The translations under genes were made by a program, and so were the position numbers. Below the pieces are notes generated by a model. It had not been told where the DNA came from and did no database searches. It was given only the letters and a program-made list of their open reading frames with translations. Shown in pieces: positions 1 through 64,000 of a stretch of DNA of 64,000 bases. The number at the start of each line of letters is the position of its first letter. Position 1 is the stretch's first letter. This DNA comes from Pannonibacter indicus (GTDB taxonomy: Bacteria; Pseudomonadota; Alphaproteobacteria; Rhizobiales; Stappiaceae), in assembly GCF_001418225.1 (NCBI RefSeq), contig NZ_LIPT01000001.1, positions 434,001-498,000 of the forward strand, written 5' to 3'.

Positions 1-71
1 GGACGCTGCCGGCAGCGTGAGGCTATTTTCCTCTCCGTCCGCTGCGGACGGAGAGGAAAACCCCGGAAGCA

Positions 72-368
72 TCAGGCGGGTTCGCGCACCTGCATCTCGA
101 TGCGCAAGCCCGCTGCTGTTGCCATATTCACCAGCGCATCAAGACCGAACAGATTGATCTTGCCGCGCATCAGGTCAGACACACGCGGCTGCGTCACGCC
201 AAACATCTGCGCGGCCTGCGCCTGATTCAGTCCGGCACGCTCGATATGGCTCTTCAACGCCATCATCAGCATGGAGCGAAGCTTCATGTTCTCCACTTCT
301 TCCGGCGTGTCTTCGATGGCGTCCCAGACACTGGCAAACCGCTCATTGGCAAACTGCGGCTCATTCAT
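72..368 (-). CDS. HigA-like XRE-family antitoxin
   Basis: A 98-residue DNA-binding protein that looks like the antitoxin half of a HigBA-type toxin-antitoxin pair. The helix-turn-helix lies at about residues 45-75 (NQAQAAQMFGVTQPRVSDLM), as in HTH_37-type antitoxins. Such proteins bind their toxin through the acidic N-terminal part and repress their own promoter. Its ATG overlaps the stop of the toxin gene upstream by four bases, the usual toxin-first HigBA order. The reading frame is intact while the toxin frame is broken, so it is probably an orphan antitoxin. A palindrome at 714-731 is the likely operator. Family call is firm; the pairing is inferred from order and overlap. Confidence 0.85.
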   Translation of the reverse strand: MNEPQFANERFASVWDAIEDTPEEVENMKLRSMLMMALKSHIERAGLNQAQAAQMFGVTQPRVSDLMRGKINLFGLDALVNMATAAGLRIEMQVREPA

Positions 369-705
369 CGGCCCTGTTCCTTCAGCAAGTCGCGGTAACG
401 CTTCGCAGCGAGATCAAGATCGGACTTTGCCGTTTTTTCCGTCTTCTTCTGAAAGCAATGAAGCACGTAAACAGCATCAGCAAACCTGGCGGCATAGATG
501 ACGCGGAACGCACCGGACGCATCGCGGATCCGGATTTCCTTCACCCCTTGCCCCACCGTTGTTCATCGGCTTCCAGTCATCCGGCTCAAGACCGCTTTGC
601 ACCCGGTCAAGCTGATACCCGGCGTCCCGCCGCACCTGTGGCGGAAAGGCGCGCATGTCATCAGGAGAGCTGCCACAGAAAGCGACTGGTTATGGATCCC
701 GCCAT
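365..705 (-). pseudogene. HigB/Gp49-like toxin, broken by two frameshifts
   Basis: This is the remains of a RelE/HigB-superfamily mRNA interferase of the phage Gp49-like family, normally about 110 residues. The C-terminal half (GTG at 556, then GQGVKEIRIRDASGAFRVIY) reads in one frame. The middle (DDMRAFPPQVRRDAGYQLDR up to DDWKPMN) reads in a second frame, about 560-680. The only ATG next to the promoter (703-705) is in the third frame and stops after 14 codons. Two frame changes are therefore needed, one near 560 and one near 690. I infer that no functional toxin is made. A pair of sequencing errors is the alternative explanation. Confidence 0.75.
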
Positions 706-711
706 AATCCG

Positions 712-739
712 AGTATACAAAATTTTGTATAAAAGACAA
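712..739 (-). promoter_or_regulatory. Promoter and operator of the HigBA-like locus
   Basis: On the minus strand a -35-like TTGTCT (739-734) and a -10 TATACT (717-712) are separated by 16 bases. A perfect 18-bp palindrome, TATACAAAATTTTGTATA at 714-731, fills the spacer and overlaps the -10. This is the classic arrangement for autorepression by an antitoxin. A start site about 6-7 bases past the -10 would fall on the ATG at 705, so the message could be leaderless. Confidence 0.75.
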
Positions 740-1073
740 GCTGCCGCAAGGTCCCTGTCAGTTCATCCGCAAACCGCCCCCGCTGCGCCGTCCCGGCCTC
801 CGTGCCGGGACCTGTCATGGACGCAAGGCCCTGGCCCGCCGCACCATCCGCTCCATCCGCGCCGGAGGATCATCCATACAATAAGCTGAATTATTCATGC
901 ATACGGCGCCACATCGCGCCTGCCGCATCAAAAGCCAGGCAACGCCATGGGGCAACCGCCCCAAGGCACCAGAAATCCGCCATTTTCCCCGCATTTGCCG
1001 GACAGCTTCACCGCCGTCATCCACAGGCAGAACAGCCACTTCTGCCGCCTGTCAAAATCCCGTCAAACCCCGC
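740..1073. other. Non-coding stretch left of the tRNA
   Basis: No convincing gene was found here. Short open frames on both strands show no recognisable domain and no ribosome binding site. Apart from the TA promoter on the left and the tRNA promoter on the right I see no structured element. Confidence 0.5.
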
Positions 1074-1103
1074 TTGACAGGAGCCCCCGCCCCTTCCTAT
1101 AAG
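1074..1103 (+). promoter_or_regulatory. Promoter of tRNA-Met
   Basis: A consensus -35 TTGACA (1074-1079) and a near-consensus -10 TATAAG (1098-1103) are 18 bases apart, about 90 bases upstream of the mature tRNA. This is a strong sigma-70-type promoter by sequence. Confidence 0.65.
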
Positions 1104-1196
1104 CTCCCCACACCGGCGCCACCGCGCCGCGCTCAAGCCTCTGCCCGCCGGACAGCACCAACCTCTCCGGCACTCCAAAACGGCAGACGGATGGAT

Positions 1197-1273
1197 GGCG
1201 GAGTAGCTCAGTTGGTTAGAGCAGCGGAATCATAATCCGCGTGTCGGGGGTTCGAGTCCCTCCTCCGCTACCA
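1197..1273 (+). tRNA. tRNA-Met (CAT), elongator type
   Basis: The 77-base cloverleaf is clear. The 7-bp acceptor stem is GGCGGAG with CTCCGCT (first pair G:U). The D-arm reads AGCTCAGTTGGTTAGAGC. The anticodon stem is 1224-1228 with 1236-1240 around loop ATCATAA, giving anticodon CAT at 1231-1233. The T-arm contains GGTTCGAGTCC and an encoded CCA ends at 1273. The acceptor stem is paired at position 1:72 by G:U, unlike an initiator tRNA, and the sequence resembles alphaproteobacterial elongator tRNA-Met. A lysidine-modified tRNA-Ile2 also has a CAT gene anticodon but is less likely. A T-run follows directly. Confidence 0.95.
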
Positions 1274-1324
1274 CTTTTCCAGTTATTTTATTGTTTTAGC
1301 TACACAAATGGCTGAACTCCCAGA

Positions 1325-1510
1325 GTCTGCCTCAAAAGAGGTGAGTGATTTCAACAGGCTATGATTCCTCCGGATTTGCGAGATTCGATGGAGTTCAAAA
1401 TGGCCTGGAGCGAAATCACCCGCCGGCACTATGACCGGCGGACGGCACGCTATGCAAGCGGCATCATAGATCGGGAATGGGCTTTGGTTGAACCTTTTTT
1501 TGCCCATGGC
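1325..1510 (+). mobile_element. IS5-family insertion sequence remnant (5' part of transposase)
   Basis: The frame from ATG 1388 (internal ATG 1400) encodes MAWSEITRRHYDRRTARYAS followed by DREWALVEPFF. This is the conserved N-terminus of IS5-family transposases. The match stops near 1505, where the sequence becomes the antisense of the acetyltransferase toxin gene. Only about 40 codons of a transposase that is normally several hundred residues survive. I cannot place terminal inverted repeats or a target duplication, so both edges are approximate. It looks like an old insertion whose remainder was deleted. Confidence 0.7.
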
Positions 1511-1973
1511 CCGCATAGAGTCTCATCCGCCGTTCGGCGAAGTCAGAGTTGCCATCGTCGAAAACATCGAGCACAACAACATCGAGCCCCATATGCTCCG
1601 CAGCTCGGGCGACGCGCGGCAGTGCATCGGCCAGAAGGTCGCCGCCGTAGCCCTGACCAGCATTGCGCTGGTCCACGCCGGTCATGGACAGAAATGCCGC
1701 CGGAATGGATCCATGCGCGGGCCGGGTGCGGGCGTATTTCGCCGGCAGGTCCTGATAGTCGATCGCATGGACATTGAGCGCATAGAAGCCGATCACCGCG
1801 CCATCCGGGGCAGTCATCACATGGACGCGCAGATTACCGGCATCAGCCAGCTTCTTCGCGGTCTTCTTGAAGGAGTTGTCAACCTGCTCAACACCGCAGG
1901 AGAAGGCCGTCCGGTCGTGCTTGTCCGGATCGAACGGCTCTATGAGGCTTTTCGGCGATTCACCGCCAGTCAC
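1464..1973 (-). pseudogene. TacT-like GNAT acetyltransferase toxin, 3' end replaced by IS remnant
   Basis: The 169-residue frame begins like a TacT-type toxin, a GNAT enzyme that acetylates the amino acid on charged tRNA and stops translation. The start (SLIEPFDPDKHDRTAFSCGV), the beta-strand VIGFYALNVHAIDY and the acetyl-CoA loop region (GVDQRNAGQGYGGDLLADAL) are all present. After RMRLYAG the family consensus (a YGF motif and a final beta-strand) is lost. The last 14 residues (HGQKKVQPKPIPDL) are the antisense of the IS5 transposase start. The final strand shapes the acetyl-CoA and substrate pocket, so loss of activity is likely but inferred. Its ATG overlaps the antitoxin stop by 4 bases. 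Confidence 0.75.
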
Positions 1974-2278
1974 TTCGACAGTACAAGCGACTTATGGCGG
2001 GCAAATGCGTCCTTCAGCTTCGCGGACGGCTGCGGCGGTGGTTCGAGCGCGTCGAAGAAAGCGGCGTGATCGACAGGTTCAAGCAACGTGCGCTCATGCG
2101 CGGCGATTGTCGCAAGCGCGGACTGGTAGGCGGCGCTCATGGTGAACACGCTGCCGTTCACGCCGCTCAGTGCCGCAGCGCGCTGGATGGCCTGCTTGAC
2201 ATGCGGCTTGGCACGAAAGCTCATTCGCTCGCTTGCACGGCCGTCAATGTCCTTCGTTGTGTCATCAAATGCAGGCAT
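1970..2278 (-). CDS. TacA-like DUF1778 antitoxin
   Basis: A 102-residue antitoxin of the DUF1778/TacA family. It has an N-terminal ribbon-helix-helix DNA-binding part (RMSFRAKPHVKQAIQRAAAL) and a C-terminal toxin-wrapping tail (EPVDHAAFFDALEPPPQPSA). I chose ATG 2278 (MPAFDDTT) because family similarity starts there. An upstream in-frame start at 2383 would run through the probable operator at 2314-2330. The gene is intact and lies directly upstream of the truncated acetyltransferase toxin with a 4-base overlap, so it probably now acts alone as a repressor. Confidence 0.85.
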   Translation of the reverse strand: MPAFDDTTKDIDGRASERMSFRAKPHVKQAIQRAAALSGVNGSVFTMSAAYQSALATIAAHERTLLEPVDHAAFFDALEPPPQPSAKLKDAFARHKSLVLSK

Positions 2279-2313
2279 GGCTGCTTTCCAGAGACCTGAA
2301 GCAGCGCGAGATA

Positions 2314-2330
2314 TACGCCTCGACGGCGTA
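2314..2330. promoter_or_regulatory. Inverted repeat upstream of tacA-like gene, candidate operator
   Basis: TACGCC and GGCGTA form a perfect 6-bp inverted repeat around TCGAC, with partial symmetry continuing outward. It sits 36 bases upstream of the antitoxin start, where ribbon-helix-helix antitoxins usually bind. Confidence 0.4.
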
Positions 2331-2411
2331 CATGACAACGAAACGGTCTGGCTCGAATACTGCCGCGGGGCTTCGCCCTGCAAAGCCTCGTAAATCGGGC
2401 GCCTCGGCCCC

Positions 2412-2746
2412 TCACGTCGCCTTTTTGACGAACTCGGACTTCAGGCCGATCGGGCCGATGCCGGGGATCTTGCAGTCGATGTTGTGGCCGCTGTCGGCGA
2501 GACGGATGCCGCGGACCTTGGTGCCGATCTTGAGGACACAGGAGGAGCCCTTGAGCTTCAGGTCCTTGATCAGGGTCACCGTGTCGCCATCGGCGAGCAG
2601 GTTCCAACGCTATCACGCACTTCAAGGCCCGCCTCGGGTGCGGCGGCCAGCGGCCATTCATGCCCGCACTCGGGGCATGTCAGGGTGCCTTCCACTTCAT
2701 AGGTGAAGGTGGAGCGGCATTCGGGGCAAGGGGGCAAAGTGTCCAT
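2412..2746 (-). pseudogene. PhnA/YjdM-like zinc-ribbon protein, single-base frameshift
   Basis: From ATG 2746 the frame reads MDTLPPCPECRSTFTYEVEG and then LTCPECGHEW, the two CxxC pairs of the PhnA zinc ribbon, up to VRDSVG near 2607. The rest of the family ([20 protein letters not shown], ending in FVKKAT and a stop at 2412) continues in a different frame. One missing base around 2601-2607 explains the break. The family, historically called alkylphosphonate utilisation protein PhnA (YjdM), has no firmly known role. The total length of 335 bases is one base short of 112 codons, which fits a single deletion or a sequencing error. Confidence 0.8.
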
Positions 2747-2832
2747 GGCCGGGGTATAGGCCCCGCCCCGGCTGATGGCAACATCAGGGTTTTCCCTTAG
2801 GCCGCTGCCATCAGCGCAGGCAGCACAGGGCC

Positions 2833-4494
2833 CTAGTCCCCGCTCATCGCCCGGATCAGCACATCGCGCAGGCCGTCCATGCCCGGCTCCCGGCCTGCCT
2901 GCGGCGTGGCGGCCGGCATCATGCCGGGGGTGAAGCCATGCTCGAGAAAGCGGGAGACAAGCGCCCGGTCGCGGCTGACCACATGGACGGGCACGGCACG
3001 CGAGGCCCCTTGCCCGGTGATGATCGCCGCCGGCTGGTGGTCGCCCAGAAACACATAGAGCGCCTCGCCGTCCGAGCGGGCGATATAGCTGCCGAGGGTT
3101 TCCAGCGCATAATCGATGGTGCGGATATAGTGATCGCGCACCCGCTCCGGGTCGGCCCAGACCACGGCGGGACTGTCGCCGCTTTCCGCCTGAGCGTTGA
3201 AATTGCTGCCCTCTGCGGCCTTGTCCCAGTCAATGAGGCTTGGCACCGGTGTCCACGGCGCGTGGCTGGAGATAAGGGCGATTTCCGCCATCACCGGCTT
3301 GCCCTCTGCCGCTGCGGGCAGGCGCGCCAGCCTGTCAAAGGCGGAGAGCGTATACTGGTCCGGCATCGTCACCCAGTTAAAGGGCTTGCCGGTGTAGCCA
3401 AGGTCCTCGGCCGCCAGCACCGTGTCATAGCCATAATAGGCAGACTCCGGCCAGTCCATGGTGATGGCGGGCATCACCGCCACGCTCTGCCACCCGGCAT
3501 CGCGGAACAGGCGGTTGAGGCTCGGCCTGCCGCTGCGCATCAGCAGGTCATAGCGCGCCTGACTGTCCACCCACAGGCCCGACAGCAGCGTGCCATGGGC
3601 GAGCCAGCTGAGGCCGCCCACGGTCGGCGCGCGGGTCCAGCCGCTGGCCATGGCATAGCCCGCCTCCTCCAGCTCTGCCTGCACGGCGGCAAGGCGCGGG
3701 CCGGTGAGCGGGGCATAGCGCGGGTCCTCGATGGCGCTGCGGCCATAGGATTCGATGAAGGCCAGCACCACATCCTGCCCCCGGACGCGGGCGAAAAGCT
3801 GCCCGGGCGGCGGCAGGTCCGCAGGCTGCATCAGTTCGGCCTCAAAGGCGCTGAGGTCAGCGATGGAACGGGCCACCACCTTCAGCCGTTCTCCGAGGCT
3901 GGCGCTCTGGAACCCGGCATTGCCGCCGGCGGCGAGCATCGCAAGCCCCCCTGCCAGCAGGATGGCAAAGCCAGCCAGCGCAGGCAGGCGCAAGGGGGCC
4001 CGCATGCGGATGAGGCAGACTGCCGACCAGAAGAACGCCGCCATCGCTCCTGCAAGCACGGCAAAGGCCAGAGCCACAGCCAGCCCAGCGGTGAAGCTGC
4101 CGATGGTGCCGGACAGAAGGTTCCAGCCATCGCCCAGCATCCTGATATCGAGGTAGGGGTTGAACGGCCGCTGAAACGCCATCTGCACGCCGGTGTCGGC
4201 AAGTTTCAGGACCAGCAGAACGAAGACCAGCACAGTGGTCAAGACAGCGGCGCCATAGGCAGACCGCTTCGGCAGCAGCAGCAAGGCAAGCCCCGCCAGC
4301 GGCAGCTCGAAGGGCAGGTGCGCGAAAGCACCCAGCGTGTAGCCGCCCGGCCGGTCCGGCAGGTTGCAGGCCGTCATGATGACCAACAGGAACACGGCCA
4401 GCGCCACAACGGGCCTCAGTGAGCCGCTGCGGGCCAGATCATCTTCCCCTGCCCTCGCCTTCGGGGTCTTGCCGCTCCATCTATGGCCTGTCAT
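2833..4494 (-). CDS. Membrane-anchored sulfatase/phosphotransferase-fold protein
   Basis: A 553-residue protein of the alkaline-phosphatase superfamily, in the group that includes LTA synthase-like and phosphoethanolamine-transferase-like enzymes. About five hydrophobic segments fill residues 25-200; the rest is a periplasmic catalytic domain. Metal- and substrate-site motifs visible are DVVLAFIESYG, a possible nucleophile region TVGGLSWLAHG, SHAPWTP and VFLGDHQP. Such enzymes move a phospho-head-group from a lipid donor or hydrolyse a sulfate or phosphate ester; the substrate cannot be read here. It is divergent from the UPF0104-like gene 73 bases away and lies beside lipid and sugar-modifying genes, suggesting envelope modification. 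Confidence 0.75.
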   Translation of the reverse strand: MTGHRWSGKTPKARAGEDDLARSGSLRPVVALAVFLLVIMTACNLPDRPGGYTLGAFAHLPFELPLAGLALLLLPKRSAYGAAVLTTVLVFVLLVLKLADTGVQMAFQRPFNPYLDIRMLGDGWNLLSGTIGSFTAGLAVALAFAVLAGAMAAFFWSAVCLIRMRAPLRLPALAGFAILLAGGLAMLAAGGNAGFQSASLGERLKVVARSIADLSAFEAELMQPADLPPPGQLFARVRGQDVVLAFIESYGRSAIEDPRYAPLTGPRLAAVQAELEEAGYAMASGWTRAPTVGGLSWLAHGTLLSGLWVDSQARYDLLMRSGRPSLNRLFRDAGWQSVAVMPAITMDWPESAYYGYDTVLAAEDLGYTGKPFNWVTMPDQYTLSAFDRLARLPAAAEGKPVMAEIALISSHAPWTPVPSLIDWDKAAEGSNFNAQAESGDSPAVVWADPERVRDHYIRTIDYALETLGSYIARSDGEALYVFLGDHQPAAIITGQGASRAVPVHVVSRDRALVSRFLEHGFTPGMMPAATPQAGREPGMDGLRDVLIRAMSGD

Positions 4495-4567
4495 TCACTT
4501 TGCCTTCTCTTGTTCCGGAGCCGCCTTTGCCCCCCGCCCCATCCGACCGCCAGCCTGAGACTTCCCC

Positions 4568-5518
4568 TTGCGCAAGGTGAGGCTGCTTGCGCCGCTTGCG
4601 GGTCTGGCGCTTCTGGCTGGCCTCATTGCCCTCCTGGATCCGGCCGGCATCGCGGCCGCCCTCGCCAAAGCGCCAGCCGGCCATCTGCTGGCCGGGTTGC
4701 TGCTCGTCCAGCTTCAGACAGTGTTGTCGGCGGTGCGCTGGCGTTTCACCGCTGCCCGCCTTGGCCATTCCATTCCGCTTGGCGCGGCCATCCGGGAATA
4801 TTACCTCGGCGGCACGCTCAACCTGCTGCTGCCCGGCGGCATGGCGGGGGATGCGGCGCGGATCTACCGGGTGAAGGAGAGCGCAGAGGGCGGCTGGAAA
4901 CAGGCGGCCACGGCCGTGGCGCTGGAGCGGATGTCCGGCCAGCTTGCCTTCGCGCTTCTCATGGGCGGCGGGCTCCTCGCCTGGGCCGTCATTCTGCCAG
5001 CGGAGAGCATCCCCGCCTTGCCGCAGGTTTCCGCGCCCTCCGCACCGCCCCTCGTCTGGCTGGCCGCCGCAGGTCTTGTGCTGGCTGCGCTCGCCCTGCC
5101 ACTGCTCTGCCCGGCCTTGCGCGCCCGCCTGCGCCGTTTTGGGCCGGTGGCTCATCAGGCGCTGCGTGCCGCCTTCTGGAGCAGAGGCGCACTGGCCGTG
5201 CAGGTGGGCCTCAGCCTGCTGATCACCGGAAGCTACCTGCTGACTTTCACGGTCGCGTCCGATGCTGTCGGAGCCAGCCTGCCAGTGTTTGCAGTGGTCA
5301 CCATCATTCCCCTGTGCCTGCTCAGCATGCTGATCCCGGTGGGCGTCGGCGGCTGGGGCACACGGGAGGCTGCGGCAGCAGCCCTTTGGCCGCTGTTCGG
5401 CTTCACCGCAGCGCAAGGGCTGGCGGCGAGCCTGCTGTATGGAATGATATCGCTGGCCGGAGCGGCCTTGCCGGGGCTCGCTCTCCTGGCGCTGGAGCTT
5501 CTGCGCCAGAAACGCTGA
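4568..5518 (+). CDS. UPF0104/lysylphosphatidylglycerol-synthase-like membrane protein
   Basis: A 316-residue integral membrane protein of the family that includes the flippase domain of MprF and the AglD-type proteins. Hydrophobic helices run through the whole chain, and the family signature is visible at about residues 75-105 (YYLGGTLNLLLPGGMAGDAA, RIYRVK) and again as IPVGVGGWGTREAAA. There is no soluble aminoacyltransferase domain, so a transport or flipping role for a lipid is more likely than lipid aminoacylation. The longest frame begins at TTG 4568; GTG 4578 is an alternative frame-independent start that I consider less likely. It is the only rightward gene in this envelope-type group. 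Confidence 0.8.
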   Translation: MRKVRLLAPLAGLALLAGLIALLDPAGIAAALAKAPAGHLLAGLLLVQLQTVLSAVRWRFTAARLGHSIPLGAAIREYYLGGTLNLLLPGGMAGDAARIYRVKESAEGGWKQAATAVALERMSGQLAFALLMGGGLLAWAVILPAESIPALPQVSAPSAPPLVWLAAAGLVLAALALPLLCPALRARLRRFGPVAHQALRAAFWSRGALAVQVGLSLLITGSYLLTFTVASDAVGASLPVFAVVTIIPLCLLSMLIPVGVGGWGTREAAAAALWPLFGFTAAQGLAASLLYGMISLAGAALPGLALLALELLRQKR

Positions 5519-5532
5519 TCCCGCCAGCCGCA

Positions 5533-6285
5533 TCAGGCCGCCAGCCTTGCATAGATATCGCCCGAGGGGCTTTCCGGCGTCAGCCCTGCAATCTCCGCCA
5601 GCACGTCATCCCCTGTCACCCAGTGGCCGCTGACAAAGCGGTGCTGCTCGCCTACCACCCGGTTGAAGCGGTAGGGGCCGAGCTTCTCCAGCAAGGCCAC
5701 CGCCTCGCGTGCCACCTCCGGCAGGGCCGGGATATATTCAAGGGCCACGAGAGGGATAGGCTGCGACAGGCCGCGCAGGATATCGCTTTCCGCACCTTCC
5801 ACGTCGATCTTGCAGAAGGCCGGGCGGCCATAGCGCTCGATCAGCCGGTCCAGCGTCGTCACAGGCAAGCGGATCTCGCTATCCCACACCACGTCGCGGA
5901 AACCTTCCGTTCCGCGCACACCATCGATGAACCGGTCCGAAATGGTCGTCACCGTCGGGTAGCGGCTGGAAATGTGCAGCACAGCCTCCCCCTCCTCAGC
6001 CCCCACAGCCACCGTTTCGAAGCCGCGCAGGCGGTGAGCGAGATGGCGCTCGATCATCCGCGCAAAGACGGGCTGCGGCTCCACCGCCACCACTTCGGCG
6101 CCAAGACCCAGCAGCGTGGCGCTGCGGCTGCCGACATGGGCGCCGATATCAAAGACGAGATCACCGGGGGCAACAAGCCGCCGGTAGAACCGTTTCAGCT
6201 GCCAGCGCCGCCAGGGCTGGCCGTAATAGATGACAAGCGAACGGGCAAGGCCCAGTGCGGCACGGACTGAGATCCTTCCGGTCAA
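5533..6285 (-). CDS. FkbM-family SAM-dependent methyltransferase
   Basis: The SAM-binding motif I is VFDIGAHVG (about residues 44-52), followed by the acidic AVEP at 67-70. The FkbM hallmark KIDVEGAE is at 159-166. FkbM enzymes O-methylate sugars, polyketides or glycolipids; the substrate here is unknown. I chose TTG 6285, which overlaps the stop of the phosphatidyltransferase gene (TTGA), giving 250 residues of normal family length. The longer open frame to 6585 is antisense-like sequence inside the neighbour. The overlap implies translational coupling, so methylation may act on the phospholipid made by the partner. Confidence 0.8.
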   Translation of the reverse strand: MTGRISVRAALGLARSLVIYYGQPWRRWQLKRFYRRLVAPGDLVFDIGAHVGSRSATLLGLGAEVVAVEPQPVFARMIERHLAHRLRGFETVAVGAEEGEAVLHISSRYPTVTTISDRFIDGVRGTEGFRDVVWDSEIRLPVTTLDRLIERYGRPAFCKIDVEGAESDILRGLSQPIPLVALEYIPALPEVAREAVALLEKLGPYRFNRVVGEQHRFVSGHWVTGDDVLAEIAGLTPESPSGDIYARLAA

Positions 6286-7085
6286 AGGCCAGCCTCCGGC
6301 TTGCGCAGCAGATAGGCCGTGTCCACCGCAAAGGACCAGGCGAGCGCCGTTAGCGCCACCGCTGCGATCCAGACAGAAAGCGGCGCCGTGACGAACGGCA
6401 GCAGCAGCACGCAGAGCGCCGCCACCTGCACCACGCAGACCAGCTTGCGCCGGAAAGACGGCGGCAGCGGCGCGGCAAGGCGACGCTGCACATATTGCGC
6501 CAGCACGAAGCCGTAGCGCATCAGCCCGATGAGCAGCACCCAGGGCCCCGCCTTGTCCAGCTGCCAAACGGCAGCCGAAAGACACAGGATCAGGAAGGCA
6601 TCCACTTCCATGTCGAAGCGGGCCCCAAGGTCCGATTCCTGATGGAGACGCCGCGCCAGATAGCCATCCAGCCCGTCCAGAGCCAGCGCCAGGCCCGCGA
6701 GCCCGGCCAGCGTCCAGTGAACCTCAACGCCGGCCCGGTGCATCTCCGCAAACAGCACCACCGCCGCAACAAGGCTGACCATCGCCGCGCGGATGGCCGT
6801 CACCGTGTTGGCCGCACCGAATTTGTGGAACTGGTGATGAACCAGCCCGCGCAGCACCAGACCAAACACCGCCAGCAGCACAGCGGATGCGGCCAGCGGC
6901 ACATCGAGCCCCAGAGACAGGGAGACAGATACCGCCGCATAGACCGCAACAGACAAGGCAAGGACGGCCGCCAGAACGCGAAGAGTATCCAGTCTCAAGG
7001 CGGACTGCTGAGCGGGTGCGCCCCTTGCTCCACCCGCGAACGGTATCGAGGTACCATGCCCTGTTGAGGTTTCATTCGACAGCAT
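6282..7085 (-). CDS. CDP-alcohol phosphatidyltransferase family protein
   Basis: A 267-residue membrane enzyme with the complete CDP-alcohol phosphotransferase motif: D137, D140, G141, A144, R145, G154, D158 and D162 (DGLDGYLARRLHQESDLGAR onward). These residues bind two metal ions and a CDP-linked donor. The family joins a lipid-CDP donor to an alcohol such as glycerol phosphate, serine, choline or inositol. The N-terminal 30 residues are polar and the remainder forms about six hydrophobic segments. It is the first gene of a two-gene unit with the FkbM methyltransferase. It is not obviously PgsA or PssA, so I leave the acceptor open. Confidence 0.8.
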   Translation of the reverse strand: MLSNETSTGHGTSIPFAGGARGAPAQQSALRLDTLRVLAAVLALSVAVYAAVSVSLSLGLDVPLAASAVLLAVFGLVLRGLVHHQFHKFGAANTVTAIRAAMVSLVAAVVLFAEMHRAGVEVHWTLAGLAGLALALDGLDGYLARRLHQESDLGARFDMEVDAFLILCLSAAVWQLDKAGPWVLLIGLMRYGFVLAQYVQRRLAAPLPPSFRRKLVCVVQVAALCVLLLPFVTAPLSVWIAAVALTALAWSFAVDTAYLLRKPEAGL

Positions 7086-7214
7086 CAGCGGCCACTCCGG
7101 CGAAAGGCTTTGCAGCGGGGCCCCACAGAGTTACGGGCTCTCACCTGCAATCCTTACGCAGGAACCTTGCTGTCAGATTGCTCAGCCGGGCAAGCTCTAT
7201 CGCTCTGCCCGCCT

Positions 7215-8975
7215 TCACCCCACAGCCATGATCTGCTGCCAGGCGTCATAGGCGGACAGGACGGTTTCCATCTGGGCGGTGTGGCCGGTGATGAACTCCG
7301 GACCGTAGATGGTTTCGTCCGGGTATTCGGTGATCAGCGTCACCGGCACCGTATGGCGCGCGTCCACCGAGCACAGGCACGGGAAGCCGTTGACCATGCG
7401 GAACCCTGTGCCGCCAGCGTGGGCTTCGTAGAGCGCGATCTGCCGGGCGTTTTCCTCCAGCAGGCCCGGGATGGCCGCGAGATGGCGCGTCACCCGGTCC
7501 ATCAGGTCCTCGGCCTGCCGCTCCCAGCCCTCCAGGTAACGCAGGATCAGGAAGAAGCCTTTCGGCAGCGTCCACATGGCAAAATGCCGGGGCACATAGC
7601 CGGAAAGCGGCCGCGTCCACTCATGTGAGGGATAGCCATGCAGGTTGACGTGCAGTTGCGCACCCGTGCGTGCTTCTGCCTCAATGCGGATGGCCTTCTC
7701 AAGGAGAAGATCCCCGGCGGTTCCGGGCCTGCGGTATTCAAGGTCATCCCCCAGCGCCGTGTAGCGGGCGGCATGATGCATGTGGAAGGGATTGTCCGCA
7801 ATCAGCCGCTGGTGCAGGGCATAGCCATCCGGATTTTCCTGCGGCGACAGGGTGAAATGCGCGCCGTCGCGGGCGGCCAGAACCTGCCCGGCACGCAATG
7901 CGCCCACAACCCCGGTCGTCTCGTTGGCATGCTGGCCGGCGCTGATCATCACCGGCACATCTGTGCCCTTCCGGTAACGGGCCTCAACCTTCCGGCCCGC
8001 GCGTGAAGACGCTGAAAAAGCCTCGCCGCCCACCCGCGCCAGTTCTGCGGAAATCTGCGCAGGGGACAGGGGCGCAGCCGCCTGCGCCAGATCCTGCTCT
8101 GCCGGGCTGTGCACCGTCGCAGGCCGGGTTTCGCTGGAGAGCGGACGCAACTCGATGCGCAGGTGATAGCTCTCCTGCCCGCCAAGCACTTCCGGCACGA
8201 TCTGCCCCGGCTTCAGCCCCCGGTCGCCCTGCGGGCGGCCGGATTTCATCTGGAAGAATTCCAGCAGCGAGAAATAGAGATCCTCGTGCATCGCCTCGGC
8301 AAGGCTCATCACCTCATGCGCATGGGCAAGCGGCAGATCAGCTGCAGGCAGGCGGACGGCAAGGTTCAGCTCCTCGAACCAGGGCTCTGCCACGCCCCAG
8401 TCATGGCTGCTGACGGCATCCAGCGCTTGCGCAAACAGCGCCTCGTAGGGCGTCTCAAAGGGCATGCCCACCGTATCGCCATTCAGCTTCACCCAGCCGC
8501 AGGGGGAGAGGTTCATCTGTCCGGCAAGATCCTGATGCTCCCGGTTGGGGGCAAGGATGGTGACGGTCTGTGTGCTGCCATCGTGATGGGTCAGCACCAG
8601 CTCATACTGCAGGCTGCCATCCGTCCGCGCCGAGAAGGTGAGCGGGCGCGGCGCAATCAGGGCAGCGAGCGGATAGGCCTCCAGCCGGAAGCGGTTTTCC
8701 GGCGCCAGCGGATGCACCGGATAGCGCAGCTCTGCGGCGGCAACGCCGTCCAGATCCACCTCTTCCTGCACCGCATGAACCAGCGGCTTGTAGGCACTGC
8801 GGATGATTGCCGTGATGCCCTTTTCCGCCAGCGCCGCTTCGATGGCGCGGCGGGTCTTCAGATCATCGAAGGTCCAGGCCTCCAGCGCCGTGATGCCGGG
8901 GCGCAGCAGCGCCGAGAGGCGGTCCAGCGTGGAGGAAAAGCCGGCGTCTTTCAGGCAGATGGCCGTGCTGGTCAT
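7215..8975 (-). CDS. M14-type metallocarboxypeptidase-like protein
   Basis: A 586-residue protein with a probable zinc peptidase domain in its C-terminal half. HxxE is visible as H349-E352 (SAGQHANETTG) and a further histidine motif as LHVNLHGYPSHEW at about 440-453. The N-terminal 300 residues lack a fold that I can name. No signal peptide is visible, so it likely acts in the cytoplasm. It is the last gene of the Dpp/Pxp operon, four bases after dppC, which suggests it trims imported peptides. It is much longer than simple carboxypeptidases, and the exact specificity is unknown. Confidence 0.7.
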   Translation of the reverse strand: MTSTAICLKDAGFSSTLDRLSALLRPGITALEAWTFDDLKTRRAIEAALAEKGITAIIRSAYKPLVHAVQEEVDLDGVAAAELRYPVHPLAPENRFRLEAYPLAALIAPRPLTFSARTDGSLQYELVLTHHDGSTQTVTILAPNREHQDLAGQMNLSPCGWVKLNGDTVGMPFETPYEALFAQALDAVSSHDWGVAEPWFEELNLAVRLPAADLPLAHAHEVMSLAEAMHEDLYFSLLEFFQMKSGRPQGDRGLKPGQIVPEVLGGQESYHLRIELRPLSSETRPATVHSPAEQDLAQAAAPLSPAQISAELARVGGEAFSASSRAGRKVEARYRKGTDVPVMISAGQHANETTGVVGALRAGQVLAARDGAHFTLSPQENPDGYALHQRLIADNPFHMHHAARYTALGDDLEYRRPGTAGDLLLEKAIRIEAEARTGAQLHVNLHGYPSHEWTRPLSGYVPRHFAMWTLPKGFFLILRYLEGWERQAEDLMDRVTRHLAAIPGLLEENARQIALYEAHAGGTGFRMVNGFPCLCSVDARHTVPVTLITEYPDETIYGPEFITGHTAQMETVLSAYDAWQQIMAVG

Positions 8976-8979
8976 CGGC

Positions 8980-9828
8980 TTACCTCGTGCTGCGTCCGGT
9001 GGGGTCGAGGCTGTCGCGCAGCCAGTCGCCGAGAAGATTGAGGCCCAGCACCGTCAGCAGGATGGCAAGGCCGGGGAATACGCTGATCCACCAGGCCGTC
9101 TGCAGATAGGTGCGGCCATCGGCCAGCATGCCGCCCCAACTCGGCACCGTACGGTCAACGCCAAGGCCGAGGAAGGTGAGGCTGCTCTCCAGCAGGATGT
9201 TGTTGGCCACGTTCAGCGTCATCAGCACGATCACCGGTCCCAGCAGGTTGGGCAGGAGATGCTGCAGGATGATACGCCAGTCGCGCACGCCGATGGCCTT
9301 GGCGGACTGGATGAACTCCCGCTCGCGCAGGGTCAGCACCGAACCGCGCACAAGGCGGGCATATTGCACCCATTGCGAGACGATCAGCAGGATGATGGTG
9401 TTGGTCAGGCTGCCGCCAACGATGGCGATGAAGGTGATCGCCAGCAGGATGAAGGGCATGGCGAGCTGCAGATCGGCAAAGCGCATCACCACCATGTCCC
9501 AGAAGCCACGGTAGTAACCGGCGATCAGCCCCATGATGACGCCGAAGACAACGGCACCGGCCACCGACACGAAGCCGACCAGCAGCGAGATCTTGCCGCC
9601 GGCCACCACCCGCGCCAGGACGTCGCGGCCCAGCGCATCGGTGCCGAAGGGATGCGCCCAGGAGGTGAAGGGCGCCAGATTGCGGGCCATGAAGTCGATC
9701 TTGTCCACGCCGCCGGGAAACAGCAGGCCGGAGAAGATGACGGCAAGGCAGATCACCGTGGTCAGGCTGGCGCCCAGCACGAACTCAAGGTTGGAGAAGC
9801 GCCACAGGCGCGAGGTTGCGGAAGCCAT
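8980..9828 (-). CDS. dppC: Dipeptide/oligopeptide ABC transporter permease, DppC type
   Basis: A 282-residue inner-membrane permease of the DppC/OppC family. The N-terminal segment carries the first helix (LEFVLGASLTTVICLAVIFS) and the extra-membrane loop has the family sequence HPFGTDALGRDVLARVVAGG. The EAA-type loop that docks the ATPase is recognisable near AKAIGVRDWRIILQHLLPNL. It pairs with the DppB-type permease five bases upstream. The substrate is probably short peptides, judging by the M14 peptidase and 5-oxoprolinase genes in the same operon. Confidence 0.9.
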   Translation of the reverse strand: MASATSRLWRFSNLEFVLGASLTTVICLAVIFSGLLFPGGVDKIDFMARNLAPFTSWAHPFGTDALGRDVLARVVAGGKISLLVGFVSVAGAVVFGVIMGLIAGYYRGFWDMVVMRFADLQLAMPFILLAITFIAIVGGSLTNTIILLIVSQWVQYARLVRGSVLTLREREFIQSAKAIGVRDWRIILQHLLPNLLGPVIVLMTLNVANNILLESSLTFLGLGVDRTVPSWGGMLADGRTYLQTAWWISVFPGLAILLTVLGLNLLGDWLRDSLDPTGRSTR

Positions 9829-9833
9829 GGCGC

Positions 9834-10757
9834 TTACTCCGTCCGGATGCGGGGATCGACCAGCCCGTAGGCGATGTCGACCAGAAGGTTGATGCCGACG
9901 ATCATCAGCGAAAGAACCGTGATGACGCCCTGCAGCAGCGGATAGTCTCGGGCCCCCACCGCATCAAAGGCGAGCGTGCCGAGGCCTGGCCAGTTGAACA
10001 CCCGCTCGATGACGACGATGCCGCCGAGCAACCCGCCGAACTGCAGGCCGAAATAGGTGATCAGCGGAATGGCGCAGTTCCTGAGCGCGTGCTTGTAAAG
10101 CACCTTGCTTTCGCTCAGGCCTTTGGCACGGGCCACCATCACATATTGCGACTGCAGCGTTTCCAGCATGGCGGTGCGTACCAGCCGCACGTTGGTGGCG
10201 GTCAGGATGACGCCCATGGTCAGCGCCGGCATGATGTAGCTCTCGATGCCGCTCATGCCGCTGGGCGGCAGGATGCGCAGGGTGATGGCGAAGAGCAGCA
10301 CCAGCATGGTGGCCAGCCAGAAATTCGGAAAGGACAGGCCGATCAGCGAGAAGATGCGGATCACCTGGTCCACGCCCTTGCCCCGCGAGGTGGCGGCCTT
10401 GATGCCGAGCGGGATCGAGATGGCGATGGACACGGCCATGGAGATGAAGGCAAGCAGCAGGGTTGCCGGCAGTGCCGCGCCAATCAGCTGTGACACGGGC
10501 GTGCCGCCCACGAAGCTGCGCCCGAAATCAAGGGTAAGCAGCCCTTTCAGGAAACTGAAATACTGCACGAAGAACGGCTGGTCCGTGCCCAGTGCGGCGC
10601 GGATGCGCGCAAGGTCTTCCTCGGTCATGCTGCCGCCACCCTGGAACATCATCACGGCAGGGTCGCCGGTGAGGCGGATGGCAAACGAGACGACAAGCGT
10701 CAGCGCTATGACGACGAAAATGGCCTGCAGCAGGCGCTTGATGAGGAAACTGGCCAC
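9834..10757 (-). CDS. dppB: Dipeptide/oligopeptide ABC transporter permease, DppB type
   Basis: A 307-residue permease with the DppB/OppB N-terminus (FLIKRLLQAIFVVIALTLVV) and the conserved GDP segment (RLTGDPAVMM). Its ATPase-docking loop is ARAKGLSESKVLYKHALRNC. It heterodimerises with DppC to form the channel. A 65-base gap with a stem-loop separates it from the upstream binding-protein gene, which would favour more binding protein than permease. Confidence 0.9.
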   Translation of the reverse strand: MASFLIKRLLQAIFVVIALTLVVSFAIRLTGDPAVMMFQGGGSMTEEDLARIRAALGTDQPFFVQYFSFLKGLLTLDFGRSFVGGTPVSQLIGAALPATLLLAFISMAVSIAISIPLGIKAATSRGKGVDQVIRIFSLIGLSFPNFWLATMLVLLFAITLRILPPSGMSGIESYIMPALTMGVILTATNVRLVRTAMLETLQSQYVMVARAKGLSESKVLYKHALRNCAIPLITYFGLQFGGLLGGIVVIERVFNWPGLGTLAFDAVGARDYPLLQGVITVLSLMIVGINLLVDIAYGLVDPRIRTE

Positions 10758-10781
10758 GTTCTTCTCCTTCAGGGCAGGAAA

Positions 10782-10809
10782 GCTGCCGCCCGCACGGGCA
10801 GGCGGCAGC
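10782..10809 (-). promoter_or_regulatory. Intercistronic stem-loop between dppA and dppB
   Basis: GCTGCCGCC and GGCGGCAGC form a perfect 9-bp stem with a 10-base loop just after the dppA stop. No T-run follows, so it is better read as a message-stabilising or partial-termination hairpin than as a full terminator. Confidence 0.5.
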
Positions 10810-10822
10810 CGCTGTCATGAGG

Positions 10823-12358
10823 TCACTCGACGGTGACTTCGTTGAGCTTCAGGCGCGTGTCCGGCGCCGGCACGAAGCCCTTCACCCGCTTGTTGATCGC
10901 GTAGATGGCGTTGGTGTTGTAGAGCGGCAGCTCCAGCGCCTTGCCGGCCACATAGGCACCGATTTCCTTCAGCACCTTCTCGCGCTCTGCGCGGCCGGTC
11001 ATCGGGCGCTGGGATTCCAGCAGCTTGTCCAGCGTCTCGTCCTTGTCATACGGGTTCCACTTTTCGCCCGTGTGGTACATGGCGTAAGCGGTGTTGTCGT
11101 AATCGAAGGTCCAGCCGCCCCACTTCTGCTGGAACATCGCGCCGGTCTTGCCCTGCGGGATGATGTCGTTGATCAGCGTGCTGGTCTCATGCGGAGTAAC
11201 GGAGACGTTGAGGCCGATGGACTGCAGGTAGAAGGAAATGGCCTGCGCCACTTCGTTCATGGTCGCGTCATTACCGCGCACGTCTATCTGCAGCGTGGCA
11301 CCTTCCGGGACACCGGCCTCCTGCAGCAGCTTGCGGGCGCCTTCCGGATCAAACGGCAGAGGCTTCAGCTCCGGGTCGTAACCGAAGGACAGGGCGCTCT
11401 GGAAGCTGGCGATCTCTGCGCCCTGACCGGCGAGGATCGACTGAACGATCGCAGCGCGGTCCACGGCCATGATGATGGCCTTGCGCACGCGCGGATCGGC
11501 GGTGATGCCGTCACGGGTGTTGAAGCGCAGGGCATCCACCGTCGGTCCGGGAACGCTGACGATCTCCAGGTTGTTGTCGCTCTCAATGGTGGGGATCATG
11601 CCGATCGGAATGGTGGGCGGGATCACCAGATCGACGCGGCCGAACTGCAGTTCGGCAACGGCCGTCGCAGGCTCGGAGATGAAGCGGTATTCCAGCTCGG
11701 ACAGCTTCGGCGCACCGCCCCAGTAATCCGGGTTTGCCGCCAGCGAGATGGAGGCCTTGGGCGCGTAGGAGACGAACTTGAACGGACCGGTGCCGACCGG
11801 ATTGGTGTTGAAGAACTCCTCGCCCTTCTCGGCGATATACTGCGGCGGCACGATCATGGCGCCATAGCCGGCCAGCTTGGTCAGCAGCACCGGATCCGGG
11901 TTCTTCAGCTTCAGGTCCACCGTGTAGTCGTCGATGACTTCGACGCTGTCGATGACGACGTAGTTGGAGCGCTGCGGGCCCTTGGCACCTTCTTCGCCCA
12001 GCAGGCGGTCGAAGGTGAACTTCACGGCAGCGGCGTTGAAGGGTTCGCCGTTGTGGAACTTCACGTCCTTGCGCAGGGTGAAGCGGATACGCTTGCCCTC
12101 GTCCAGCTCTTCCCAGCTCTCGGCAAGGCCCGGCACCAGCTTCAGGTCCGGCCCGCGGTAGGTCAGGCCCTCAAAGATGTTGGTCGAAACGGCGGCCCAG
12201 GCGACGAGGAAGGTGTCGATCGGGTCCCAGCTGCCCGGATCCTGCGGGGAGGAAACCGTCAGCTTGCCAGCCGCAAATGCAGGCTGTGCCGTGAAGGATG
12301 CGCCGGAGATGGCCAGCGCAAGGGCGGCAACGCCCATGCCCCATGTCTTCAGTTTCAT
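10823..12358 (-). CDS. dppA: Dipeptide/oligopeptide ABC transporter binding protein, DppA type
   Basis: A 511-residue periplasmic binding protein of SBP family 5. I chose ATG 12358 because it opens a standard signal peptide (MKLKTWGMGVAALALAISGA, cleavage probably after AQPAFAA). The longer frame to 12466 lies in the upstream gene's terminus. Family features include the conserved start of the mature domain (DPIDTFLVAW, NIFEGLTY) and the long two-lobe chain. It sits in the operon between the fused ATPase and the permeases and should choose the peptide substrate. Confidence 0.9.
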   Translation of the reverse strand: MKLKTWGMGVAALALAISGASFTAQPAFAAGKLTVSSPQDPGSWDPIDTFLVAWAAVSTNIFEGLTYRGPDLKLVPGLAESWEELDEGKRIRFTLRKDVKFHNGEPFNAAAVKFTFDRLLGEEGAKGPQRSNYVVIDSVEVIDDYTVDLKLKNPDPVLLTKLAGYGAMIVPPQYIAEKGEEFFNTNPVGTGPFKFVSYAPKASISLAANPDYWGGAPKLSELEYRFISEPATAVAELQFGRVDLVIPPTIPIGMIPTIESDNNLEIVSVPGPTVDALRFNTRDGITADPRVRKAIIMAVDRAAIVQSILAGQGAEIASFQSALSFGYDPELKPLPFDPEGARKLLQEAGVPEGATLQIDVRGNDATMNEVAQAISFYLQSIGLNVSVTPHETSTLINDIIPQGKTGAMFQQKWGGWTFDYDNTAYAMYHTGEKWNPYDKDETLDKLLESQRPMTGRAEREKVLKEIGAYVAGKALELPLYNTNAIYAINKRVKGFVPAPDTRLKLNEVTVE

Positions 12359-12401
12359 TTCCAAGTCCTCTGCTGATTGGCTTTGGGTCTGCGGGTCACG
12401 G

Positions 12402-14243
12402 TCAGGCGCCGCGGGCGGCAAAGTGGCCGGGACTGATTTCCTCGTGGGTGAGGATGGCAGGCTCATCCCCTACCCGGCGGACCGGGCTCGGGATTTCGCC
12501 CTCGATCAGCACACCGCCACGCGGACGCGACGGATCGGCGACCGGGACGGCGGCGAGCAATTTGCGGGTATAGGGATGCGCCGGCGTCTCGAAGACCTGG
12601 CGGCGGCTGCCCATTTCCATGATCTGGCCAAGGAAGAGCACCGCGACCCGGTGGCTCATCTTCTCCACCACCGCCATGTCGTGGCTGATGAAGAGATAGG
12701 CGAGGCCGCGCTCGGCCTGCAGATCCATGAAGAGATTGATGATCTGCGCCTGGATCGACACATCCAGCGCCGACAGGGCCTCATCGGCGATGATCAGTTC
12801 CGGGTTGGAGGCAAGGGCGCGGGCGATGCACACGCGCTGGCGCTGGCCGCCGGAAAACTCGTGCGGATAGCGCGCCGCATGCTCGGACCCGAGCCCCACG
12901 CGCTCCAGCAGCTCATCCACCCGGCGGCGCACGGCCTTGGGATCGGCGATCAGGCCGTGGGTGTGGATCGGCTCGGCAATGGAGAAGCCCACCGTCTTGC
13001 GCGGATCGAGCGAGGCGAAGGGGTCCTGGAAGATATACTGCACCTTCTGGCGCATGGCATGGCGCTCGGCCCGGCTCATCTGCGCGAAGCTGCGCCCGCC
13101 GAACAGGATATCGCCCGAATGGGCTTCCTGAAGCTGCTGGATGGTGCGGCCGATGGTAGACTTGCCGGACCCGGACTCGCCCACCAGTGCCAGCGTCTCG
13201 CCCGGATAGATTTCGAGTGACACGTTGGAGACCGCGCTCAGCCGGTGCGTCGTGCGGCCCAGAACGTTGCGCCGCACATCGAAGCGCACGAACAGGTCCT
13301 TGACCGACAGGAGCGGCGCGCTGTCATAGCGGGCGGTGTCCTGCACCCGCTCCTCCTGCTTGCCCTCCATGCTGCCGTCAGCACCGGCAAGATCGGCGAG
13401 GCGCTTGGGGAAGTCCTGCCCCGTCATGCTGCCAAGGCGCGGCACGGCGGCCAGAAGCGCCTGGGTGTAGGGATGCTGCGGGCTGTTGAAGATCTGCCCC
13501 ACCGGGCCCTCTTCCACCTTGCGACCCTTCCACATCACCACCACGTCATCGGCCATTTCCGCGACGACGCCCATGTCATGGGTAATGAAGATCATCCCCA
13601 TGCCGAGTTCCTTCTGCAGGTCCCGCAGGATGTTGAGGATCTGCGCCTGAATGGTCACGTCCAGCGCCGTGGTCGGCTCGTCGGCAATCAGCAGCTTGGG
13701 ACGGCAGGCCAGCGCCATGGCGATCATCACCCGCTGGCGCATGCCGCCGGAGAGCTGGTGCGGATAGCGCTTCAACTGCCCGGCAGCATCGGGCAGACGC
13801 ACCATTTCCAGCAGGCGCTGCGCCTCGGCAAGAGCTGCCGCCTTGCTGCTCTTTTCATGCAGCATCAGCACTTCGCTGATCTGGTCACCGATGGTGAAGA
13901 CCGGATTGAGCGAGGTCATCGGCTCCTGGAAGATCATGGCGATCTCCTTGCCGCGAATGCTGCGCATGTCCTTCTGGGAGGTTTCCAGCAGATCGCGGCC
14001 GCCGAAGAGAATACGCCCCGCATCAAAGTGCGCACCCATCATGTCCGCAAGGCGCATTACGGAGAGGGACGTGACCGACTTGCCGGAGCCGGATTCGCCC
14101 ACCACCGCAACCGTGCGGCCCGGCTGGACCGAGAAAGACAGATCCTCGATGACCTTTGTGCTGCCGAAGCGGACGGTCAGGCCATCGATGATCAGGAGCG
14201 GCGCTGCGGCCTGCGGGGTTTCCGGGCTCGTTGAAAGCGTCAT
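12402..14243 (-). CDS. Fused dipeptide ABC transporter ATPase (DppD-DppF fusion)
   Basis: A 613-residue protein with two complete ABC ATPase domains. Both carry a GESGSGKS Walker A, at about residues 53 and 350. Signature motifs LSGGMRQRV (first half) and FSGGQRQRV (second half) are present, as are Walker B segments [12 protein letters not shown] and [12 protein letters not shown]. Each half has the oligopeptide-type C-terminal extension ending in HPYTQ or [12 protein letters not shown]. Most systems split this into DppD and DppF; the fusion gives a fixed heterodimer. Its ATG overlaps the stop of the biotin carboxylase gene by 4 bases. Confidence 0.9.
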
Positions 14244-15988
14244 GCCTTGGCCTCCGGCTGTGCCACTGCGGGCGTGATACGGGCAAGGATTGCATTGGCA
14301 GCCTGCGTGGAGCCTGCAGCTGCAAGTCCGGTGATACGCCCGGAACAGGGCGCGGTGACGGCGGTTTCCATCTTCATGGCGTCCATCATGGCAAGGACGG
14401 CCCCCTCCTCGACGGCGGCCCCTTCCTCAACGGCCCAATGGGCGAGCGTTCCGGCGACAGGCGCCCGCACCGCGCCTGCGTCTTCAGTCTCCCCAGTTGT
14501 TTCACCGGCAACAGGCGCCACTGCCCCAAGCAGGCGCAGGAAACCATCGGGGATCCCCACCTCGACCAGCCGCCCATCGATCTCTATCCGGCCCCGCAGC
14601 AGCGGGCGGCTGGCGGGCGCATCAGGGCGGGCCGCTTCCTCCAGTGTTCCGGCGAAATCTGTCTCGATCCAGCGGGTGTGGACCTCGAAGCCGGCACCGG
14701 TAAAATCCGGATGCTCCAGAACCGCCCGGTGGAACGGCAGCACCGAGGGCACGCCCTCGATGACGAATTCAGCCAAGGCGCGGCGGGCGCGGGCGATGGC
14801 CTTGTCGCGGGTCGGACCATGGACGATGAGCTTGGCGCAAAGGGAATCGAACACTGGCGGAATGAGCGAACCGGTCTCTACGCCACTATCCACCCGCACG
14901 CCGGGGCCCGACGGCTCCCGCCAGCGGCTGATTTCACCGGCGGACGGCAGGAAGCCGCGGCCCGGATCTTCGATATTGATGCGGAACTCGAACGCATGGC
15001 CGCGCGGCTCCGGCGTCGAGGTGAAGGAGAGCCGCTGCCCCTCGGCGATGCGGAACTGCTCGATCACAAGATCAAGCCCCGTGGTCTCCTCCGTCACCGG
15101 ATGCTCGACCTGAAGGCGGGTGTTCACTTCCAGGAAGGAAATCAGCCCGTCGGCACTCAGCAGGAACTCCACCGTGCCGGCGCCGGAATAGCCGGCCTCA
15201 GCGCAGATATCGCGTGCGGCCCGGTGGATCGTCTCGCGCTGCGCAGCGCTGAGGAAGGGCGCGGGCGCCTCCTCCACCAGTTTCTGGTTCCGGCGCTGCA
15301 GGGAGCAGTCGCGCGTGCCCACCACCACCACATTACCATGCTTGTCGGCCAGAACCTGCGCCTCGATGTGGCGCGGGCGGTCGAGGAACTGCTCCACATA
15401 GCATTCGCCCCGGCCAAAGGCGGCGACAGCCTCGCGGGTGGCGGATTCGAACAGCTCTTCCACCTCGTCCAGATGCCGGGCAATCTTCATTCCGCGCCCG
15501 CCGCCGCCATGGGCAGCCTTGATGGCCAGCGGCAGACCGAACTGGCGGGCAAAGGCCAGCGCTTCGGCAGCACTCGACAGCGCGCCCTCGCTGCCCGCCA
15601 CCAGCGGTGCGCCCACCTTCTGGGCGATGCGCCGGGCCTGCAGCTTGTCGCCCAGCACCTCGATCACCTGCGGGTCCGGCCCGATCCAGGTGAGGCCTGC
15701 GTCCATCACGGCACGGGCAAATTCGGCGCGCTCGGACAGGAACCCGTAGCCCGGATGCACCGCATCTGCGCCGGACTGGCGGGCGATGGCGATCAGCTTG
15801 GCGATGTCGAGATAAGTGTCCTTCGGCGAAGCGCCGTTGAGGGCATAGGCCTCGTCCGCAAATTCCGTGAACAGCGCCCCGGCGTCGGCATCTGCGTAGA
15901 CGGCCACGGAAGCGAGGCCATAGTCCCGGCAGGCCCGGATGATGCGCACGGCAATCTCGCCGCGATTGGCAATCAGCACTTTTTTCAT
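14240..15988 (-). CDS. Biotin carboxylase with C-terminal biotinyl domain
   Basis: A 582-residue biotin-dependent carboxylase subunit. The biotin carboxylase domain spans about residues 1-445, with the start [20 protein letters not shown], the ATP-grasp glycine loop [12 protein letters not shown] and the [14 protein letters not shown] motif. A BCCP domain ends the protein with biotinylated K539 in AMKMET. No classical carboxyltransferase gene is near. The adjacent fused PxpB-PxpC protein has the fold used as carboxyltransferase in urea carboxylase, so the two may form a split carboxylase. Genes overlap by 4 bases on both sides. The substrate is not known; acetyl-CoA carboxylase is unlikely because BCCP is fused and the context is amide metabolism. 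Confidence 0.85.
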
Positions 15989-17598
15989 GGAGTGTCACCT
16001 GCGCAAAGGGAATAGGCCGTGAAGGGACGGACGGCCCGGAAACGGATGAAGGCACCGGGCGGAATCTGCCCGGCCAGATCAAGATGATGCGCTGCCACCG
16101 TGGCCATGACCGGATAGCCGCCGGTCAGCGGATGATCGGCAAGGAACAGCACCGGCTGGCCGTTGGCGGGTACCTGAATGGCCCCGCGCAGCGTACCTTC
16201 GCTCGGCAACTCGCCCGTGACAGCCCGCTCCAGCACCGGCCCTGACAGACGCAGGCCTGTGCGGCTTGCCTGCGAGGTCGCGGCCCATGAAACGGTCAGG
16301 AACTGTTCGGCAGAGACAGGCGTGAACCAGTCCGTGCGCGGCCCCGGCACCACGTCCAGCACAATGGTTTCCCCGGCGCGCGGCATGGCGAAGGCAGAAA
16401 GCGCCTCTGGCTCGACGGCGGAGAGCTTCATCCCGGATGCCGCTCGCAGCCGCGCCCCGGACGTCACCGCAGCAGGACCGATCTGCGCCAGCGTATCTGC
16501 CGAAGCACTGCCGAGTACCGGTTCAACCGCAAAACCGCCGCGCAAGGCGAGATAGCTGCGCAGGCCCGCCTTAGGCGCTTCCAGTGTCACACGGTCGCCC
16601 GGCTCCAGCGCCAGAGGCCGGTTCATGGCCCCGGAAATGCGCGGGCCCCGCTCCGGCTGAATGGTGATGGCCCGCTCCGCGCCCGTCACCGCGATCACGG
16701 CACGGCCGCTCACACGGAAGGTGAAGACGGCTGGCGCGAGTTCGAGAGCTGCCGCGTCTGCCGGATTACCCGTAATGCGGTTGGCCAGTGACAGGCTGGC
16801 CCGGTCCGCCGCGCCTGAACGGCTGATGCCCTGCGCTGCCAGTCCGGGACGGCCATGGTCCTGAAACAGCGCCGGAAGCCCGGCACTCAACACGTCCAGA
16901 TACAGGCCTTCAATCCTGTCCTCAAGCGCGGCGGCAGCAGGTTTCGCAACTTCTGCGGGGATCTTCGCCCCCGGATGAACCGTGGCTCCCGCCATATCAC
17001 GGAACCGCACATGCTGGCCCGGCTGGAGCAGCGCGGCAGGCTTGCGGCCAAGATCGAACATGGCAAGCGGTGTCGTGCCGATCAGCTGCCAGCCGCCGGG
17101 GCTGACCTTCGGATAGATGCCGCTGAATTCGCCCGCCAGCCCCACGGCGCCCGCAGGCACATGGGTGCGCGGCGAAGCGCGGCGCGGCACATGCAAACCG
17201 GCGTCAGGCGCACTGAGATAGGCAAAGCCCGGCGCAAAGCCGGGGAAGGCAACGAGATAGTCAGCCTCCACATGGCGGCGGATCACCTCATGCGTGGAAA
17301 TGCCCAGCAGTTCCGCCACATCGGCCAGATCCTCCCCGTCATAGCGGACGGGAATCTCCACCACCTTGGCCATTCCCGCCTTGCGGGGCATGCCGAGCCG
17401 CACAACGGCCTCGGCGGCCACCTGTTCGGCAGAAATGGTCAGCGGATCATGGGTGATCAGCAGCGTGCGGGCCGCCGGAACGATCTCCAGCACCCCGGCC
17501 ACGGGATCGGCTTCCAGAGCATCAAACAGGGCAAGCGTCACATCGAGACTGGCGAGTTCGAGCAGCACTGCGCCCTCGCGCAGCATCAGCACCCGCAT
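15985..17598 (-). CDS. Fused PxpB-PxpC (KipI-KipA) 5-oxoprolinase subunit
   Basis: A 537-residue fusion of the PxpB/KipI domain (about residues 1-215) and the PxpC/KipA domain (about 225-537). The PxpB part contains the family segments [20 protein letters not shown] and [11 protein letters not shown]; the PxpC part begins near [20 protein letters not shown]. With PxpA these proteins open 5-oxoproline to glutamate using ATP. I chose ATG 17598 because the family begins MRVL; the frame extending to 17928 is antisense of pxpA. The start lies 19 bases after the pxpA stop, and the gene is tightly coupled to the biotin carboxylase. Confidence 0.85.
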
Positions 17599-17617
17599 GG
17601 ACCAGCGCGCCGGCATC

Positions 17618-18391
17618 TCAGGCCTTGCCTGCCGCTGCAAAGGGGGCAATGCGGTGACCGGCTGCCTCCAGCACCTCGCGCACCCGGCGGGCCATGGCGA
17701 CCGCATCAGGGCTGTCTCCGTGCACACAGATGGACCGTGCATCGACCGGGGCAAGGCTGCCATCGATGGCTTCCACGGCCCCTTCGGTGACGAATTGCAG
17801 CATCCGCCGGGCGACAAGCTCCGGATCATGCAGCACGGCACCAGCCTCGCGGCGCGGCACCAGCTTTCCTTCCGGCGTATAGGCCCGGTCGGCAAATGCC
17901 TCGCCAACCACATCAAGACCGGCCGCACGGGCCTGCACGATCAGAGGCGAACCTGCCAGCGCCACCAGCACGAGCGAGGGATCCACCGCCTTGATGGCAT
18001 GGATGACATCAGCGGCCTGCCGGGCATCAAAGGCGATGGTGTTGTAGAGTGCGCCATGCGGCTTCACATAGGTAACCTGCGTCCCGGCAGCCGCCGCCAG
18101 ACCCTTGAGGGCGCCGATCTGATAAATCACGTCGCCAATCAGCTCTTCGCTGGACGGATCCATATTACGGCGGCCGAAACCGGCAAGATCGCGGTAGCCC
18201 ACATGAGCACCGACCGTGACGCCGCGCGCGGCAGCAGCCTTCAGGGTGCGCAGGATACCGGCTGGATCGCCCGCATGGAAACCGCAGGCCACATTGGCAC
18301 TGCTGACGATGTCCAGCATGGCGCTGTCATCGCCCATGGTCCATGCACCGAAGCTCTCGCCCAGATCACTGTTGAGGTCGATCACCCGCAT
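17618..18391 (-). CDS. pxpA: 5-oxoprolinase subunit PxpA (LamB/YcsF family)
   Basis: A 257-residue cytoplasmic protein of the LamB/YcsF family. The family start ([20 protein letters not shown]) is unmistakable, followed by [24 protein letters not shown] and [10 protein letters not shown]. It works with PxpB and PxpC to hydrolyse 5-oxoproline (pyroglutamate), a cyclised N-terminal residue common in damaged or imported peptides. It is the first gene of the eight-gene leftward operon and is preceded by the palindromes at 18478-18511. The length is normal. Confidence 0.92.
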
Positions 18392-18477
18392 CTGCCCTGC
18401 CTTGCCTCACAACCCTGACAGGAGGACAGCACGCCCCCTTGCTTCAAGGCGTAGCAAAGGCGAACAGGCTTGTCCAT

Positions 18478-18490
18478 ATTGTTGAACAAT
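18478..18490. promoter_or_regulatory. 13-bp palindrome, candidate GntR operator 1
   Basis: ATTGTTGAACAAT is a perfect 6-1-6 inverted repeat. Size and symmetry suit a FadR-type GntR dimer. Its centre is 21 bases (two helical turns) from the centre of the second palindrome. Confidence 0.6.
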
Positions 18491-18498
18491 TTTATTGT

Positions 18499-18511
18499 AT
18501 TGCACTGCAAT
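18499..18511. promoter_or_regulatory. 13-bp palindrome, candidate GntR operator 2
   Basis: ATTGCACTGCAAT is a second perfect 6-1-6 inverted repeat sharing the ATTG and CAAT ends with operator 1. It sits in the same A+T-rich core and covers a minus-strand -10-like TACAAT at its left edge. Confidence 0.6.
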
Positions 18512-18717
18512 GCGGCATGTTGACGCCTACAATTTTAGCAAATACTGCAGGTTTGCACATGCATGCAGCAGGGCAGCCGGCAGTCGCACGCATGCCGCTT
18601 GAAGCGGTGCGCAGTGCCTCATAACTTGCGCGGATATCCGATTCTCCGGCCCCGGAACGGGCGCCAGTAGGCCGGATGGGAGAGGGTGGCGGGGCAGCCA
18701 TTCCGGAGGGAGCACAC

Positions 18718-19428
18718 ATGAAGAAACCCGCTCCGGCAGGCCTTGCGGCCCCGGCAGACGAACAGGCGCAACCTCTGGCGGACGTGATTGCCGGGCGCAT
18801 GCGGCAGAAGATCATCGACGGCGTGCTGACACCGGGCAGCCATCTGTCGGAAGTGCAGCTGTGCGAAGCCATGCAGGTTTCCCGCAACACCCTGCGCGAA
18901 GTGTTCCGCCTGCTCACCAAGGAAGGCCTGTTGCGGCACGAGGCAAACCGGGGTGTTTTTGTCGTCACGCCGGACATGTCGACGATTGTGGATATCTACC
19001 GCATCCGCCGCCTGATCGAATGCCCTGCCCTTGCCAGCGCCCATCCGCTGCACCCGGCCGTGGCAAAGATGCAGGCGGCCATTGACGCCGCCCGCGCCCA
19101 CCGTGAAGCCGGCGAATGGCTCAGCGTCGGCAGCGCCGACATCGCTTTCCATTCGGCCATCGTGGAGCTCGCCGACAGCCCGCGCCTATCGGCTTTCTAT
19201 GCGCAGGTTTCCGCCGAATTACGGCTTGTCTTCGGCCTTCTGCACGATCCGGAATATCTGCATGGGCCTTATGTAGACCAGAACCAGATCATCCTCAGCT
19301 TGCTGACCGCAGGCGACGCCAAGGGCGCCGCGGCAAAGCTGGAAGCCTATCTGCAACAGGCCGAACGCTTCATCCTGGGCGCCTACGAAAGACTGGAACG
19401 CAAACCGGCGGACAAGCGCTCGCGGTAA
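18718..19428 (+). CDS. GntR-family regulator, FadR/FCD type
   Basis: A 236-residue regulator. The winged helix-turn-helix is at about residues 25-85 (LTPGSHLSEVQLCEAMQVSR, EVFRLLTKEGLLRHEANRG), followed by an all-helical FCD ligand domain with the metal-site residues in SVGSADIAFHSAIVELA. ATG 18718 is preferred over the longer frame because GGAGGG lies at 18705-18710. It is divergent from the pxp/dpp operon and probably controls it through the paired palindromes. The effector could be 5-oxoproline or a related acid, which is inference from context. Confidence 0.85.
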   Translation: MKKPAPAGLAAPADEQAQPLADVIAGRMRQKIIDGVLTPGSHLSEVQLCEAMQVSRNTLREVFRLLTKEGLLRHEANRGVFVVTPDMSTIVDIYRIRRLIECPALASAHPLHPAVAKMQAAIDAARAHREAGEWLSVGSADIAFHSAIVELADSPRLSAFYAQVSAELRLVFGLLHDPEYLHGPYVDQNQIILSLLTAGDAKGAAAKLEAYLQQAERFILGAYERLERKPADKRSR

Positions 19429-19570
19429 AGGAGATGCCATCAATCAGGGACTTCACCCTTACCTGAACACCCCGCCGCTTTCGGCAGCATCCCCCCTCTG
19501 GCTGGTTGAACTTGTGGCGCTGGTCATGCAAGTTGCGCCGGCATGCGGAGAGAGAGAACAGAGGGGCGCA

Positions 19571-21679
19571 ATGACCACTCCCGTTTCATATGAAGTTCAG
19601 GACGGCATTGCCGTGATCACCATCGCCAACCCGCCGGTCAACGCGCTGTCGCAGGCAGTGCGGGCCGGGCTGCTGGAGGCGGTGGCGCGGCTGGCGGCGG
19701 ATAGTGACGCCATTGCCGGCGTCATCACCGGCGCTGGACGTATCTTCGTCGGCGGTGCCGACATCACCGAATTCGGCAAGACGCCGCAGCCCCCCTATCT
19801 GCCGGATGTGATCAATGCCATTGAGGACAGCACCAAACCCATTGCAGCCGCCCTCAACGGCGCGGCCATCGGCGGCGGCTGCGAAGTGGGCCTCGGCTCG
19901 CATCTGCGCATTGCTTCTGAGACGGCCAGGATCAGCCTGCCGGAAGTGACGCTGGGCCTGATGCCCGGCGCAGGCGGCACCCAGCGCCTGCCGCGCCTTG
20001 CGGGCGTGGAAGCGGCCCTCGACATCATCACCACCGCCCGTCAGGTGAGTGCTGCCGAAGCCCTGTCCCTCGGCATTGTGGATGCCGTGGTGCCCGCCGC
20101 AGACCTGCTGTCAGCGGCGAAGGACAAGGTCCGCGCCGTGGCAGAAGGCTCCGTCAGCCGCCCCGTGGCGTCTGGCCTGCGCCCCCGCCCGGTCGCCGAG
20201 ACTTCCGTTTTTGAAGCCGCACGCAAGAAGGTGCGCGCCCGCAATCGCGGTGAGGTCTCGCATCTGGCCGCCATCGACGCGGTGGAAGATGCCACCCGCA
20301 TGGACCGGACGGAGGGCCTCGCCGCCGAGCGCAAGCGCTTCCTTGACTTGATGCAGACACCCCAGCGCGCAGCCCTCATCCACGCCTTCTTTGCCGAGCG
20401 CAAGGCTGCACAGGTGAAGGAGATCGCCGGATTGACGCCTCCGCCCTATGCCTCCACAGGCGTCATCGGCGGCGGCACCATGGGCGCAGGCATTGCCACG
20501 GCCGCGCTTCTGGCTGGTCTGCCCGTCACCCTGATCGAGCGCGAGGAAGCCTTTGCCGAAAAGGCCCGCTCGACCATCGCCCGCAATCTCGAAGGCGCCG
20601 TCGCGCGCGGCAAGCTGAGCGCGGAACAGCACGATGAAATCCTGAACGGCAAGCTGACAACCTCCACCACCTACGAGGCGCTGGCGGAGGCCGACATCAT
20701 CATCGAGGCGGTGTTTGAAAACCTTGAGGTGAAGACGGACGTGTTCCGCAAGCTGGACGCCATCGCCAAGCCGGGTGCAACGCTCGCCACCAACACCTCC
20801 TATCTGGATGTGAATGCGATTGCCGCCGTCACCTCACGCCCGGAAGACGTAATCGGCCTGCACTTCTTCTCCCCAGCCCATGTGATGCGGCTGCTGGAGA
20901 TCGTGGTGGCGGAAAAGACGGCGCCCGCCCACGTGGCCCGCGCCTTCGATCTGGCGCGCAAGCTCGGCAAGATTGGCGTCTATTCCGGCATCTGCGACGG
21001 CTTCATTGGCAACCGGCTGATGATGCAGTACCGGCTTGCCTCCGACTACACGATGATGGACGGGGCCAGCCCCTACCAGATCGACGCTGCGCTGACAGAC
21101 TTCGGCTTTGCCATGGGTCCGTTCCAGGTGTCGGATCTGGCGGGCATCGACATCGGCTATGCCTCCCGCCAGCGCCGCGCGCCCACCCGCCCGCCGGAAG
21201 AGCGGGTGGTGACCTTTGCCGACGGGCTCTATCACCGGGGCTGGCTCGGCCAGAAGACCGGGCGCGGCTTCTACATCTATGATGAGCAGAGCCCCAAGGG
21301 CCGCCCGGACCCGGAGATCCTCGCCCTGCTGGACGAGGCCCGCAAGGAGGCCGGCATCATCCCGCGCAGCTTCACGGCAGACGAGATCCAGCGGCGCTAC
21401 ATGGCCGCAATGATCAACGAGGCCGCCCGCGTGCTGGAAGAAGGCATCGCCCGCCGGGCATCGGACATCGACACGGTGCTGCTCACCGGCTACGGCTTCC
21501 CCCGCTGGCGCGGCGGGCCACTGCATTACGCCGATACGGTGGGCATCGCCTCGGTGCTGGAGGACATCAAGCGGCTGTCGGCAGACGACGCCTATTTCTG
21601 GCGCCCCGCCCCCCTGCTCGTCCGCCTTGCCGCCGAGGGCAAGACATTCGCCGATCTGGATGCCGGAGAGGCGGTATAG
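19571..21679 (+). CDS. FadJ/FadB-type enoyl-CoA hydratase / 3-hydroxyacyl-CoA dehydrogenase
   Basis: A 702-residue bifunctional fatty-acid beta-oxidation enzyme. The crotonase domain occupies about residues 1-190 ([40 protein letters not shown]). The NAD-binding Rossmann domain starts near residue 297 ([17 protein letters not shown]), with [15 protein letters not shown] and GFIGNRLM typical of the dehydrogenase, then two C-terminal helical domains. ATG 19571 follows an AGAGGGG ribosome site; the upstream ATG at 19514 lacks one. No thiolase is adjacent, so it probably serves general fatty or dicarboxylic acid catabolism. Confidence 0.9.
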
Positions 21680-21708
21680 AGGCAAAGCGCTTCCATAGGA
21701 CCGCAGCG

Positions 21709-21843
21709 CCCCTCTCCCCCCTTGAGGCCGCCAGATTCTCACATCGCGCAGGAAGACGCCACAGACGCAGCTTTGATGCCGGAAAAAGTAAGCAGCGTCA
21801 GAATTTTGGTTCTCTGGCTGAGGCCACTCATTTCCCCTCCCCC
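21709..21843 (+). repeat. Repeat unit U (forward copy)
   Basis: A unit of about 134 bases that begins and ends with CCCCTCCCC-like blocks. Landmarks are AGATTCTCACATCGCGCAGG, GCTTTGATGCCGGAAAA and GAGGCCACTCATTTCCCC. Its reverse complement, with roughly 70-75% identity by eye, recurs at 21948-22078. Confidence 0.75.
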
Positions 21844-21947
21844 TGGTGGCTACTGCATGCACACAGCGTACAGAAGGATATTCAGGGATTTGGCACAAGG
21901 TGGCAGCCGTTGTTTATCCGGCACAGCCTGTCTGTTCCCTCCCCCTT
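21833..21947 (+). repeat. Repeat unit V (forward copy)
   Basis: A unit of about 115 bases with landmarks TGCATGCACACAGCG, TTTGGCACAAGGTGGCAGCC and CCTGTCTGTTCCC, ending at CCCTCCCC. An inverted copy with high similarity lies at 22070-22186. Confidence 0.8.
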
Positions 21948-22078
21948 GAGGGGAGGGGAAACGAGAGGCTCCAGCAAAAAAGGAAGGTTCTGAAACTGCT
22001 TATCTTTTCCAGCATCAAAGCAGCGCTTGCAGCCTCTTTTATACGATATGTGAATCCGGTAGCCCACGTGGGGAGGGG
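21948..22078 (-). repeat. Repeat unit U (inverted copy)
   Basis: Read on the minus strand this matches unit U: CCCCTCCCCACGTGGGCTAC, then GGATTCACATATCG, GCTTTGATGCTGGAAAA and CTCTCGTTTCCCCTCCCC. It starts next to the palindromic junction CCCTCCCC-CTTGA-GGGGAGGG at 21938-21958. Confidence 0.75.
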
Positions 22079-22186
22079 AACAGACAGGCCTTGCCATTAA
22101 AGCAACGGCAGCCACCTTGTGCCTGAGCCCTGAGACATCTTTCTGCAAGATGTGTGCATTCAGAAGCCCCGCCTCGAAGGAGAGGA
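22070..22186 (-). repeat. Repeat unit V (inverted copy)
   Basis: Read on the minus strand this matches unit V: CTTCTGAATGCACACATC, CAGGCACAAGGTGGCTGCCG and AAGGCCTGTCTGTTCCCC. Together the four units give the order U, V, U-inverted, V-inverted, which simple inversion of a UV pair would not produce. Confidence 0.8.
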
Positions 22187-22465
22187 ATTGGCACCTGACT
22201 GCCCCCCCGGATCGGACCCCGCTCTTGCGGACGAAATGCTTCTGCAAATTCCCGTAAAAATGGCTGGCACCGGAAGGGCAAGGCGGTCTATCACAGGCTG
22301 AAACCAGCCGGTGGCCCCTCAAGCCCCTCCCCCGCGCCTGCAGCCCGTCAAGGCCCTCCGCCCTGCACAGGACCATGTGCAGAGCCGCCTTGCCAGCGGC
22401 AAAGGATGCGGAGCCAGCCAGAGGACCAGCCATAGGACGGCACGCAACCCCGAGGGGCCTCATCC

Positions 22466-23677
22466 ATGTTTCTCCCTGCCCATGTCCGCCAGTCCATCGC
22501 AAAGCTTGGTGCGGACAAGTCCAATGGACGCAGTTTCTTCGTCTATGACCTTACGGTCATGAAGGCCAAGATTGCCGCCCTCAAGGCTGCACTGCCGCAG
22601 GAAGTCGGCATCTTCTATGCGATGAAGGCCAATCCGAATGCTTCCTTCCTCAAGGCGGCACTGGCGGCGGATGTTGCTGGTGTCGAAATCGCCAGCATCG
22701 GAGAGGGCCGCAAGGCTCTGGAAGCGGGCTTTGCGCCGAAGCAGATCGTCTTTACCGGCCCCGGCAAGTCGCCAGAAGAGCTGGAATGGGCAGTCTCAAC
22801 CGGCATCAAGCTGGTGCATTTGGAATCGCTTACCGAGGCGCACCGGCTGGAACAGATCTGCGCCCGCCATGGCGTAACGCAGGAGATCCTTGTCCGCGTC
22901 AACCCTAACTTCCATGTGCATGATGCACAGGCCAGCTTCTCAGGTGACAGCTCCAAGTTTGGCATCGATCAGGAACTCTATTTCGGCCAGCTGCCGCAGA
23001 TCGCCGCCCTGCCCCATCTCGCCTTCCGGGGCCTGCATGTCTATTCTGCCTCTGGCGTGCTGCAGCTTGATGATCTTCTGGAAAACTGCCGCCGCGTGTT
23101 CGAGCTGGCCAAGGAAACGGAAGCCCGCGTGCCCGGCCTCATGTGCAGCACCATCGACTTCGGCGGCGGCTTCGGCATCGATTATCTGGAGACAGGCCGC
23201 GGCTTCCGGCCGGAAGCCTACGCGGCGCGCCTGACGGCGCTGATCGCGGAGCATGGCTTTGCAGGCCGCCACTTCGTGCTGGAACTGGGCCGTTATCTCA
23301 CCGCCGACAGCGGCTGGTACTGCACCGAAATCATCGACATCAAGACCAGCGTCGGCATGAAGCAGATCGTCTGCCAAGGCGGCTCACACCATTTCCGCCG
23401 CCCCATCGCGCTGAAGATCAATCATCCGGTGGACGTGGTACGCATGGATGCCCCCGCCATTTTCGATGGCCAGCAGTCGGTGCGCAATGAAACCGCCTTC
23501 ATCGGCGGCGCCCTGTGCAATTCCGCCGACAAGCTGACGGCCACCCCCGTGCATCTGGAAGCGGCCGATATCGGCGATCTCTTCGTCGTCGGGCTCGCGG
23601 GCGCCTATGGCTATTCCATGAGCCATCTCGACTTCCTGTCTCACCCGCGTCCGCAGGAAATCGTCATCGCGGAATAA
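22466..23677 (+). CDS. PLP-dependent ornithine/diaminopimelate decarboxylase-family enzyme
   Basis: A 403-residue fold-type III PLP enzyme. PLP-binding K54 lies in FYAMKANPNASFLKA. The glycine-rich phosphate loop is TIDFGGGFGIDY and the active-site cysteine C351 is in GALCNSADKL, which each dimer lends to the partner. The sequence resembles the type III decarboxylases of siderophore and specialised-metabolite pathways (PvsE- or BtrK-like) as much as LysA or SpeC. It stands alone between a repeat array and a divergent regulator, so the context does not name the substrate. A ribosome site GAGGGG precedes ATG 22466. Confidence 0.8.
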   Translation: MFLPAHVRQSIAKLGADKSNGRSFFVYDLTVMKAKIAALKAALPQEVGIFYAMKANPNASFLKAALAADVAGVEIASIGEGRKALEAGFAPKQIVFTGPGKSPEELEWAVSTGIKLVHLESLTEAHRLEQICARHGVTQEILVRVNPNFHVHDAQASFSGDSSKFGIDQELYFGQLPQIAALPHLAFRGLHVYSASGVLQLDDLLENCRRVFELAKETEARVPGLMCSTIDFGGGFGIDYLETGRGFRPEAYAARLTALIAEHGFAGRHFVLELGRYLTADSGWYCTEIIDIKTSVGMKQIVCQGGSHHFRRPIALKINHPVDVVRMDAPAIFDGQQSVRNETAFIGGALCNSADKLTATPVHLEAADIGDLFVVGLAGAYGYSMSHLDFLSHPRPQEIVIAE

Positions 23678-23729
23678 CGCCTCCACACGGACCGCCCCCC
23701 CGGACTGGGGCCGGGGCCCGCAAGTCTGC

Positions 23730-24239
23730 TCAGCCGGCATCCCCCGGCAGGCGAGAGCGCTCTTCCAGTCCCGTGACGAAACGGTCGAGCAGAATAGCGA
23801 AGCGGTCGAGATCCTCTGCGCTCCAGTCTGCGGTGATATCGCGGATGAAGCCCTGCTTCACCCGGTCGGCAACGCGGAAATACTCGTGGGCGCGCTCCGT
23901 CAACTCCACGACGCTGCGGCGCGCATCCTCCTGCGACACAGTCCGGCGCAACAGTCCGCGCTGCACCAGATCCGCCACCAGCCGGCTGCTGCGGGAGGGG
24001 TCGACCCGGATGAATTCGGCAATCGCCCCGACAGTCACCTCCCCCTCGGGCGCGCGGCGGCGCACGGCGTCGATAACATCCAGATGGGTCAGCTCCAGCC
24101 CCGGCTCGGTCTGCTGCAGGGCGATGCGGCCAATGATGCGGCGGCCGATCATCATGCGCATGCGGCCGAGACTTGCGGAGATCAACGCGAAATCCTCTTC
24201 CTGCCGTCCGCGGTCCTGATCTGCCATCTGCTCCTTCAT
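23730..24239 (-). CDS. MarR-family transcriptional regulator
   Basis: A 169-residue winged-helix regulator. The DNA-binding core is at about residues 60-110 (VTVGAIAEFIRVDPSRSSRL, VADLVQRGLLRRT), followed by the wing SQEDARRSVVELTERAHEYF. Helical dimerisation segments flank it. It is divergent from the MFS exporter gene, the standard place for a MarR repressor that responds to the exported compound. The 162-base intergenic region is A+T-rich at 24295-24340. Confidence 0.88.
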   Translation of the reverse strand: MKEQMADQDRGRQEEDFALISASLGRMRMMIGRRIIGRIALQQTEPGLELTHLDVIDAVRRRAPEGEVTVGAIAEFIRVDPSRSSRLVADLVQRGLLRRTVSQEDARRSVVELTERAHEYFRVADRVKQGFIRDITADWSAEDLDRFAILLDRFVTGLEERSRLPGDAG

Positions 24240-24295
24240 CCCCTGCCTGTATCGATCCCAGAAGCAGCATAATCCCGCCGCGTGCGCTTGTCACT

Positions 24296-24345
24296 TATTT
24301 GACATTGACACATATATGCGAAAAGCACATATTTTCACAATCATC
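24296..24345. promoter_or_regulatory. A+T-rich MarR/MFS divergent control region
   Basis: The core CATATATGCG-AAAA-GCACATATTT (24311-24334) is an imperfect inverted repeat in an A+T-rich patch between the divergent genes. Its place and form suit a MarR dimer site, but arms match only partly. Confidence 0.4.
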
Positions 24346-24401
24346 CGCCGGATGGATTGCGGGGGTCCCGCAAGGGGGGAATTTCTGGACGCGCCATTGC
24401 C

Positions 24402-25961
24402 ATGAACAAACATCTTACAGAGCCCGCAGAGCTTGAAGCCGGTGCGGCTGCATCCGCGGCTCTTCCCCACACCACCTCGCCTGAAAGACCACCCCACCCG
24501 CGCAGGATCATCATTTTCCTGTTCCTGCTGATGGGCGTCTTCATGGCGACGCTGGATAACCAGATCGTCGCCACGGCCCTGCCGACCATCGTCGGCGAAT
24601 TTGGCCAGATCGAGCGCTTCGGCTGGGTGGCATCCGCCTATCTTCTCGCCTCCAGCGCCGTGATGCCGGTCTATGGCAAGCTGGGTGATCTGTTCGGGCG
24701 CAAATACGTGATGCTGGCCGCCATCGCCATCTTCACGATTGGCTCGCTCACCTGTGCCCTTGCCGTCTCCATGAACACGCTGATTGCAGCGCGCGTGCTG
24801 CAGGCCCTTGGCGGCGGCGGCATCATGGTGACGATCTTTTCGATCAACGCCGATCTCTTCGCCCCGCGCGAGCGGGCGCGCTACCAGAGCTATTCCAGCC
24901 TCGTGCTGATGCTGTCAGGCGCCATCGGCCCGGTGCTGGGCGGCACCATGAGCGAGCTGTTCGGCTGGCGCTCGATCTTCTTCATCAACCTGCCGGTCGG
25001 CATCATCGTCCTCACCGCCCTTGCGATCATGCTGCCCTACAAGCGGCCGGACCGGAAGCCGAAGATCGACTATCCGGGCGCCATCCTGGCCGCCATGGTG
25101 ACGGGCAGCATCGTGTTGTGGGCCGATGGCTCGGAACTGTTCGGCGGGCTTCTGTCACCCACGGCCCTTGCCGTTCTCGGCACAGGCATGCTGGCCCTCC
25201 TTGCCCTCATCCTGGTGGAGAGGCGCGCGCCGGAACCGGTGCTGCCGCTCTCGCTCTTCCGCAACCGCCAGATCGGCCTGCTCCTGACCATCTCGGCGGC
25301 AAGCGGCGCCATCGGCATCGGCCTGGTCACTTATTATGCGCTCTACCTGCAGTCAGGCCTTGGCCTCAGCCCCTCGGCAGCCGGCGTGTTCTTCATTCCG
25401 CTGACCGCCGGCATCGCCATCGGGTCGCTTTCCGCCGGGAGGCTGATGTCGGCCTCGGGCAACTACAAGATCTTCTCCGTGCTCTCGACACTGACCGGGG
25501 TCATCATGCTTCTGGCCTACAGCTTCACCGGCAGCAACACCCCGGCCATCCTGTTTGGGTTCATCATGCTGGCGCAGGGCATCGGTGTCGGCATCGGCCA
25601 GCAGGTGCCCGTGCTGGGCGTGCAGAATGCGGCAGACAGGCGGGACGTGGGCGCGGCCACCGGCAGCGTCACCCTCACCCGCATCGGCGGTGCCTCCATC
25701 GGTATCTCAATCTATGGCGCAATCCTCTCCGCTGGCCTCGGCCGCCACATGGGCGAGGTGCCCGGTGTCGAGCATCTGGAAAAGCTGTCGCCTGCACAGA
25801 CAGCGGCCCTGCCGGACACCGCAAGGCACCTGCTTGGAAGCATCTACCAGTCCGCCTTCCAGCCGCTGTTCCTGACAGCCGCCCTCATCGCCGCAGTTGG
25901 TCTCGTTGCCGCCCTCGCCTTACGCAACATCCGCCTGCCGGTGGGGGATGCCAAGGGCTGA
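24402..25961 (+). CDS. MFS drug exporter, DHA2 (EmrB/QacA) type
   Basis: A 519-residue exporter with about 14 hydrophobic segments, the DHA2 arrangement. The first helix carries MGVFMATLDNQIVATALPTI, the family signature with its buried acidic residue; motif A is GKLGDLFGRKYVM. ATG 24402 fits the first helix and family start; the longer frame from TTG 24357 adds an unlikely tail. No EmrA-like adaptor is beside it. It probably expels a toxic organic compound under control of the divergent MarR protein. A strong hairpin terminator follows the stop. Confidence 0.88.
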   Translation: MNKHLTEPAELEAGAAASAALPHTTSPERPPHPRRIIIFLFLLMGVFMATLDNQIVATALPTIVGEFGQIERFGWVASAYLLASSAVMPVYGKLGDLFGRKYVMLAAIAIFTIGSLTCALAVSMNTLIAARVLQALGGGGIMVTIFSINADLFAPRERARYQSYSSLVLMLSGAIGPVLGGTMSELFGWRSIFFINLPVGIIVLTALAIMLPYKRPDRKPKIDYPGAILAAMVTGSIVLWADGSELFGGLLSPTALAVLGTGMLALLALILVERRAPEPVLPLSLFRNRQIGLLLTISAASGAIGIGLVTYYALYLQSGLGLSPSAAGVFFIPLTAGIAIGSLSAGRLMSASGNYKIFSVLSTLTGVIMLLAYSFTGSNTPAILFGFIMLAQGIGVGIGQQVPVLGVQNAADRRDVGAATGSVTLTRIGGASIGISIYGAILSAGLGRHMGEVPGVEHLEKLSPAQTAALPDTARHLLGSIYQSAFQPLFLTAALIAAVGLVAALALRNIRLPVGDAKG

Positions 25962-25982
25962 ACCAGTCCGAAGCACAGAAGC

Positions 25983-26019
25983 AAAAGCCCCCGCCAGAGG
26001 GTCACTGGCGGGGGCTTTT
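25983..26019 (+). terminator. Bidirectional rho-independent terminator
   Basis: AAAAGCCCCCGCCAG pairs perfectly with CTGGCGGGGGCTTTT across a 7-base loop. With A- and T-runs on both sides it can end both the rightward MFS gene and the leftward RND gene, whose stop is at 26039. Confidence 0.9.
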
Positions 26020-26038
26020 CTGTCTTTACGGAGTGATC

Positions 26039-29000
26039 TCACTCGCCCGGCGTCATCCGCGCGGTACCGTCACGCGCATCTCTCATTTCCCGCTCCAGAC
26101 GGCTTTCCTGTTCTGCCTGCGGCTTGATGAAGCGGCCGAGCAGGAGATAGGCAACCGGGGTCAGATAGAGGGTGGAGAAGGTCGCAAGACCAAGGCCGCC
26201 GACGATGATCCATCCCAGGGCGATGCGGGCCTCAGCCCCGGCACCGGAGGCGAGAACCAGAGGAATACCACCGACGATAGTGCAGATCATCGTCATCATC
26301 ACGGGCCGCAGGCGGATGTTGGCCGCATTCTCCACCGCCTCTCGCACCCCAAGGCCCTTGTCCCGCAGCTGGTTGGCAAATTCCACCACCAGAATGCCGT
26401 TCTTGGCCATGATACCCACAAGGAGCACAAGGCCGATCTGGCTGTAGACATTGAGCGATGTGCCGCTGAAGGCCATGGCATAGACGGCGCAGGCAAGGCC
26501 AAGGGGCACAGTGAACATGATGATCAGGGCGCTGACAAAGCTTTCGAACTGCGCTGCGAGCACCAGAAGGATGATCAGCAGAGCAAAGCCGAAGGTGCGG
26601 GCCATGCTGGCCGACTGCTCGCCCAGTGTTGCGGCTTCCGCCAGCGGCACGATGCGCCCGCCCGGCGGCAGCAGCGGCGCTGCAATCTCCTGTGCCACCT
26701 TGTAGGCATCACCCAGAGCAAAATCCGGGGCAAGGCTGGAAGTAATCGCCACAGCACGCAGCTGCTGCTCCCGGTCCAGTTGCGGCGGCACGGCCTTTTC
26801 GGTCAGCGTCGCAATGGTAGACACCGGCACGAAACGCCCGTCGCCGGTGCGCAGGAACACGTTCTCTAGATCCGTCGGGTCGTTGATCGGGTTGGTGGTG
26901 GAAACAAACTTCACATCGAAGCTGCGGTCTTCGATGAAGACCTGCCCGACGCGGCGCCCGTCCAGCATCGCCTGCATGGCATTGCCAAGGCCGTTGATGT
27001 CGATGCCGAGGTCAGACGCCCGCTCCCGGTCGATGGAGACGGAGAGCTGCGGCTGCGTTGCCTCGGTGGACAGGCGCGGCTGCGTGAAGCGCGGATCCTT
27101 TTCCAGCTCCGCGACGATCTTCGCGGCGCTCTCCCCAAGTGCCGCATAATTGCTGCCAGCCACTGCAAACTGAAGGCCTGAACCAGCCCCGCGAATGCCC
27201 AGGCTGTTGGGCTGGAACACAAAGGCCCGCACGCCCGGCACATCCCGCACCAGCCGCGACACATCCGCAACGATCTCCTGCTGCGAACGCGTGCGTGCCT
27301 CCCAGGGCGCAAGGCGCATCACCATGAAGCCGTTGTTGGACCGTCCGCCCTGCCCTGCGACAGAGAAGGTGCTGGTGATTTCACCACTGTCGCGCAACGG
27401 CTGGATCAGCTCTTCAATCCGCGTCATCTGTTCCGCAAGATAGTCAAGACTCACGCCCTGCGGGGCCGAAATCCGCATGAAAGCCATGGACCTGTCTTCG
27501 GAAGGCGTCAGCTCGGACTTGATGGAGCCAAACAACACCACCGCCGACAAGGCAAAAAGCAGCGACACGGCAAGCACCACCAGGGGCGCATTCAGACAGG
27601 CCATCAGCGTGCGCCGGTAGAGACCAGCCAGACCACCATTCGCCTGTTTTGCCGTAGCAGCCGTCTGCACGCTCCCGGCATCGTCCTGTGCCTCTGTTTC
27701 AAGCATGACGGTCTCGTCCGCCCCCATATTGGCGACCTTGCCTTTGAGCAGGCGGGACGCCAGCATCGGACAGAGCGACAGCGCCACCACAGACGACAGC
27801 AGCACTGCAATCGCCAGTACGAAGCCGAATTCCCGGAACAGGCCGCCGGTCTGTCCGGGCAGGAAGGACAGCGGCACGAAGACAGCCGCCAGCGTCGCCG
27901 TCGTCGCGATCACGGCAAAGAACACCTCGTCCGTGCCTAGAACTGCGGCCGCCCGTGGCCCCATGCCCTGGTTGCGGCGGCGCACGATGTTTTCCAGCAC
28001 CACGATGGCGTCATCCACCACAAGGCCCGTCGCCAGAACCAGCGCCAGCAGGGTGAGGATGTTGATGGAGAAACCGGCCAGATAGATCGCCGCCAGCGTG
28101 CCGATCAAAGCCACCGGCATGGTTACGGCCGGAATAAGCGTTGCCCGCCAGTCCCGCAGAAAGAGGAAGATGATCAGCAGCACCACGCTGACGGAAATTA
28201 TCAGCGCAATCTCCACCTCATGGATGGAGCCGGTGATGAAGGTTGCATCATCACTGGTGACTTCGATCTTCGTGCCTTCCGGCAAGGTCTGCTGGATTCG
28301 TGCGGCGGCAGCTGCAACCCCCTGCGAGATTTCCAGGGTATTGGACTGGGCCGCGCGGATGATGCCAAGGCCAATGCCTGATTTGCCATTGGCCCTGAGC
28401 TGCGACTGGCCGATATCCGGCCCCAGCGTAACCGTGGCGAAATCCCCCAGACGGGCCCGGCGGTTCAGGATGATACTCTCAAACGCTTCCGGCGTATCGA
28501 TGGCCGCACTTGCCCGCACGATCAGATCCTGCGTCTGGCTGGTCAGCGAGCCGGCAGGCGTATCGAAGGCCATCGTGGACAGGGCCGACGCCACATCGCC
28601 AACCGTCAGGTTGAGACTGGCCATCTTTGCCTGATCGATATCGATGCGGAAGATCTTGTCCCGGTCGCCGGACAACTGCACATCGGCCACACCGGGCACG
28701 GCGGACAGAACGTCTGCGACCTCGTCTTCCACCAGTACCGTCAGATCCTCAACGGACATGCTGTCGGATGTCAGCGCCAGACGCACCACGGGCTGGGCGT
28801 TGGAGTCAGCCTTGATGATACGGGCAGCGTCGGCATCCTCGGGCAGGTTGTTGGTGATGCGGCCCAGAGCATCGCGCATGTCCGCCGCTGCCGCATCCAG
28901 ATTGACGTTGTCATAGAACTCGACCGTCACACGGCTTTCACCGTAGGAGGACGAGGACGAGATCGACTTGACGCCGGAAACCCGCGACACCGCGCCCTCA

Positions 29001-29224
29001 ATGACGCCAGTGACTTCCCGGTCGATGGTTTCGGCCGAGGCGGAGTTGTAGGTGGTGCGGATGGAGATGACCGGCTGATCCACATCCGGCAGTTCGCGCA
29101 CTTCCACGCCGAAGAAGGCGGCAAGGCCCGCAACGACGATCAGCATGTTCATCACGAAGGCCAGCACGGGGCGGCGGACGAAGAGGGCTGTAAAGCTGCG
29201 GTCAGGCTTGTGGCTGGAGCTCAT
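26039..29224 (-). CDS. RND multidrug efflux permease (AcrB/HAE1 type)
   Basis: A 1061-residue inner-membrane pump of normal RND length. Proton-relay aspartates are in GLVVDDAIVVLENIVRRR; twelve hydrophobic segments frame two large periplasmic domains. The N-terminus FVRRPVLAFVMNMLIVVAGL is typical. ATG 29224 (MSSSHKPDRS) was chosen over an upstream in-frame codon at 29260. The matching adaptor lies directly upstream in the same direction. No outer-membrane factor gene is nearby, so a TolC-like protein elsewhere must complete the complex. Confidence 0.92.
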   Translation of the reverse strand: MSSSHKPDRSFTALFVRRPVLAFVMNMLIVVAGLAAFFGVEVRELPDVDQPVISIRTTYNSASAETIDREVTGVIEGAVSRVSGVKSISSSSSYGESRVTVEFYDNVNLDAAAADMRDALGRITNNLPEDADAARIIKADSNAQPVVRLALTSDSMSVEDLTVLVEDEVADVLSAVPGVADVQLSGDRDKIFRIDIDQAKMASLNLTVGDVASALSTMAFDTPAGSLTSQTQDLIVRASAAIDTPEAFESIILNRRARLGDFATVTLGPDIGQSQLRANGKSGIGLGIIRAAQSNTLEISQGVAAAAARIQQTLPEGTKIEVTSDDATFITGSIHEVEIALIISVSVVLLIIFLFLRDWRATLIPAVTMPVALIGTLAAIYLAGFSINILTLLALVLATGLVVDDAIVVLENIVRRRNQGMGPRAAAVLGTDEVFFAVIATTATLAAVFVPLSFLPGQTGGLFREFGFVLAIAVLLSSVVALSLCPMLASRLLKGKVANMGADETVMLETEAQDDAGSVQTAATAKQANGGLAGLYRRTLMACLNAPLVVLAVSLLFALSAVVLFGSIKSELTPSEDRSMAFMRISAPQGVSLDYLAEQMTRIEELIQPLRDSGEITSTFSVAGQGGRSNNGFMVMRLAPWEARTRSQQEIVADVSRLVRDVPGVRAFVFQPNSLGIRGAGSGLQFAVAGSNYAALGESAAKIVAELEKDPRFTQPRLSTEATQPQLSVSIDRERASDLGIDINGLGNAMQAMLDGRRVGQVFIEDRSFDVKFVSTTNPINDPTDLENVFLRTGDGRFVPVSTIATLTEKAVPPQLDREQQLRAVAITSSLAPDFALGDAYKVAQEIAAPLLPPGGRIVPLAEAATLGEQSASMARTFGFALLIILLVLAAQFESFVSALIIMFTVPLGLACAVYAMAFSGTSLNVYSQIGLVLLVGIMAKNGILVVEFANQLRDKGLGVREAVENAANIRLRPVMMTMICTIVGGIPLVLASGAGAEARIALGWIIVGGLGLATFSTLYLTPVAYLLLGRFIKPQAEQESRLEREMRDARDGTARMTPGE

Positions 29225-29382
29225 CTTGGCCTCGTTCCAATATCCCGGGCAGCCCGCCACATCAGGTGGTGCGGACTGTGGGCAGGTTTGTCCTCAAAGG
29301 CATGACCGCGGCGCAACACAATCGGCAGCTCCAGTGCGGTCATGCGCGGCAGCGGCAGGACGAAATCCAGCCGCCCGGGCTC

Positions 29383-30573
29383 TCAGGAGCCACTCGGCGC
29401 GGCGGCGGGCTTTGCGGCCGTATCACCTGACGGTTTCGGCGCCTGCCGTCCGGCGATGTTTAACGCCGCGCCTTCACGGGCCAGATGCAGCCCTTCCGTC
29501 ACCACCTCGTCGCCGGGTTTCAGCTCAGCTTCCACAAGCACATTGCGGGTGTTGCGCTGGATGATGCGCACCGGCGTCCGCTTTGCCTTGCCGTCCTGCA
29601 CCGCCCAGACAAAGGCGCCATCCGCGCCCCACTGAACAGCCAGAGGATCGACCGCGGTAAAAGTCTCGCCGGGGAACCGCATTTCCACCTGGAATGACAT
29701 GCCTGGACGCAGCCGGTCACCATCGTTCCGGATAGTCGCCTGCACCTGCAGGGTCCGGCTTTCGGTTTCGACCCGGTTGTCCACGGCGCTCACTTCGCCG
29801 TTGTAATATTCACCAGGCCTGGCAACGGACACGGCCCTCAGCGGAGTGCCGACGGCAATTCCGGCAAAGCGTTCAGGAACCCAGAAATCCACCAGCAGCT
29901 CGGAACGGTCCTCGACGGTGGCAATCACCGAGGACGAGGTGACATAGTTGCCCTCCGTGATCGGCAGGATGCCGACGATGCCATCGATCGGGCTTTCGAC
30001 CGAGCGGCGCGACAGGGCCAGCCGGGCATCGCGCAGGGCAAGCTTCGCATTCTGCGCAGCCAGCTCTGCATCCGTCACCTGCACCTCGCTGGCCGAATTG
30101 GACTGGCGCAGTTGCCGGGTGCGGCCCAGCCGCGCTTCGGCATCCTTGAGGGCGATCTCGGCGCGTTCGGCGGCAATTTCCTCAGCCTCGGAATCAAGCT
30201 TGGCAATCACATCGCCACGCTTCACGACGGCACCAGACCTCACAAGAATTTCCGTCATGCGGCCGGATTCGAACGGCCGGACCTCGACGGACCGGACAGC
30301 GCGGCCCGTGCCGATGGCGGAGAGGCGGTCGTTGATCGTCTGCTGCGTGACCGGCGCCACGTTGACGATCCCCTGCGGCCCGCGGCCACCCTGACCTCCC
30401 CCTTGGCCGCCACCCTGCCCGCCACCGGATGCCGGAGGCGTGGAGGCAGCTGCGAGCCAGCCAAGCCCTGCAGGTGCCAGAATTTCACCTGCACCGGGAT
30501 AAAACCTGGCCCAAAGGCCAAGGCCAGCAACAATAATGACAAGGCTTAAAAGCGATTGTCTCCAGAGCGACAC
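29383..30573 (-). CDS. RND efflux periplasmic adaptor (membrane fusion protein)
   Basis: A 396-residue adaptor. One N-terminal membrane anchor (LSLVIIVAGLGLWARF) is followed by a low-complexity glycine/glutamine linker (GGGQGGGQGGGQGG, about residues 50-65). Then come a lipoyl half-motif, a helical hairpin (residues about 130-190), the second lipoyl part SPIDGIVGILPITEGNYV, and a beta-barrel. It joins the RND pump to an outer-membrane channel. A 158-base gap without recognisable signals separates it from the pump gene. Confidence 0.9.
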   Translation of the reverse strand: MSLWRQSLLSLVIIVAGLGLWARFYPGAGEILAPAGLGWLAAASTPPASGGGQGGGQGGGQGGRGPQGIVNVAPVTQQTINDRLSAIGTGRAVRSVEVRPFESGRMTEILVRSGAVVKRGDVIAKLDSEAEEIAAERAEIALKDAEARLGRTRQLRQSNSASEVQVTDAELAAQNAKLALRDARLALSRRSVESPIDGIVGILPITEGNYVTSSSVIATVEDRSELLVDFWVPERFAGIAVGTPLRAVSVARPGEYYNGEVSAVDNRVETESRTLQVQATIRNDGDRLRPGMSFQVEMRFPGETFTAVDPLAVQWGADGAFVWAVQDGKAKRTPVRIIQRNTRNVLVEAELKPGDEVVTEGLHLAREGAALNIAGRQAPKPSGDTAAKPAAAPSGS

Positions 30574-30843
30574 ATGAAACTCCAGTTCAAATTTTCCGTT
30601 CGGCCGCCAAGCTCAAAACCGGTATCGCCCTTCTACCATCAGAATATGTAGCGTGAACGTTACACGAGGAAACATCAAAATTTTTTGACTCTGGCGCCAG
30701 CGGAAATTTGCGGCAAAGCTGGTCAATCTGGTGGCATTGGGCGAAAAGCCCCGGAAAATTTGTACCAGAATGTATCCGGCGGGCTCATGCCCGCGCGTAC
30801 TGCCCCTCTTGATGCTGACTGCGTGGCAGACCCGGAAACGCGC

Positions 30844-32037
30844 TCACGCCGCCGCCCGCTCCTTGGCAAGCGCTGCCAGATCGAAGCCGCAGGCTTCCAG
30901 TTCTGCGCGGGAGGGCGGGTTGGGGCCACCAAGCAGCTTGCGGGCCTGCATGTGGGTCTTGGCGTCATTGACCGTCTCGACAGCCGAGAGAACACCATCG
31001 CGCAGGCGCAGCACGGCATCCGGCCCAAGGGCAAGGCTTTCATCTCCCGGCCCGGCGAGGCCTGCGATCTGCAGCTTCCAGTCGGTCTGATCCGACCAGA
31101 ACCACGGCACGGCGGCATAGGGCGCGCCCGCCCCCTTCACGAGACGCCGGGCAATGTAGCGGGCGTGATCGGTGGCCGCCTGCACGCTTTCAAGGCGGAT
31201 GCGCGCCCCAGTCACCGGATCAGGAAAGGACGCACAGTCCCCCAGCGCCGAGATGGACGGATCGGACGTCAGAAGCTGACCATCCACCGCAACGCCATTG
31301 GCAATCTCAAGCCCTGCCTCTACAGCAAGCTCAGTATTCGGCACGACACCTGCCGCCAGGATCACCAGATCCGCCGCGATGCCAGAGCCATCTGCAAGGA
31401 TGATGCCCTCGTCTGTCACCGCACTCACCGGCCGGCCCAGCAGAACGCAGGTGCCCATGCCCTCGTGCAAGGACAGGAAGCGGGCGGAAAGCTCCGGCGA
31501 CAGCACCCGAGCCATCAAGCGGGGCGCGGCCTCCGCCACCGTCACCTCGTGCCCGGCAGCACGGGCAACGGCGGCAAACTCCAGCCCGATGAAGCCGCCG
31601 CCGATGATGGCAATGCGCCGGGGCCGTTCCAACTCGCCGCGCAGCCTTGCCGCATCTTCCAGCGTGCGCAGATCCAGCGCCCGCTCCAGCCCGGGAATCG
31701 GCGGGCGCAGGTTGCGGGTGCCGGTGGCGAAGATCAGATGATCGTAGGAAAAGACCCTGCCGCCCGCATGCACCTCACGGCCTTCGCGGTCAATACGTTC
31801 CGCCCGGACGCCGGAAACGAGCGTAACCTCACTCTTTTCGAAGAATGCGGCCGGGCGCAGGTCCAGCCGCGAGCCGTCACCATCCTTCAGATAGGCCTTG
31901 GACAGCGGCGGGCGCTGATAGGGCAGGCCAGACTCGGCACCAATCAGCGTGATGGCGCCGGTAAAGCCTTCCTGCCTGAGGCTCATGGCCGCCTGCAGGC
32001 CGCCCTGCCCGGCCCCGATGATGACGATCCGCTGCAT
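30844..32037 (-). CDS. FAD-dependent ferredoxin reductase
   Basis: A 397-residue flavoprotein of the putidaredoxin/rhodocoxin reductase family. The FAD-binding GxGxxG is IVIIGAGQGGLQAA at the N-terminus, the NAD-binding loop is IAIIGGGFIGLEFA near residue 150, and the second FAD motif is TSDPSISALGDCA. It takes electrons from NADH and passes them to the 2Fe-2S ferredoxin encoded next to it, which serves the P450. Last gene of the three-gene unit, 23 bases after the ferredoxin stop. Confidence 0.9.
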   Translation of the reverse strand: MQRIVIIGAGQGGLQAAMSLRQEGFTGAITLIGAESGLPYQRPPLSKAYLKDGDGSRLDLRPAAFFEKSEVTLVSGVRAERIDREGREVHAGGRVFSYDHLIFATGTRNLRPPIPGLERALDLRTLEDAARLRGELERPRRIAIIGGGFIGLEFAAVARAAGHEVTVAEAAPRLMARVLSPELSARFLSLHEGMGTCVLLGRPVSAVTDEGIILADGSGIAADLVILAAGVVPNTELAVEAGLEIANGVAVDGQLLTSDPSISALGDCASFPDPVTGARIRLESVQAATDHARYIARRLVKGAGAPYAAVPWFWSDQTDWKLQIAGLAGPGDESLALGPDAVLRLRDGVLSAVETVNDAKTHMQARKLLGGPNPPSRAELEACGFDLAALAKERAAA

Positions 32038-32060
32038 TCTTTTCTCCTGCCCTTAGAGGC

Positions 32061-32384
32061 TCACATCTGCTCTTCGGGCATATGCACGACGAGGCCATCC
32101 AGCGCCGGGCTGAGCCGGATCTGACAGGACAGGCGCGAGTTCGGCTTCACCTCGGCGGCACCGCAGTCCAGCATGTCTTCCTCGCCGTCGCGCCGCTCTC
32201 CGGCAGCGTCCAGCCATTCATCGTCCACATAGCAATGGCAGGTGGCACACATCATGGCCCCGCCGCATTCGCCGACGATGCCGTCCACATCATGAGCCAC
32301 CGCCGTGTGCATCACGGTGTCGCCCTCCTTGCCGTCCACCTCGGTGCGCGTGCCGTCGTGGTGCACATAGGTCACCTTCACCAT
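32061..32384 (-). CDS. 2Fe-2S ferredoxin, putidaredoxin type
   Basis: A 107-residue adrenodoxin/putidaredoxin-type ferredoxin. Cluster ligands are C40, C46, C49 and C87 (CGGAMMCATC and RLSCQI), the Cx5Cx2C...C pattern. The region DGIVGECGGAMMC is typical of the loop that docks the P450. It shuttles single electrons from the reductase to the P450 encoded 48 bases upstream. Confidence 0.92.
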   Translation of the reverse strand: MVKVTYVHHDGTRTEVDGKEGDTVMHTAVAHDVDGIVGECGGAMMCATCHCYVDDEWLDAAGERRDGEEDMLDCGAAEVKPNSRLSCQIRLSPALDGLVVHMPEEQM

Positions 32385-32432
32385 GTCTCTCCCTCCTCCA
32401 TTCGAGACCTTGCGAAACTTGAAACTGCCAGC

Positions 32433-33608
32433 CTAATTCAGCTTCACCGGCAGATTGATGGGCCCGCGGAAGCCGAAGCCTTTCCACTTCACCGCAGACG
32501 GGTCCGGCAATTCCATGTCCGGGAACCGGTCAAACAGCAGCGGCAGCATGATCTGACCGACCGTGCGGCGGGCAATATGGGCACCGGCGCAATGGTGCGG
32601 GCCACTGCCAAAGGCCTGATGCGGGTTCTTGTCCCGGAAGACGAAGAACTCCTCGCCGTTCTCGTAAATCTCCTCATCCCGGTTGGCGGAGGCCTGAATG
32701 GTCATCACCGTGTCACCCTTGGGAATCTCGAAGCCACCGATCTCCGTGTCCTCAAGCACCCGGCGGGATGAGGCCTGGATCGGCGCCACCCAGCGCACGC
32801 CTTCCTCAAAGGCCTGCTCCCAGGCCTCCTGACGGCGCACCTCAGCCAGCTGATCCGGGTTGGTCAGCAGGCCATAGATGATTGTCGCCAGCGCATCACG
32901 CGGCTCGTTGATGCCTCCGCCAATGGCAATCTTGATGTTGGCATACATCTGGCCAACCGGAATCGGGTCCGGCGCATTCAGCATGACCGAGAAGGCCGAT
33001 GCATTGGGCTCTGCCTTGTGGCGGGCCTGAAGCCTGTCGAACAGGGCATTCATCTCCGCATTCGCCTTGTCGCTGGCCTCGAAGGGCTCCGGCCGCCAGC
33101 CGAAATTGCCCGCGCCATCAATCAGGATCTGCGACCAGCGCTGCATCTCCTCGTCGGTCGCTTCCTCGACGCCAAGGATATGCGCCAGAATGCGCGCCGC
33201 CACCGGGCCGCAAAGATCCGTGAACAGATCCACCGTCTCCCCGCGCGGCAGGCGGGAGACATAGTCCTCGGCGATGGACTGATAAAGCTCCGCCCAGTTG
33301 CTGCGGATCACCTTCGGCGTAAAGGCCGGCTGCATGGCCATGCGCTCGCGCCGGTGCTCCTCGCCGTCCTTGCGCATCAGGGTATGGGCCTGAAAGGCCG
33401 GCTTCATCGGCGTGTTAGGATCATCGGAGCTGAACAGGGCCGGGTTGTCCTTCACCGCCTTGGTGTGGACCGCCTTGGTCAGGAACGTGCGCTTGACCGA
33501 AGCAACGCGGATGACAGGCGTTTCAGCCCGCATGCGGCGGTAGACCGGATAAGGGTCATCCGTCAGCTGTGCAATCGTGGTGGTCTCGTCGAGTGGCGCG
33601 AGCGGCAT
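32433..33608 (-). CDS. Cytochrome P450, class I bacterial type
   Basis: A 391-residue soluble P450. Heme ligand C340 lies in FGSGPHHCAGAH; the K-helix ExxR is EGVR; the PERF-like region follows. The I-helix reads AIGGGINEPRDALAT, so the usual (A/G)Gx(D/E)T acid-threonine pair is absent and replaced by G-I-N-E-P. ATG 33608 (MPLAPLDETT) sets a normal length; the frame to 34379 is antisense of the LysR gene. With the adjacent ferredoxin and reductase it forms a complete hydroxylase chain. Substrate unknown; the divergent LysR gene probably senses it. Confidence 0.92.
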   Translation of the reverse strand: MPLAPLDETTTIAQLTDDPYPVYRRMRAETPVIRVASVKRTFLTKAVHTKAVKDNPALFSSDDPNTPMKPAFQAHTLMRKDGEEHRRERMAMQPAFTPKVIRSNWAELYQSIAEDYVSRLPRGETVDLFTDLCGPVAARILAHILGVEEATDEEMQRWSQILIDGAGNFGWRPEPFEASDKANAEMNALFDRLQARHKAEPNASAFSVMLNAPDPIPVGQMYANIKIAIGGGINEPRDALATIIYGLLTNPDQLAEVRRQEAWEQAFEEGVRWVAPIQASSRRVLEDTEIGGFEIPKGDTVMTIQASANRDEEIYENGEEFFVFRDKNPHQAFGSGPHHCAGAHIARRTVGQIMLPLLFDRFPDMELPDPSAVKWKGFGFRGPINLPVKLN

Positions 33609-33710
33609 GTGCAGTCCTCCTCCCTTGATCTGCAATCCGTGCCCCCACGAAAGCGCATGCGCCTTGACGCGGCAATGCGGTTTCCCTGATACCTGAAATC
33701 GGAAAATTTG

Positions 33711-34700
33711 ATGGAGCGATTGAGAGAGCGCGCCATGCAGGAGGAAAAGCCGGATACCAGACCGGGCACAGGCCGGGCGGGGCCGCTGGGGGTGGATTTT
33801 GCCGCGCTCAACACCCTGCATATTGTGCATGCACAAGGCTCCTTCAGCCGGGCCGCGGAGGTGCTGGGGCTGAACCAGTCGGCCGTCAGCTACACGATCG
33901 ACAAGCTGCGCAAGGTCTTTGCCGATCCGCTGTTCCTGCGGGTCGAAGGCCAGCAGATGCCGACCGCGCGCTGCGAGCAGATCCTCGCCAGCACCCGCAC
34001 CATGCTGGATGACTTTCTGCGCCTTGCCGAGCCGGACCCGCTGGATCTCGCCCGCATCGAAGGGCGTTATGTCATCGCCTGCAACTACTATGAGCGGATG
34101 ATCATCATCCCCGAGATCGTGCGCGACCTGCGCCAGGCTGCGCCCGGCTTCAGCATCGAGATCATTCCCTCGGCCGATATCGGCCCGGACCAGCTGGTGC
34201 GCTCGCATGCGGACCTGCTGCTTGGCCCCTTCCGCCGCAACGATGCCGCCTTCTACAGCCGCAAGCTTCTGGACGAGCACTATGTCTGCGCCATGGACAA
34301 GGAGCATCCGCTGGCGGGCAAGGAGCATCCGCTGGCGGGCAAGGCGCTGACGCTGGAGGACTATCTGGCGCTGGATCATGTCGTTGCCACCTATGGCGGC
34401 TTATGGAAATCCGGCTATCTCAGGGAGTTGGAGGCCATGGGCCGCCGGCTGAAGGCCAGCCTTGAAGTGCCCAGCCCGGCCGGCCTGCCGCGCCTCATCC
34501 GCACCACCGGCTATGTGGCCACCATGCCGGGCCTGCTGGCGCAGTATTTCTCGGACGAGCTGCACATCACCCCCTGCCCGGTCCCCGCCCCCTTCGACGT
34601 GCTGATGGTCTGGACCGAAAGGGTGCACAAGTCCCCGCTTCACCGCCAGATCCGCGAAATCATCGCCCAGTCCGTCAGCCGCACGCTTGGACGCGGCTGA
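33711..34700 (+). CDS. LysR-family regulator with an internal 21-base duplication
   Basis: A 329-residue NodD/LeuO-like LysR regulator. The helix-turn-helix is near residues 28-60 (AEVLGLNQSAVSYTIDKLRK), followed by an effector domain. ATG 33711 is chosen; ATG 33735 is a shorter possibility with a GAGAGAG upstream. A seven-residue block, EHPLAGK, is repeated in tandem (EHPLAGKEHPLAGK) from an exact duplication at 34301-34342, in the effector domain, without breaking the frame. Divergent from the P450 operon across 102 bases, so it likely regulates it. Confidence 0.88.
   Translation: MERLRERAMQEEKPDTRPGTGRAGPLGVDFAALNTLHIVHAQGSFSRAAEVLGLNQSAVSYTIDKLRKVFADPLFLRVEGQQMPTARCEQILASTRTMLDDFLRLAEPDPLDLARIEGRYVIACNYYERMIIIPEIVRDLRQAAPGFSIEIIPSADIGPDQLVRSHADLLLGPFRRNDAAFYSRKLLDEHYVCAMDKEHPLAGKEHPLAGKALTLEDYLALDHVVATYGGLWKSGYLRELEAMGRRLKASLEVPSPAGLPRLIRTTGYVATMPGLLAQYFSDELHITPCPVPAPFDVLMVWTERVHKSPLHRQIREIIAQSVSRTLGRG
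34301..34342 (+). repeat. Perfect 21-base tandem duplication inside the LysR gene
   Basis: Two exact back-to-back 21-base copies, 34301-34321 and 34322-34342, each beginning GGAGCATCCG. They add seven codons in frame. Identity of the copies points to a recent slippage event. Confidence 0.9.
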
Positions 34701-34703
34701 GCG

Positions 34704-36818
34704 TCAAGCCCCGGCGGGTGCCGGAAACACCAGCGTCACCACCGTGCCTTCACCGGGGGCGGAGAGGATGCGGGCGTCACCGCCGGACTGGCGCATGAAG
34801 CCATAGACCAGCGCAAGCCCCAGCCCCGCGCCGCCGCTGCCCGGGCGGGTGGTGAAATAGGGCTCGAAAGCCTTGTCGGCGACATCCGGCGTCATGCCCG
34901 TGCCGGTGTCCTTCACCTCCAGCACCAGCATGCCCGCCTCGGCCCGGCAGGCCAGAACGATGCTGCCGCCCTGCGGCATGGCAGCGGCTGCGTTGAGGCA
35001 GAGGTTGAGCACCGACTGCTCGAAGAGGGCCGCATCCGTCTCGATCCTCGGCAAGGGCTCCTCGCAGCGGATCTCCACCTTGCAGCTTTCGCCCACGGCA
35101 ATTTCCAGCACATCAGCCATGCTGCGCAGCAGCGCGCCCACATCGACGCTGGCCGGGGTGATGGGCTGCTGGCTGCCAACGGACAGCATGCTGGAGGCAA
35201 GTGCCCGGCCCCGGTCTGCCGCCTTGCGGATGCGGGCGAGGTGGCGGCGCTGGCGCTCGTTGAAGCCGTCGTCCCGCTCCAGCAGGCCAAGGCTGCCGGT
35301 GATGATGCCGATCATGTTGCCCACCTCATGACTGACCTGATGGGTCATGCGCATGATGCCGTCGAGCCGCTGCGCCCGCGCCGCTTCCGCCTCCTGCCGG
35401 TCGGTCTGCGTCACATCCCGCGCCAGCAGCACGATGCCGCCGTCGGCCTGCCGCGAGAGGGAGATTTCCGTCACCCGGCCGGTGCTGTCCCGGTGGCGCA
35501 GGGAGACAGGCCCCGCCAGCAGTCCCGGCTCGCCATCGCCCGGCAGAAGGCGCGGATCAAGGCCAGCGACTGGCGCCACAAAACGCCGCGCCGGCAGCTT
35601 GCGGGCAGCGCCCTTGTGGCCCACCAGTTCGATGACCCGGCGGTTCATGGTGATGGGCTGCCCCTGCGGATCGAACAGAGCGATCCCTTCATTCATGCTG
35701 CGGAAGGTGGAGCGGATGGTGCGTGCAGCCGCTTCCGCCGTCTTGCGCAGGCGCGTCACCCGCTCCACGCTGTCGCGGAAGGCGCGGAAGGCATCGAGCA
35801 GCTGCAACAGCTCGCTCTCCCCGCCCGCATAGGACGGCGGACCCACATCCTTCTGGCCCTTGGCCAGCGCCTGCATGCCCTGCGACAGATCGACAATCCC
35901 GCGCGACACCCGCATGGCTGAGCGGATGGAGAGGATGGCAAGGCCCAGCACCAGGACAGCCGCAAGCGCCACTATGATGAGCAGCCGTGTCAGCGCCTCG
36001 GAAGCGGCCAGAATGTTCTCGTTGAGGCTGCGGGTCACCGCATCCGACTGGGTTTCGGAGGCCAGCGACAGTTCCCGCGCCACCGCATGCAGCCGGGAAA
36101 CGGACGAGCGGATCGCATACATCTCAAGCAGATACCGGGTCTGCGCCTCGAACACCCGGTCATAGGGCGCCAGCAGCGCCGGTGAAACCGGCGGCGGACC
36201 GGGCACTTCGGCAGAGCCTGCCGTTTCCTGCACATAGCGCCGTTTCAGCTCGCCCAGCTGGAACAGGCTGTCAGACACCGCCGCCAGTTGCACAATCGCA
36301 TTGAGGCGCCGCCGCACACCTGTATTGGCCACATCGCCCGCCACTGCGATCTCTCCCAGCGCGGCGGCGGCCCTTTCCTTGTGCTGTTGGGCAGCATCCG
36401 CATTGGCCGCCAAAACCCGCGTCTGCTCACGGATGGCCTGCAGCAAATCCAAGATCCGCTGCTCCTCCGGCCCAGTCACCGGACCTCCGGACGGCTGGCT
36501 GGCCATGGCAGCCAGCAATGTGTCCACCTGCTCCACCAGCGCCCGGCTCTTGCTGGAGACCCGGTAGGGTAAGGTCGCATTCATCAGCAGCGGTGCGCTG
36601 GAGACAAGATCCGATACCTGCCGCGACACCAGCGAGGCCTTAGCCAGGCTCGTATAGGCATCCAGCCTGTAGGCCGCCATTTCATCGCGCGCCCGCACCA
36701 GCCCGAAGATCGCCACACCGGACAGGCCGAAGACCAGCGCGCAGATGAAGATGATGGCAAAGGGCAGCCGGAAGGCGATGGAGGAGAGATATGGACGGCT
36801 CAGGACGCGGGTGATCAC
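34704..36818 (-). CDS. Sensor histidine kinase with large periplasmic domain
   Basis: A 704-residue kinase. A membrane helix at about 18-42 and another at about 283-309 bracket a mostly helical periplasmic sensor. A HAMP region follows (VSRGIVDLSQGMQALAKGQK), then a PAS domain (FRSMNEGIALFDPQGQPITM), the dimerisation helix with phosphoacceptor H497 (HQVSHEVGNMIG), and an ATPase domain (GTGMTPDVADKAFEPYFTTR, GAGLGLALVYGF). Its ATG overlaps the response-regulator stop by 4 bases. The neighbouring binding proteins suggest it senses a bound ligand, as in PgtB/PgtC or TorS/TorT pairs. Confidence 0.88.
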   Translation of the reverse strand: MITRVLSRPYLSSIAFRLPFAIIFICALVFGLSGVAIFGLVRARDEMAAYRLDAYTSLAKASLVSRQVSDLVSSAPLLMNATLPYRVSSKSRALVEQVDTLLAAMASQPSGGPVTGPEEQRILDLLQAIREQTRVLAANADAAQQHKERAAAALGEIAVAGDVANTGVRRRLNAIVQLAAVSDSLFQLGELKRRYVQETAGSAEVPGPPPVSPALLAPYDRVFEAQTRYLLEMYAIRSSVSRLHAVARELSLASETQSDAVTRSLNENILAASEALTRLLIIVALAAVLVLGLAILSIRSAMRVSRGIVDLSQGMQALAKGQKDVGPPSYAGGESELLQLLDAFRAFRDSVERVTRLRKTAEAAARTIRSTFRSMNEGIALFDPQGQPITMNRRVIELVGHKGAARKLPARRFVAPVAGLDPRLLPGDGEPGLLAGPVSLRHRDSTGRVTEISLSRQADGGIVLLARDVTQTDRQEAEAARAQRLDGIMRMTHQVSHEVGNMIGIITGSLGLLERDDGFNERQRRHLARIRKAADRGRALASSMLSVGSQQPITPASVDVGALLRSMADVLEIAVGESCKVEIRCEEPLPRIETDAALFEQSVLNLCLNAAAAMPQGGSIVLACRAEAGMLVLEVKDTGTGMTPDVADKAFEPYFTTRPGSGGAGLGLALVYGFMRQSGGDARILSAPGEGTVVTLVFPAPAGA

Positions 36819-37603
36819 GTGTGCGGTCCGCCTGCACCCATATGCAGGATGTAGCCCTTGCCGCGCCGGGTCAGTACATGGCGCGGCAGGTCGGGATTGG
36901 GCTCGATCTTGCGCCGCAATCGCAGCACCAGCACATCCACATTCCGGTCGATATGCCTGTCTGTTTCAGCGCCCAGCCGGTCGAGGATCTGGGCGCGGCT
37001 GACAGGCATGTCCGGCGTTGCGGCGAGGATCTCCAAAAGCGCGAATTCCGCCGCCGTCAGCGTGCGGCCCGGATCGTGGCGGCAGACGGCACGGCGGTTC
37101 TGCAGGTCGATGGACCAGTCTCCCAGAACGAGGGCCGCCCCATCCATACCCTCCGTCATCGCCGCTGCCCTGCCCGTCTCTCTCGTGCTGCTGCCCGGCC
37201 GTTCGGTGGCATCTCCGCCGCGCAGCGAGGGGTTCATGCGCCGCAGCAGCGCCTTGATGCGAGCCGTTAGTTCAATGGGCTCGAAAGGCTTCACCACATA
37301 GTCGTCTGCCGCCGTTTCCAGTCCCAGCACCCGTTCGGCCGCACTTCCTGCCGCCGTCACCATGATGATGCCAATATCCATGCTGGCCCGCAGGCGCTGC
37401 GCAAAGGCGCGGCCCGAGGTGCCCGGCAGATTGTGATCGATCAACACCAGATGCAGCCGCTCGCGCCCCAGCACCTCCGCCGCCGCCTCGGCAGAAGCCG
37501 CATGCGCAGGCTCCCAGCCTTCCGCTTCGAGCAGATCGCAGATCAGCTCGGCCATGTCCGGATCGTCTTCGACGACCAGAATCCTCACTTTCTGTGCCAG
37601 CAA
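36815..37603 (-). CDS. OmpR-family response regulator
   Basis: A 262-residue regulator. The receiver domain has acidic E12/D13/D14, phosphoacceptor D56 (LVLIDHNLPG) and the conserved lysine in VVKPFEPIEL. A linker of about 40 residues rich in R, G and S precedes a winged-helix DNA-binding domain (LTAAEFALLEILAATPDMPV ... VLRLRRKIEPNP). The histidine kinase follows with a 4-base overlap. Repeats at 37700-37738, upstream of the divergent binding-protein gene, are a likely target. Confidence 0.9.
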   Translation of the reverse strand: MLAQKVRILVVEDDPDMAELICDLLEAEGWEPAHAASAEAAAEVLGRERLHLVLIDHNLPGTSGRAFAQRLRASMDIGIIMVTAAGSAAERVLGLETAADDYVVKPFEPIELTARIKALLRRMNPSLRGGDATERPGSSTRETGRAAAMTEGMDGAALVLGDWSIDLQNRRAVCRHDPGRTLTAAEFALLEILAATPDMPVSRAQILDRLGAETDRHIDRNVDVLVLRLRRKIEPNPDLPRHVLTRRGKGYILHMGAGGPHT

Positions 37604-37699
37604 TTTTCAGTCCTCCCAATCACACTATAGAAGCTGCCAGCCCCGTATTCAAAGCATCTGTTGAAGTGGCACGCTGTAATATTTGTAATATTTGCAACA

Positions 37700-37738
37700 A
37701 CTGAAACAACTTTTCCGGAGCACTGAAACAACTGAAAC
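37700..37738. promoter_or_regulatory. Phased ACTGAAAC repeats, candidate response-regulator sites
   Basis: ACTGAAAC occurs at 37700-37707, 37722-37729 and 37731-37738, and the longer ACTGAAACAACT occurs twice exactly 22 bases apart (two helical turns). OmpR-type regulators bind direct repeats in this way. The block lies 60-100 bases upstream of the first binding-protein gene and 100-140 upstream of the regulator gene. Confidence 0.55.
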
Positions 37739-37819
37739 CATTCTTTGATTGCACAGCCTCCGTTTCCTGCGCATGCTTCTCCTGTCCGGACATGGAGGAT
37801 GTCTGGCGGGAGGAACAAG

Positions 37820-38869
37820 GTGAAGGCAGCAACCGTTCTGGCGGCTGCGCTCGGCTTCTGGCTGGGCGGCACCGCATTGGCAGAAGAAACCGGCCCTGCA
37901 GAAACCGGCCCTGCACCTGGCACACTCAACGTGCTTTGCGGTGTGGATGAGGACTGGTGCGCCACCATGAAAGCCGCGTTCGAGCGCCACTCCGGCCTTG
38001 AGATCACCATGACCCGGCTCAGCACGGGCGAAATCCTTGATGCCATCCGCAAGGACAGCGCAGCACCCACCGTCGACGTGTGGTGGGGCGGCACGGGCGA
38101 CACCCATCTTCAGGCCGCCGCCGAAGGCCTGCTGGAGGCCTATACCTCTCCCCATGAAAAAGACCTGCTGCCCTGGGCGCAGAATTTTCATACCATGTCG
38201 GGCAGTCTCAGTTCGGGCGTATATGCGGGCGCCCTCGGCTTTGCCTATAACAGGGATCTTCTGGCACAGCGGCGCCTGCCTGCCCCTTCCTGCTGGAACG
38301 ATCTGACCGATCCGGCCTACAGGGGTGAAATCCAGGCCGGAAATCCGGAAACCTCAGGCACTGCCTATACCGCGCTGGCCACACTGGTGCAGCTCTTCGG
38401 CGAAGACGAGGCCTTTGCCTATCTCGCAAGGCTTGGCACCAATGTCTCCAGCTACACGAAATCCGGCGCGGCACCCGTCAAGGCCGCCGCACGGGGGGAT
38501 ACGCTGATCGGCATTTCGTTCATCCACGATGCCGTCACTCAGAAGCTGGCGGGCTCCCCGCTGGTCATCGTCGCCCCCTGCGAGGGGACGGGCTACGAGA
38601 TCGGCGCCGTCAGCCTCATCAAGGGATCCCGCAATCCGGAACTGGCCCGCGCCTTTGCCGATTTCACCCTCAGCCCCGAAGGGCAGGCGACCGGCGCACA
38701 GGCAGGCCAGAACCAGATCCCCGCAAACGCAAAGGCCGCTCTCCCGGCAGCCGCGCCGGATATCTCTCTCATGCGCATGGTCGATTACGACTTTGCCACC
38801 TTCGGTTCACCGGCAGAGCGAAGCCGCCTGCTCAAACGTTTCGCGCGGGAAGTGCCGCCAACACAATAG
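37820..38869 (+). CDS. ABC transporter periplasmic binding protein (AfuA/PgtC-like), copy 1
   Basis: A 349-residue solute-binding protein with signal peptide MKAATVLAAALGFWLGGTALA. GTG 37820 is chosen because GGGAGG at 37808-37813 is six bases upstream and the signal peptide starts cleanly there; an in-frame ATG at 37799 lacks spacing. Conserved ligand-fold segments are DVWWGGTGDTHLQAAAEGLL, SGTAYTALATLVQL and SYTKSGAAPVKAAARGD. It is a clear paralogue of the next gene (shared WWxGTGDxHLQAA and VAPCEGTGYEIG). Closest to the two-component genes, it may act as a signal receptor. The ligand is likely a phosphorylated sugar or phosphoglycerate rather than iron. Confidence 0.82.
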   Translation: MKAATVLAAALGFWLGGTALAEETGPAETGPAPGTLNVLCGVDEDWCATMKAAFERHSGLEITMTRLSTGEILDAIRKDSAAPTVDVWWGGTGDTHLQAAAEGLLEAYTSPHEKDLLPWAQNFHTMSGSLSSGVYAGALGFAYNRDLLAQRRLPAPSCWNDLTDPAYRGEIQAGNPETSGTAYTALATLVQLFGEDEAFAYLARLGTNVSSYTKSGAAPVKAAARGDTLIGISFIHDAVTQKLAGSPLVIVAPCEGTGYEIGAVSLIKGSRNPELARAFADFTLSPEGQATGAQAGQNQIPANAKAALPAAAPDISLMRMVDYDFATFGSPAERSRLLKRFAREVPPTQ

Positions 38870-39032
38870 GCCTTCCTCGCACAAAACCGGTCCCGCACCG
38901 GCCAGTCTCAAGGATCTGACAACTGACTGGCGGGCCGCCAACAGGCGGGCCGCACGGGATAGCCATGTCCTGCGCCGCCCGCACTATCAAAACCGCCGCA
39001 CCAAGGCGGATCATATCGGAGGAGAACCACCC

Positions 39033-40064
39033 ATGAAGACTGCATCCGCATTCACGCTTCTTGCCCTTGCTGCCGGCACCGCCCTTTGCACTGGCACTGC
39101 GCAGGCCGCTGGAGACCTCAACCTCATCTGTTCTGCTGATGTGGTGATCTGCGAGCAGATGAAGGGCGATTTCGAGAAGGACCACGACATCAAGGTCAAC
39201 ATGGTGCGTCTCTCGTCGGGCGAGACCTATGCCAAGATCCGCGCCGAAGCCCGCAATCCGAAGACGGACATCTGGTGGGCCGGCACGGGCGATCCGCATC
39301 TTCAGGCCGCCTCTGACGGTCTGACGGAAGAATACAAGTCGCCAATGCTGGACCAGCTGCACACCTGGGCACAGAGCCAGGCGGAAAGCTCCGGTTACCG
39401 CACGGTCGGCATTTATGCCGGTGCACTTGGCTGGGGCTACAACACGGAAATCTTCGCCAAGAAGGGCCTTGCCGAACCCACCTGCTGGTCATCGCTGCTT
39501 GCCCCGGAACTGAAGGGCGAAATCCAGATGGCCAACCCGAACTCCTCCGGCACCGCCTACACCGCGCTGGCAACGCTGGTGCAGATCATGGGCGAGGACC
39601 GTGCCTTCGATTACCTCAAGAGCCTCAACGCCAATGTCTCCCAGTACACCAAATCCGGCTCGGCCCCGGTGAAGGCCGCCGCGCGCGGCGAGACCGGCCT
39701 TGGCATCGTCTTCATGCATGATGCCGTGTCAATGGTGTCCGAAGGCTTCCCCGTCAAGGTTGTCGCCCCCTGCGAAGGCACGGGTTACGAGATCGGCTCC
39801 ATGTCCATCATCAAGGGCGCGAAGAACATGGAAAACGCCAAGATCTGGTACGACTGGGCCCTGAAGCCGGAAGTCCAGTCGCGCATGAAGGACGCCAAGT
39901 CCTTCCAGCTGCCGTCTAACAAGAGTGCCGAGATCCCCGAGGAAGCTCCCCGCTTCGAGCAGATCAAGCTGATCAACTACGACTTCGGCAAGTTCGGCAG
40001 CGCCGAAACCCGCAAGGCACTGCTGGAGCGCTGGGACCGGGAAATCGGCGCCATCGCGCAGTGA
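39033..40064 (+). CDS. ABC transporter periplasmic binding protein (AfuA-like), copy 2
   Basis: A 343-residue solute-binding protein with signal peptide MKTASAFTLLALAAGTALCT (cleavage probably after AQA). A strong ribosome site GGAGGAG lies nine bases before ATG 39033. It shares with copy 1 the segments TDIWWAGTGDPHLQAASDGL, SGTAYTALATLVQI and VAPCEGTGYEIG. The gene immediately precedes the permease, so this is the likely transport receptor. The 163-base gap from copy 1 contains a direct repeat GGCGGGCCGC but no gene. Confidence 0.85.
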   Translation: MKTASAFTLLALAAGTALCTGTAQAAGDLNLICSADVVICEQMKGDFEKDHDIKVNMVRLSSGETYAKIRAEARNPKTDIWWAGTGDPHLQAASDGLTEEYKSPMLDQLHTWAQSQAESSGYRTVGIYAGALGWGYNTEIFAKKGLAEPTCWSSLLAPELKGEIQMANPNSSGTAYTALATLVQIMGEDRAFDYLKSLNANVSQYTKSGSAPVKAAARGETGLGIVFMHDAVSMVSEGFPVKVVAPCEGTGYEIGSMSIIKGAKNMENAKIWYDWALKPEVQSRMKDAKSFQLPSNKSAEIPEEAPRFEQIKLINYDFGKFGSAETRKALLERWDREIGAIAQ

Positions 40065-40081
40065 CATCCGGCCTTTGAGCC

Positions 40082-40114
40082 TGCAGCACCCGGGTTTACC
40101 GCCCGGGTGCTGCA
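40082..40114 (+). promoter_or_regulatory. Intercistronic stem-loop after binding-protein copy 2
   Basis: TGCAGCACCCGGG pairs perfectly with CCCGGGTGCTGCA over a 7-base loop. There is no T-run. Placed between receptor and permease genes, it probably holds back downstream expression or protects the upstream message. Confidence 0.6.
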
Positions 40115-40152
40115 TCCGGCATTCCTTCCCGCTTAAACGACAGGCAGTTTCC

Positions 40153-42384
40153 ATGCAGACGAGCAACCGGCGACTGGACTTGCTTCTGGCCCTCGGCGCA
40201 GCCGCCCTCATTCTTTTGCCGTGGTACAGGGTCGAAGGCGGCTTCTTCGGCCTGGGCTGGATATCCAGCTTTCTCTCCACCCCTGATCTGGAACCAGGCC
40301 TGCTGCAGGCAGCCGCCAACGGCCGCCCGTGGGTTTTCGTGGCCATCGCGCTGTTTGCAGCAGGCGGCGCATCGCGCCTGATGAGCGCCCAGCCCGCCCG
40401 TGGCCGCCTTCTGGCGGTGGCAGGAGCCGCCGGGGTGCTTTTCATGAGCCTGCAAGGGCTTGCCATCGGTTTCACGGGCTGGAACTGGACCATCAGCGAA
40501 ACCCTCTTCGGTGCGCTCTCCAACGGCCAGCCCGCCATGGGCGCAGGGGCAATCACGCTGACCACCGTCTTCGTGCTGATGGTCGCCTTCGGCTGCGCGG
40601 AACTGGGCGCCATGAAAGGCGATGCCTTCATCGCCGGGGCCATTTCGCTGCTGGTGTTTCTTGTCGCGGTCTTCGTCTTCTATCCCATCGGCAGCATGTT
40701 TGCCGGATCGGTGCAGGACTTCGACGGCTCGTTCAAGCCGGACGGCTTCCTGCGCAACGTGGTGGACCCCAGCATCTGGAGCCTTTCCTGCCTGACCGGA
40801 GACGGCCGCTGCGGCGTTGCCTGGCGCACCTTCTGGCTGGCCATCATGACGGGCCTTGGCTCCACGCTGCTCGGCCTTGCCTTTGCGCTGGCCGCCACCC
40901 GCACGCGCTTCCCGCTGAAGAAGGGGCTGCGCCTTATCACGGTGCTGCCGATCATCACGCCGCCCTTCGTCATCGGCCTTGCGCTGGTGCTGCTGTTCGG
41001 CCGCTCCGGAATTGTCACACAAGGCCTGTCGGATCTCTTCGGCATCGAGCCGGGCCGCTGGCTCTATGGCCTCACCGGCATCTGGATCGCGCAGGTGCTC
41101 TCCTTCACGCCCATCGCCTTCCTCGTGCTCATCGGCGTGGTGGAAGGAGTCAGCCCCTCGCTGGAAGAAGCCTCGCAAACCCTCAAGGCCGGCCGCTGGC
41201 GCACCTTCTGGCATGTGTCCCTGCCCCTGATGAAGCCGGGCCTCGCCAACGCCTTCCTCATCGGCTTCATCGAAAGCATGGCCGATTTCGGCAACCCGCT
41301 CGTGCTCGGCGGCAGCCATGGCGTGCTCTCGACCGAAATCTTCTTCGCCGTCGTCGGCTCGCAGAATGATCCCTCACGCGCTGCCGTGCTGGCGATGATC
41401 CTGCTTGGCTTCACCTTGACGGCCTTCCTTGCCCAGCGGTTCTGGCTGAAGGGCAAGAACTTCGCCACCGTCACCGGCAAGGGCGACAGCGGTTCGCACA
41501 TTCCCCTGCCGAAGAGCGTTTCGCGCGTGGTCTATGCCATCGTGCTGCCGTGGATGGCCTTCACCCTGGTCATTTACGGCATGATCGTCTTCGGCGGCTT
41601 CGTGAAGACCTGGGGCCTCGACCACACGCTGACCCTTGCCCACTATGCCAAGGCCTTCTCTGTCAGCTTCGATGGCGGCAGCCTTGCCTGGACCGGCGTT
41701 GCGTGGAATTCCTTCTGGACGACCATCAAAATCGCCCTGCTGGCGGCTCCCCTGACGGCGGCTGTCGGCCTGCTGACGGCCTATATCATCGTCCGGCAGA
41801 AATTCGCAGGCCAGAACGCCTTCGAGTTTGCCCTGATGATGAGCTTTGCCATCCCCGGCACGGTGATCGGCATCAGCTACATCATGGCCTTCAACCTGCC
41901 GCCGCTGGAAATGACCGGGTCGGCACTGATCCTCATCGCCTGCTTCGTCTTCCGCAACATGCCTGTGGGCGTGCGCGGCGGCATTGCGGCCATGAGCCAG
42001 CTGGACAAGAGCCTTGACGAGGCCTCCCTGACGTTGCGGGCCACCAGCGCCCGGACCCTGCGCAAGGTGATCCTGCCGCTGCTGCGCCCGGCCATCACCG
42101 CTGCGCTGGTCTATTCCTTCGTGCGGGCCATCACCTCCATCAGCGCGGTGATCTTCCTCGTCAGCGCGGAATACAACATGGCCACGTCCTACATCGTCGG
42201 CCTCGTCGAAAACGGCGAGTACGGCGTCGCCATCGCCTATTCCTCGATGCTCATCGCCGTGATGATCACGGTCATTGCCGGGTTCCAGTTCCTCGTTGGC
42301 GAACGGCGCCTGCGCCGCGAGAACCGGGTTTCCGGCCTTGCAGCATCTTCCGAACTCAAGTCCGCTCAGGAGAAAACCGCATGA
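40153..42384 (+). CDS. Double-length ABC permease (FbpB/AfuB type)
   Basis: A 743-residue permease made of two fused halves, each with an ATPase-docking EAA loop (EEASQTLKAGRWRTFWHVSL and DEASLTLRATSARTLRKVIL). The N-terminal extra region (residues about 1-200) has four additional hydrophobic segments not found in short FbpB proteins. ATG 40153 (MQTSNRRLDL) is the likely start; the frame to 40075 crosses the stem-loop. It pairs with the ATPase gene overlapping by 4 bases. Confidence 0.87.
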   Translation: MQTSNRRLDLLLALGAAALILLPWYRVEGGFFGLGWISSFLSTPDLEPGLLQAAANGRPWVFVAIALFAAGGASRLMSAQPARGRLLAVAGAAGVLFMSLQGLAIGFTGWNWTISETLFGALSNGQPAMGAGAITLTTVFVLMVAFGCAELGAMKGDAFIAGAISLLVFLVAVFVFYPIGSMFAGSVQDFDGSFKPDGFLRNVVDPSIWSLSCLTGDGRCGVAWRTFWLAIMTGLGSTLLGLAFALAATRTRFPLKKGLRLITVLPIITPPFVIGLALVLLFGRSGIVTQGLSDLFGIEPGRWLYGLTGIWIAQVLSFTPIAFLVLIGVVEGVSPSLEEASQTLKAGRWRTFWHVSLPLMKPGLANAFLIGFIESMADFGNPLVLGGSHGVLSTEIFFAVVGSQNDPSRAAVLAMILLGFTLTAFLAQRFWLKGKNFATVTGKGDSGSHIPLPKSVSRVVYAIVLPWMAFTLVIYGMIVFGGFVKTWGLDHTLTLAHYAKAFSVSFDGGSLAWTGVAWNSFWTTIKIALLAAPLTAAVGLLTAYIIVRQKFAGQNAFEFALMMSFAIPGTVIGISYIMAFNLPPLEMTGSALILIACFVFRNMPVGVRGGIAAMSQLDKSLDEASLTLRATSARTLRKVILPLLRPAITAALVYSFVRAITSISAVIFLVSAEYNMATSYIVGLVENGEYGVAIAYSSMLIAVMITVIAGFQFLVGERRLRRENRVSGLAASSELKSAQEKTA

Positions 42385-43448
42385 CATCCCACAAGCCCGG
42401 CTCCGTGGTCTTCGAGCATGTGCGCAAGGACTTCGGCACTTTCACCGCCGTTCCCGATCTGTCACTGACGATCGAACCGGGAACCCTCGTCACCCTGCTC
42501 GGCCCTTCCGGCTGCGGCAAGACCACCACCTTGCGCATGCTGGCGGGGCTGGAGCACCCGACCGGGGGCAAGATCTTCATCGGCGGCAAGGACGTGACCA
42601 TGCTGCCCGCCCATGCCCGTGACGTGTCGATGGTGTTCCAGTCCTATGCCTTGTTCCCGCACATGAGCGCCCTGGAGAACGTGGCCTATGGCCTTGAATC
42701 CTCCGGCATCAAGGGCAGGCAGGCCCGCGAGCGCGCCGAAGAGGGGCTGAAGCAGGTCGGCCTTGCCGGCATGGGCCACCGGCTGCCGGCGGAACTCTCC
42801 GGTGGCCAGCAGCAGCGTGTTGCCGTGGCCCGTGCGCTGGTGCTGGAGCCGCAGGTCCTGCTTCTCGACGAGCCCCTGTCCAACCTCGACGCCCGCCTGC
42901 GCCGCCGGGTGCGCACCGAGATCCGCGAATTGCAGCAGCGCCTCGGCTTCACCGCCGTCTATGTGACGCATGACCAGGACGAGGCGCTGGCCGTGTCGGA
43001 CACGATCATCGTCATGAAGGATGGCCGCATCGCCCAGTCCGGCGCCCCGCGCGAGCTTTACGAGGCGCCCGCCTCCAGCTTCATCGCCGACTTCATGGGC
43101 GAGGCCAACGTGCTGCCCTGCGAGGTGATCGAGACCGATGGCACCAGCGCCCGCGTCCGCCTTGGCCCGCTGGAGCATCAGCTTTCCGCCACTGGGGCCA
43201 GAACCGGCAGCGTCCAGCTCGCCATCCGCCCCGGCGCCGTAAGCCTCGCTGCCGGAGAAGCCGCGCCGGGCAGCCTCCCCGGGCGCATTCTCACCTCGGC
43301 CTATCTCGGCGACCATGCCGAATATGAGGTGGAAACCGTTGCCGGGACGCTGTTTGTGGTAGACCATGAAACCCCATCCCCCCTGCCCGCCCGCACGGAC
43401 GTGACCATCCGCCTGCGCCAGCGCGGCATTGCCCTCATCGCAGCCTGA
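42381..43448 (+). CDS. ABC transporter ATPase (FbpC/AfuC/PotA type)
   Basis: A 355-residue ATPase. Walker A is GPSGCGKT, Q-loop FQSYALFPHM, signature LSGGQQQRVAVARAL, Walker [12 protein letters not shown] and H-loop VYVTHDQDEA. A C-terminal TOBE-like regulatory domain begins near residue 240. It powers the fused permease and is translationally coupled to it. The protein fits the CUT/iron/sugar-phosphate ATPase group and cannot alone decide the substrate. Confidence 0.9.
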   Translation: MTSHKPGSVVFEHVRKDFGTFTAVPDLSLTIEPGTLVTLLGPSGCGKTTTLRMLAGLEHPTGGKIFIGGKDVTMLPAHARDVSMVFQSYALFPHMSALENVAYGLESSGIKGRQARERAEEGLKQVGLAGMGHRLPAELSGGQQQRVAVARALVLEPQVLLLDEPLSNLDARLRRRVRTEIRELQQRLGFTAVYVTHDQDEALAVSDTIIVMKDGRIAQSGAPRELYEAPASSFIADFMGEANVLPCEVIETDGTSARVRLGPLEHQLSATGARTGSVQLAIRPGAVSLAAGEAAPGSLPGRILTSAYLGDHAEYEVETVAGTLFVVDHETPSPLPARTDVTIRLRQRGIALIAA

Positions 43449-43478
43449 TCCTGCCAGTTAAAGGACACAGTCCCCGAA

Positions 43479-44282
43479 ATGACCGCAGACCTGCATTCCG
43501 CCGCCATCGCCGACCGCTTCGATCTGGCCAGATCCATCGCAACCGAAGCCGCCGCCCTTGCGCTCGACTATTTCAACCGGCGCGAAACACTGGTGATCGA
43601 GACCAAGGCGAACCTTCAGGACGTTGTCTCCATCGCCGACCGCAATGTCGAAAAGCTCATCCGCGAAAGGGTTGCTGCCGCCTTCCCCGATGACGGTTTC
43701 CTCGGCGAGGAATACGGCCAGACGGGCGGCACTTCGCCCTACACATGGGTGGTGGACCCGATCGACGGCACGGCCCCCTTCGTCAACGGCCTGCCCACCT
43801 GGTGCGTTTCGATTGCCGTTGCCCGGGAGAGTGATCCGGTCATCGGCGTCATTCTCGCCCCCGTGCTGCAGGAGACTTTTGCCGCCGCCGAAGGCCATGG
43901 CGCCACACTCAACGGCAAGCCGCTGAAGCTCGACCCGTCCCGCACCATGCAGAACGGCCTCACCGGCATCAGCAGCAACAGCCATGTGACGCCCGAGCGC
44001 ACCGGTGCAATCGTCACGGCGCTGACGGCTAGGGGCGGCAACATGATCCGCAACGGCTCGGGCGCGCTGATGCTGGCCTATGTTTCGGCCGGCCGGCTCG
44101 TCGGCTTCTACGAGCCTTACATGCACGCCTGGGACTGCATGGCCGGCTTCTGCCTTGTCAAGGAGGCTGGCGGCTTCCACGAACCCTTCCCCGCCACCGC
44201 CTTCGGCCTCGGCAAGGGCGCCCCTGTCATCGCAGCAGGACCGGGGGCAAAGGACGACATCTGGGCGCTGGCGCAGGTGTGA
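43479..44282 (+). CDS. Inositol-monophosphatase-family phosphatase
   Basis: A 267-residue Mg-dependent phosphatase. Metal ligands are visible in FLGEEYG (E77/E78) and DPIDGT (D93, D96), with the third aspartate in WDCMAG near the C-terminus. Family members dephosphorylate inositol phosphate, histidinol phosphate or sugar phosphates. As the last gene of the Afu/Pgt-like operon it could strip phosphate from the imported ligand in the cytoplasm, which supports a sugar-phosphate substrate. The motif is normally followed by TxNF; here it reads DGTAPFVNG. Confidence 0.88.
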   Translation: MTADLHSAAIADRFDLARSIATEAAALALDYFNRRETLVIETKANLQDVVSIADRNVEKLIRERVAAAFPDDGFLGEEYGQTGGTSPYTWVVDPIDGTAPFVNGLPTWCVSIAVARESDPVIGVILAPVLQETFAAAEGHGATLNGKPLKLDPSRTMQNGLTGISSNSHVTPERTGAIVTALTARGGNMIRNGSGALMLAYVSAGRLVGFYEPYMHAWDCMAGFCLVKEAGGFHEPFPATAFGLGKGAPVIAAGPGAKDDIWALAQV

Positions 44283-44313
44283 CATAAACTTTCGTAAAAC
44301 TTCCGCATCATCC

Positions 44314-44342
44314 GTCATGCCATGATCAAGTCATGGCATGAC
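44314..44342. repeat. 12-bp perfect inverted repeat
   Basis: GTCATGCCATGA and TCATGGCATGAC pair perfectly around TCAAG, 32 bases after the phosphatase stop. No T-run follows. It may be part of a double terminator or a binding site. Confidence 0.55.
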
Positions 44343-44376
44343 GAAGTACTAAATACCTACATCAACCTCCAAACAC

Positions 44377-44404
44377 AAAGGCCGGGCATCGCTGCCCGGC
44401 CTTT
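44377..44404 (+). terminator. Rho-independent terminator, probably bidirectional
   Basis: AAAGGCCGGGCA pairs perfectly with TGCCCGGCCTTT around TCGC. It lies between the convergent phosphatase and mannonate dehydratase genes and can serve both directions. Confidence 0.85.
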
Positions 44405-44428
44405 GACGTTCATGATCTGACGCAGCGG

Positions 44429-45589
44429 TCAGATGAAGGCGCGGATGGCGCGTTCGACCCCGCGCAACTCGGCAAGGCCGCGCAGGCGGCCGATGGCCGG
44501 ATAGCCGGGGTTGGAGGTCTTGCGCAGGTCATCCAGCAGCTGGTGCCCATGGTCGGGACGCATCGGCAGTTCGATGCCACGGCGGCGCTCGGCCAGAAGC
44601 ACGGCCTTGATCACCGCAACCATGTCCACGTCGCCATCAAGGTGAGCGGCTTCATGGAAGCTGCGCGGATCGGCTTCGCGCTTGGTGGCACGCAGATGCA
44701 GGAAATGCACCCGGTCCGCATGGGCTTCGAACATCTCGACCAGATTGTTGTCCGGCCGCACGCCATAGGAGCCGGTGCAGAAGGTGAAGCCGTTGGCGGG
44801 GCTGTCCACCATCGCTGCAATCGCCTTCATGTCAGCGGCGGTGGAGACCACGCGCGGCAGGCCGAACAGCGGGCGCGGCGGATCATCGGGATGGATGGCG
44901 AGCACGACGCCCTCCTTCTCGGCCACGGGAATCACGATCTTCAGGAAGGCGGCAAGGTTGGCGCGCAGGCGCTCCGCATCGACTTCGGCATAGGTGGCAA
45001 GGCGGGCGCGGAAGCTGTCGAGCGAATAGCTCTCCTCGGCGCCGGGCAGGCCGGCGATGATGTTGGCCATCAGCTTGGCCACGTCAGCTTCGCTCATGGC
45101 CGCATGGGCGGCGCGGGCCTGGTCGATCTCCTGCGCGCTGTACTCAGCCTCGGCGCCTTCACGCTTCAGGATGAACAGGTCAAAGGCGGCGAAGGCATCG
45201 GCATCAAAGCGCAGGCAGCGGGCGCCGTCCGGCAGCTCATAGGCCAGATCCGTGCGGGTCCAGTCGATCACCGGCATGAAGTTGTAGCAGATCGTCCGGA
45301 TGCCGCAGCGGGCGAGGTTCACCATGCTCTCCACCCAGGCTTCGGCGTAACGCTCCCAGCCCGGCGCGGCGGTCTTGATGTCCTCATGAACCGGAATGCT
45401 CTCGACCACGGACCAGGTGAGGCCAGCCGCCTCGATCACCGCCTTGCGCTCGAGAATGCGCTCCACCGGCCAGACCGTGCCATTGGGCTGGTCATGCAGG
45501 GCGGAAACGATGCCGGTGGCACCGGCCTGACGGATATCGGCGAGCGAGACGGGATCGGCCGGGCCGAACCAGCGCCATGTCTGTTCCAT
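44429..45589 (-). CDS. uxuA: Mannonate dehydratase UxuA
   Basis: A 386-residue enzyme that dehydrates D-mannonate to 2-keto-3-deoxygluconate in hexuronate breakdown. Hallmark segments are [16 protein letters not shown] at the start, [19 protein letters not shown] in the middle and MRPDHGHQ near the end. These supply Mn-ligand histidine, cysteine and acid residues of the family. It is transcribed leftward, downstream of the UxuR-like regulator. The UxuB partner (fructuronate reductase) is not in the window. Confidence 0.92.
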
Positions 45590-45636
45590 GGATGAGGTTC
45601 CTCAATTGGAGGCGGTTGGGGTCTTGGGAGGAAAGG

Positions 45637-45679
45637 CTGGAATGGCCTGCCTTGCGCCGCCGCAAGCAGGCCATTCCAG
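45637..45679 (-). promoter_or_regulatory. Long intercistronic hairpin between gntR (uxuR-like) and uxuA
   Basis: Arms 45637-45656 and 45661-45679 pair over 19 bp with one bulged C and a CCGC loop. On the transcribed (minus) strand only a weak T-rich run (CTTTCC) follows. It may partially terminate transcription from the regulator gene or protect message ends. It lies 48 bases upstream of uxuA. Confidence 0.6.
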
Positions 45680-45746
45680 CAGAAACTCGGTTTACCGGGC
45701 CAATGCCCTTTGTCGGTGCGTCACTCCTTCCCCGTCCATGGCGCCA

Positions 45747-46496
45747 TCAGGAAACAGCGGCTGCTGCGGGGCGGCTGTCGAAGAGATAGCCATCAAACTG
45801 CGGGTCATCCACGTCGGACAGTTCCATCAGGGTCTGGCGCACGTTTTCAAGGTGCTGCCACATCGCCTGCCTGGCTGCGCGCGGGTCACGGCACTGCAGG
45901 GCGGTAAGGATCGCCTGATGATCCTCCAGCCAGCGGTGCCGGTAGGTCCGGTCGAAGATGCGCGCATGCAGGCGGGCCCACATGGGGCTTTGTTCGCGCT
46001 TGCGCCACAGCTCGTCGATCATGTCGACCAGCACGCTGTTCTGGGTGGCTTCGGCAATGAGATGGTGGAACAGCTCGTCGCCTGAATAGTCACCCGTGTC
46101 CTCTGCGATGGCCCGGCGCTCCATCTCCATCGCCTCGCGCAGGCGCAGGATGTCGGCCTTGGTCACCGTGGTGGCTGCAAAGGCGGCGATGGAGCTTTCC
46201 AGCACCTGCCGCGCCTGCAGCAATTCGAAAGGGCCGATGTCTCCGCGCGTGCCGGTGTCGTCACCGGCGGGCACCTTCACCACATAGGTACCGGAGCCCT
46301 TGCGCACATCGACAAGGCCTTCGATTTCGAGCCTCAGGATCGCCTCGCGCACGATGGAGCGCGAAACACCCAGCTCGTCAGAAATCTGCCGCTCGGGCTT
46401 CATGCGGTCGCCGGGCTGATAGGTTCCCCCGGCCAGCTCCCGCCGCAGGGCCTCCGCCACCTCCTCGTAGCGCCGCCTGCCGGATGCCTCGATCAT
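45747..46496 (-). CDS. GntR-family regulator, UxuR/ExuR-like
   Basis: A 249-residue FadR-type GntR regulator. The winged helix is at about residues 8-75 (YQPGDRMKPERQISDELGVS, REAILRLEIEGLVDV) followed by an FCD domain. Its neighbours are uxuA and TRAP genes. The intergenic region between the TRAP genes contains ATTGGTTGACCAAT, matching the known ExuR/UxuR operator form TTGGTNNACCAA, so it probably represses uronate genes until glucuronate-pathway intermediates bind. Assignment as uxuR rests on context and the operator. Confidence 0.82.
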   Translation of the reverse strand: MIEASGRRRYEEVAEALRRELAGGTYQPGDRMKPERQISDELGVSRSIVREAILRLEIEGLVDVRKGSGTYVVKVPAGDDTGTRGDIGPFELLQARQVLESSIAAFAATTVTKADILRLREAMEMERRAIAEDTGDYSGDELFHHLIAEATQNSVLVDMIDELWRKREQSPMWARLHARIFDRTYRHRWLEDHQAILTALQCRDPRAARQAMWQHLENVRQTLMELSDVDDPQFDGYLFDSRPAAAAVS

Positions 46497-46644
46497 CTTC
46501 GTCCTCCATCCGGCGTCAGGCCCCGTTCATGTGGCCCTCTCCTCCTGCCGGTCTGCCTCTTCCCTCAAGTGTCCGGCAGACCGCCACCTTGCGTCAATTA
46601 CACGATGCAGCGTATCTGCCCACCTTCCCCCTGAAACATAAGAC

Positions 46645-46671
46645 GAATCCGGGTGCAGAACACCCGGATTC
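46645..46671 (-). terminator. Terminator of the TRAP binding-protein gene
   Basis: GAATCCGGGTG and CACCCGGATTC form a perfect 11-bp stem with a 5-base loop, nine bases past the dctP stop. The T-run on the minus strand is weak, so termination may be partial. Confidence 0.6.
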
Positions 46672-46679
46672 CAGTTGTC

Positions 46680-47660
46680 TTACTCGCCAGCGGCCTGAAT
46701 GCGCTTGATGAGGTCGGCAACGCGCGGAGACTTGGCGGCAGCTTCCTCGATCATCGGCTTCACGGCTTCAGCGAACGGAGCCTTGTCGACGGCCACGAAC
46801 TTCACGCCCATTTCCTTCTCCGCCTGCACCTTTCCGGCGGCAACCTGCTCGTTCCAGCTGGCGCGGTGCAGGTCCATGGACTCATGGGCAGCCTGCTTCA
46901 GGGCAGCCTTTTCCTCGTCGGACAGGGTATCCCAGGTCTGGGTGGAGACCAGCACCACGGACGGAACCATGGTGTGCTCGTCCTCGGAGAAGATCTTTGC
47001 GACTTCACCATGGCGGGCGGTGGTCAGAGCCAGCGGGTTGTTCTCGGCCCCGTCAACCACTCCCTGCTGCAGGGCGCTGTACAGCTCGCCATAGGCAATC
47101 GGGGTCGGGCTTGCGCCCATCAGCTCGACCATGCGGATAGCGGTCGGGCTCGGCTGCACGCGGATCTTCATGCCCTTCAGGTCGGCCGGGGACTTGATTT
47201 CCTTGTTGGCATAGAAGGAGCGCGCGCCTTCCACGTAGTAGGCGATGCCGATGAAGCCCTTGTCCTTGGAAGCTTCGAGAATGTCGGTGCCGATCTCGCC
47301 GGAGAACACCTTGTAGGCGTGCTCTTCGTCCTTGAACAGGAACGGCAGGTTCAGCGGCGTGTAGGATTCTTCGAAGGCTTCCAGCTCGCTGGCGTTGGAG
47401 CGGGCCATGTCGAGCGAACCGTTCTGCAGCATTTCCATGGATTCGCGCTGGTTGCCCAGCTGCGCATTCGCATAGATGCGGATCTTCAGGCTGCCGCTGG
47501 TCAGTTCATCGACGCGCTTGGCCATGAATTCCATCGACTTGTGCAGCGGATGGTCTTCCGGGTTGTTGTGGTTGAGCTTCAGGGTGCGGGCGTCGGCAGT
47601 TGCGGAAAAAGCCAGCAGGGCTGCACCAGCCAGAGCGCCGAGACGATAGGTCATACGCAT
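46680..47660 (-). CDS. TRAP transporter solute-binding protein, DctP type
   Basis: A 326-residue periplasmic binding protein with signal peptide MRMTYRLGALAGAALLAFSA (cleavage near ADA). The DctP family sequence NHNNPEDHPLHKSMEFMAK and the carboxylate-binding arginine in MKIRVQPSP are seen. TRAP receptors bind organic acids; the UxuA context suggests a hexuronate. The gene runs away from dctQ and dctM, whereas the three genes usually form one operon. Confidence 0.88.
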   Translation of the reverse strand: MRMTYRLGALAGAALLAFSATADARTLKLNHNNPEDHPLHKSMEFMAKRVDELTSGSLKIRIYANAQLGNQRESMEMLQNGSLDMARSNASELEAFEESYTPLNLPFLFKDEEHAYKVFSGEIGTDILEASKDKGFIGIAYYVEGARSFYANKEIKSPADLKGMKIRVQPSPTAIRMVELMGASPTPIAYGELYSALQQGVVDGAENNPLALTTARHGEVAKIFSEDEHTMVPSVVLVSTQTWDTLSDEEKAALKQAAHESMDLHRASWNEQVAAGKVQAEKEMGVKFVAVDKAPFAEAVKPMIEEAAAKSPRVADLIKRIQAAGE

Positions 47661-47753
47661 GTCAAATTACCTCCCGATGATACTTCAGGATGCGCGCGGC
47701 GAGGAACCTCCCCCTGCCGGCCACATCGGAAACCGGCGGCACCCTCCGACCAG

Positions 47754-47767
47754 ATTGGTTGATCAAA
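47754..47767. promoter_or_regulatory. UxuR/ExuR-type operator, weaker site
   Basis: ATTGGTTGATCAAA matches the left half of the ATTGGTNNACCAAT form and part of the right half. It is about 90 bases upstream of the dctP start and 75 from the perfect site. Confidence 0.5.
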
Positions 47768-47828
47768 AAGGCCCGGCGCGCGACCAGAAATTTCGTCAAA
47801 GCACCGTCTTTGTCAACCTGTTTTGGAA

Positions 47829-47842
47829 ATTGGTTGACCAAT
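47829..47842. promoter_or_regulatory. UxuR/ExuR-type operator, perfect palindrome
   Basis: ATTGGTTGACCAAT is a perfect 6-2-6 inverted repeat with AA to its left and TC to its right. It matches the described gammaproteobacterial ExuR/UxuR consensus (AAATTGGTATACCAATTT) in the conserved positions. Confidence 0.7.
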
Positions 47843-48128
47843 TCCCGGAAATAGGTTTTCTCTGACCAGCCGGTTATGGAGGCAATCCGCCTCATTTTCC
47901 GGCATTGTCTGGGGGCTTCAACACCGGGACAGTTGTCAGCAGCGGCGGCCCAACCGCCATACCGAACCGCAGCATGCTCCTGCCCAACGAGGCACCGGCT
48001 GCTGCCAGGACATGCGGACAACCGGTGCAGCAGACCGGCAGACCAAGATTGAAAGGCAGGCCGGGACATAAAAGGTCCCGGGAGGAAACCGGGGCAGGCT
48101 GCCTGCCCCACTTGGAGGACATGCAGCC

Positions 48129-48662
48129 ATGCATGCACTGAAAGCCCACGTTGACCGCGTGCTGGGCCTGTTCATCGCCGCGATGTTTGCCGTCATGACG
48201 GTTTGCGTCGTCTGGCAGGTGCTTTCCCGATACGTATTGCCGACCCCAAGCGTCATCATGGAAAGCATCGCACGCGTTCTGTTCATCTGGGTCGGCCTGA
48301 TCGGTGCGGCCTATACTCTGGGCCAGCGCAAGCATCTGGCGATCGACTTCCTGATCCAGATGTCATCCCGGAAAGCCGCCCGCAACCTTGCGCTGCTGGT
48401 CACGGCCCTGATCGCGGCCTTTGCCGCCATCGTGATGGTCAAGGGCGGCATGGCGCTTGTGCAGCGGACGCTGTCTTCCGGCCAGATCGTTCCTGTCCTC
48501 AACATTCTGATGGGCTACGTCTACGCAGCCGTCCCCATTTCCGGCGGCCTGATGCTCTACTACTGCGCCGATTTCGCCGCAGGGCTCCTCACAGGCCGTT
48601 ACGCCCCCGTTGAAGATCTCGACGCCGATGCCTCATCCGGCGCAGAACCGGGCAAAGGATAA
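48129..48662 (+). CDS. TRAP transporter small permease, DctQ type
   Basis: A 177-residue membrane protein with four hydrophobic segments; the family signature is RVLFIWVGLIGAAYTLGQRK. ATG 48129 is 10 bases after GGAGG. It couples to the large permease encoded six bases downstream and stabilises the complex. A hydrophilic 20-residue tail ends the chain. Confidence 0.9.
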   Translation: MHALKAHVDRVLGLFIAAMFAVMTVCVVWQVLSRYVLPTPSVIMESIARVLFIWVGLIGAAYTLGQRKHLAIDFLIQMSSRKAARNLALLVTALIAAFAAIVMVKGGMALVQRTLSSGQIVPVLNILMGYVYAAVPISGGLMLYYCADFAAGLLTGRYAPVEDLDADASSGAEPGKG

Positions 48663-48668
48663 GCGACG

Positions 48669-49982
48669 ATGGAAACCGAATTGATGAGCGCCATCACCCT
48701 GTTTGGCGCATTCTTCCTGCTCATGTTCATCGGCGTTCCGATTGCCTTTGCAATCGGCATCTCGACGGTCCTGACCTTCACCCTGTTCCTGACCTACGAC
48801 CAGTCGATCAACAACACGGCGCAGCAGCTGGCCTCGGGCCTCGATACATTCACGCTCCTGGCCGTGCCCTTCTTCATTCTGGCGGGCAACATCATGAACC
48901 GGGGCGGCATCGCCTTGCGTCTCATCGAGCTCGCCAAGGTTCTTGGCGGCCGCCTGCCGGGCTCGCTGGCCCACTGCAACGTGCTGGCCAACATGATGTT
49001 CGGCTCGATCTCCGGCTCGGCCGTGGCCGCAGCGGCAGCCGTTGGCGGCGTCATGGCACCACTGCAGAAGAAGGAAGGCTATGACCCGGCGTTTTCCGCT
49101 GCCGTCAACATTGCCTCCTGCCCGACCGGCCTGCTGATTCCGCCCTCCACCACCTTCATCGTCTTCTCGCTGATTTCCGGCGGCACCTCGATTGCAGCGC
49201 TGTTTGTCGCAGGTTACGTGCCGGGCATCCTCATGGGGCTCGGCATCATGCTCGTCGCCGGTATCGTGGCGAAGAAGCGCGGCTATCCGGTCGCTCCGCG
49301 CCCAAGCTGGAGGGAAGTGATCCGGAAGACCGGCGATGCACTGCTTCCGCTTGGGCTGATCATTGTCATCATGGGCGGCATCATCAGGGGCATCTTCACG
49401 CCCACCGAGGCGTCGGCCGTCGCTGTGGTCTATACGCTGCTGCTGGCTCTCGTCTGGTACCGGGAAATCAGCATCCGCGACCTGCCGGGGATCATGATCG
49501 AGTCCGCCGTCACCACATCCATCGTGCTGCTGATGGTCGGCTGCTCCATCGCCATGTCCCGCGTCATGGCCTTTGCCGACATTCCCTACACCATCTCCGA
49601 CCTGCTGCTGTCGCTGTCCGAGAACCCGCTGGTGCTGCTGCTGATCATCAACATCGCCCTGCTGGTCGTCGGCATGTTCATGGACATGACGCCCGCACTG
49701 CTGATCTTCACCCCCATCTTCCTGCCGGTGGTGAAGGATCTGGGCATGGACCCGGTCCACTTCGGCGTGATGATGACCTTCAACCTCTGCCTTGGCATCT
49801 GCACCCCGCCCGTCGGCTCTGCATTGTTCGTCGGCTGCTCCGTGGCCAAGGTCTCGATCGCCCGCGTCCTGCGCCCGCTGCTGCCGATGATGGCCATGCA
49901 GTTCGCCGTGCTGCTGCTGATCACCTATGTTCCGGACCTGAGCCTGGCGCTGCCGCGCCTGCTGCTGGGTTATGGCGGCTGA
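48669..49982 (+). CDS. TRAP transporter large permease, DctM type
   Basis: A 437-residue Na-dependent permease with about 12 hydrophobic segments. Family hallmarks are FMFIGVPIAFAIGIS at the start, MFGSISGSAVAAAAAVGGVM and STTFIVFSLISGGTSIAALF. It forms the channel with DctQ and takes ligand from the DctP encoded divergently. Ends 15 bases before the GH31 gene, so they are probably cotranscribed. Confidence 0.92.
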   Translation: METELMSAITLFGAFFLLMFIGVPIAFAIGISTVLTFTLFLTYDQSINNTAQQLASGLDTFTLLAVPFFILAGNIMNRGGIALRLIELAKVLGGRLPGSLAHCNVLANMMFGSISGSAVAAAAAVGGVMAPLQKKEGYDPAFSAAVNIASCPTGLLIPPSTTFIVFSLISGGTSIAALFVAGYVPGILMGLGIMLVAGIVAKKRGYPVAPRPSWREVIRKTGDALLPLGLIIVIMGGIIRGIFTPTEASAVAVVYTLLLALVWYREISIRDLPGIMIESAVTTSIVLLMVGCSIAMSRVMAFADIPYTISDLLLSLSENPLVLLLIINIALLVVGMFMDMTPALLIFTPIFLPVVKDLGMDPVHFGVMMTFNLCLGICTPPVGSALFVGCSVAKVSIARVLRPLLPMMAMQFAVLLLITYVPDLSLALPRLLLGYGG

Positions 49983-49997
49983 CGCTGGAGACAAGTC

Positions 49998-52406
49998 ATG
50001 AAAACGCTTGAGACATTCACCCTCACCCGTTCCATCGAGGCCGGCATCGAGCTGGCCGTCGAAGGCCGCCACGTGATGACCGTGGAAGTGCTGGAAGACG
50101 CCCTGTTCCGCGTGCAGCTGCGTAAGAACGGAGACTTCCGCCTCGGCCGCAGCTGGACCGTAGCGCCCAAGCCCGAAGGCACGGCCACCCCTTGCGAAAC
50201 CCCGTGGGAAGGCCGCTCGCGGCGTGACCTTTCGGGTTTCTCCTGCCCGGCCTTCAAGCTGACCGACAATGGCGAGGCCGGCATCGTCATCACCACGGAC
50301 AAGCTCCGCCTCACCATCACGAAGCCGCTCACTTTCGTCTGGGAAGCGAAGCAGGCCGATGGCAGCTTCCTCGTCTTTGCCGAAGACCGCCCCACCGGCG
50401 CCTATCTGCTGGACGTGAAGTCTCACGCCCATGCCCATTTCCTGCTGCGCAAGACCGGCGAGCGGGTCTACGGCCTTGGCGAAAAGGCAGGCGACGTGGA
50501 GCGCTCCGGCCGCCGCTTCGAGATGCGCAACCTCGATGCCATGGGCTATGACGCCCGCTCGACGGACCCGCTCTACAAGCACTGGCCCTTCAGCATCACC
50601 CGCACGGCCTCGGCCGGTGCCTTCGGCATCTTCTACGATAACCTTGCAGGCAGCTGGTTCGATCTCGGCAACGAGCTGGACAACTACCACAAGCCCTACC
50701 GCGCCTACCGTGCCGAAGACGGCGACCTCGACTATTACATGAGCTGGGGTGCCTCGATTCTGGATGTGGTCAAGGCCAATGTCCGCCTCACTGGCGGCAC
50801 CGCCTTCCCGCCGCTGTGGACCATCGGCTACTCCGGCTCGACGATGCATTACACAGATGCAGAGAACGCGCAGGAGCAGCTGGAAGGCTTCGTCCGGCTG
50901 GTGGAAGAACACGACATCCCCTGCGACAGCTTCCAGCTGTCCTCGGGCTACACCTCCATCGGCCTGAAGCGCTACGTCTTCAACTGGAACACGGCCAAGG
51001 TGCCGGACCCGGCGGGCATGTCGGCGAAATTCGCCTCCGCCGGTCTGCATCTGGCGGCCAACATCAAGCCCTGCCTGCTGCAGGACCACCCGATGTTCGC
51101 CGATGTGGCGGCGAAGAAACTCTTCGTTCTCGACAGCGAGAGCGACACGCCCGCCCGCTCCGTGTTCTGGGATGACGAAGGCGCACACCTTGACTTCACC
51201 AACCCGGAAACCATCGCCTGGTGGCAGCAGAACGTGACCGAAAAGCTGCTTGGTTACGGCATCAACTCCACCTGGAACGACAACAACGAATACGAGATCT
51301 GGGACAGCCACGCCCGCTGCAACGGCTTCGGCGAGACCATCGACATCGGTCTCATCCGCCCGCTGATGCCAGTGCTGATGACCCGCGCCAGCTACGAGGC
51401 ACAGGTGCGCCACCAGCCGGATGTGCGCCCCTATCTCATCTCCCGTTCCGGCGCACCGGGGCTGCAGCGCTACGCCCAGACATGGTCCGGTGATAACCGC
51501 ACCGCCTGGGAAACCGTGCGCTACAACACCCGCATGGGCCTCGGCATGTCGCTGTCCGGCCTCTACAACATCGGCCATGACGTGGGCGGCTTTGCCGGTC
51601 CGCGTCCCGAGCCGGAGCTGTTTGTCCGCTGGGTGCAGAACGGCATCTTCCATCCGCGCTTCACCATCCATTCCTGGAACGACGACCGCACGGTCAACGA
51701 GCCCTGGATGTTCCCGGAAGTGACGGACCACATCCGCGACGCGATCAAGTTCCGCTACCGCCTGCTGCCGTACCTTTATACGGTGCTGCATGCGGCGGTG
51801 ACGGCCGACGAGCCGATGCTGCGCCCGACCTTCCTCGACCACGAAAGCGACGCACGCACCTTCGCCGAGAGCGACGAGTTCCTGATCGGCCGTGACCTGC
51901 TGGTGGCAAGCGTCATGGACAAGGGTGCCACGTCCCGCAGGCTATATCTGCCGGAGAACGGCACAGGCTGGTGGAACTTCTGGACCGGCGAGTGGTATGC
52001 AGGCGGTCAGGAACTCACCCTGCCCGTCACGCTCGGCTCCATGCCGCTGTTCGTGCGTGCAGGCAGCGTGCTGCCGCTGGCCGAAGGCCTGACCCGCGCC
52101 GACAGCCGCAAGGACACGGCCCGCACCTTCGCCATCTTCCCGGCACAAGGAGCAGCTTCCAGCGTCAGTCATGAATATGCGGACGACGGCTTTGCCGCCA
52201 ACGCGCTGGACGGTAACCATGCCCTGATCCGCATGGAACTGACCAGCGATGCAGACAGCATCAGCCTCACCCTCTCCCGCACGGGCGCCTACTCCCCGGC
52301 ATGGACAGAGGCGAAGGTGATCCTGCCGGCAGGTGAAACGCGCAAGCTGAGCGTCAATGGCGTCGCGGCAGCAAACGGCGCCACCGTCACCGTTCCGGCT
52401 GCCTGA
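49998..52406 (+). CDS. GH31 alpha-glucosidase/alpha-xylosidase
   Basis: An 802-residue glycoside hydrolase of family 31 (YicI-like). The catalytic nucleophile is D428 in WNDNNE and the general acid is D499 in SGDNRTAW, both inside the TIM barrel (about residues 260-600). N- and C-terminal beta-sandwich domains flank it. No signal peptide, so it acts on imported oligosaccharides. It follows dctM by 15 bases, unusual because TRAP importers do not carry oligosaccharides, so its substrate may be a small alpha-glycoside or xyloside. YicI enzymes cleave isoprimeverose. Confidence 0.88.
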   Translation: MKTLETFTLTRSIEAGIELAVEGRHVMTVEVLEDALFRVQLRKNGDFRLGRSWTVAPKPEGTATPCETPWEGRSRRDLSGFSCPAFKLTDNGEAGIVITTDKLRLTITKPLTFVWEAKQADGSFLVFAEDRPTGAYLLDVKSHAHAHFLLRKTGERVYGLGEKAGDVERSGRRFEMRNLDAMGYDARSTDPLYKHWPFSITRTASAGAFGIFYDNLAGSWFDLGNELDNYHKPYRAYRAEDGDLDYYMSWGASILDVVKANVRLTGGTAFPPLWTIGYSGSTMHYTDAENAQEQLEGFVRLVEEHDIPCDSFQLSSGYTSIGLKRYVFNWNTAKVPDPAGMSAKFASAGLHLAANIKPCLLQDHPMFADVAAKKLFVLDSESDTPARSVFWDDEGAHLDFTNPETIAWWQQNVTEKLLGYGINSTWNDNNEYEIWDSHARCNGFGETIDIGLIRPLMPVLMTRASYEAQVRHQPDVRPYLISRSGAPGLQRYAQTWSGDNRTAWETVRYNTRMGLGMSLSGLYNIGHDVGGFAGPRPEPELFVRWVQNGIFHPRFTIHSWNDDRTVNEPWMFPEVTDHIRDAIKFRYRLLPYLYTVLHAAVTADEPMLRPTFLDHESDARTFAESDEFLIGRDLLVASVMDKGATSRRLYLPENGTGWWNFWTGEWYAGGQELTLPVTLGSMPLFVRAGSVLPLAEGLTRADSRKDTARTFAIFPAQGAASSVSHEYADDGFAANALDGNHALIRMELTSDADSISLTLSRTGAYSPAWTEAKVILPAGETRKLSVNGVAAANGATVTVPAA

Positions 52407-52539
52407 CGTCAAAGGCGGGCGGAAGCGTCCGCCGCAAGAACCCCGGCGGTCCGAGGACCGCCACAACAAGAAGAGCACGGGCACCGGCCCTGCCGGCAAA
52501 CCCGGGCCTTTTTTCAAGGTCCTCCCAAGACGCACCTTG

Positions 52540-52574
52540 GCGCGGATGACCCCGGTCATCCGCGCTTTCTTTTT
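52540..52574 (+). terminator. Rho-independent terminator after the GH31 gene
   Basis: GCGCGGATGAC pairs perfectly with GTCATCCGCGC over CCCG and is followed by TTTCTTTTT. It ends the dctQM-GH31 transcript before the next importer. Confidence 0.88.
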
Positions 52575-52641
52575 GTCCCGGGGGACAAGGCTGGCAGGGC
52601 AGAAAACCGTGAACGAACGCCCCGCATAGGCTGCGGCTCAA

Positions 52642-52672
52642 AAAACTCACAGGCCCACAAAATATGAGTTTT
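52642..52672. promoter_or_regulatory. 8-bp inverted repeat upstream of BtuF-like gene
   Basis: AAAACTCA and TGAGTTTT are perfect inverted arms 15 bases apart, 70-100 bases upstream of the binding-protein start. It could be a regulator site or a leader hairpin. It lacks the conserved boxes of a cobalamin riboswitch. Confidence 0.4.
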
Positions 52673-52741
52673 AGAGTCTTGTTTGCTTCAGCGCGTGCAG
52701 TTACAAGGCGCCAGCTTCAACAGCTTGGCCGGAACACCCCC

Positions 52742-53758
52742 ATGAAATCTCTTCTGATCGCCTCGAGCGTCGCCGCTTGCCTTGCCGCCACGGCAACGGC
52801 AGCCTCCGCTGCACAGACCCGGTATCCGCTGACCATCGAGAATTGCGGCGTGCCGGTCACCTTCACCAAGGCACCGGATCGGGCCATCGGCCTTGGCCAG
52901 AACAGCGCGGAAATCCTGCTGCTGCTCGGCCTTGAGGACAAGATGGCCGGCACCGCTTTCTGGCCCAGCAAGGTGATGCCGCAGCTGGCTGACGCCAATG
53001 CCAAGGTGAAGCTGCTGACGGTTGAGTTCCCCACCTTCGAATCCATCCTCGCCGAAAACCCGGATTTTGTCGCAGCCGCCCTGCCCAGCCTGCTTGGCCC
53101 GGACAGCAAGGTTGCCAAGCGCGAAGATTTCGAAAAGGTTGGCGTTCCCGCCTATCTGTCGCCCGGCACGTGCCTGAAGACTGCAGGCGGCAAGGACGTT
53201 TACGGCAGCCGTGACAAGCTGTGGAACATGGATGTCCTGTTCCAGGAAATTGACGAGCTGTCGCAGATCTTCGACGTGGCAGACCGTGGCCAGGCGCTGA
53301 TCGCCGACCTGAAGTCCCGTGAGGCAGCCCTGCGCTCCTCCGTCAGCACCAGCGGCGAAAAGCTGTCCTATGTCTTCTGGTTCTCCAGCCAGTCCCCCAC
53401 GGCAGATGCCTATGTCGGCGGCAAGTACAGCGCTTCGGGCTATATCGCCGATGTGCTGGGCGGCGTGAACGCGATCACGGCGGAAGCCGAATGGCCGACC
53501 ATCGGCTGGGAAGGCATCATTGCTGCCAATCCCTCAGTCATCGTCGTGTCGCGTCTTGACCGGAACCGCTGGGAACTCGACAAGGCTGATGCCAAGATCA
53601 AGTTCCTGACCACAGACCCGGCCACCAGCCAGATGCCGGCGGTAAAGAACAACGCCATCGTCGTCATGGACGGCCAGGCTATGAATCCGACCGTCCGCAC
53701 CATTTATGGTGCCGAAGAGGTTGCCCAGCAGCTGAAAGAGCGCGGTCTGCTGAAGTGA
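52742..53758 (+). CDS. ABC binding protein for siderophore/cobalamin-type ligand (FepB/BtuF family)
   Basis: A 338-residue periplasmic binding protein of the helical-backbone type. Signal peptide is MKSLLIASSVAACLAATATA. Typical segments: IENCGVPVTFTKAPDRAIGL and GLGQNSAEILLLLGL. ATG 52742 is used because it opens the signal peptide; the frame from 52664 has no start features. No TonB-dependent receptor lies nearby. The stop overlaps the start of the permease (GTGA). Confidence 0.85.
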   Translation: MKSLLIASSVAACLAATATAASAAQTRYPLTIENCGVPVTFTKAPDRAIGLGQNSAEILLLLGLEDKMAGTAFWPSKVMPQLADANAKVKLLTVEFPTFESILAENPDFVAAALPSLLGPDSKVAKREDFEKVGVPAYLSPGTCLKTAGGKDVYGSRDKLWNMDVLFQEIDELSQIFDVADRGQALIADLKSREAALRSSVSTSGEKLSYVFWFSSQSPTADAYVGGKYSASGYIADVLGGVNAITAEAEWPTIGWEGIIAANPSVIVVSRLDRNRWELDKADAKIKFLTTDPATSQMPAVKNNAIVVMDGQAMNPTVRTIYGAEEVAQQLKERGLLK

Positions 53759-54795
53759 CATCGTCATCGCAGGCATTGCGTCAGGGCGTGACGGTTACCG
53801 CGGCAGTCTTCCTGTCGCTTCTGGTGGTGCTGTTCGCGGTAGCGGTCAGCGTCGGGATCGGTGATCTGCCGATCCCCGTGTCCACTACGTTCCTGGCGAT
53901 CACCAACAAGCTCGGCTGGACGACAGCCGGGCTTAACCGCATTCATGAGACGGTGATCTGGGATTACCGGCTCAGCCGTGCGCTGGTTGCCGCCTTCTGC
54001 GGCGCAGGCCTTGCCCTGTCCGGCGCAATCATGCAGTCGCTGCTGCGCAATCCTCTGGCCGAACCCTATGTGCTGGGCATTTCGGCGGGCGCCTCCACCG
54101 GTGCCGTGGGTGTGGTCATTCTCGGGCTCGGGTCGGGAGCCGTCTCGCTCTCCGCTGGCGCTTTTGCCGGTGCCTTTGCCGCCTTTCTCTTCGTCGCACT
54201 GCTGTCCAACGGCACCAGAGGCGGTGCTGACCGCACCATCCTGGCCGGCGTTGCCGCTTCCCAGCTTTTCAATGCGGCAACATCCTATGTCGTGACAACC
54301 TCGGGCAATGCCCAGCAGGCGCGCGACATCATGTTCTGGCTGCTGGGGAGCTTCGGTGGCGTGCGCTGGCCGGAATTTGCGCTGGTGTCCGCCGTCGTCG
54401 GCATTGGCCTCATCGCCTGCCTCGCCTATTCGCGGATCCTGGATGCCTTTGCCTTTGGTGATGAATCGGCCGCAGCGCTCGGCGTCAACGTCAGCCGCGC
54501 CCGCCTCAGCCTGTTCTGCCTGACCGCGCTTCTCACCGCCACCATCGTCAGCATGGTGGGCTCCATCGGCTTCGTCGGGCTGGTCATTCCCCATGCAGCA
54601 CGCTTCCTTGTGGGGCCGCTGCACATCCGGCTGCTGCCGGCCTGCGCCATTGGCGGGGCCATCTTCATGGTGCTGGCGGACATTGCCTCGCGCCTGCTCA
54701 TCCCGCAGCAGGTTCTGCCGATCGGCGTCGTGACGGCCCTTGTCGGCGTGCCGGTCTTCTCCATCATCCTCTACCGTTTCCAGCGTGCATCATGA
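53755..54795 (+). CDS. FecCD/BtuC-type ABC permease
   Basis: A 346-residue permease of the FecCD family with about ten helices. Family hallmarks: IWDYRLSRALVAAFCGAGLA, MQSLLRNPLAEPYVLGISAG and GSIGFVGLVIPHAARFLVGP. It begins with GTG overlapping the preceding stop. Forms a homodimer channel in cobalamin, heme or siderophore import. Confidence 0.92.
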   Translation: MTSSSQALRQGVTVTAAVFLSLLVVLFAVAVSVGIGDLPIPVSTTFLAITNKLGWTTAGLNRIHETVIWDYRLSRALVAAFCGAGLALSGAIMQSLLRNPLAEPYVLGISAGASTGAVGVVILGLGSGAVSLSAGAFAGAFAAFLFVALLSNGTRGGADRTILAGVAASQLFNAATSYVVTTSGNAQQARDIMFWLLGSFGGVRWPEFALVSAVVGIGLIACLAYSRILDAFAFGDESAAALGVNVSRARLSLFCLTALLTATIVSMVGSIGFVGLVIPHAARFLVGPLHIRLLPACAIGGAIFMVLADIASRLLIPQQVLPIGVVTALVGVPVFSIILYRFQRAS

Positions 54796-55553
54796 GCATC
54801 AGGTCTGAAAACATTGCCTGGAAGATTGGCGCCAAAACCGTTTTGGAGGACATATCCTTCGAGGCAAGGCCCGGCGAAATGCTGGGGCTGCTGGGGCCGA
54901 ACGGCTCAGGCAAGACCTCGCTGCTGCGCCTGCTGGCGGGGCTCAAGCAGCCCCATTCCGGCCGCGTGCTGCTGGAAGACCGGGACATTCAAAAGATCTC
55001 CCGCAAGACGGTGGCCCAGCGTGTGGCTTTCGTCGAACAGCACGCCACCACCAACGCCAATCTCAAGGTTGAGGACGTGGTCAAGCTCGGCCGCTTCCCG
55101 CACCGCTCCATGTTCTCCGGCTGGACAAAGGCCGATGAACACGCGGTGGAAGAGGCGCTGGAGCGCTCCGGCATGGCCGCCAAGCGGCACGAGCGCTGGC
55201 AGCATCTCTCGGGCGGCGAAAAGCAGCGCGCCCACATCGCCCGCGCCCTGGCCCAGAGCCCGCGCGAACTGATCCTTGATGAGCCGACCAACCATCTGGA
55301 CATCCAGCACCAGATCAGCCTGCTGAAGCTCATTGCAGGCCTGCCCGTCACCAGCATCATCGCGCTGCATGACCTCAACCACGCCGCGATGTTCTGCGAC
55401 CGCATCATCGTGCTGGAACAGGGCCGCATCGTCGCCAATGGCACGCCCGCAGAGATCCTGACCGAAGACCTGCTTCGCTGCGTCTTCTGCGTCAGAGCCC
55501 ACGTCAGCCCCTCCGACCACCATAAAGGCCCGCATATCCAGTTTCTGAAGTAG
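54792..55553 (+). CDS. FecE/BtuD-type ABC transporter ATPase
   Basis: A 253-residue ATPase. Walker A is GPNGSGKTSLLR, signature LSGGEKQRAHIARAL, Walker B ELILDEPTNHLD and H-loop IIALHDLNHA. ATG overlaps the permease stop by 4 bases. With the two preceding genes it makes a complete importer for a metal complex or cobalamin. Confidence 0.92.
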   Translation: MSIRSENIAWKIGAKTVLEDISFEARPGEMLGLLGPNGSGKTSLLRLLAGLKQPHSGRVLLEDRDIQKISRKTVAQRVAFVEQHATTNANLKVEDVVKLGRFPHRSMFSGWTKADEHAVEEALERSGMAAKRHERWQHLSGGEKQRAHIARALAQSPRELILDEPTNHLDIQHQISLLKLIAGLPVTSIIALHDLNHAAMFCDRIIVLEQGRIVANGTPAEILTEDLLRCVFCVRAHVSPSDHHKGPHIQFLK

Positions 55554-55580
55554 CAGAGGAGCCCCCTCTGGCAATCGCTC

Positions 55581-55670
55581 ATACCAAGGCTATGAACACT
55601 GACGCGTAACGCCTTGCAATTGCTCAGGCCGTATGGGCTTGACCAGCTCTTGACGGGTCAAGCTCATTGA
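55581..55670 (+). repeat. Dispersed repeat R1 (about 90 bases)
   Basis: Shares with R2 (59137-59227) the blocks ATACCAAG, CTGACGC, GCCTTG, AATTGCTCA, GGGCTTGACC and CAAGCTCATTGA in the same order and orientation. It contains a GCTTGACC/GGTCAAGC hairpin (55637-55663). The two copies bracket the three Gfo/Idh genes. Confidence 0.8.
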
Positions 55671-55704
55671 AAGTTGGTAGCTTGGTAGCACCGGCACAGC
55701 CCGG

Positions 55705-56772
55705 TCAGGGCTGCCAGCCGCCGTAGAGCGGATGGTCTGCGGAGAGCGGCAATCTGACGAGGCCTTCGCCGCGCGCAGAAGCATAAAGCGCCGTCATCAG
55801 TTCCACCGAATGGCGCGCCTCGGCCAGGCTGGGCAGGTAGAGATCCGGCTGGCCGCTGAGCCTTGCGTGAATGTCGGCAAGCTGGCCGGCATAGCGCAGC
55901 GGCGGTTCGGCTGCGGCAGCCACGACGGCATCGATTTCCGCCTGACGGGCCGGATCCGTGGCCTCGAACGTCCAGGGACCGGCCCCGATCTGATAGGGAT
56001 GCGTGCCGGATGTCGCGGTCACATGCTCGAAACAGGCACGGAAGCGGGACGAATTTCCTGCCGCCCCCACCGTCACCGAGGATGTGGCCAGCGCACCACT
56101 TTCAAGCCGCAGGATGATGGCGGCGCAGTCTTCCGTCTCGATCGGGTTCACCCGCGTCTCAAGGAAGGCCGCCACCTCCTGCACGTCACCCATGAGGAAG
56201 GTGGCAAGGTTGTGGGCATGGCAGGCATGGCTGACGATGACGCCGCCCATCTCGCCCGCCCAGGTGCCGCGCCAGGCCGGCGCGTAATAGGCTGCCCCGC
56301 GCTGCCAGTGGGTCTCGATGGACAGCGTATAGGCCTTGCCCAGCAGGCCGGCCTGCTTCAGCGCATGGACGCCCCGGTAGCCGGCGCCGTAGCGGTACTG
56401 GAACACCGGAAACACATGGCGGCCTGCCTGTTCTGCCGCCGCGATGATCTCGTCCACCTCGCGCAGGGAACCGGCCAGCGGCTTTTCGCAGATGGCATGT
56501 TTGCCCGCGGCCAGCACCTTGAGCGTCACCGCATGATGCAGGCGCGGCGGCAGGCAGATAGCGGCAATCTCCACCTCAGGATCCGCCAGCACTTCGGCCA
56601 TGTCCGTCACTGCCTTGCAACCCGGCGCGGCGCTGGCAGCCTCTTCCGCCCGCGCCCTGTCCAGATCGCAGACGTAAAGCAGGCGGTAGTGATCCGGCAG
56701 ACCGGCGATGGCCAGCGCATGCGCCTTGCCGATGCCGGCCCCCAGAACGGCAATACCTATGGGACGGCTCAT
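55705..56772 (-). CDS. Gfo/Idh/MocA-family oxidoreductase 1
   Basis: A 355-residue NAD(P)-dependent sugar or cyclitol oxidoreductase. The Rossmann loop is IAVLGAGIGKAHALAI and the catalytic-lysine motif is AICEKPLAGSL. ATG 56772 (MSRPIGIAVL) starts the domain and overlaps the stop of the upstream gene by 4 bases. Last gene of the leftward operon. The substrate is unknown; adjacent ABC and GH genes suggest a sugar acid or uronate derivative. Confidence 0.88.
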   Translation of the reverse strand: MSRPIGIAVLGAGIGKAHALAIAGLPDHYRLLYVCDLDRARAEEAASAAPGCKAVTDMAEVLADPEVEIAAICLPPRLHHAVTLKVLAAGKHAICEKPLAGSLREVDEIIAAAEQAGRHVFPVFQYRYGAGYRGVHALKQAGLLGKAYTLSIETHWQRGAAYYAPAWRGTWAGEMGGVIVSHACHAHNLATFLMGDVQEVAAFLETRVNPIETEDCAAIILRLESGALATSSVTVGAAGNSSRFRACFEHVTATSGTHPYQIGAGPWTFEATDPARQAEIDAVVAAAAEPPLRYAGQLADIHARLSGQPDLYLPSLAEARHSVELMTALYASARGEGLVRLPLSADHPLYGGWQP

Positions 56773-57803
56773 TCTGCAGTCTCCCCCTGTCCTGCCGCTT
56801 CCGCCATCTGCTGTGCTGTCAGGGCCAGTTCCGTTGCCAGAAAGGCGTGCGCCTGCGGCATCGCGCTTTCGCCCCGCGCCAGGATGTCCGCGCAAAGCGC
56901 CGCGAAATAGGGCTTCCCGGCCCCTTCGGCGTTGAGATATTGCGTTCCGCTGCGGTCTGACAGGAACACGTGATCCTTGCCGGGGCGGCCCGCGATATCG
57001 ATGTATTTGCGCAGCTCGATGAAGCCTTCAGTGCCCAGAATGGTCATGCGTCCATCACCCCAGACCGGCAGGCCATCCGGCGTCAGCCAGTCCACCCGGG
57101 CATATCCGCGCCCGCCGCTCCCCTCCAGCAGCACTTCGCCGAAGTCCTGAAAACCGGGCCGCTCCGCATTGGCCACATTGCCCGCGTGGGCGCTGACCAC
57201 CCTTGCGGCGGTGGAGCCGGTGAAGAACAGGAACTGGTCAAATTGATGCGCGCAGATATCCGTAAGAATGCCGCCGGAGCGCTCGCGGGACCAGAACCAG
57301 TCCGGGCGTGTTGGCGCATTCAGCCGGTGGGGCCCAAGACCAACGGTCTGCACCACCTTGCCGATCCGCCCTTCGGCGATCAATTGCCCGGCCAGCGTTG
57401 CGCTTTCCACCTGCAGGCGCTCGGAGAAGCAGACGGACCAGATCCGCCCGGTTTCCGCCTGCGCCTGCCGGATCTGTGCCAGCTGCTCCAGCGAGGTGCA
57501 GCCCGGCTTGTCCACCATCACGTCCTTGCCGTGGCGCATGGCGGCAATGGCGATCCGCGCCCTGTCGGCATTCACCGCCGCGCTCAGGATGATATCAAGG
57601 CTGCCATCCTCCAGAACGGCGGCCTCCTCGCGCTGCGGCACGTCAGGAAACAGGCTGCGGAAGGCGGCGCGCTCTGCGTCACCCGTGTCTACGCCCGTGC
57701 TCCAGGCAACGATCTGCGCACCTGCCGCGCGCATGGATGCGGCCATGCCGAGAATATGGCCATGGTCAACGCCGATGACGCCAACCCGGATCGCCCGTTC
57801 CAT
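56769..57803 (-). CDS. Gfo/Idh/MocA-family oxidoreductase 2
   Basis: A 344-residue member of the same family. The N-terminus RVGVIGVDHGHILGMAASMR is a variant dinucleotide loop (GVDHGH in place of GxGxxG), and the lysine motif reads VMVDKPGCTSLEQLAQIR, with VDKP replacing the usual CEKP. C-terminal half has the beta-sheet substrate domain. These differences suggest an altered cofactor or substrate from its neighbours. Overlaps oxidoreductase 1 by 4 bases. Confidence 0.85.
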   Translation of the reverse strand: MERAIRVGVIGVDHGHILGMAASMRAAGAQIVAWSTGVDTGDAERAAFRSLFPDVPQREEAAVLEDGSLDIILSAAVNADRARIAIAAMRHGKDVMVDKPGCTSLEQLAQIRQAQAETGRIWSVCFSERLQVESATLAGQLIAEGRIGKVVQTVGLGPHRLNAPTRPDWFWSRERSGGILTDICAHQFDQFLFFTGSTAARVVSAHAGNVANAERPGFQDFGEVLLEGSGGRGYARVDWLTPDGLPVWGDGRMTILGTEGFIELRKYIDIAGRPGKDHVFLSDRSGTQYLNAEGAGKPYFAALCADILARGESAMPQAHAFLATELALTAQQMAEAAGQGETAE

Positions 57804-57830
57804 GACGGCCTCCCTGTTTCTCTTCAGGAC

Positions 57831-59120
57831 TTAAAGCTTGATGCCGCGGGCCCGCAGCATGGTGGGAATGTTCACGGCGGAGCCGGTCTCGATGGACATG
57901 TTTGCGGCAATGCCGGTCAGGATCGACCAGCCGCCCGCCACATGGTCCGAAGCACGGCCAAAGCGGTCGGGCTCCATGCCGTCGGGATCGAAAATGTAGC
58001 CCAGCATCACCGGATCAGCACCGCCATGGTGGCCTTCGCCATGCGGTACGTCGAGCATGCGCGGGTGCTCGCCAGCCAGATGCAGCTCGGTCGTCACCGC
58101 ATCCCCGCCCGCATGGGCACGCTCGCCGCCAAACACGCCATGCACTTCCACGTGCCGGTGGGTGATGTCCCCCTTCGTGCCCTGGAACTTGATCTCCAGC
58201 CCCTCCCATGGGGAATAGGCGGTCAGGGTATAGTTGGCCGTCACACCGGAAGCATAGCGGATGTGGGCCTGCATCGTGTCCTCGATGCCGATATCCGCAT
58301 CAAAGACGCAGCGGTCGCGGAAGTAGCCATCCTCGTCCTCCGCCTCACGGTAGAGGCTGCGCAGGTTTTCGTCCCCGTCCATGTCCAGCTCGAATTCGCA
58401 GGACGAGGCAACCGCGCAGTCCGCACAGCGGGCGCCGCGTCCGCCCAGGCCCAGCTCCTGCGCCATTTCCGGCCGGTAGAAAGCCCGGCGGCCGGAGGCG
58501 AACACATCCACCGGAACGGAGCCAAGCCACCAATTCAGCAGGTCGAAATGATGGGTGGACTTGTGCACCAGCAGCCCGCCTGAGTTTTCCTTCTGCCGGT
58601 GCCAGCGGCGGAAATAGTCAGCCCCGTGCACCCGGTCGAGATGCCAGCGGAAATCGACCGCCGTCACTGTGCCGATGGCACCCGACATGATCAGCTCCTT
58701 GATCTGCGTGCGGGCCGGTGAATAGCGGTAGTTGAAGGTGACCATCACCTTGCGGCCTGTGCGGGCCTGCGCGTCGAGGATCATCTTCAGCCGTGTCAGA
58801 TCAATGGTCAGCGGCTTTTCGCAGATCACATCGCAGCCCGCCTCGAAGGCGCGGATGATGTAGTCGCTGTGCAGGAAATCCGGCGTTGCCACCACCACCG
58901 TGTCGGGCTTCTGCTCGGCGATCAGCCGGTCAAAGTCGCCCGCCAGATAGGTCGCAACCCCGTTGGTGCCGGGCTGCGAGGCGGCTTCCGCCGCCAGCCG
59001 CAGCCGGTGGCCGTTGCTGTCGCACAGGGCGACGATCTCATGCTTGTCCGAGTAATCCTCGACAACGGAATCGCGGAACATCTTGTGCCGCGATCCGCAT
59101 CCAACGATAGCTATCTTCAC
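57831..59120 (-). CDS. Gfo/Idh/MocA-family oxidoreductase 3 with cysteine cluster
   Basis: A 429-residue, long member. Rossmann loop IAIVGCGSRHKMF; catalytic motif CEKPLTID at 100-107; active-site-type histidines at 190-191 (HKSTHHFDLLNWWLG). An insertion at about 225-275 carries C232, C235, C241 and C271 (Cx2Cx5C then a distant C), compatible with a structural metal site. Such a cluster is not found in standard inositol dehydrogenase. It starts the oxidoreductase trio, 100 bases after the ATPase stop; R2 lies in that gap. Confidence 0.85.
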   Translation of the reverse strand: MKIAIVGCGSRHKMFRDSVVEDYSDKHEIVALCDSNGHRLRLAAEAASQPGTNGVATYLAGDFDRLIAEQKPDTVVVATPDFLHSDYIIRAFEAGCDVICEKPLTIDLTRLKMILDAQARTGRKVMVTFNYRYSPARTQIKELIMSGAIGTVTAVDFRWHLDRVHGADYFRRWHRQKENSGGLLVHKSTHHFDLLNWWLGSVPVDVFASGRRAFYRPEMAQELGLGGRGARCADCAVASSCEFELDMDGDENLRSLYREAEDEDGYFRDRCVFDADIGIEDTMQAHIRYASGVTANYTLTAYSPWEGLEIKFQGTKGDITHRHVEVHGVFGGERAHAGGDAVTTELHLAGEHPRMLDVPHGEGHHGGADPVMLGYIFDPDGMEPDRFGRASDHVAGGWSILTGIAANMSIETGSAVNIPTMLRARGIKL

Positions 59121-59136
59121 TGGTCTGGCTCTCGTT

Positions 59137-59227
59137 ATACCAAGTCTTCCGATGCTGACGCATCATGCCTTGAAATTGCTCATGCCCGCACGGGCTTGAC
59201 CGGCACTCAATGAGACAAGCTCATTGA
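59137..59227 (+). repeat. Dispersed repeat R2 (about 90 bases)
   Basis: Second copy of the R1 repeat, same orientation. Its right end contains a strong hairpin (59200-59214 with 59220-59234; one mismatch in 15 pairs) that includes the stop codon of the UgpC-like gene. Copies R1 and R2 are about 3.5 kb apart and bracket the oxidoreductase trio. Confidence 0.8.
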
Positions 59228-60309
59228 ATGCCGGCATTGGCAGCCCCGGTGCGCTCGCCCGAGGCATCGAAGTAATGAAGGTCTGACGGATCGAAGCCGA
59301 CCGGCACCATGTCTCCGGCGCGGAAGGCGCGGCGGCTGGAATCGCTGACCAGCAGCACCTGGCCATTCGCCAGCGCCACATGCAGCAACGTCTCGCTGCC
59401 GAGATACTCGACCAGCCGGAGGCTGCCCTGCCCCTGCACCTCACCTTCGCCGATGCGCATGGACTCAGGGCGCATGCCGATCGTCAGTTTCGCATCACGT
59501 GTGGCCAGCTGCGGAATGGTGAAGCGGCCAAAGCCCTCCACATCCGCCGTAGACGCACCATCCGCGGCAGAATGGCTGGCCGTCATCAGGTTGATCTTGG
59601 GCGAACCGATGAAGCCGGCGACGAAGAGGTTGCGGGGCTTTGTGTAAAGCTCCTGCGGCGTGCCCACCTGCTCGATCTTGCCGCCGCGCAGCACAACGAT
59701 GCGGCTCGCCATGGTCATGGCTTCCACCTGATCATGGGTCACGTAGATCATCGTGGTGCCGAGGCGGTTGTAGAGCGCGGCAAGCTCGGCGCGCATCTGC
59801 ACGCGCAGTTCGGCATCAAGGTTCGAAAGCGGTTCGTCGAAGAGGAAGAGCTTCGGCTCGCGCACGATGGCCCGGCCAATGGCCACACGCTGCTTCTGCC
59901 CGCCGGACAGCTGGCGCGGCTTGCGCTCCATCAGCGCCTCGATCTGCAGGATTCGCGCCGCCTCCGCCACGCGCCGGGCCACCTCCGCTTTCGGCACCTT
60001 GAAATTCTGCAGACCGAAAGCGAGGTTCTTGGCGACGGTCATATGCGGATAGAGAGCGTAGCTCTGGAACACCATCGACAGCTCGCGCTTGGAGGCAGGC
60101 AGATCGTTGACGATGGTGCTGCCGATGGAAATCGTGCCCTCGGAGATATCCTCAAGCCCGGCAATCATGCGCAGCAGGGTGGACTTGCCGCAACCCGAAG
60201 GGCCGACGAGCACAAGAAATTCCCCGTCCACCACGTCGAGATCAAGCCCCTTGATGATGCTGAGCTTGCCGTAGCTCTTGCCGACGTTGCGAAGTGTCAA
60301 TCCAGCCAT
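59221..60309 (-). CDS. Carbohydrate ABC transporter ATPase (UgpC/MalK type)
   Basis: A 362-residue CUT1 ATPase. Walker [10 protein letters not shown]-loop [10 protein letters not shown], signature [15 protein letters not shown], Walker [13 protein letters not shown] and H-loop [17 protein letters not shown]-type regulatory domain occupies about 240-362. ATG 60309 ([10 protein letters not shown]) is used; the frame to 60339 adds no family residues. The final codons run into repeat R2. It energises the permeases encoded upstream. Confidence 0.92.
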
Positions 60310-60335
60310 AGTTATGTTCCCTTGGAGCCCTGCTC

Positions 60336-61253
60336 TCACTTCATTCCGGAGGTCGCGATGCCGCGCACGATCAGCTTCTGGAAGGCCACGAAGAAGATCA
60401 GCACCGGCACGAGCGAGAGCACCGACATGGCAAACATCTGTCCGTAGAGGGACTGGCCCTCCTGATCGAGGAACAGGCGAAGCGCCAGCGGCACGGTGTA
60501 GCTCTTGATGTCATTGAGGTAGATGAGCGGGGCGAGGAAATCCTCCCACACCCAGATCAGCGAGAAGATCGCCGCCGTTGCCATGGCCGGAAGCGACAGA
60601 GGCACGATGATGGCCCAGTAGATCTTGAAAGGCGAACAACCGTCGATCATCGCCGCCTCGTCCAGCTCCCGCGGCAGCTGGCGGAAGAACTGCACCATCA
60701 GGAAGATGAAGAAACCATCTGCCGCCAGGAAGCGCGGCACCACCAGCGGCAGGTAGGTGTCCACCCAGCCAAGATTGAGGAACATCACATACTGCGGGAT
60801 CAGCACCACGTGATAGGGGATCATCAGCGTCATCATCATCAGCGCGAAGAAGAAGCTGCGCCCCGTGAACTGCAGCCGCGCAAAGGCATAGGCCGCAAAG
60901 GAGCAGGAGATCAGGTTGCCGATGACCGACAGCACCGTAACGATGGTGGAGTTGACGTAGAAGGTGGTGAAAGGCACCGGCAGGGCAAACCAGCCCTTGG
61001 TGTAATTGTCGAACTGGAAGCTCGACGGCCACAGCGACAGGCTGCCGAAAATCTCGTTTTCCGGCTTCAGCGAGGAGGCCGTCAGCCAGAACAGCGGATA
61101 GAGCATCACCACCGAAAACAGCATCAGGAACAGATGCTTCAGGTAACGGCCGTTGCGCTCGCGCCGGTCGCGCTTGAGGCGCAGCTCATGGGCGATGCGT
61201 GCGGCTTCATCGGCCTCGATGGCCCGGTCAAGGTCAGTCGCGGTCGTTGTCAT
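60336..61253 (-). CDS. Carbohydrate ABC transporter permease (MalG/UgpE type)
   Basis: A 305-residue permease with about six helices and the EAA loop ELDEAAMIDGCSPFKIYWAI. ATG 61253 (MTTTATDLDRA) lies inside the end of the MalF-type gene, a 20-base overlap. N-terminal residues 1-50 are polar and cytoplasmic. Forms a heterodimer with its upstream partner. Confidence 0.9.
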   Translation of the reverse strand: MTTTATDLDRAIEADEAARIAHELRLKRDRRERNGRYLKHLFLMLFSVVMLYPLFWLTASSLKPENEIFGSLSLWPSSFQFDNYTKGWFALPVPFTTFYVNSTIVTVLSVIGNLISCSFAAYAFARLQFTGRSFFFALMMMTLMIPYHVVLIPQYVMFLNLGWVDTYLPLVVPRFLAADGFFIFLMVQFFRQLPRELDEAAMIDGCSPFKIYWAIIVPLSLPAMATAAIFSLIWVWEDFLAPLIYLNDIKSYTVPLALRLFLDQEGQSLYGQMFAMSVLSLVPVLIFFVAFQKLIVRGIATSGMK

Positions 61254-62127
61254 AGTGCACCCAGTATTTCGAGGTGAAGAAGGCAAGCGCCGTGAAGGCC
61301 GCAATGATCAGCAGCAGCACCCAGGCCAGTGCCGAGGCATAGCCCATGCGGAAGAATTTGAAGGCCTCGTTGAACAGATAGACCGTGAAGAACAGCAGGC
61401 TGTCCGCCGGCGCCCCGACACCGTTCGAAATGATGAAGGCGCTGGAGAAGGTCTTGAAGGCATCGATTGTCTGCAGCACCAGATTGAAGAAGATGACCGG
61501 CGCCAGCAGCGGCAGGGTGATGCGGGTGAACTGGCGCCATTTCGGCGTGCCGTCAATTTCCGCCGCCTCATAGAGATCCCTTGGAATGCCGCGCAAGCCA
61601 GCCAGGAAGATCAGCATCGGCGAACCGAACTGCCAGACAGCCAGCGCCACCAGCGTGTAGAGCGAGGTCTTCGGATTGGTGATCCAGTCCGTGCCGGCAA
61701 TGCCGAAGAAGCCCAGCACCTCGTTGACGACGCCAGAGGCCGCAAACAGCTCCCGCCAGAGAATGGCAATGGCCACGGAAGCCCCCAGCAGGGAGGGCAG
61801 ATAGAAGATCGCACGGTAGAGCCCGATGGTCCGCAGTCCCTTGTCCAGCAGCATCGCCACCGCCAGTGCAAAGGCCAGACGGGCCGGAACGGCCAGAACC
61901 ACGTAGGTGAAGGTCACCTCCAGTGCCTTCCAGAACCGGCGGTCGCGGCTGAACATGTATTCATAATTGCCAAGACCAACCCAGCGCGGATCACTCACCA
62001 TGTCGTATCTGGTGAAGGACAGGTAGAGCGAGACGAGGATCGGCCCGAGGGCCAGAAGGAAGAAGCCGAGCAGCCACGGAGACAGGAACAGATATCCGGG
62101 CGCGTTGCGGGCGAGGAACCGTTTCAT
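61234..62127 (-). CDS. Carbohydrate ABC transporter permease (MalF/UgpA type)
   Basis: A 297-residue permease. The EAA loop is DLYEAAEIDGTPKWRQFTRI. ATG 62127 (MKRFLARNAPGYLFLSPWLL) is chosen because the first helix follows normally; the frame extending to 62256 crosses the hairpin after the binding-protein gene. It follows that gene by 73 bases. Confidence 0.9.
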   Translation of the reverse strand: MKRFLARNAPGYLFLSPWLLGFFLLALGPILVSLYLSFTRYDMVSDPRWVGLGNYEYMFSRDRRFWKALEVTFTYVVLAVPARLAFALAVAMLLDKGLRTIGLYRAIFYLPSLLGASVAIAILWRELFAASGVVNEVLGFFGIAGTDWITNPKTSLYTLVALAVWQFGSPMLIFLAGLRGIPRDLYEAAEIDGTPKWRQFTRITLPLLAPVIFFNLVLQTIDAFKTFSSAFIISNGVGAPADSLLFFTVYLFNEAFKFFRMGYASALAWVLLLIIAAFTALAFFTSKYWVHYDNDRD

Positions 62128-62151
62128 GAAAGGCAGGCCTTGTCTTGCAGG

Positions 62152-62181
62152 CATCCGCCCCGCCGGAGGGTGGGGCGGATG
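62152..62181 (-). promoter_or_regulatory. Intercistronic stem-loop after the binding-protein gene
   Basis: CATCCGCCCC and GGGGCGGATG form a perfect 10-bp stem with a 10-base loop between the UgpB-like and MalF-like genes. It has no T-run. Confidence 0.6.
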
Positions 62182-62200
62182 GTTCCAGGCGATGCGCGTA

Positions 62201-63481
62201 TCAGCGCGCGCGCTCGATGATCGACTGAGCGTCGTCGATGAATTCCGCACCGGCATCGGCGGGTGTCTGCGTGCCGAGGATCACATTCGAAGCTGTGCGC
62301 ATGAAGGCATCCCGCACCTCGCCCGCGCCCTTGGGCTGCGGCATCGGCAGCGGGCCGACCTTGTCCTGAATGGCTGTGAAGTAATCGACCGTGCGCTTCT
62401 CGATGGAGCTGAAGGACGGCGCCAGCGCTTCGCGCACCTTCGGCGAGCAGGGAATGCCGCGCTCAAGGCCGAGAATTGCGGTGATCTCCGGATCATTCAC
62501 CCAGTCGTTCATATAGGCCATGGCCGCATCCACGTCCTTGGCATCGCGAGACAGGGACAGGAACATGGATGGCTTGATGAACTGGCCCGGCTGACCGCCG
62601 GCCAGATGCGGCAGCATGGCGGGGCCTGCCTCGTCCTGCATCAGATCCTGTACACCCACGATCTGGTTCGACCAGATCAGCGACATGGCCGTATCGCCCT
62701 TGACAACACCGCGATCGGCCAGCGCCGGATCCAGCATCAGCGCCCGGTCCCTGGGGGCCACGGCATCGGCCTTGCGCAGATCATCCCAGTACTGGAAGAA
62801 GGACGCGGCGTCTTCGGCCGTCGCCGCCACGTTGCCATCGTTGTCGTAGAATTCGTGGCCGCGCTGGCGCACCCAGGCTTCCAGATATTCGATATAGGTG
62901 GAGAAATCGTCCGTGCCCTTCACCCGGCCGCCGGACGCCTTGGTGATCTCAGCCGCAATCCGGGCGAAATCCTCATGCGTCCAGCTGTAGGGATCGAACT
63001 CGACGCGGGCGTCCTTGAAGACGCGGGCATTGAAGACGACCATCTGCGAATTGGAGCCGATATTCAGCGCATAAAGCTTGCCGTCCACCTTGCCACCATC
63101 CAGCGGGCCCTGGTCGAAACCGTCGAGCATCAGCGTCTTGCCGATGTGGTCATCCAGCGGCTGCAGCGCACCGCGGCCCACATATTCAAACAGGAAGCGG
63201 TGATCCATCTGCACCAGATCGGCCATGTTGCGGCCGGCCGTCTGGGTGGCCATCTTGGTCCAGTAGTCGCCCCAGCCGATGGTCTCGCCCGAAACGGTGA
63301 TGCCCGGATGCTTCCTCTGGAAGGCCTCGATCACGGCAAAGGTGCGCTTGTCACGCTCCGGATTGCCCCACCAGTAGTGGCGGATCGTGCGGTTCTGGGC
63401 GAGTGCCGCGCCGCCCGGCATGGCAGCGGCCAGTGCAGCCAGACCCATTCCCCCCAGGACGGTTCTGCGTGTGACAGTCAT
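62201..63481 (-). CDS. Carbohydrate ABC transporter binding protein (MalE/UgpB type)
   Basis: A 426-residue SBP family 1 protein. The N-terminus MTVTRRTVLGGMGLAALAAA has the twin-arginine export motif, cleaved after AALA. Export through Tat suggests folding in the cytoplasm. It should bind an oligosaccharide; the GH88/GH105-type gene upstream suggests an unsaturated uronate-bearing one. Confidence 0.9.
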   Translation of the reverse strand: MTVTRRTVLGGMGLAALAAAMPGGAALAQNRTIRHYWWGNPERDKRTFAVIEAFQRKHPGITVSGETIGWGDYWTKMATQTAGRNMADLVQMDHRFLFEYVGRGALQPLDDHIGKTLMLDGFDQGPLDGGKVDGKLYALNIGSNSQMVVFNARVFKDARVEFDPYSWTHEDFARIAAEITKASGGRVKGTDDFSTYIEYLEAWVRQRGHEFYDNDGNVAATAEDAASFFQYWDDLRKADAVAPRDRALMLDPALADRGVVKGDTAMSLIWSNQIVGVQDLMQDEAGPAMLPHLAGGQPGQFIKPSMFLSLSRDAKDVDAAMAYMNDWVNDPEITAILGLERGIPCSPKVREALAPSFSSIEKRTVDYFTAIQDKVGPLPMPQPKGAGEVRDAFMRTASNVILGTQTPADAGAEFIDDAQSIIERAR

Positions 63482-63575
63482 TCTGGTCTCCTCCCTGTTT
63501 GGCCCGGAACCTCCATTCCGCGGCCTTTGTGCTCCGGCAGGGCTCCTCTCCCCGCCGCATTCTCCCGCAGCCCTG

Positions 63576-64000
63576 TCAGATGTAGCTGCGCAAAAGCTCC
63601 GTCAGGCACAGCATGGCCATCGCCTGCCCGTAAGGCATCGAGGTCAGCTTGATCTCCCGGTAGAAATCGAGGTCATGGCCCATGGCGGTGCCAAAGGACA
63701 CCTGCTGCAGCTCGCCATCCTCGCTGATGTTGGCAACGACACCGCGCATGGCGCGCTCGGCCACCTCAAGATAGCCACCCGGCAGGTAGCGCTTGCGCAC
63801 GCCCTTCATCAGGCCATAGGCAAAGCCCGCCGTGGCCGAGGCTTCCACATAGCTTGAAGGATCATCCAGCAGCGTGTGCCACAGGCCGCTTTCGTGCTGG
63901 TACTGCTTGAGCGCGGCGGCCTGACGGCCCAGCACCGACAGCAGATGGCGGCGCAACGCGTCGCCCTCCTTCAGGTCCAGCATCTCGATAAACTCAGGGA
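63576..64000 (-). CDS. GH88/GH105-type unsaturated glycuronyl hydrolase, C-terminal part
   Basis: The frame is open to the right edge (codons before ATG 63983 read PEFIE), so the gene continues beyond the window. The visible 141 residues include the family segments GLWHTLLDDPSSYVEASATA and GFAYGLMKGVRK, typical of the alpha/alpha-barrel of unsaturated rhamnogalacturonyl or glucuronyl hydrolases. They remove the unsaturated uronate left by polysaccharide lyases. It is the first visible gene of the leftward ABC-oxidoreductase operon, ahead of the binding protein by 94 bases. Confidence 0.82.
   Translation of the reverse strand, partial: PEFIEMLDLKEGDALRRHLLSVLGRQAAALKQYQHESGLWHTLLDDPSSYVEASATAGFAYGLMKGVRKRYLPGGYLEVAERAMRGVVANISEDGELQQVSFGTAMGHDLDFYREIKLTSMPYGQAMAMLCLTELLRSYI

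Follow-up and report, generated by a model that had tools for sequence, protein, structure and literature searches.

Four neighbouring genes in a 64,000-nucleotide stretch of the Pannonibacter indicus genome (contig NZ_LIPT01000001.1, positions 434,001 to 498,000; hereafter the window) raise the question of whether they form a functional unit and, if so, what that unit makes. They were originally predicted to build, methylate, flip and hand on a lipid head group, by a combination of families belonging to no named pathway. The four genes make up the membrane half of a conserved, unnamed gene set that is widely distributed in bacteria. From a GTP-derived building block the whole set seems to make an envelope lipid or glycan decoration; the linkage of the genes is well supported and the product we infer.

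The four genes and their proteins

All four open reading frames and the family assignments first made for them were borne out (Table 1). In profile searches FLIP scored 146.2 bits against PF03706 (cut-off 33.4), placing it in the UPF0104/LPG_synthase_TM family, and FkbM scored 77 bits against TIGR01444 (cut-off 37.7), placing it in the FkbM family. CDP* reached 68.7 bits against PF01066 (cut-off 22), while SULF reached 24.7 bits against PF00884, just under the cut-off of 25, so that its assignment leans also on the predicted model and a fold match. The predicted overlap of the FkbM and CDP* genes was seen as a shared 4 bp (TTGA), kept in two relatives as GTGA and ATGA. Owing to the orientation of FLIP, the four genes are not one operon. 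Searching PDB with the sequences P0001 and P0004 returned no match, and folds were therefore predicted instead.

Table 1. Position and family of the four genes in the window.
Gene	Product	Position	Strand	Length	Remarks
SULF	Sulfatase-fold (alkaline phosphatase superfamily) membrane protein	2833-4494	-	553 aa	
FLIP	LPG_synthase_TM/UPF0104 flippase-like membrane protein	4568-5518	+	316 aa	Putative TTG start
FkbM	FkbM-family methyltransferase	5533-6285	-		TTG start; optional member
CDP*	CDP-alcohol phosphatidyltransferase of a distinct clade linked to the PTPS-IV cluster	6282-7085	-	267 aa	

The catalytic motif of CDP*, D-x2-D-G-x2-A-R-x8-G-x3-D-x3-D, was invariant at every position in 27 of 27 aligned sequences and, together with the PF01066 score, places the protein in the CDP-alcohol phosphatidyltransferase superfamily. 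The nearest folds to its predicted model were PgsA and PIP synthase, with PgsA (7drj) the closest solved fold. CDP* shares the complete catalytic motif with these enzymes but has an N-terminal extension bearing extra transmembrane helices and forms a separate clade, whose gene neighbourhood is also distinct. It scored 35.1 bits against the PgsA equivalog TIGR00560 (cut-off 109.1) and was rejected as PgsA, cardiolipin synthase ClsA, archaetidylinositol-phosphate synthase or PIP synthase, with equivalog scores far under the cut-offs.

SULF consists of five N-terminal transmembrane helices followed by a catalytic domain, in which E248, S296, H411, D485 and H486 were invariant in 20 of 20 aligned sequences and S296 stands at the start of a predicted helix (296-305). 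This is the LtaS/EptA-type arrangement of a membrane-anchored catalytic domain with a Glu, a Ser/Thr nucleophile, a His and an Asp-His site. The fold search ranked LtaP, MCR-1, LtaS and GacH nearest, with hydrolases and sulfatases lower, and on this model SULF is proposed to be a head-group phosphotransferase. The five helices, the catalytic fold and the Glu/Ser/His/Asp/His set are common to SULF and LtaS/LtaP, GacH and EptA/MCR, although identity in the aligned part is only 11-15%, and the pairing with CDP* hints that SULF handles another head group. The nucleophile of SULF is Ser rather than the usual Thr of these phosphotransferases.

FLIP shares the flippase-type transmembrane domain PF03706 with MprF but has no aminoacyl-transferase domain, and a score of 21 bits against the MprF equivalog NF033480 (cut-off 600) excluded it from that family.

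Conservation of the gene set

A neighbourhood survey covered 80 genome contigs with CDP* relatives, which were found mostly in one conserved cluster with FLIP (54 of 80 loci), often SULF (28 of 80) and sometimes FkbM (10 of 80). The same cluster carries a soluble set made up of a BchC-like dehydrogenase, a PTPS-IV protein, a GT4 glycosyltransferase, a methyltransferase, a RibD_C reductase, a GTP cyclohydrolase II and a creatininase-type formamidase, and it occurred in four phyla. FkbM may methylate the head group, as first predicted, but the widely conserved methyltransferase belongs to the soluble half and is not FkbM.

The grouping of the four genes is far above chance. Computed without regard to the kinship of the genomes, the co-occurrence of CDP* and SULF (11 of 150 genomes of the same order against 1.04 expected) had p=6e-14 and that of CDP* and PTPS-IV (18 of 398 genomes of the phylum against 1.85 expected) had p=2e-18. 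CDP* and SULF were adjacent in every genome of the order that had both. Conserved co-occurrence, the check first proposed for the four families, was strong for CDP* with SULF, good for FLIP and patchy for FkbM, the least conserved of the four, whose link to the set is weak. When all CDP* sequences of the order were pooled, co-occurrence with PTPS-IV reached only p=0.024; a tree split these sequences into two clades, and f16 and f22 were then treated as separate families, a post hoc regrouping of data already seen.

PTPS-IV is a subfamily of COG0720 with an FGPAQ signature (PMC5445326, 2017). The neighbourhood of 561 PTPS-IV sequences in that study includes RibD_C and GTP cyclohydrolase II, and the study names neither a function nor membrane genes for it. 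In P. indicus PTPS-IV is likewise beside RibD_C, with GTP cyclohydrolase II in relatives; here, in contrast, the set is tied to membrane genes and spread over two contigs. The connection of the PTPS-IV neighbourhood to a CDP-alcohol transferase, a flippase and a sulfatase is well supported, and no description of the combined set was found in the open-licence literature. SCO6655-type work is cited in PMC3509567, and an unpublished remark in PMC5041015 concerns PTPS-IV and F420; F420 as a product found no support in the neighbourhoods examined.

The soluble half in P. indicus

The soluble half of the set lies on another contig (C2) of the P. indicus genome as a dehydrogenase-PTPS-IV-GT4-methyltransferase operon together with RibD_C. 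The prediction of a head group that is built, flipped and handed on fits the folds and intact active sites; it was incomplete in covering half of a larger set, and neither this second contig nor the probable riboflavin/pterin-type chemistry was visible from the window. The PTPS-IV gene (9438-9839 on the minus strand of locus L088) encodes the FGPAQ signature, which was present exactly or with one change in 24 of 25 aligned PTPS-IV sequences. The classical PTPS/QueD motif of CxxxHGH type is absent, HGA replacing HGH with no Cys at the motif. The protein matched PDB 3d7j (E=2.6e-41), the PTPS-IV protein SCO6650 of S. coelicolor, an orphan.

Both halves are retained, though split differently, in P. 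indicus and three other genomes (G055, G163, G419). In trees the soluble half grouped with the organism's own family and the membrane half with Rhizobium/Martelella, and from this discordance the halves look re-paired in P. indicus. A cluster-type GTP cyclohydrolase II was not found in this genome, the sole PF00925 match lying in a 442-aa open frame, and its sole creatininase-family gene, on contig C7, may encode a riboflavin formamidase.

Proposed pathway and alternatives

The gene linkage, the clade membership and the intact active-site residues of CDP* and SULF are established; every chemical step that follows, and the order of the steps, we infer. GTP cyclohydrolase II would open GTP to a riboflavin-type aminopyrimidine, with a separate formamidase acting where the cyclohydrolase stops early; in P. 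indicus this step would fall to the general riboflavin enzymes. RibD_C would then convert the ribosyl side chain into a polyol by reduction, PTPS-IV, the BchC-like dehydrogenase and the methyltransferase would complete the building block, and GT4 would glycosylate it. CDP* could couple the resulting alcohol to CDP-diacylglycerol to form a new phospholipid head group, FLIP would move the lipid to the outer leaflet, and SULF, in the manner of LtaS or EptA/MCR, would pass the phospho-head group to an envelope glycan or lipid.

The building block probably stems from riboflavin/pterin-type chemistry. Homologues of the early riboflavin enzymes (RibA, BrbF, RibD), namely cyclohydrolase II, a creatininase-type formamidase and RibD reductase, occur in the wider cluster, which instead of lumazine or riboflavin synthase carries PTPS-IV, GT4 and the membrane genes. 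In the cyclohydrolases of Streptomyces, Met occupies the Tyr105 position and a creatininase-type gene is always next door; the creatininase family includes BrbF, a formamidase for exactly the intermediate of an early-stopping cyclohydrolase (PMC9478397), a precedent that favours a start from GTP.

The two halves very probably serve one pathway or one product. We advance the full mechanism only tentatively: it is favoured by the conserved clusters, the co-occurrence of CDP* with SULF and with PTPS-IV, the retention of split halves, their apparent re-pairing, the intact active sites and the folds. That the product is a new class of bacterial phospholipid, with a glycosylated, methylated ribityl-aminopyrimidine or pterin head group made from GTP and a dedicated CDP*/FLIP/SULF route, is somewhat more doubtful. 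If this is true, the lipid class would be spread over several phyla and SCO6650 and its neighbours would gain a role; an envelope lipid derived from a nucleobase or pterin would found a new lipid class and show riboflavin-type metabolism branching unexpectedly into the envelope. The PTPS-IV cluster, so far without a pathway in the literature, is now tied to a concrete membrane module, which makes the question directly testable.

Against the full mechanism stand genomes with one half only, the missing cluster-type cyclohydrolase II of P. indicus and the Streptomyces clusters, most of which have no SULF. Families f16 and f22 and most of f60 have the membrane half but no PTPS-IV, so CDP* and SULF can act independently of the soluble half. 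PTPS-IV occurred without CDP* in 32 of the 39 order genomes and 14 of the 32 phylum genomes that have it, in several of them near OpgH, the periplasmic-glucan synthase; the loci with the soluble operon next to OpgH are L094, L096, L097, L098 and L100. These distributions would also suit a self-standing membrane half, in which CDP* makes an ordinary phosphatidyl-polyol resembling phosphatidylglycerol and SULF decorates a periplasmic or surface glycan as do OpgB, GacH and LtaS; the soluble half would modify the same glycan separately, the halves sharing an acceptor and not a metabolite. The nearest solved folds, PgsA and the glycerol-phosphate transferases LtaP, LtaS and GacH, agree with this, as does GT4, the gene common to membrane-only and soluble-only forms. 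However, the PTPS-linked GT4 sequences enclose those of the membrane-only forms, which accordingly seem derived, PTPS-IV was present in nearly every sampled CDP* genome outside f16, f22 and f60, and CDP* falls far under the PgsA cut-off. We regard a self-standing membrane half as only slightly less likely than the full mechanism.

Alternatively, the soluble half may make a cofactor or pigment, a glycoside of a pterin or pyrimidine, for which CDP* serves only as membrane anchor before it is flipped, SULF then cutting the phosphodiester to release a small molecule with no envelope decoration. PTPS-IV, GTP cyclohydrolase II and RibD_C are enzymes of the cofactor type and the Streptomyces clusters mostly dispense with SULF; SULF, however, most resembles transferases, and SULF and FLIP are retained where PTPS-IV is absent, which makes such a release unlikely. 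That the four genes are unrelated neighbours is highly improbable: the families are large, FLIP is on the opposite strand and FkbM is patchy, but adjacency and genome co-occurrence conserved in distant lineages contradict it for CDP*, SULF and FLIP.

Gene Content and Conservation of the Cluster

All four genes originally predicted to build, methylate, flip and hand on a novel phospholipid head group were present at 2833-7085 of the window. The last two, coding for an FkbM methyltransferase and a CDP-alcohol phosphatidyltransferase (CDP*, a name used here also for its relatives), overlap as had been claimed, sharing 4 bp (TTGA). This overlap was preserved in relatives as GTGA (locus L006) and ATGA (L008), which supports the TTG start of FkbM. 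As the gene for the flippase-like protein (FLIP) lies on the opposite strand, the four genes do not form one operon. CDP* is one of four PF01066 proteins in the genome.

Coordinates of features in the window and at locus L088 of the same genome
Feature	Location	Coordinates	Strand	Remarks
HTH_37-family helix-turn-helix protein	window	72-368	-	98 aa; antitoxin-like; at window edge
tRNA-Met	window	1197-1273	+	just past toxin-antitoxin pair
GNAT-toxin-like protein (by sequence)	window	1464-1973	-	169 aa; no Pfam match; 4-bp overlap with TacA1
TacA1 antitoxin	window	1970-2383	-	PF08681 match
SULF, sulfatase-fold membrane protein	window	2833-4494	-	Pfam 24.7 bits; fold match
FLIP, LPG_synthase_TM/UPF0104 protein	window	4568-5518	+	
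FkbM methyltransferase	window	5533-6285	-	TTG start
CDP*, CDP-alcohol phosphatidyltransferase	window	6282-7085	-	
586-aa protein	window	7215-8975	-	no Pfam match above cut-off; adjoins peptide-type ABC transporter
RibD_C reductase	L088	6621-7541	+	
Methyltransferase	L088	7532-8359	-	
GT4 glycosyltransferase	L088	8356-9441	-	
PTPS homologue	L088	9438-9839	-	
Dehydrogenase	L088	9844-10878	-	

A CDP* scan of bacterial and archaeal genome contigs gave 80 loci, about half of them from Streptomyces and not independent of one another. ORF clustering and profile searches showed the genes surrounding CDP* to be conserved across these loci: a BchC-like medium-chain dehydrogenase was found at 72, a PTPS homologue at 69, a GT4 glycosyltransferase at 68, a SAM methyltransferase at 64, FLIP at 54, GTP cyclohydrolase II at 53, a creatininase-type protein at 45, SULF at 28, a RibD_C reductase at 26 and FkbM at 10. 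Cluster loci occurred in Pseudomonadota, Actinomycetota, Acidobacteriota and Fidelibacterota, the cases in the last two phyla being metagenome bins in which binning error is possible. An intact set was present in a genome of the same order (G349, L118), arranged SULF< FLIP> FkbM< CDP*< dehydrogenase> PTPS> GT4> methyltransferase> RibD_C<, and the window genes correspond exactly to its left-hand portion. We refer to CDP*, FLIP, SULF and the optional FkbM as the membrane half and to the remaining genes as the soluble half.

Co-occurrence Across Genomes

Among 150 genomes of the same order (thresholds E<=1e-25 for CDP* and E<=1e-40 for the sulfatase), CDP* was detected in 13 and the sulfatase in 12, with both in 11 compared to 1.04 expected (p=6e-14, kinship ignored), and the two genes adjoined in all 11. 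Co-occurrence of the four predicted families held for CDP* with SULF and, at 54/80 loci, for FLIP, and was weak for FkbM (10/80). PTPS-IV was present in 39 of the 150 genomes. In 398 genomes of the same phylum, CDP* (23) and PTPS-IV (32) were found together in 18 compared to 1.85 expected (p=2e-18, kinship ignored). The five CDP* genomes of this sample without PTPS-IV all belonged to one family (f60), and the six in the order sample to two others (f16 and f22); outside these three families, PTPS-IV was present in 7/7 CDP* genomes of the order sample (p=5e-5, kinship ignored and grouping chosen after the tree was seen). The f16 and f22 sequences, together with one from Cereibacter, were separate in the CDP* tree from a 50-row group holding the PTPS-linked CDP* (99% SH-aLRT), and f16, f22 and f60 clustered together in the CDP*+SULF tree (100%). 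The membrane-only form in f22 and f60 (L102, L105, L112, L113) was CDP*-SULF-FLIP, followed a few genes later by GT4 and FkbM and lacking the PTPS half; the f16 loci (L103, L104) had CDP*-SULF alone.

Splitting and Probable Re-pairing of the Two Halves

The point at which the set is cut differs among genomes, yet both parts remain in the genome. One genome (G163) has RibD_C-FkbM-CDP* at one site and SULF-dehydrogenase-PTPS-GT4-methyltransferase ~65 kb away, and another (G419) has CDP*-SULF-FLIP-GT4 at one site and FkbM-cyclohydrolase II-dehydrogenase-PTPS-methyltransferase-RibD_C at another. Further splits were found in G055 and in P. indicus itself, where the window has no soluble-half neighbours and these genes are on another contig (C2, locus L088). 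There, the methyltransferase, GT4, PTPS and dehydrogenase genes follow one another as in an operon, and methyltransferase/GT4 and GT4/PTPS each overlap by 4 bp.

Sequence trees indicate that the two halves in P. indicus differ in history. The combined dehydrogenase, PTPS, GT4 and methyltransferase clustered at 98% support with three genomes from the organism's own family, and CDP* with the sulfatase formed a group of 95% support with Rhizobium sp. RU36D and two Martelella within a 100% Rhizobium-type clade. In four sampled members of the family (G041, G081, G116, G146), PTPS-IV was present and both CDP* and the sulfatase were absent. The most economical explanation is acquisition of the membrane half by a lineage already carrying the soluble half; loss of the membrane half in the family relatives is the alternative and a poorer match to the CDP*+sulfatase tree. 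Such re-pairing is a stronger argument for a shared function than neighbourhood by itself.

Predicted Membrane Enzymes

The full CDP-alcohol transferase motif was present in 27/27 CDP* relatives. The nearest fold to the CDP* structure model (pLDDT 91) was PgsA with bound phosphatidylglycerolphosphate (7drj), at a best Foldseek E-value of only 0.005, which is weak; PIP synthases and others ranked lower, also with weak E-values. CDP* scores far under the equivalog cut-offs of PgsA, PIP synthases and others. R190 is invariant and R213 almost invariant, and the two could bind the phosphate of an acceptor.

SULF consists of five N-terminal transmembrane helices and a catalytic domain. Despite a Pfam score marginally below the 25-bit cut-off, a sulfatase fold is clearly predicted, with fold matches of the catalytic domain to LtaP, MCR-1, LtaS and GacH. 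E248, S296, H411, D485 and H486 are invariant (20/20), and S296 is the first residue of helix 296-305; in this superfamily the nucleophile lies at a helix start. SULF is taken as a predicted active head-group phosphotransferase. Every enzyme of the set is a member of a known superfamily, and the kind of system is known already, with head-group synthesis followed by LtaS/EptA-like transfer.

Predicted Soluble Chemistry and Proposed Pathway

The soluble half would begin in the manner of riboflavin synthesis. All aligned Streptomyces cluster cyclohydrolases have Met at what we take to be the position of Tyr105 in E. coli RibA; the other aligned ones keep Tyr. Each Met-bearing enzyme adjoins a creatininase-type gene. 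Examples of the Streptomyces cyclohydrolase II are in L028 and L078, at about 1-2.5 kb. A comparable S. coelicolor paralogue, described by Spoonamore and co-workers in 2006, reportedly halts at the formylated pyrimidine. That work is cited elsewhere as evidence of altered activities (PMC3509567), and BrbF is a creatininase-type formamidase acting on exactly that formylated pyrimidine (PMC9478397). The Streptomyces cluster may be a neat case of the cyclohydrolase's second step being passed to a creatininase-type partner. Because of this Met/creatininase pairing, the reported stop of the paralogue and the BrbF activity, the first product is most likely a diaminopyrimidine; its reduction by RibD_C could give a ribityl compound.

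FGPAQ, the signature of PTPS-IV, is present in the PTPS protein, in which HGA replaces the HGH motif; its sole solved relative is SCO6650 (3d7j). A 2017 paper described GTP cyclohydrolase II and RibD_C in the neighbourhood of PTPS-IV and gave no function (PMC5445326), and a review mentions an unpublished connection between PTPS-IV and archaeal F420 (PMC5041015). A literature search, with most subscription papers outside its reach, found no paper tying PTPS-IV to a CDP-alcohol transferase, flippase or sulfatase.

The genes of the set are demonstrably linked. For the chemistry, we infer that a GTP-derived polyol would be completed by the PTPS-IV protein, dehydrogenase and methyltransferase, glycosylated by GT4 and coupled to diacylglycerol by CDP*; FLIP would then turn the resulting lipid outward and SULF would hand on the phospho-head group. 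A pyrimidine/pterin lipid as the product is a tentative suggestion, less likely than not. In the main rival reading, an ordinary phosphatidyl-polyol would be the product of the membrane half, and the two halves would converge on a common glycan. This reading is favoured by the retention of the membrane half alone in f16, f22 and most of f60, and by several relatives without CDP* in which the soluble operon adjoins the periplasmic-glucan synthase OpgH. However, the membrane-only forms look derived, as their GT4 nests within the PTPS-linked GT4. The soluble PTPS-IV operon adjoins the periplasmic-glucan glucosyltransferase OpgH/MdoH at L094, L096, L097, L098 and L100, all from order genomes without CDP*, and at L096 OpgC is also near.

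Flanks of the Membrane Half

Relatives of the 586-aa protein and the ABC transporter (62% and 87% identity) lie directly past SULF in L008, an Agrobacterium-type bin, and this flank is therefore common to the window and a Rhizobium-type copy of the cluster. On the other side, 1464-2383 (-) is likely a TacA/TacT-type toxin-antitoxin pair adjoining the membrane module. The G+C content falls to 0.59 in the first 2 kb of the window, and together with the tRNA-Met gene this could mark an integration site.
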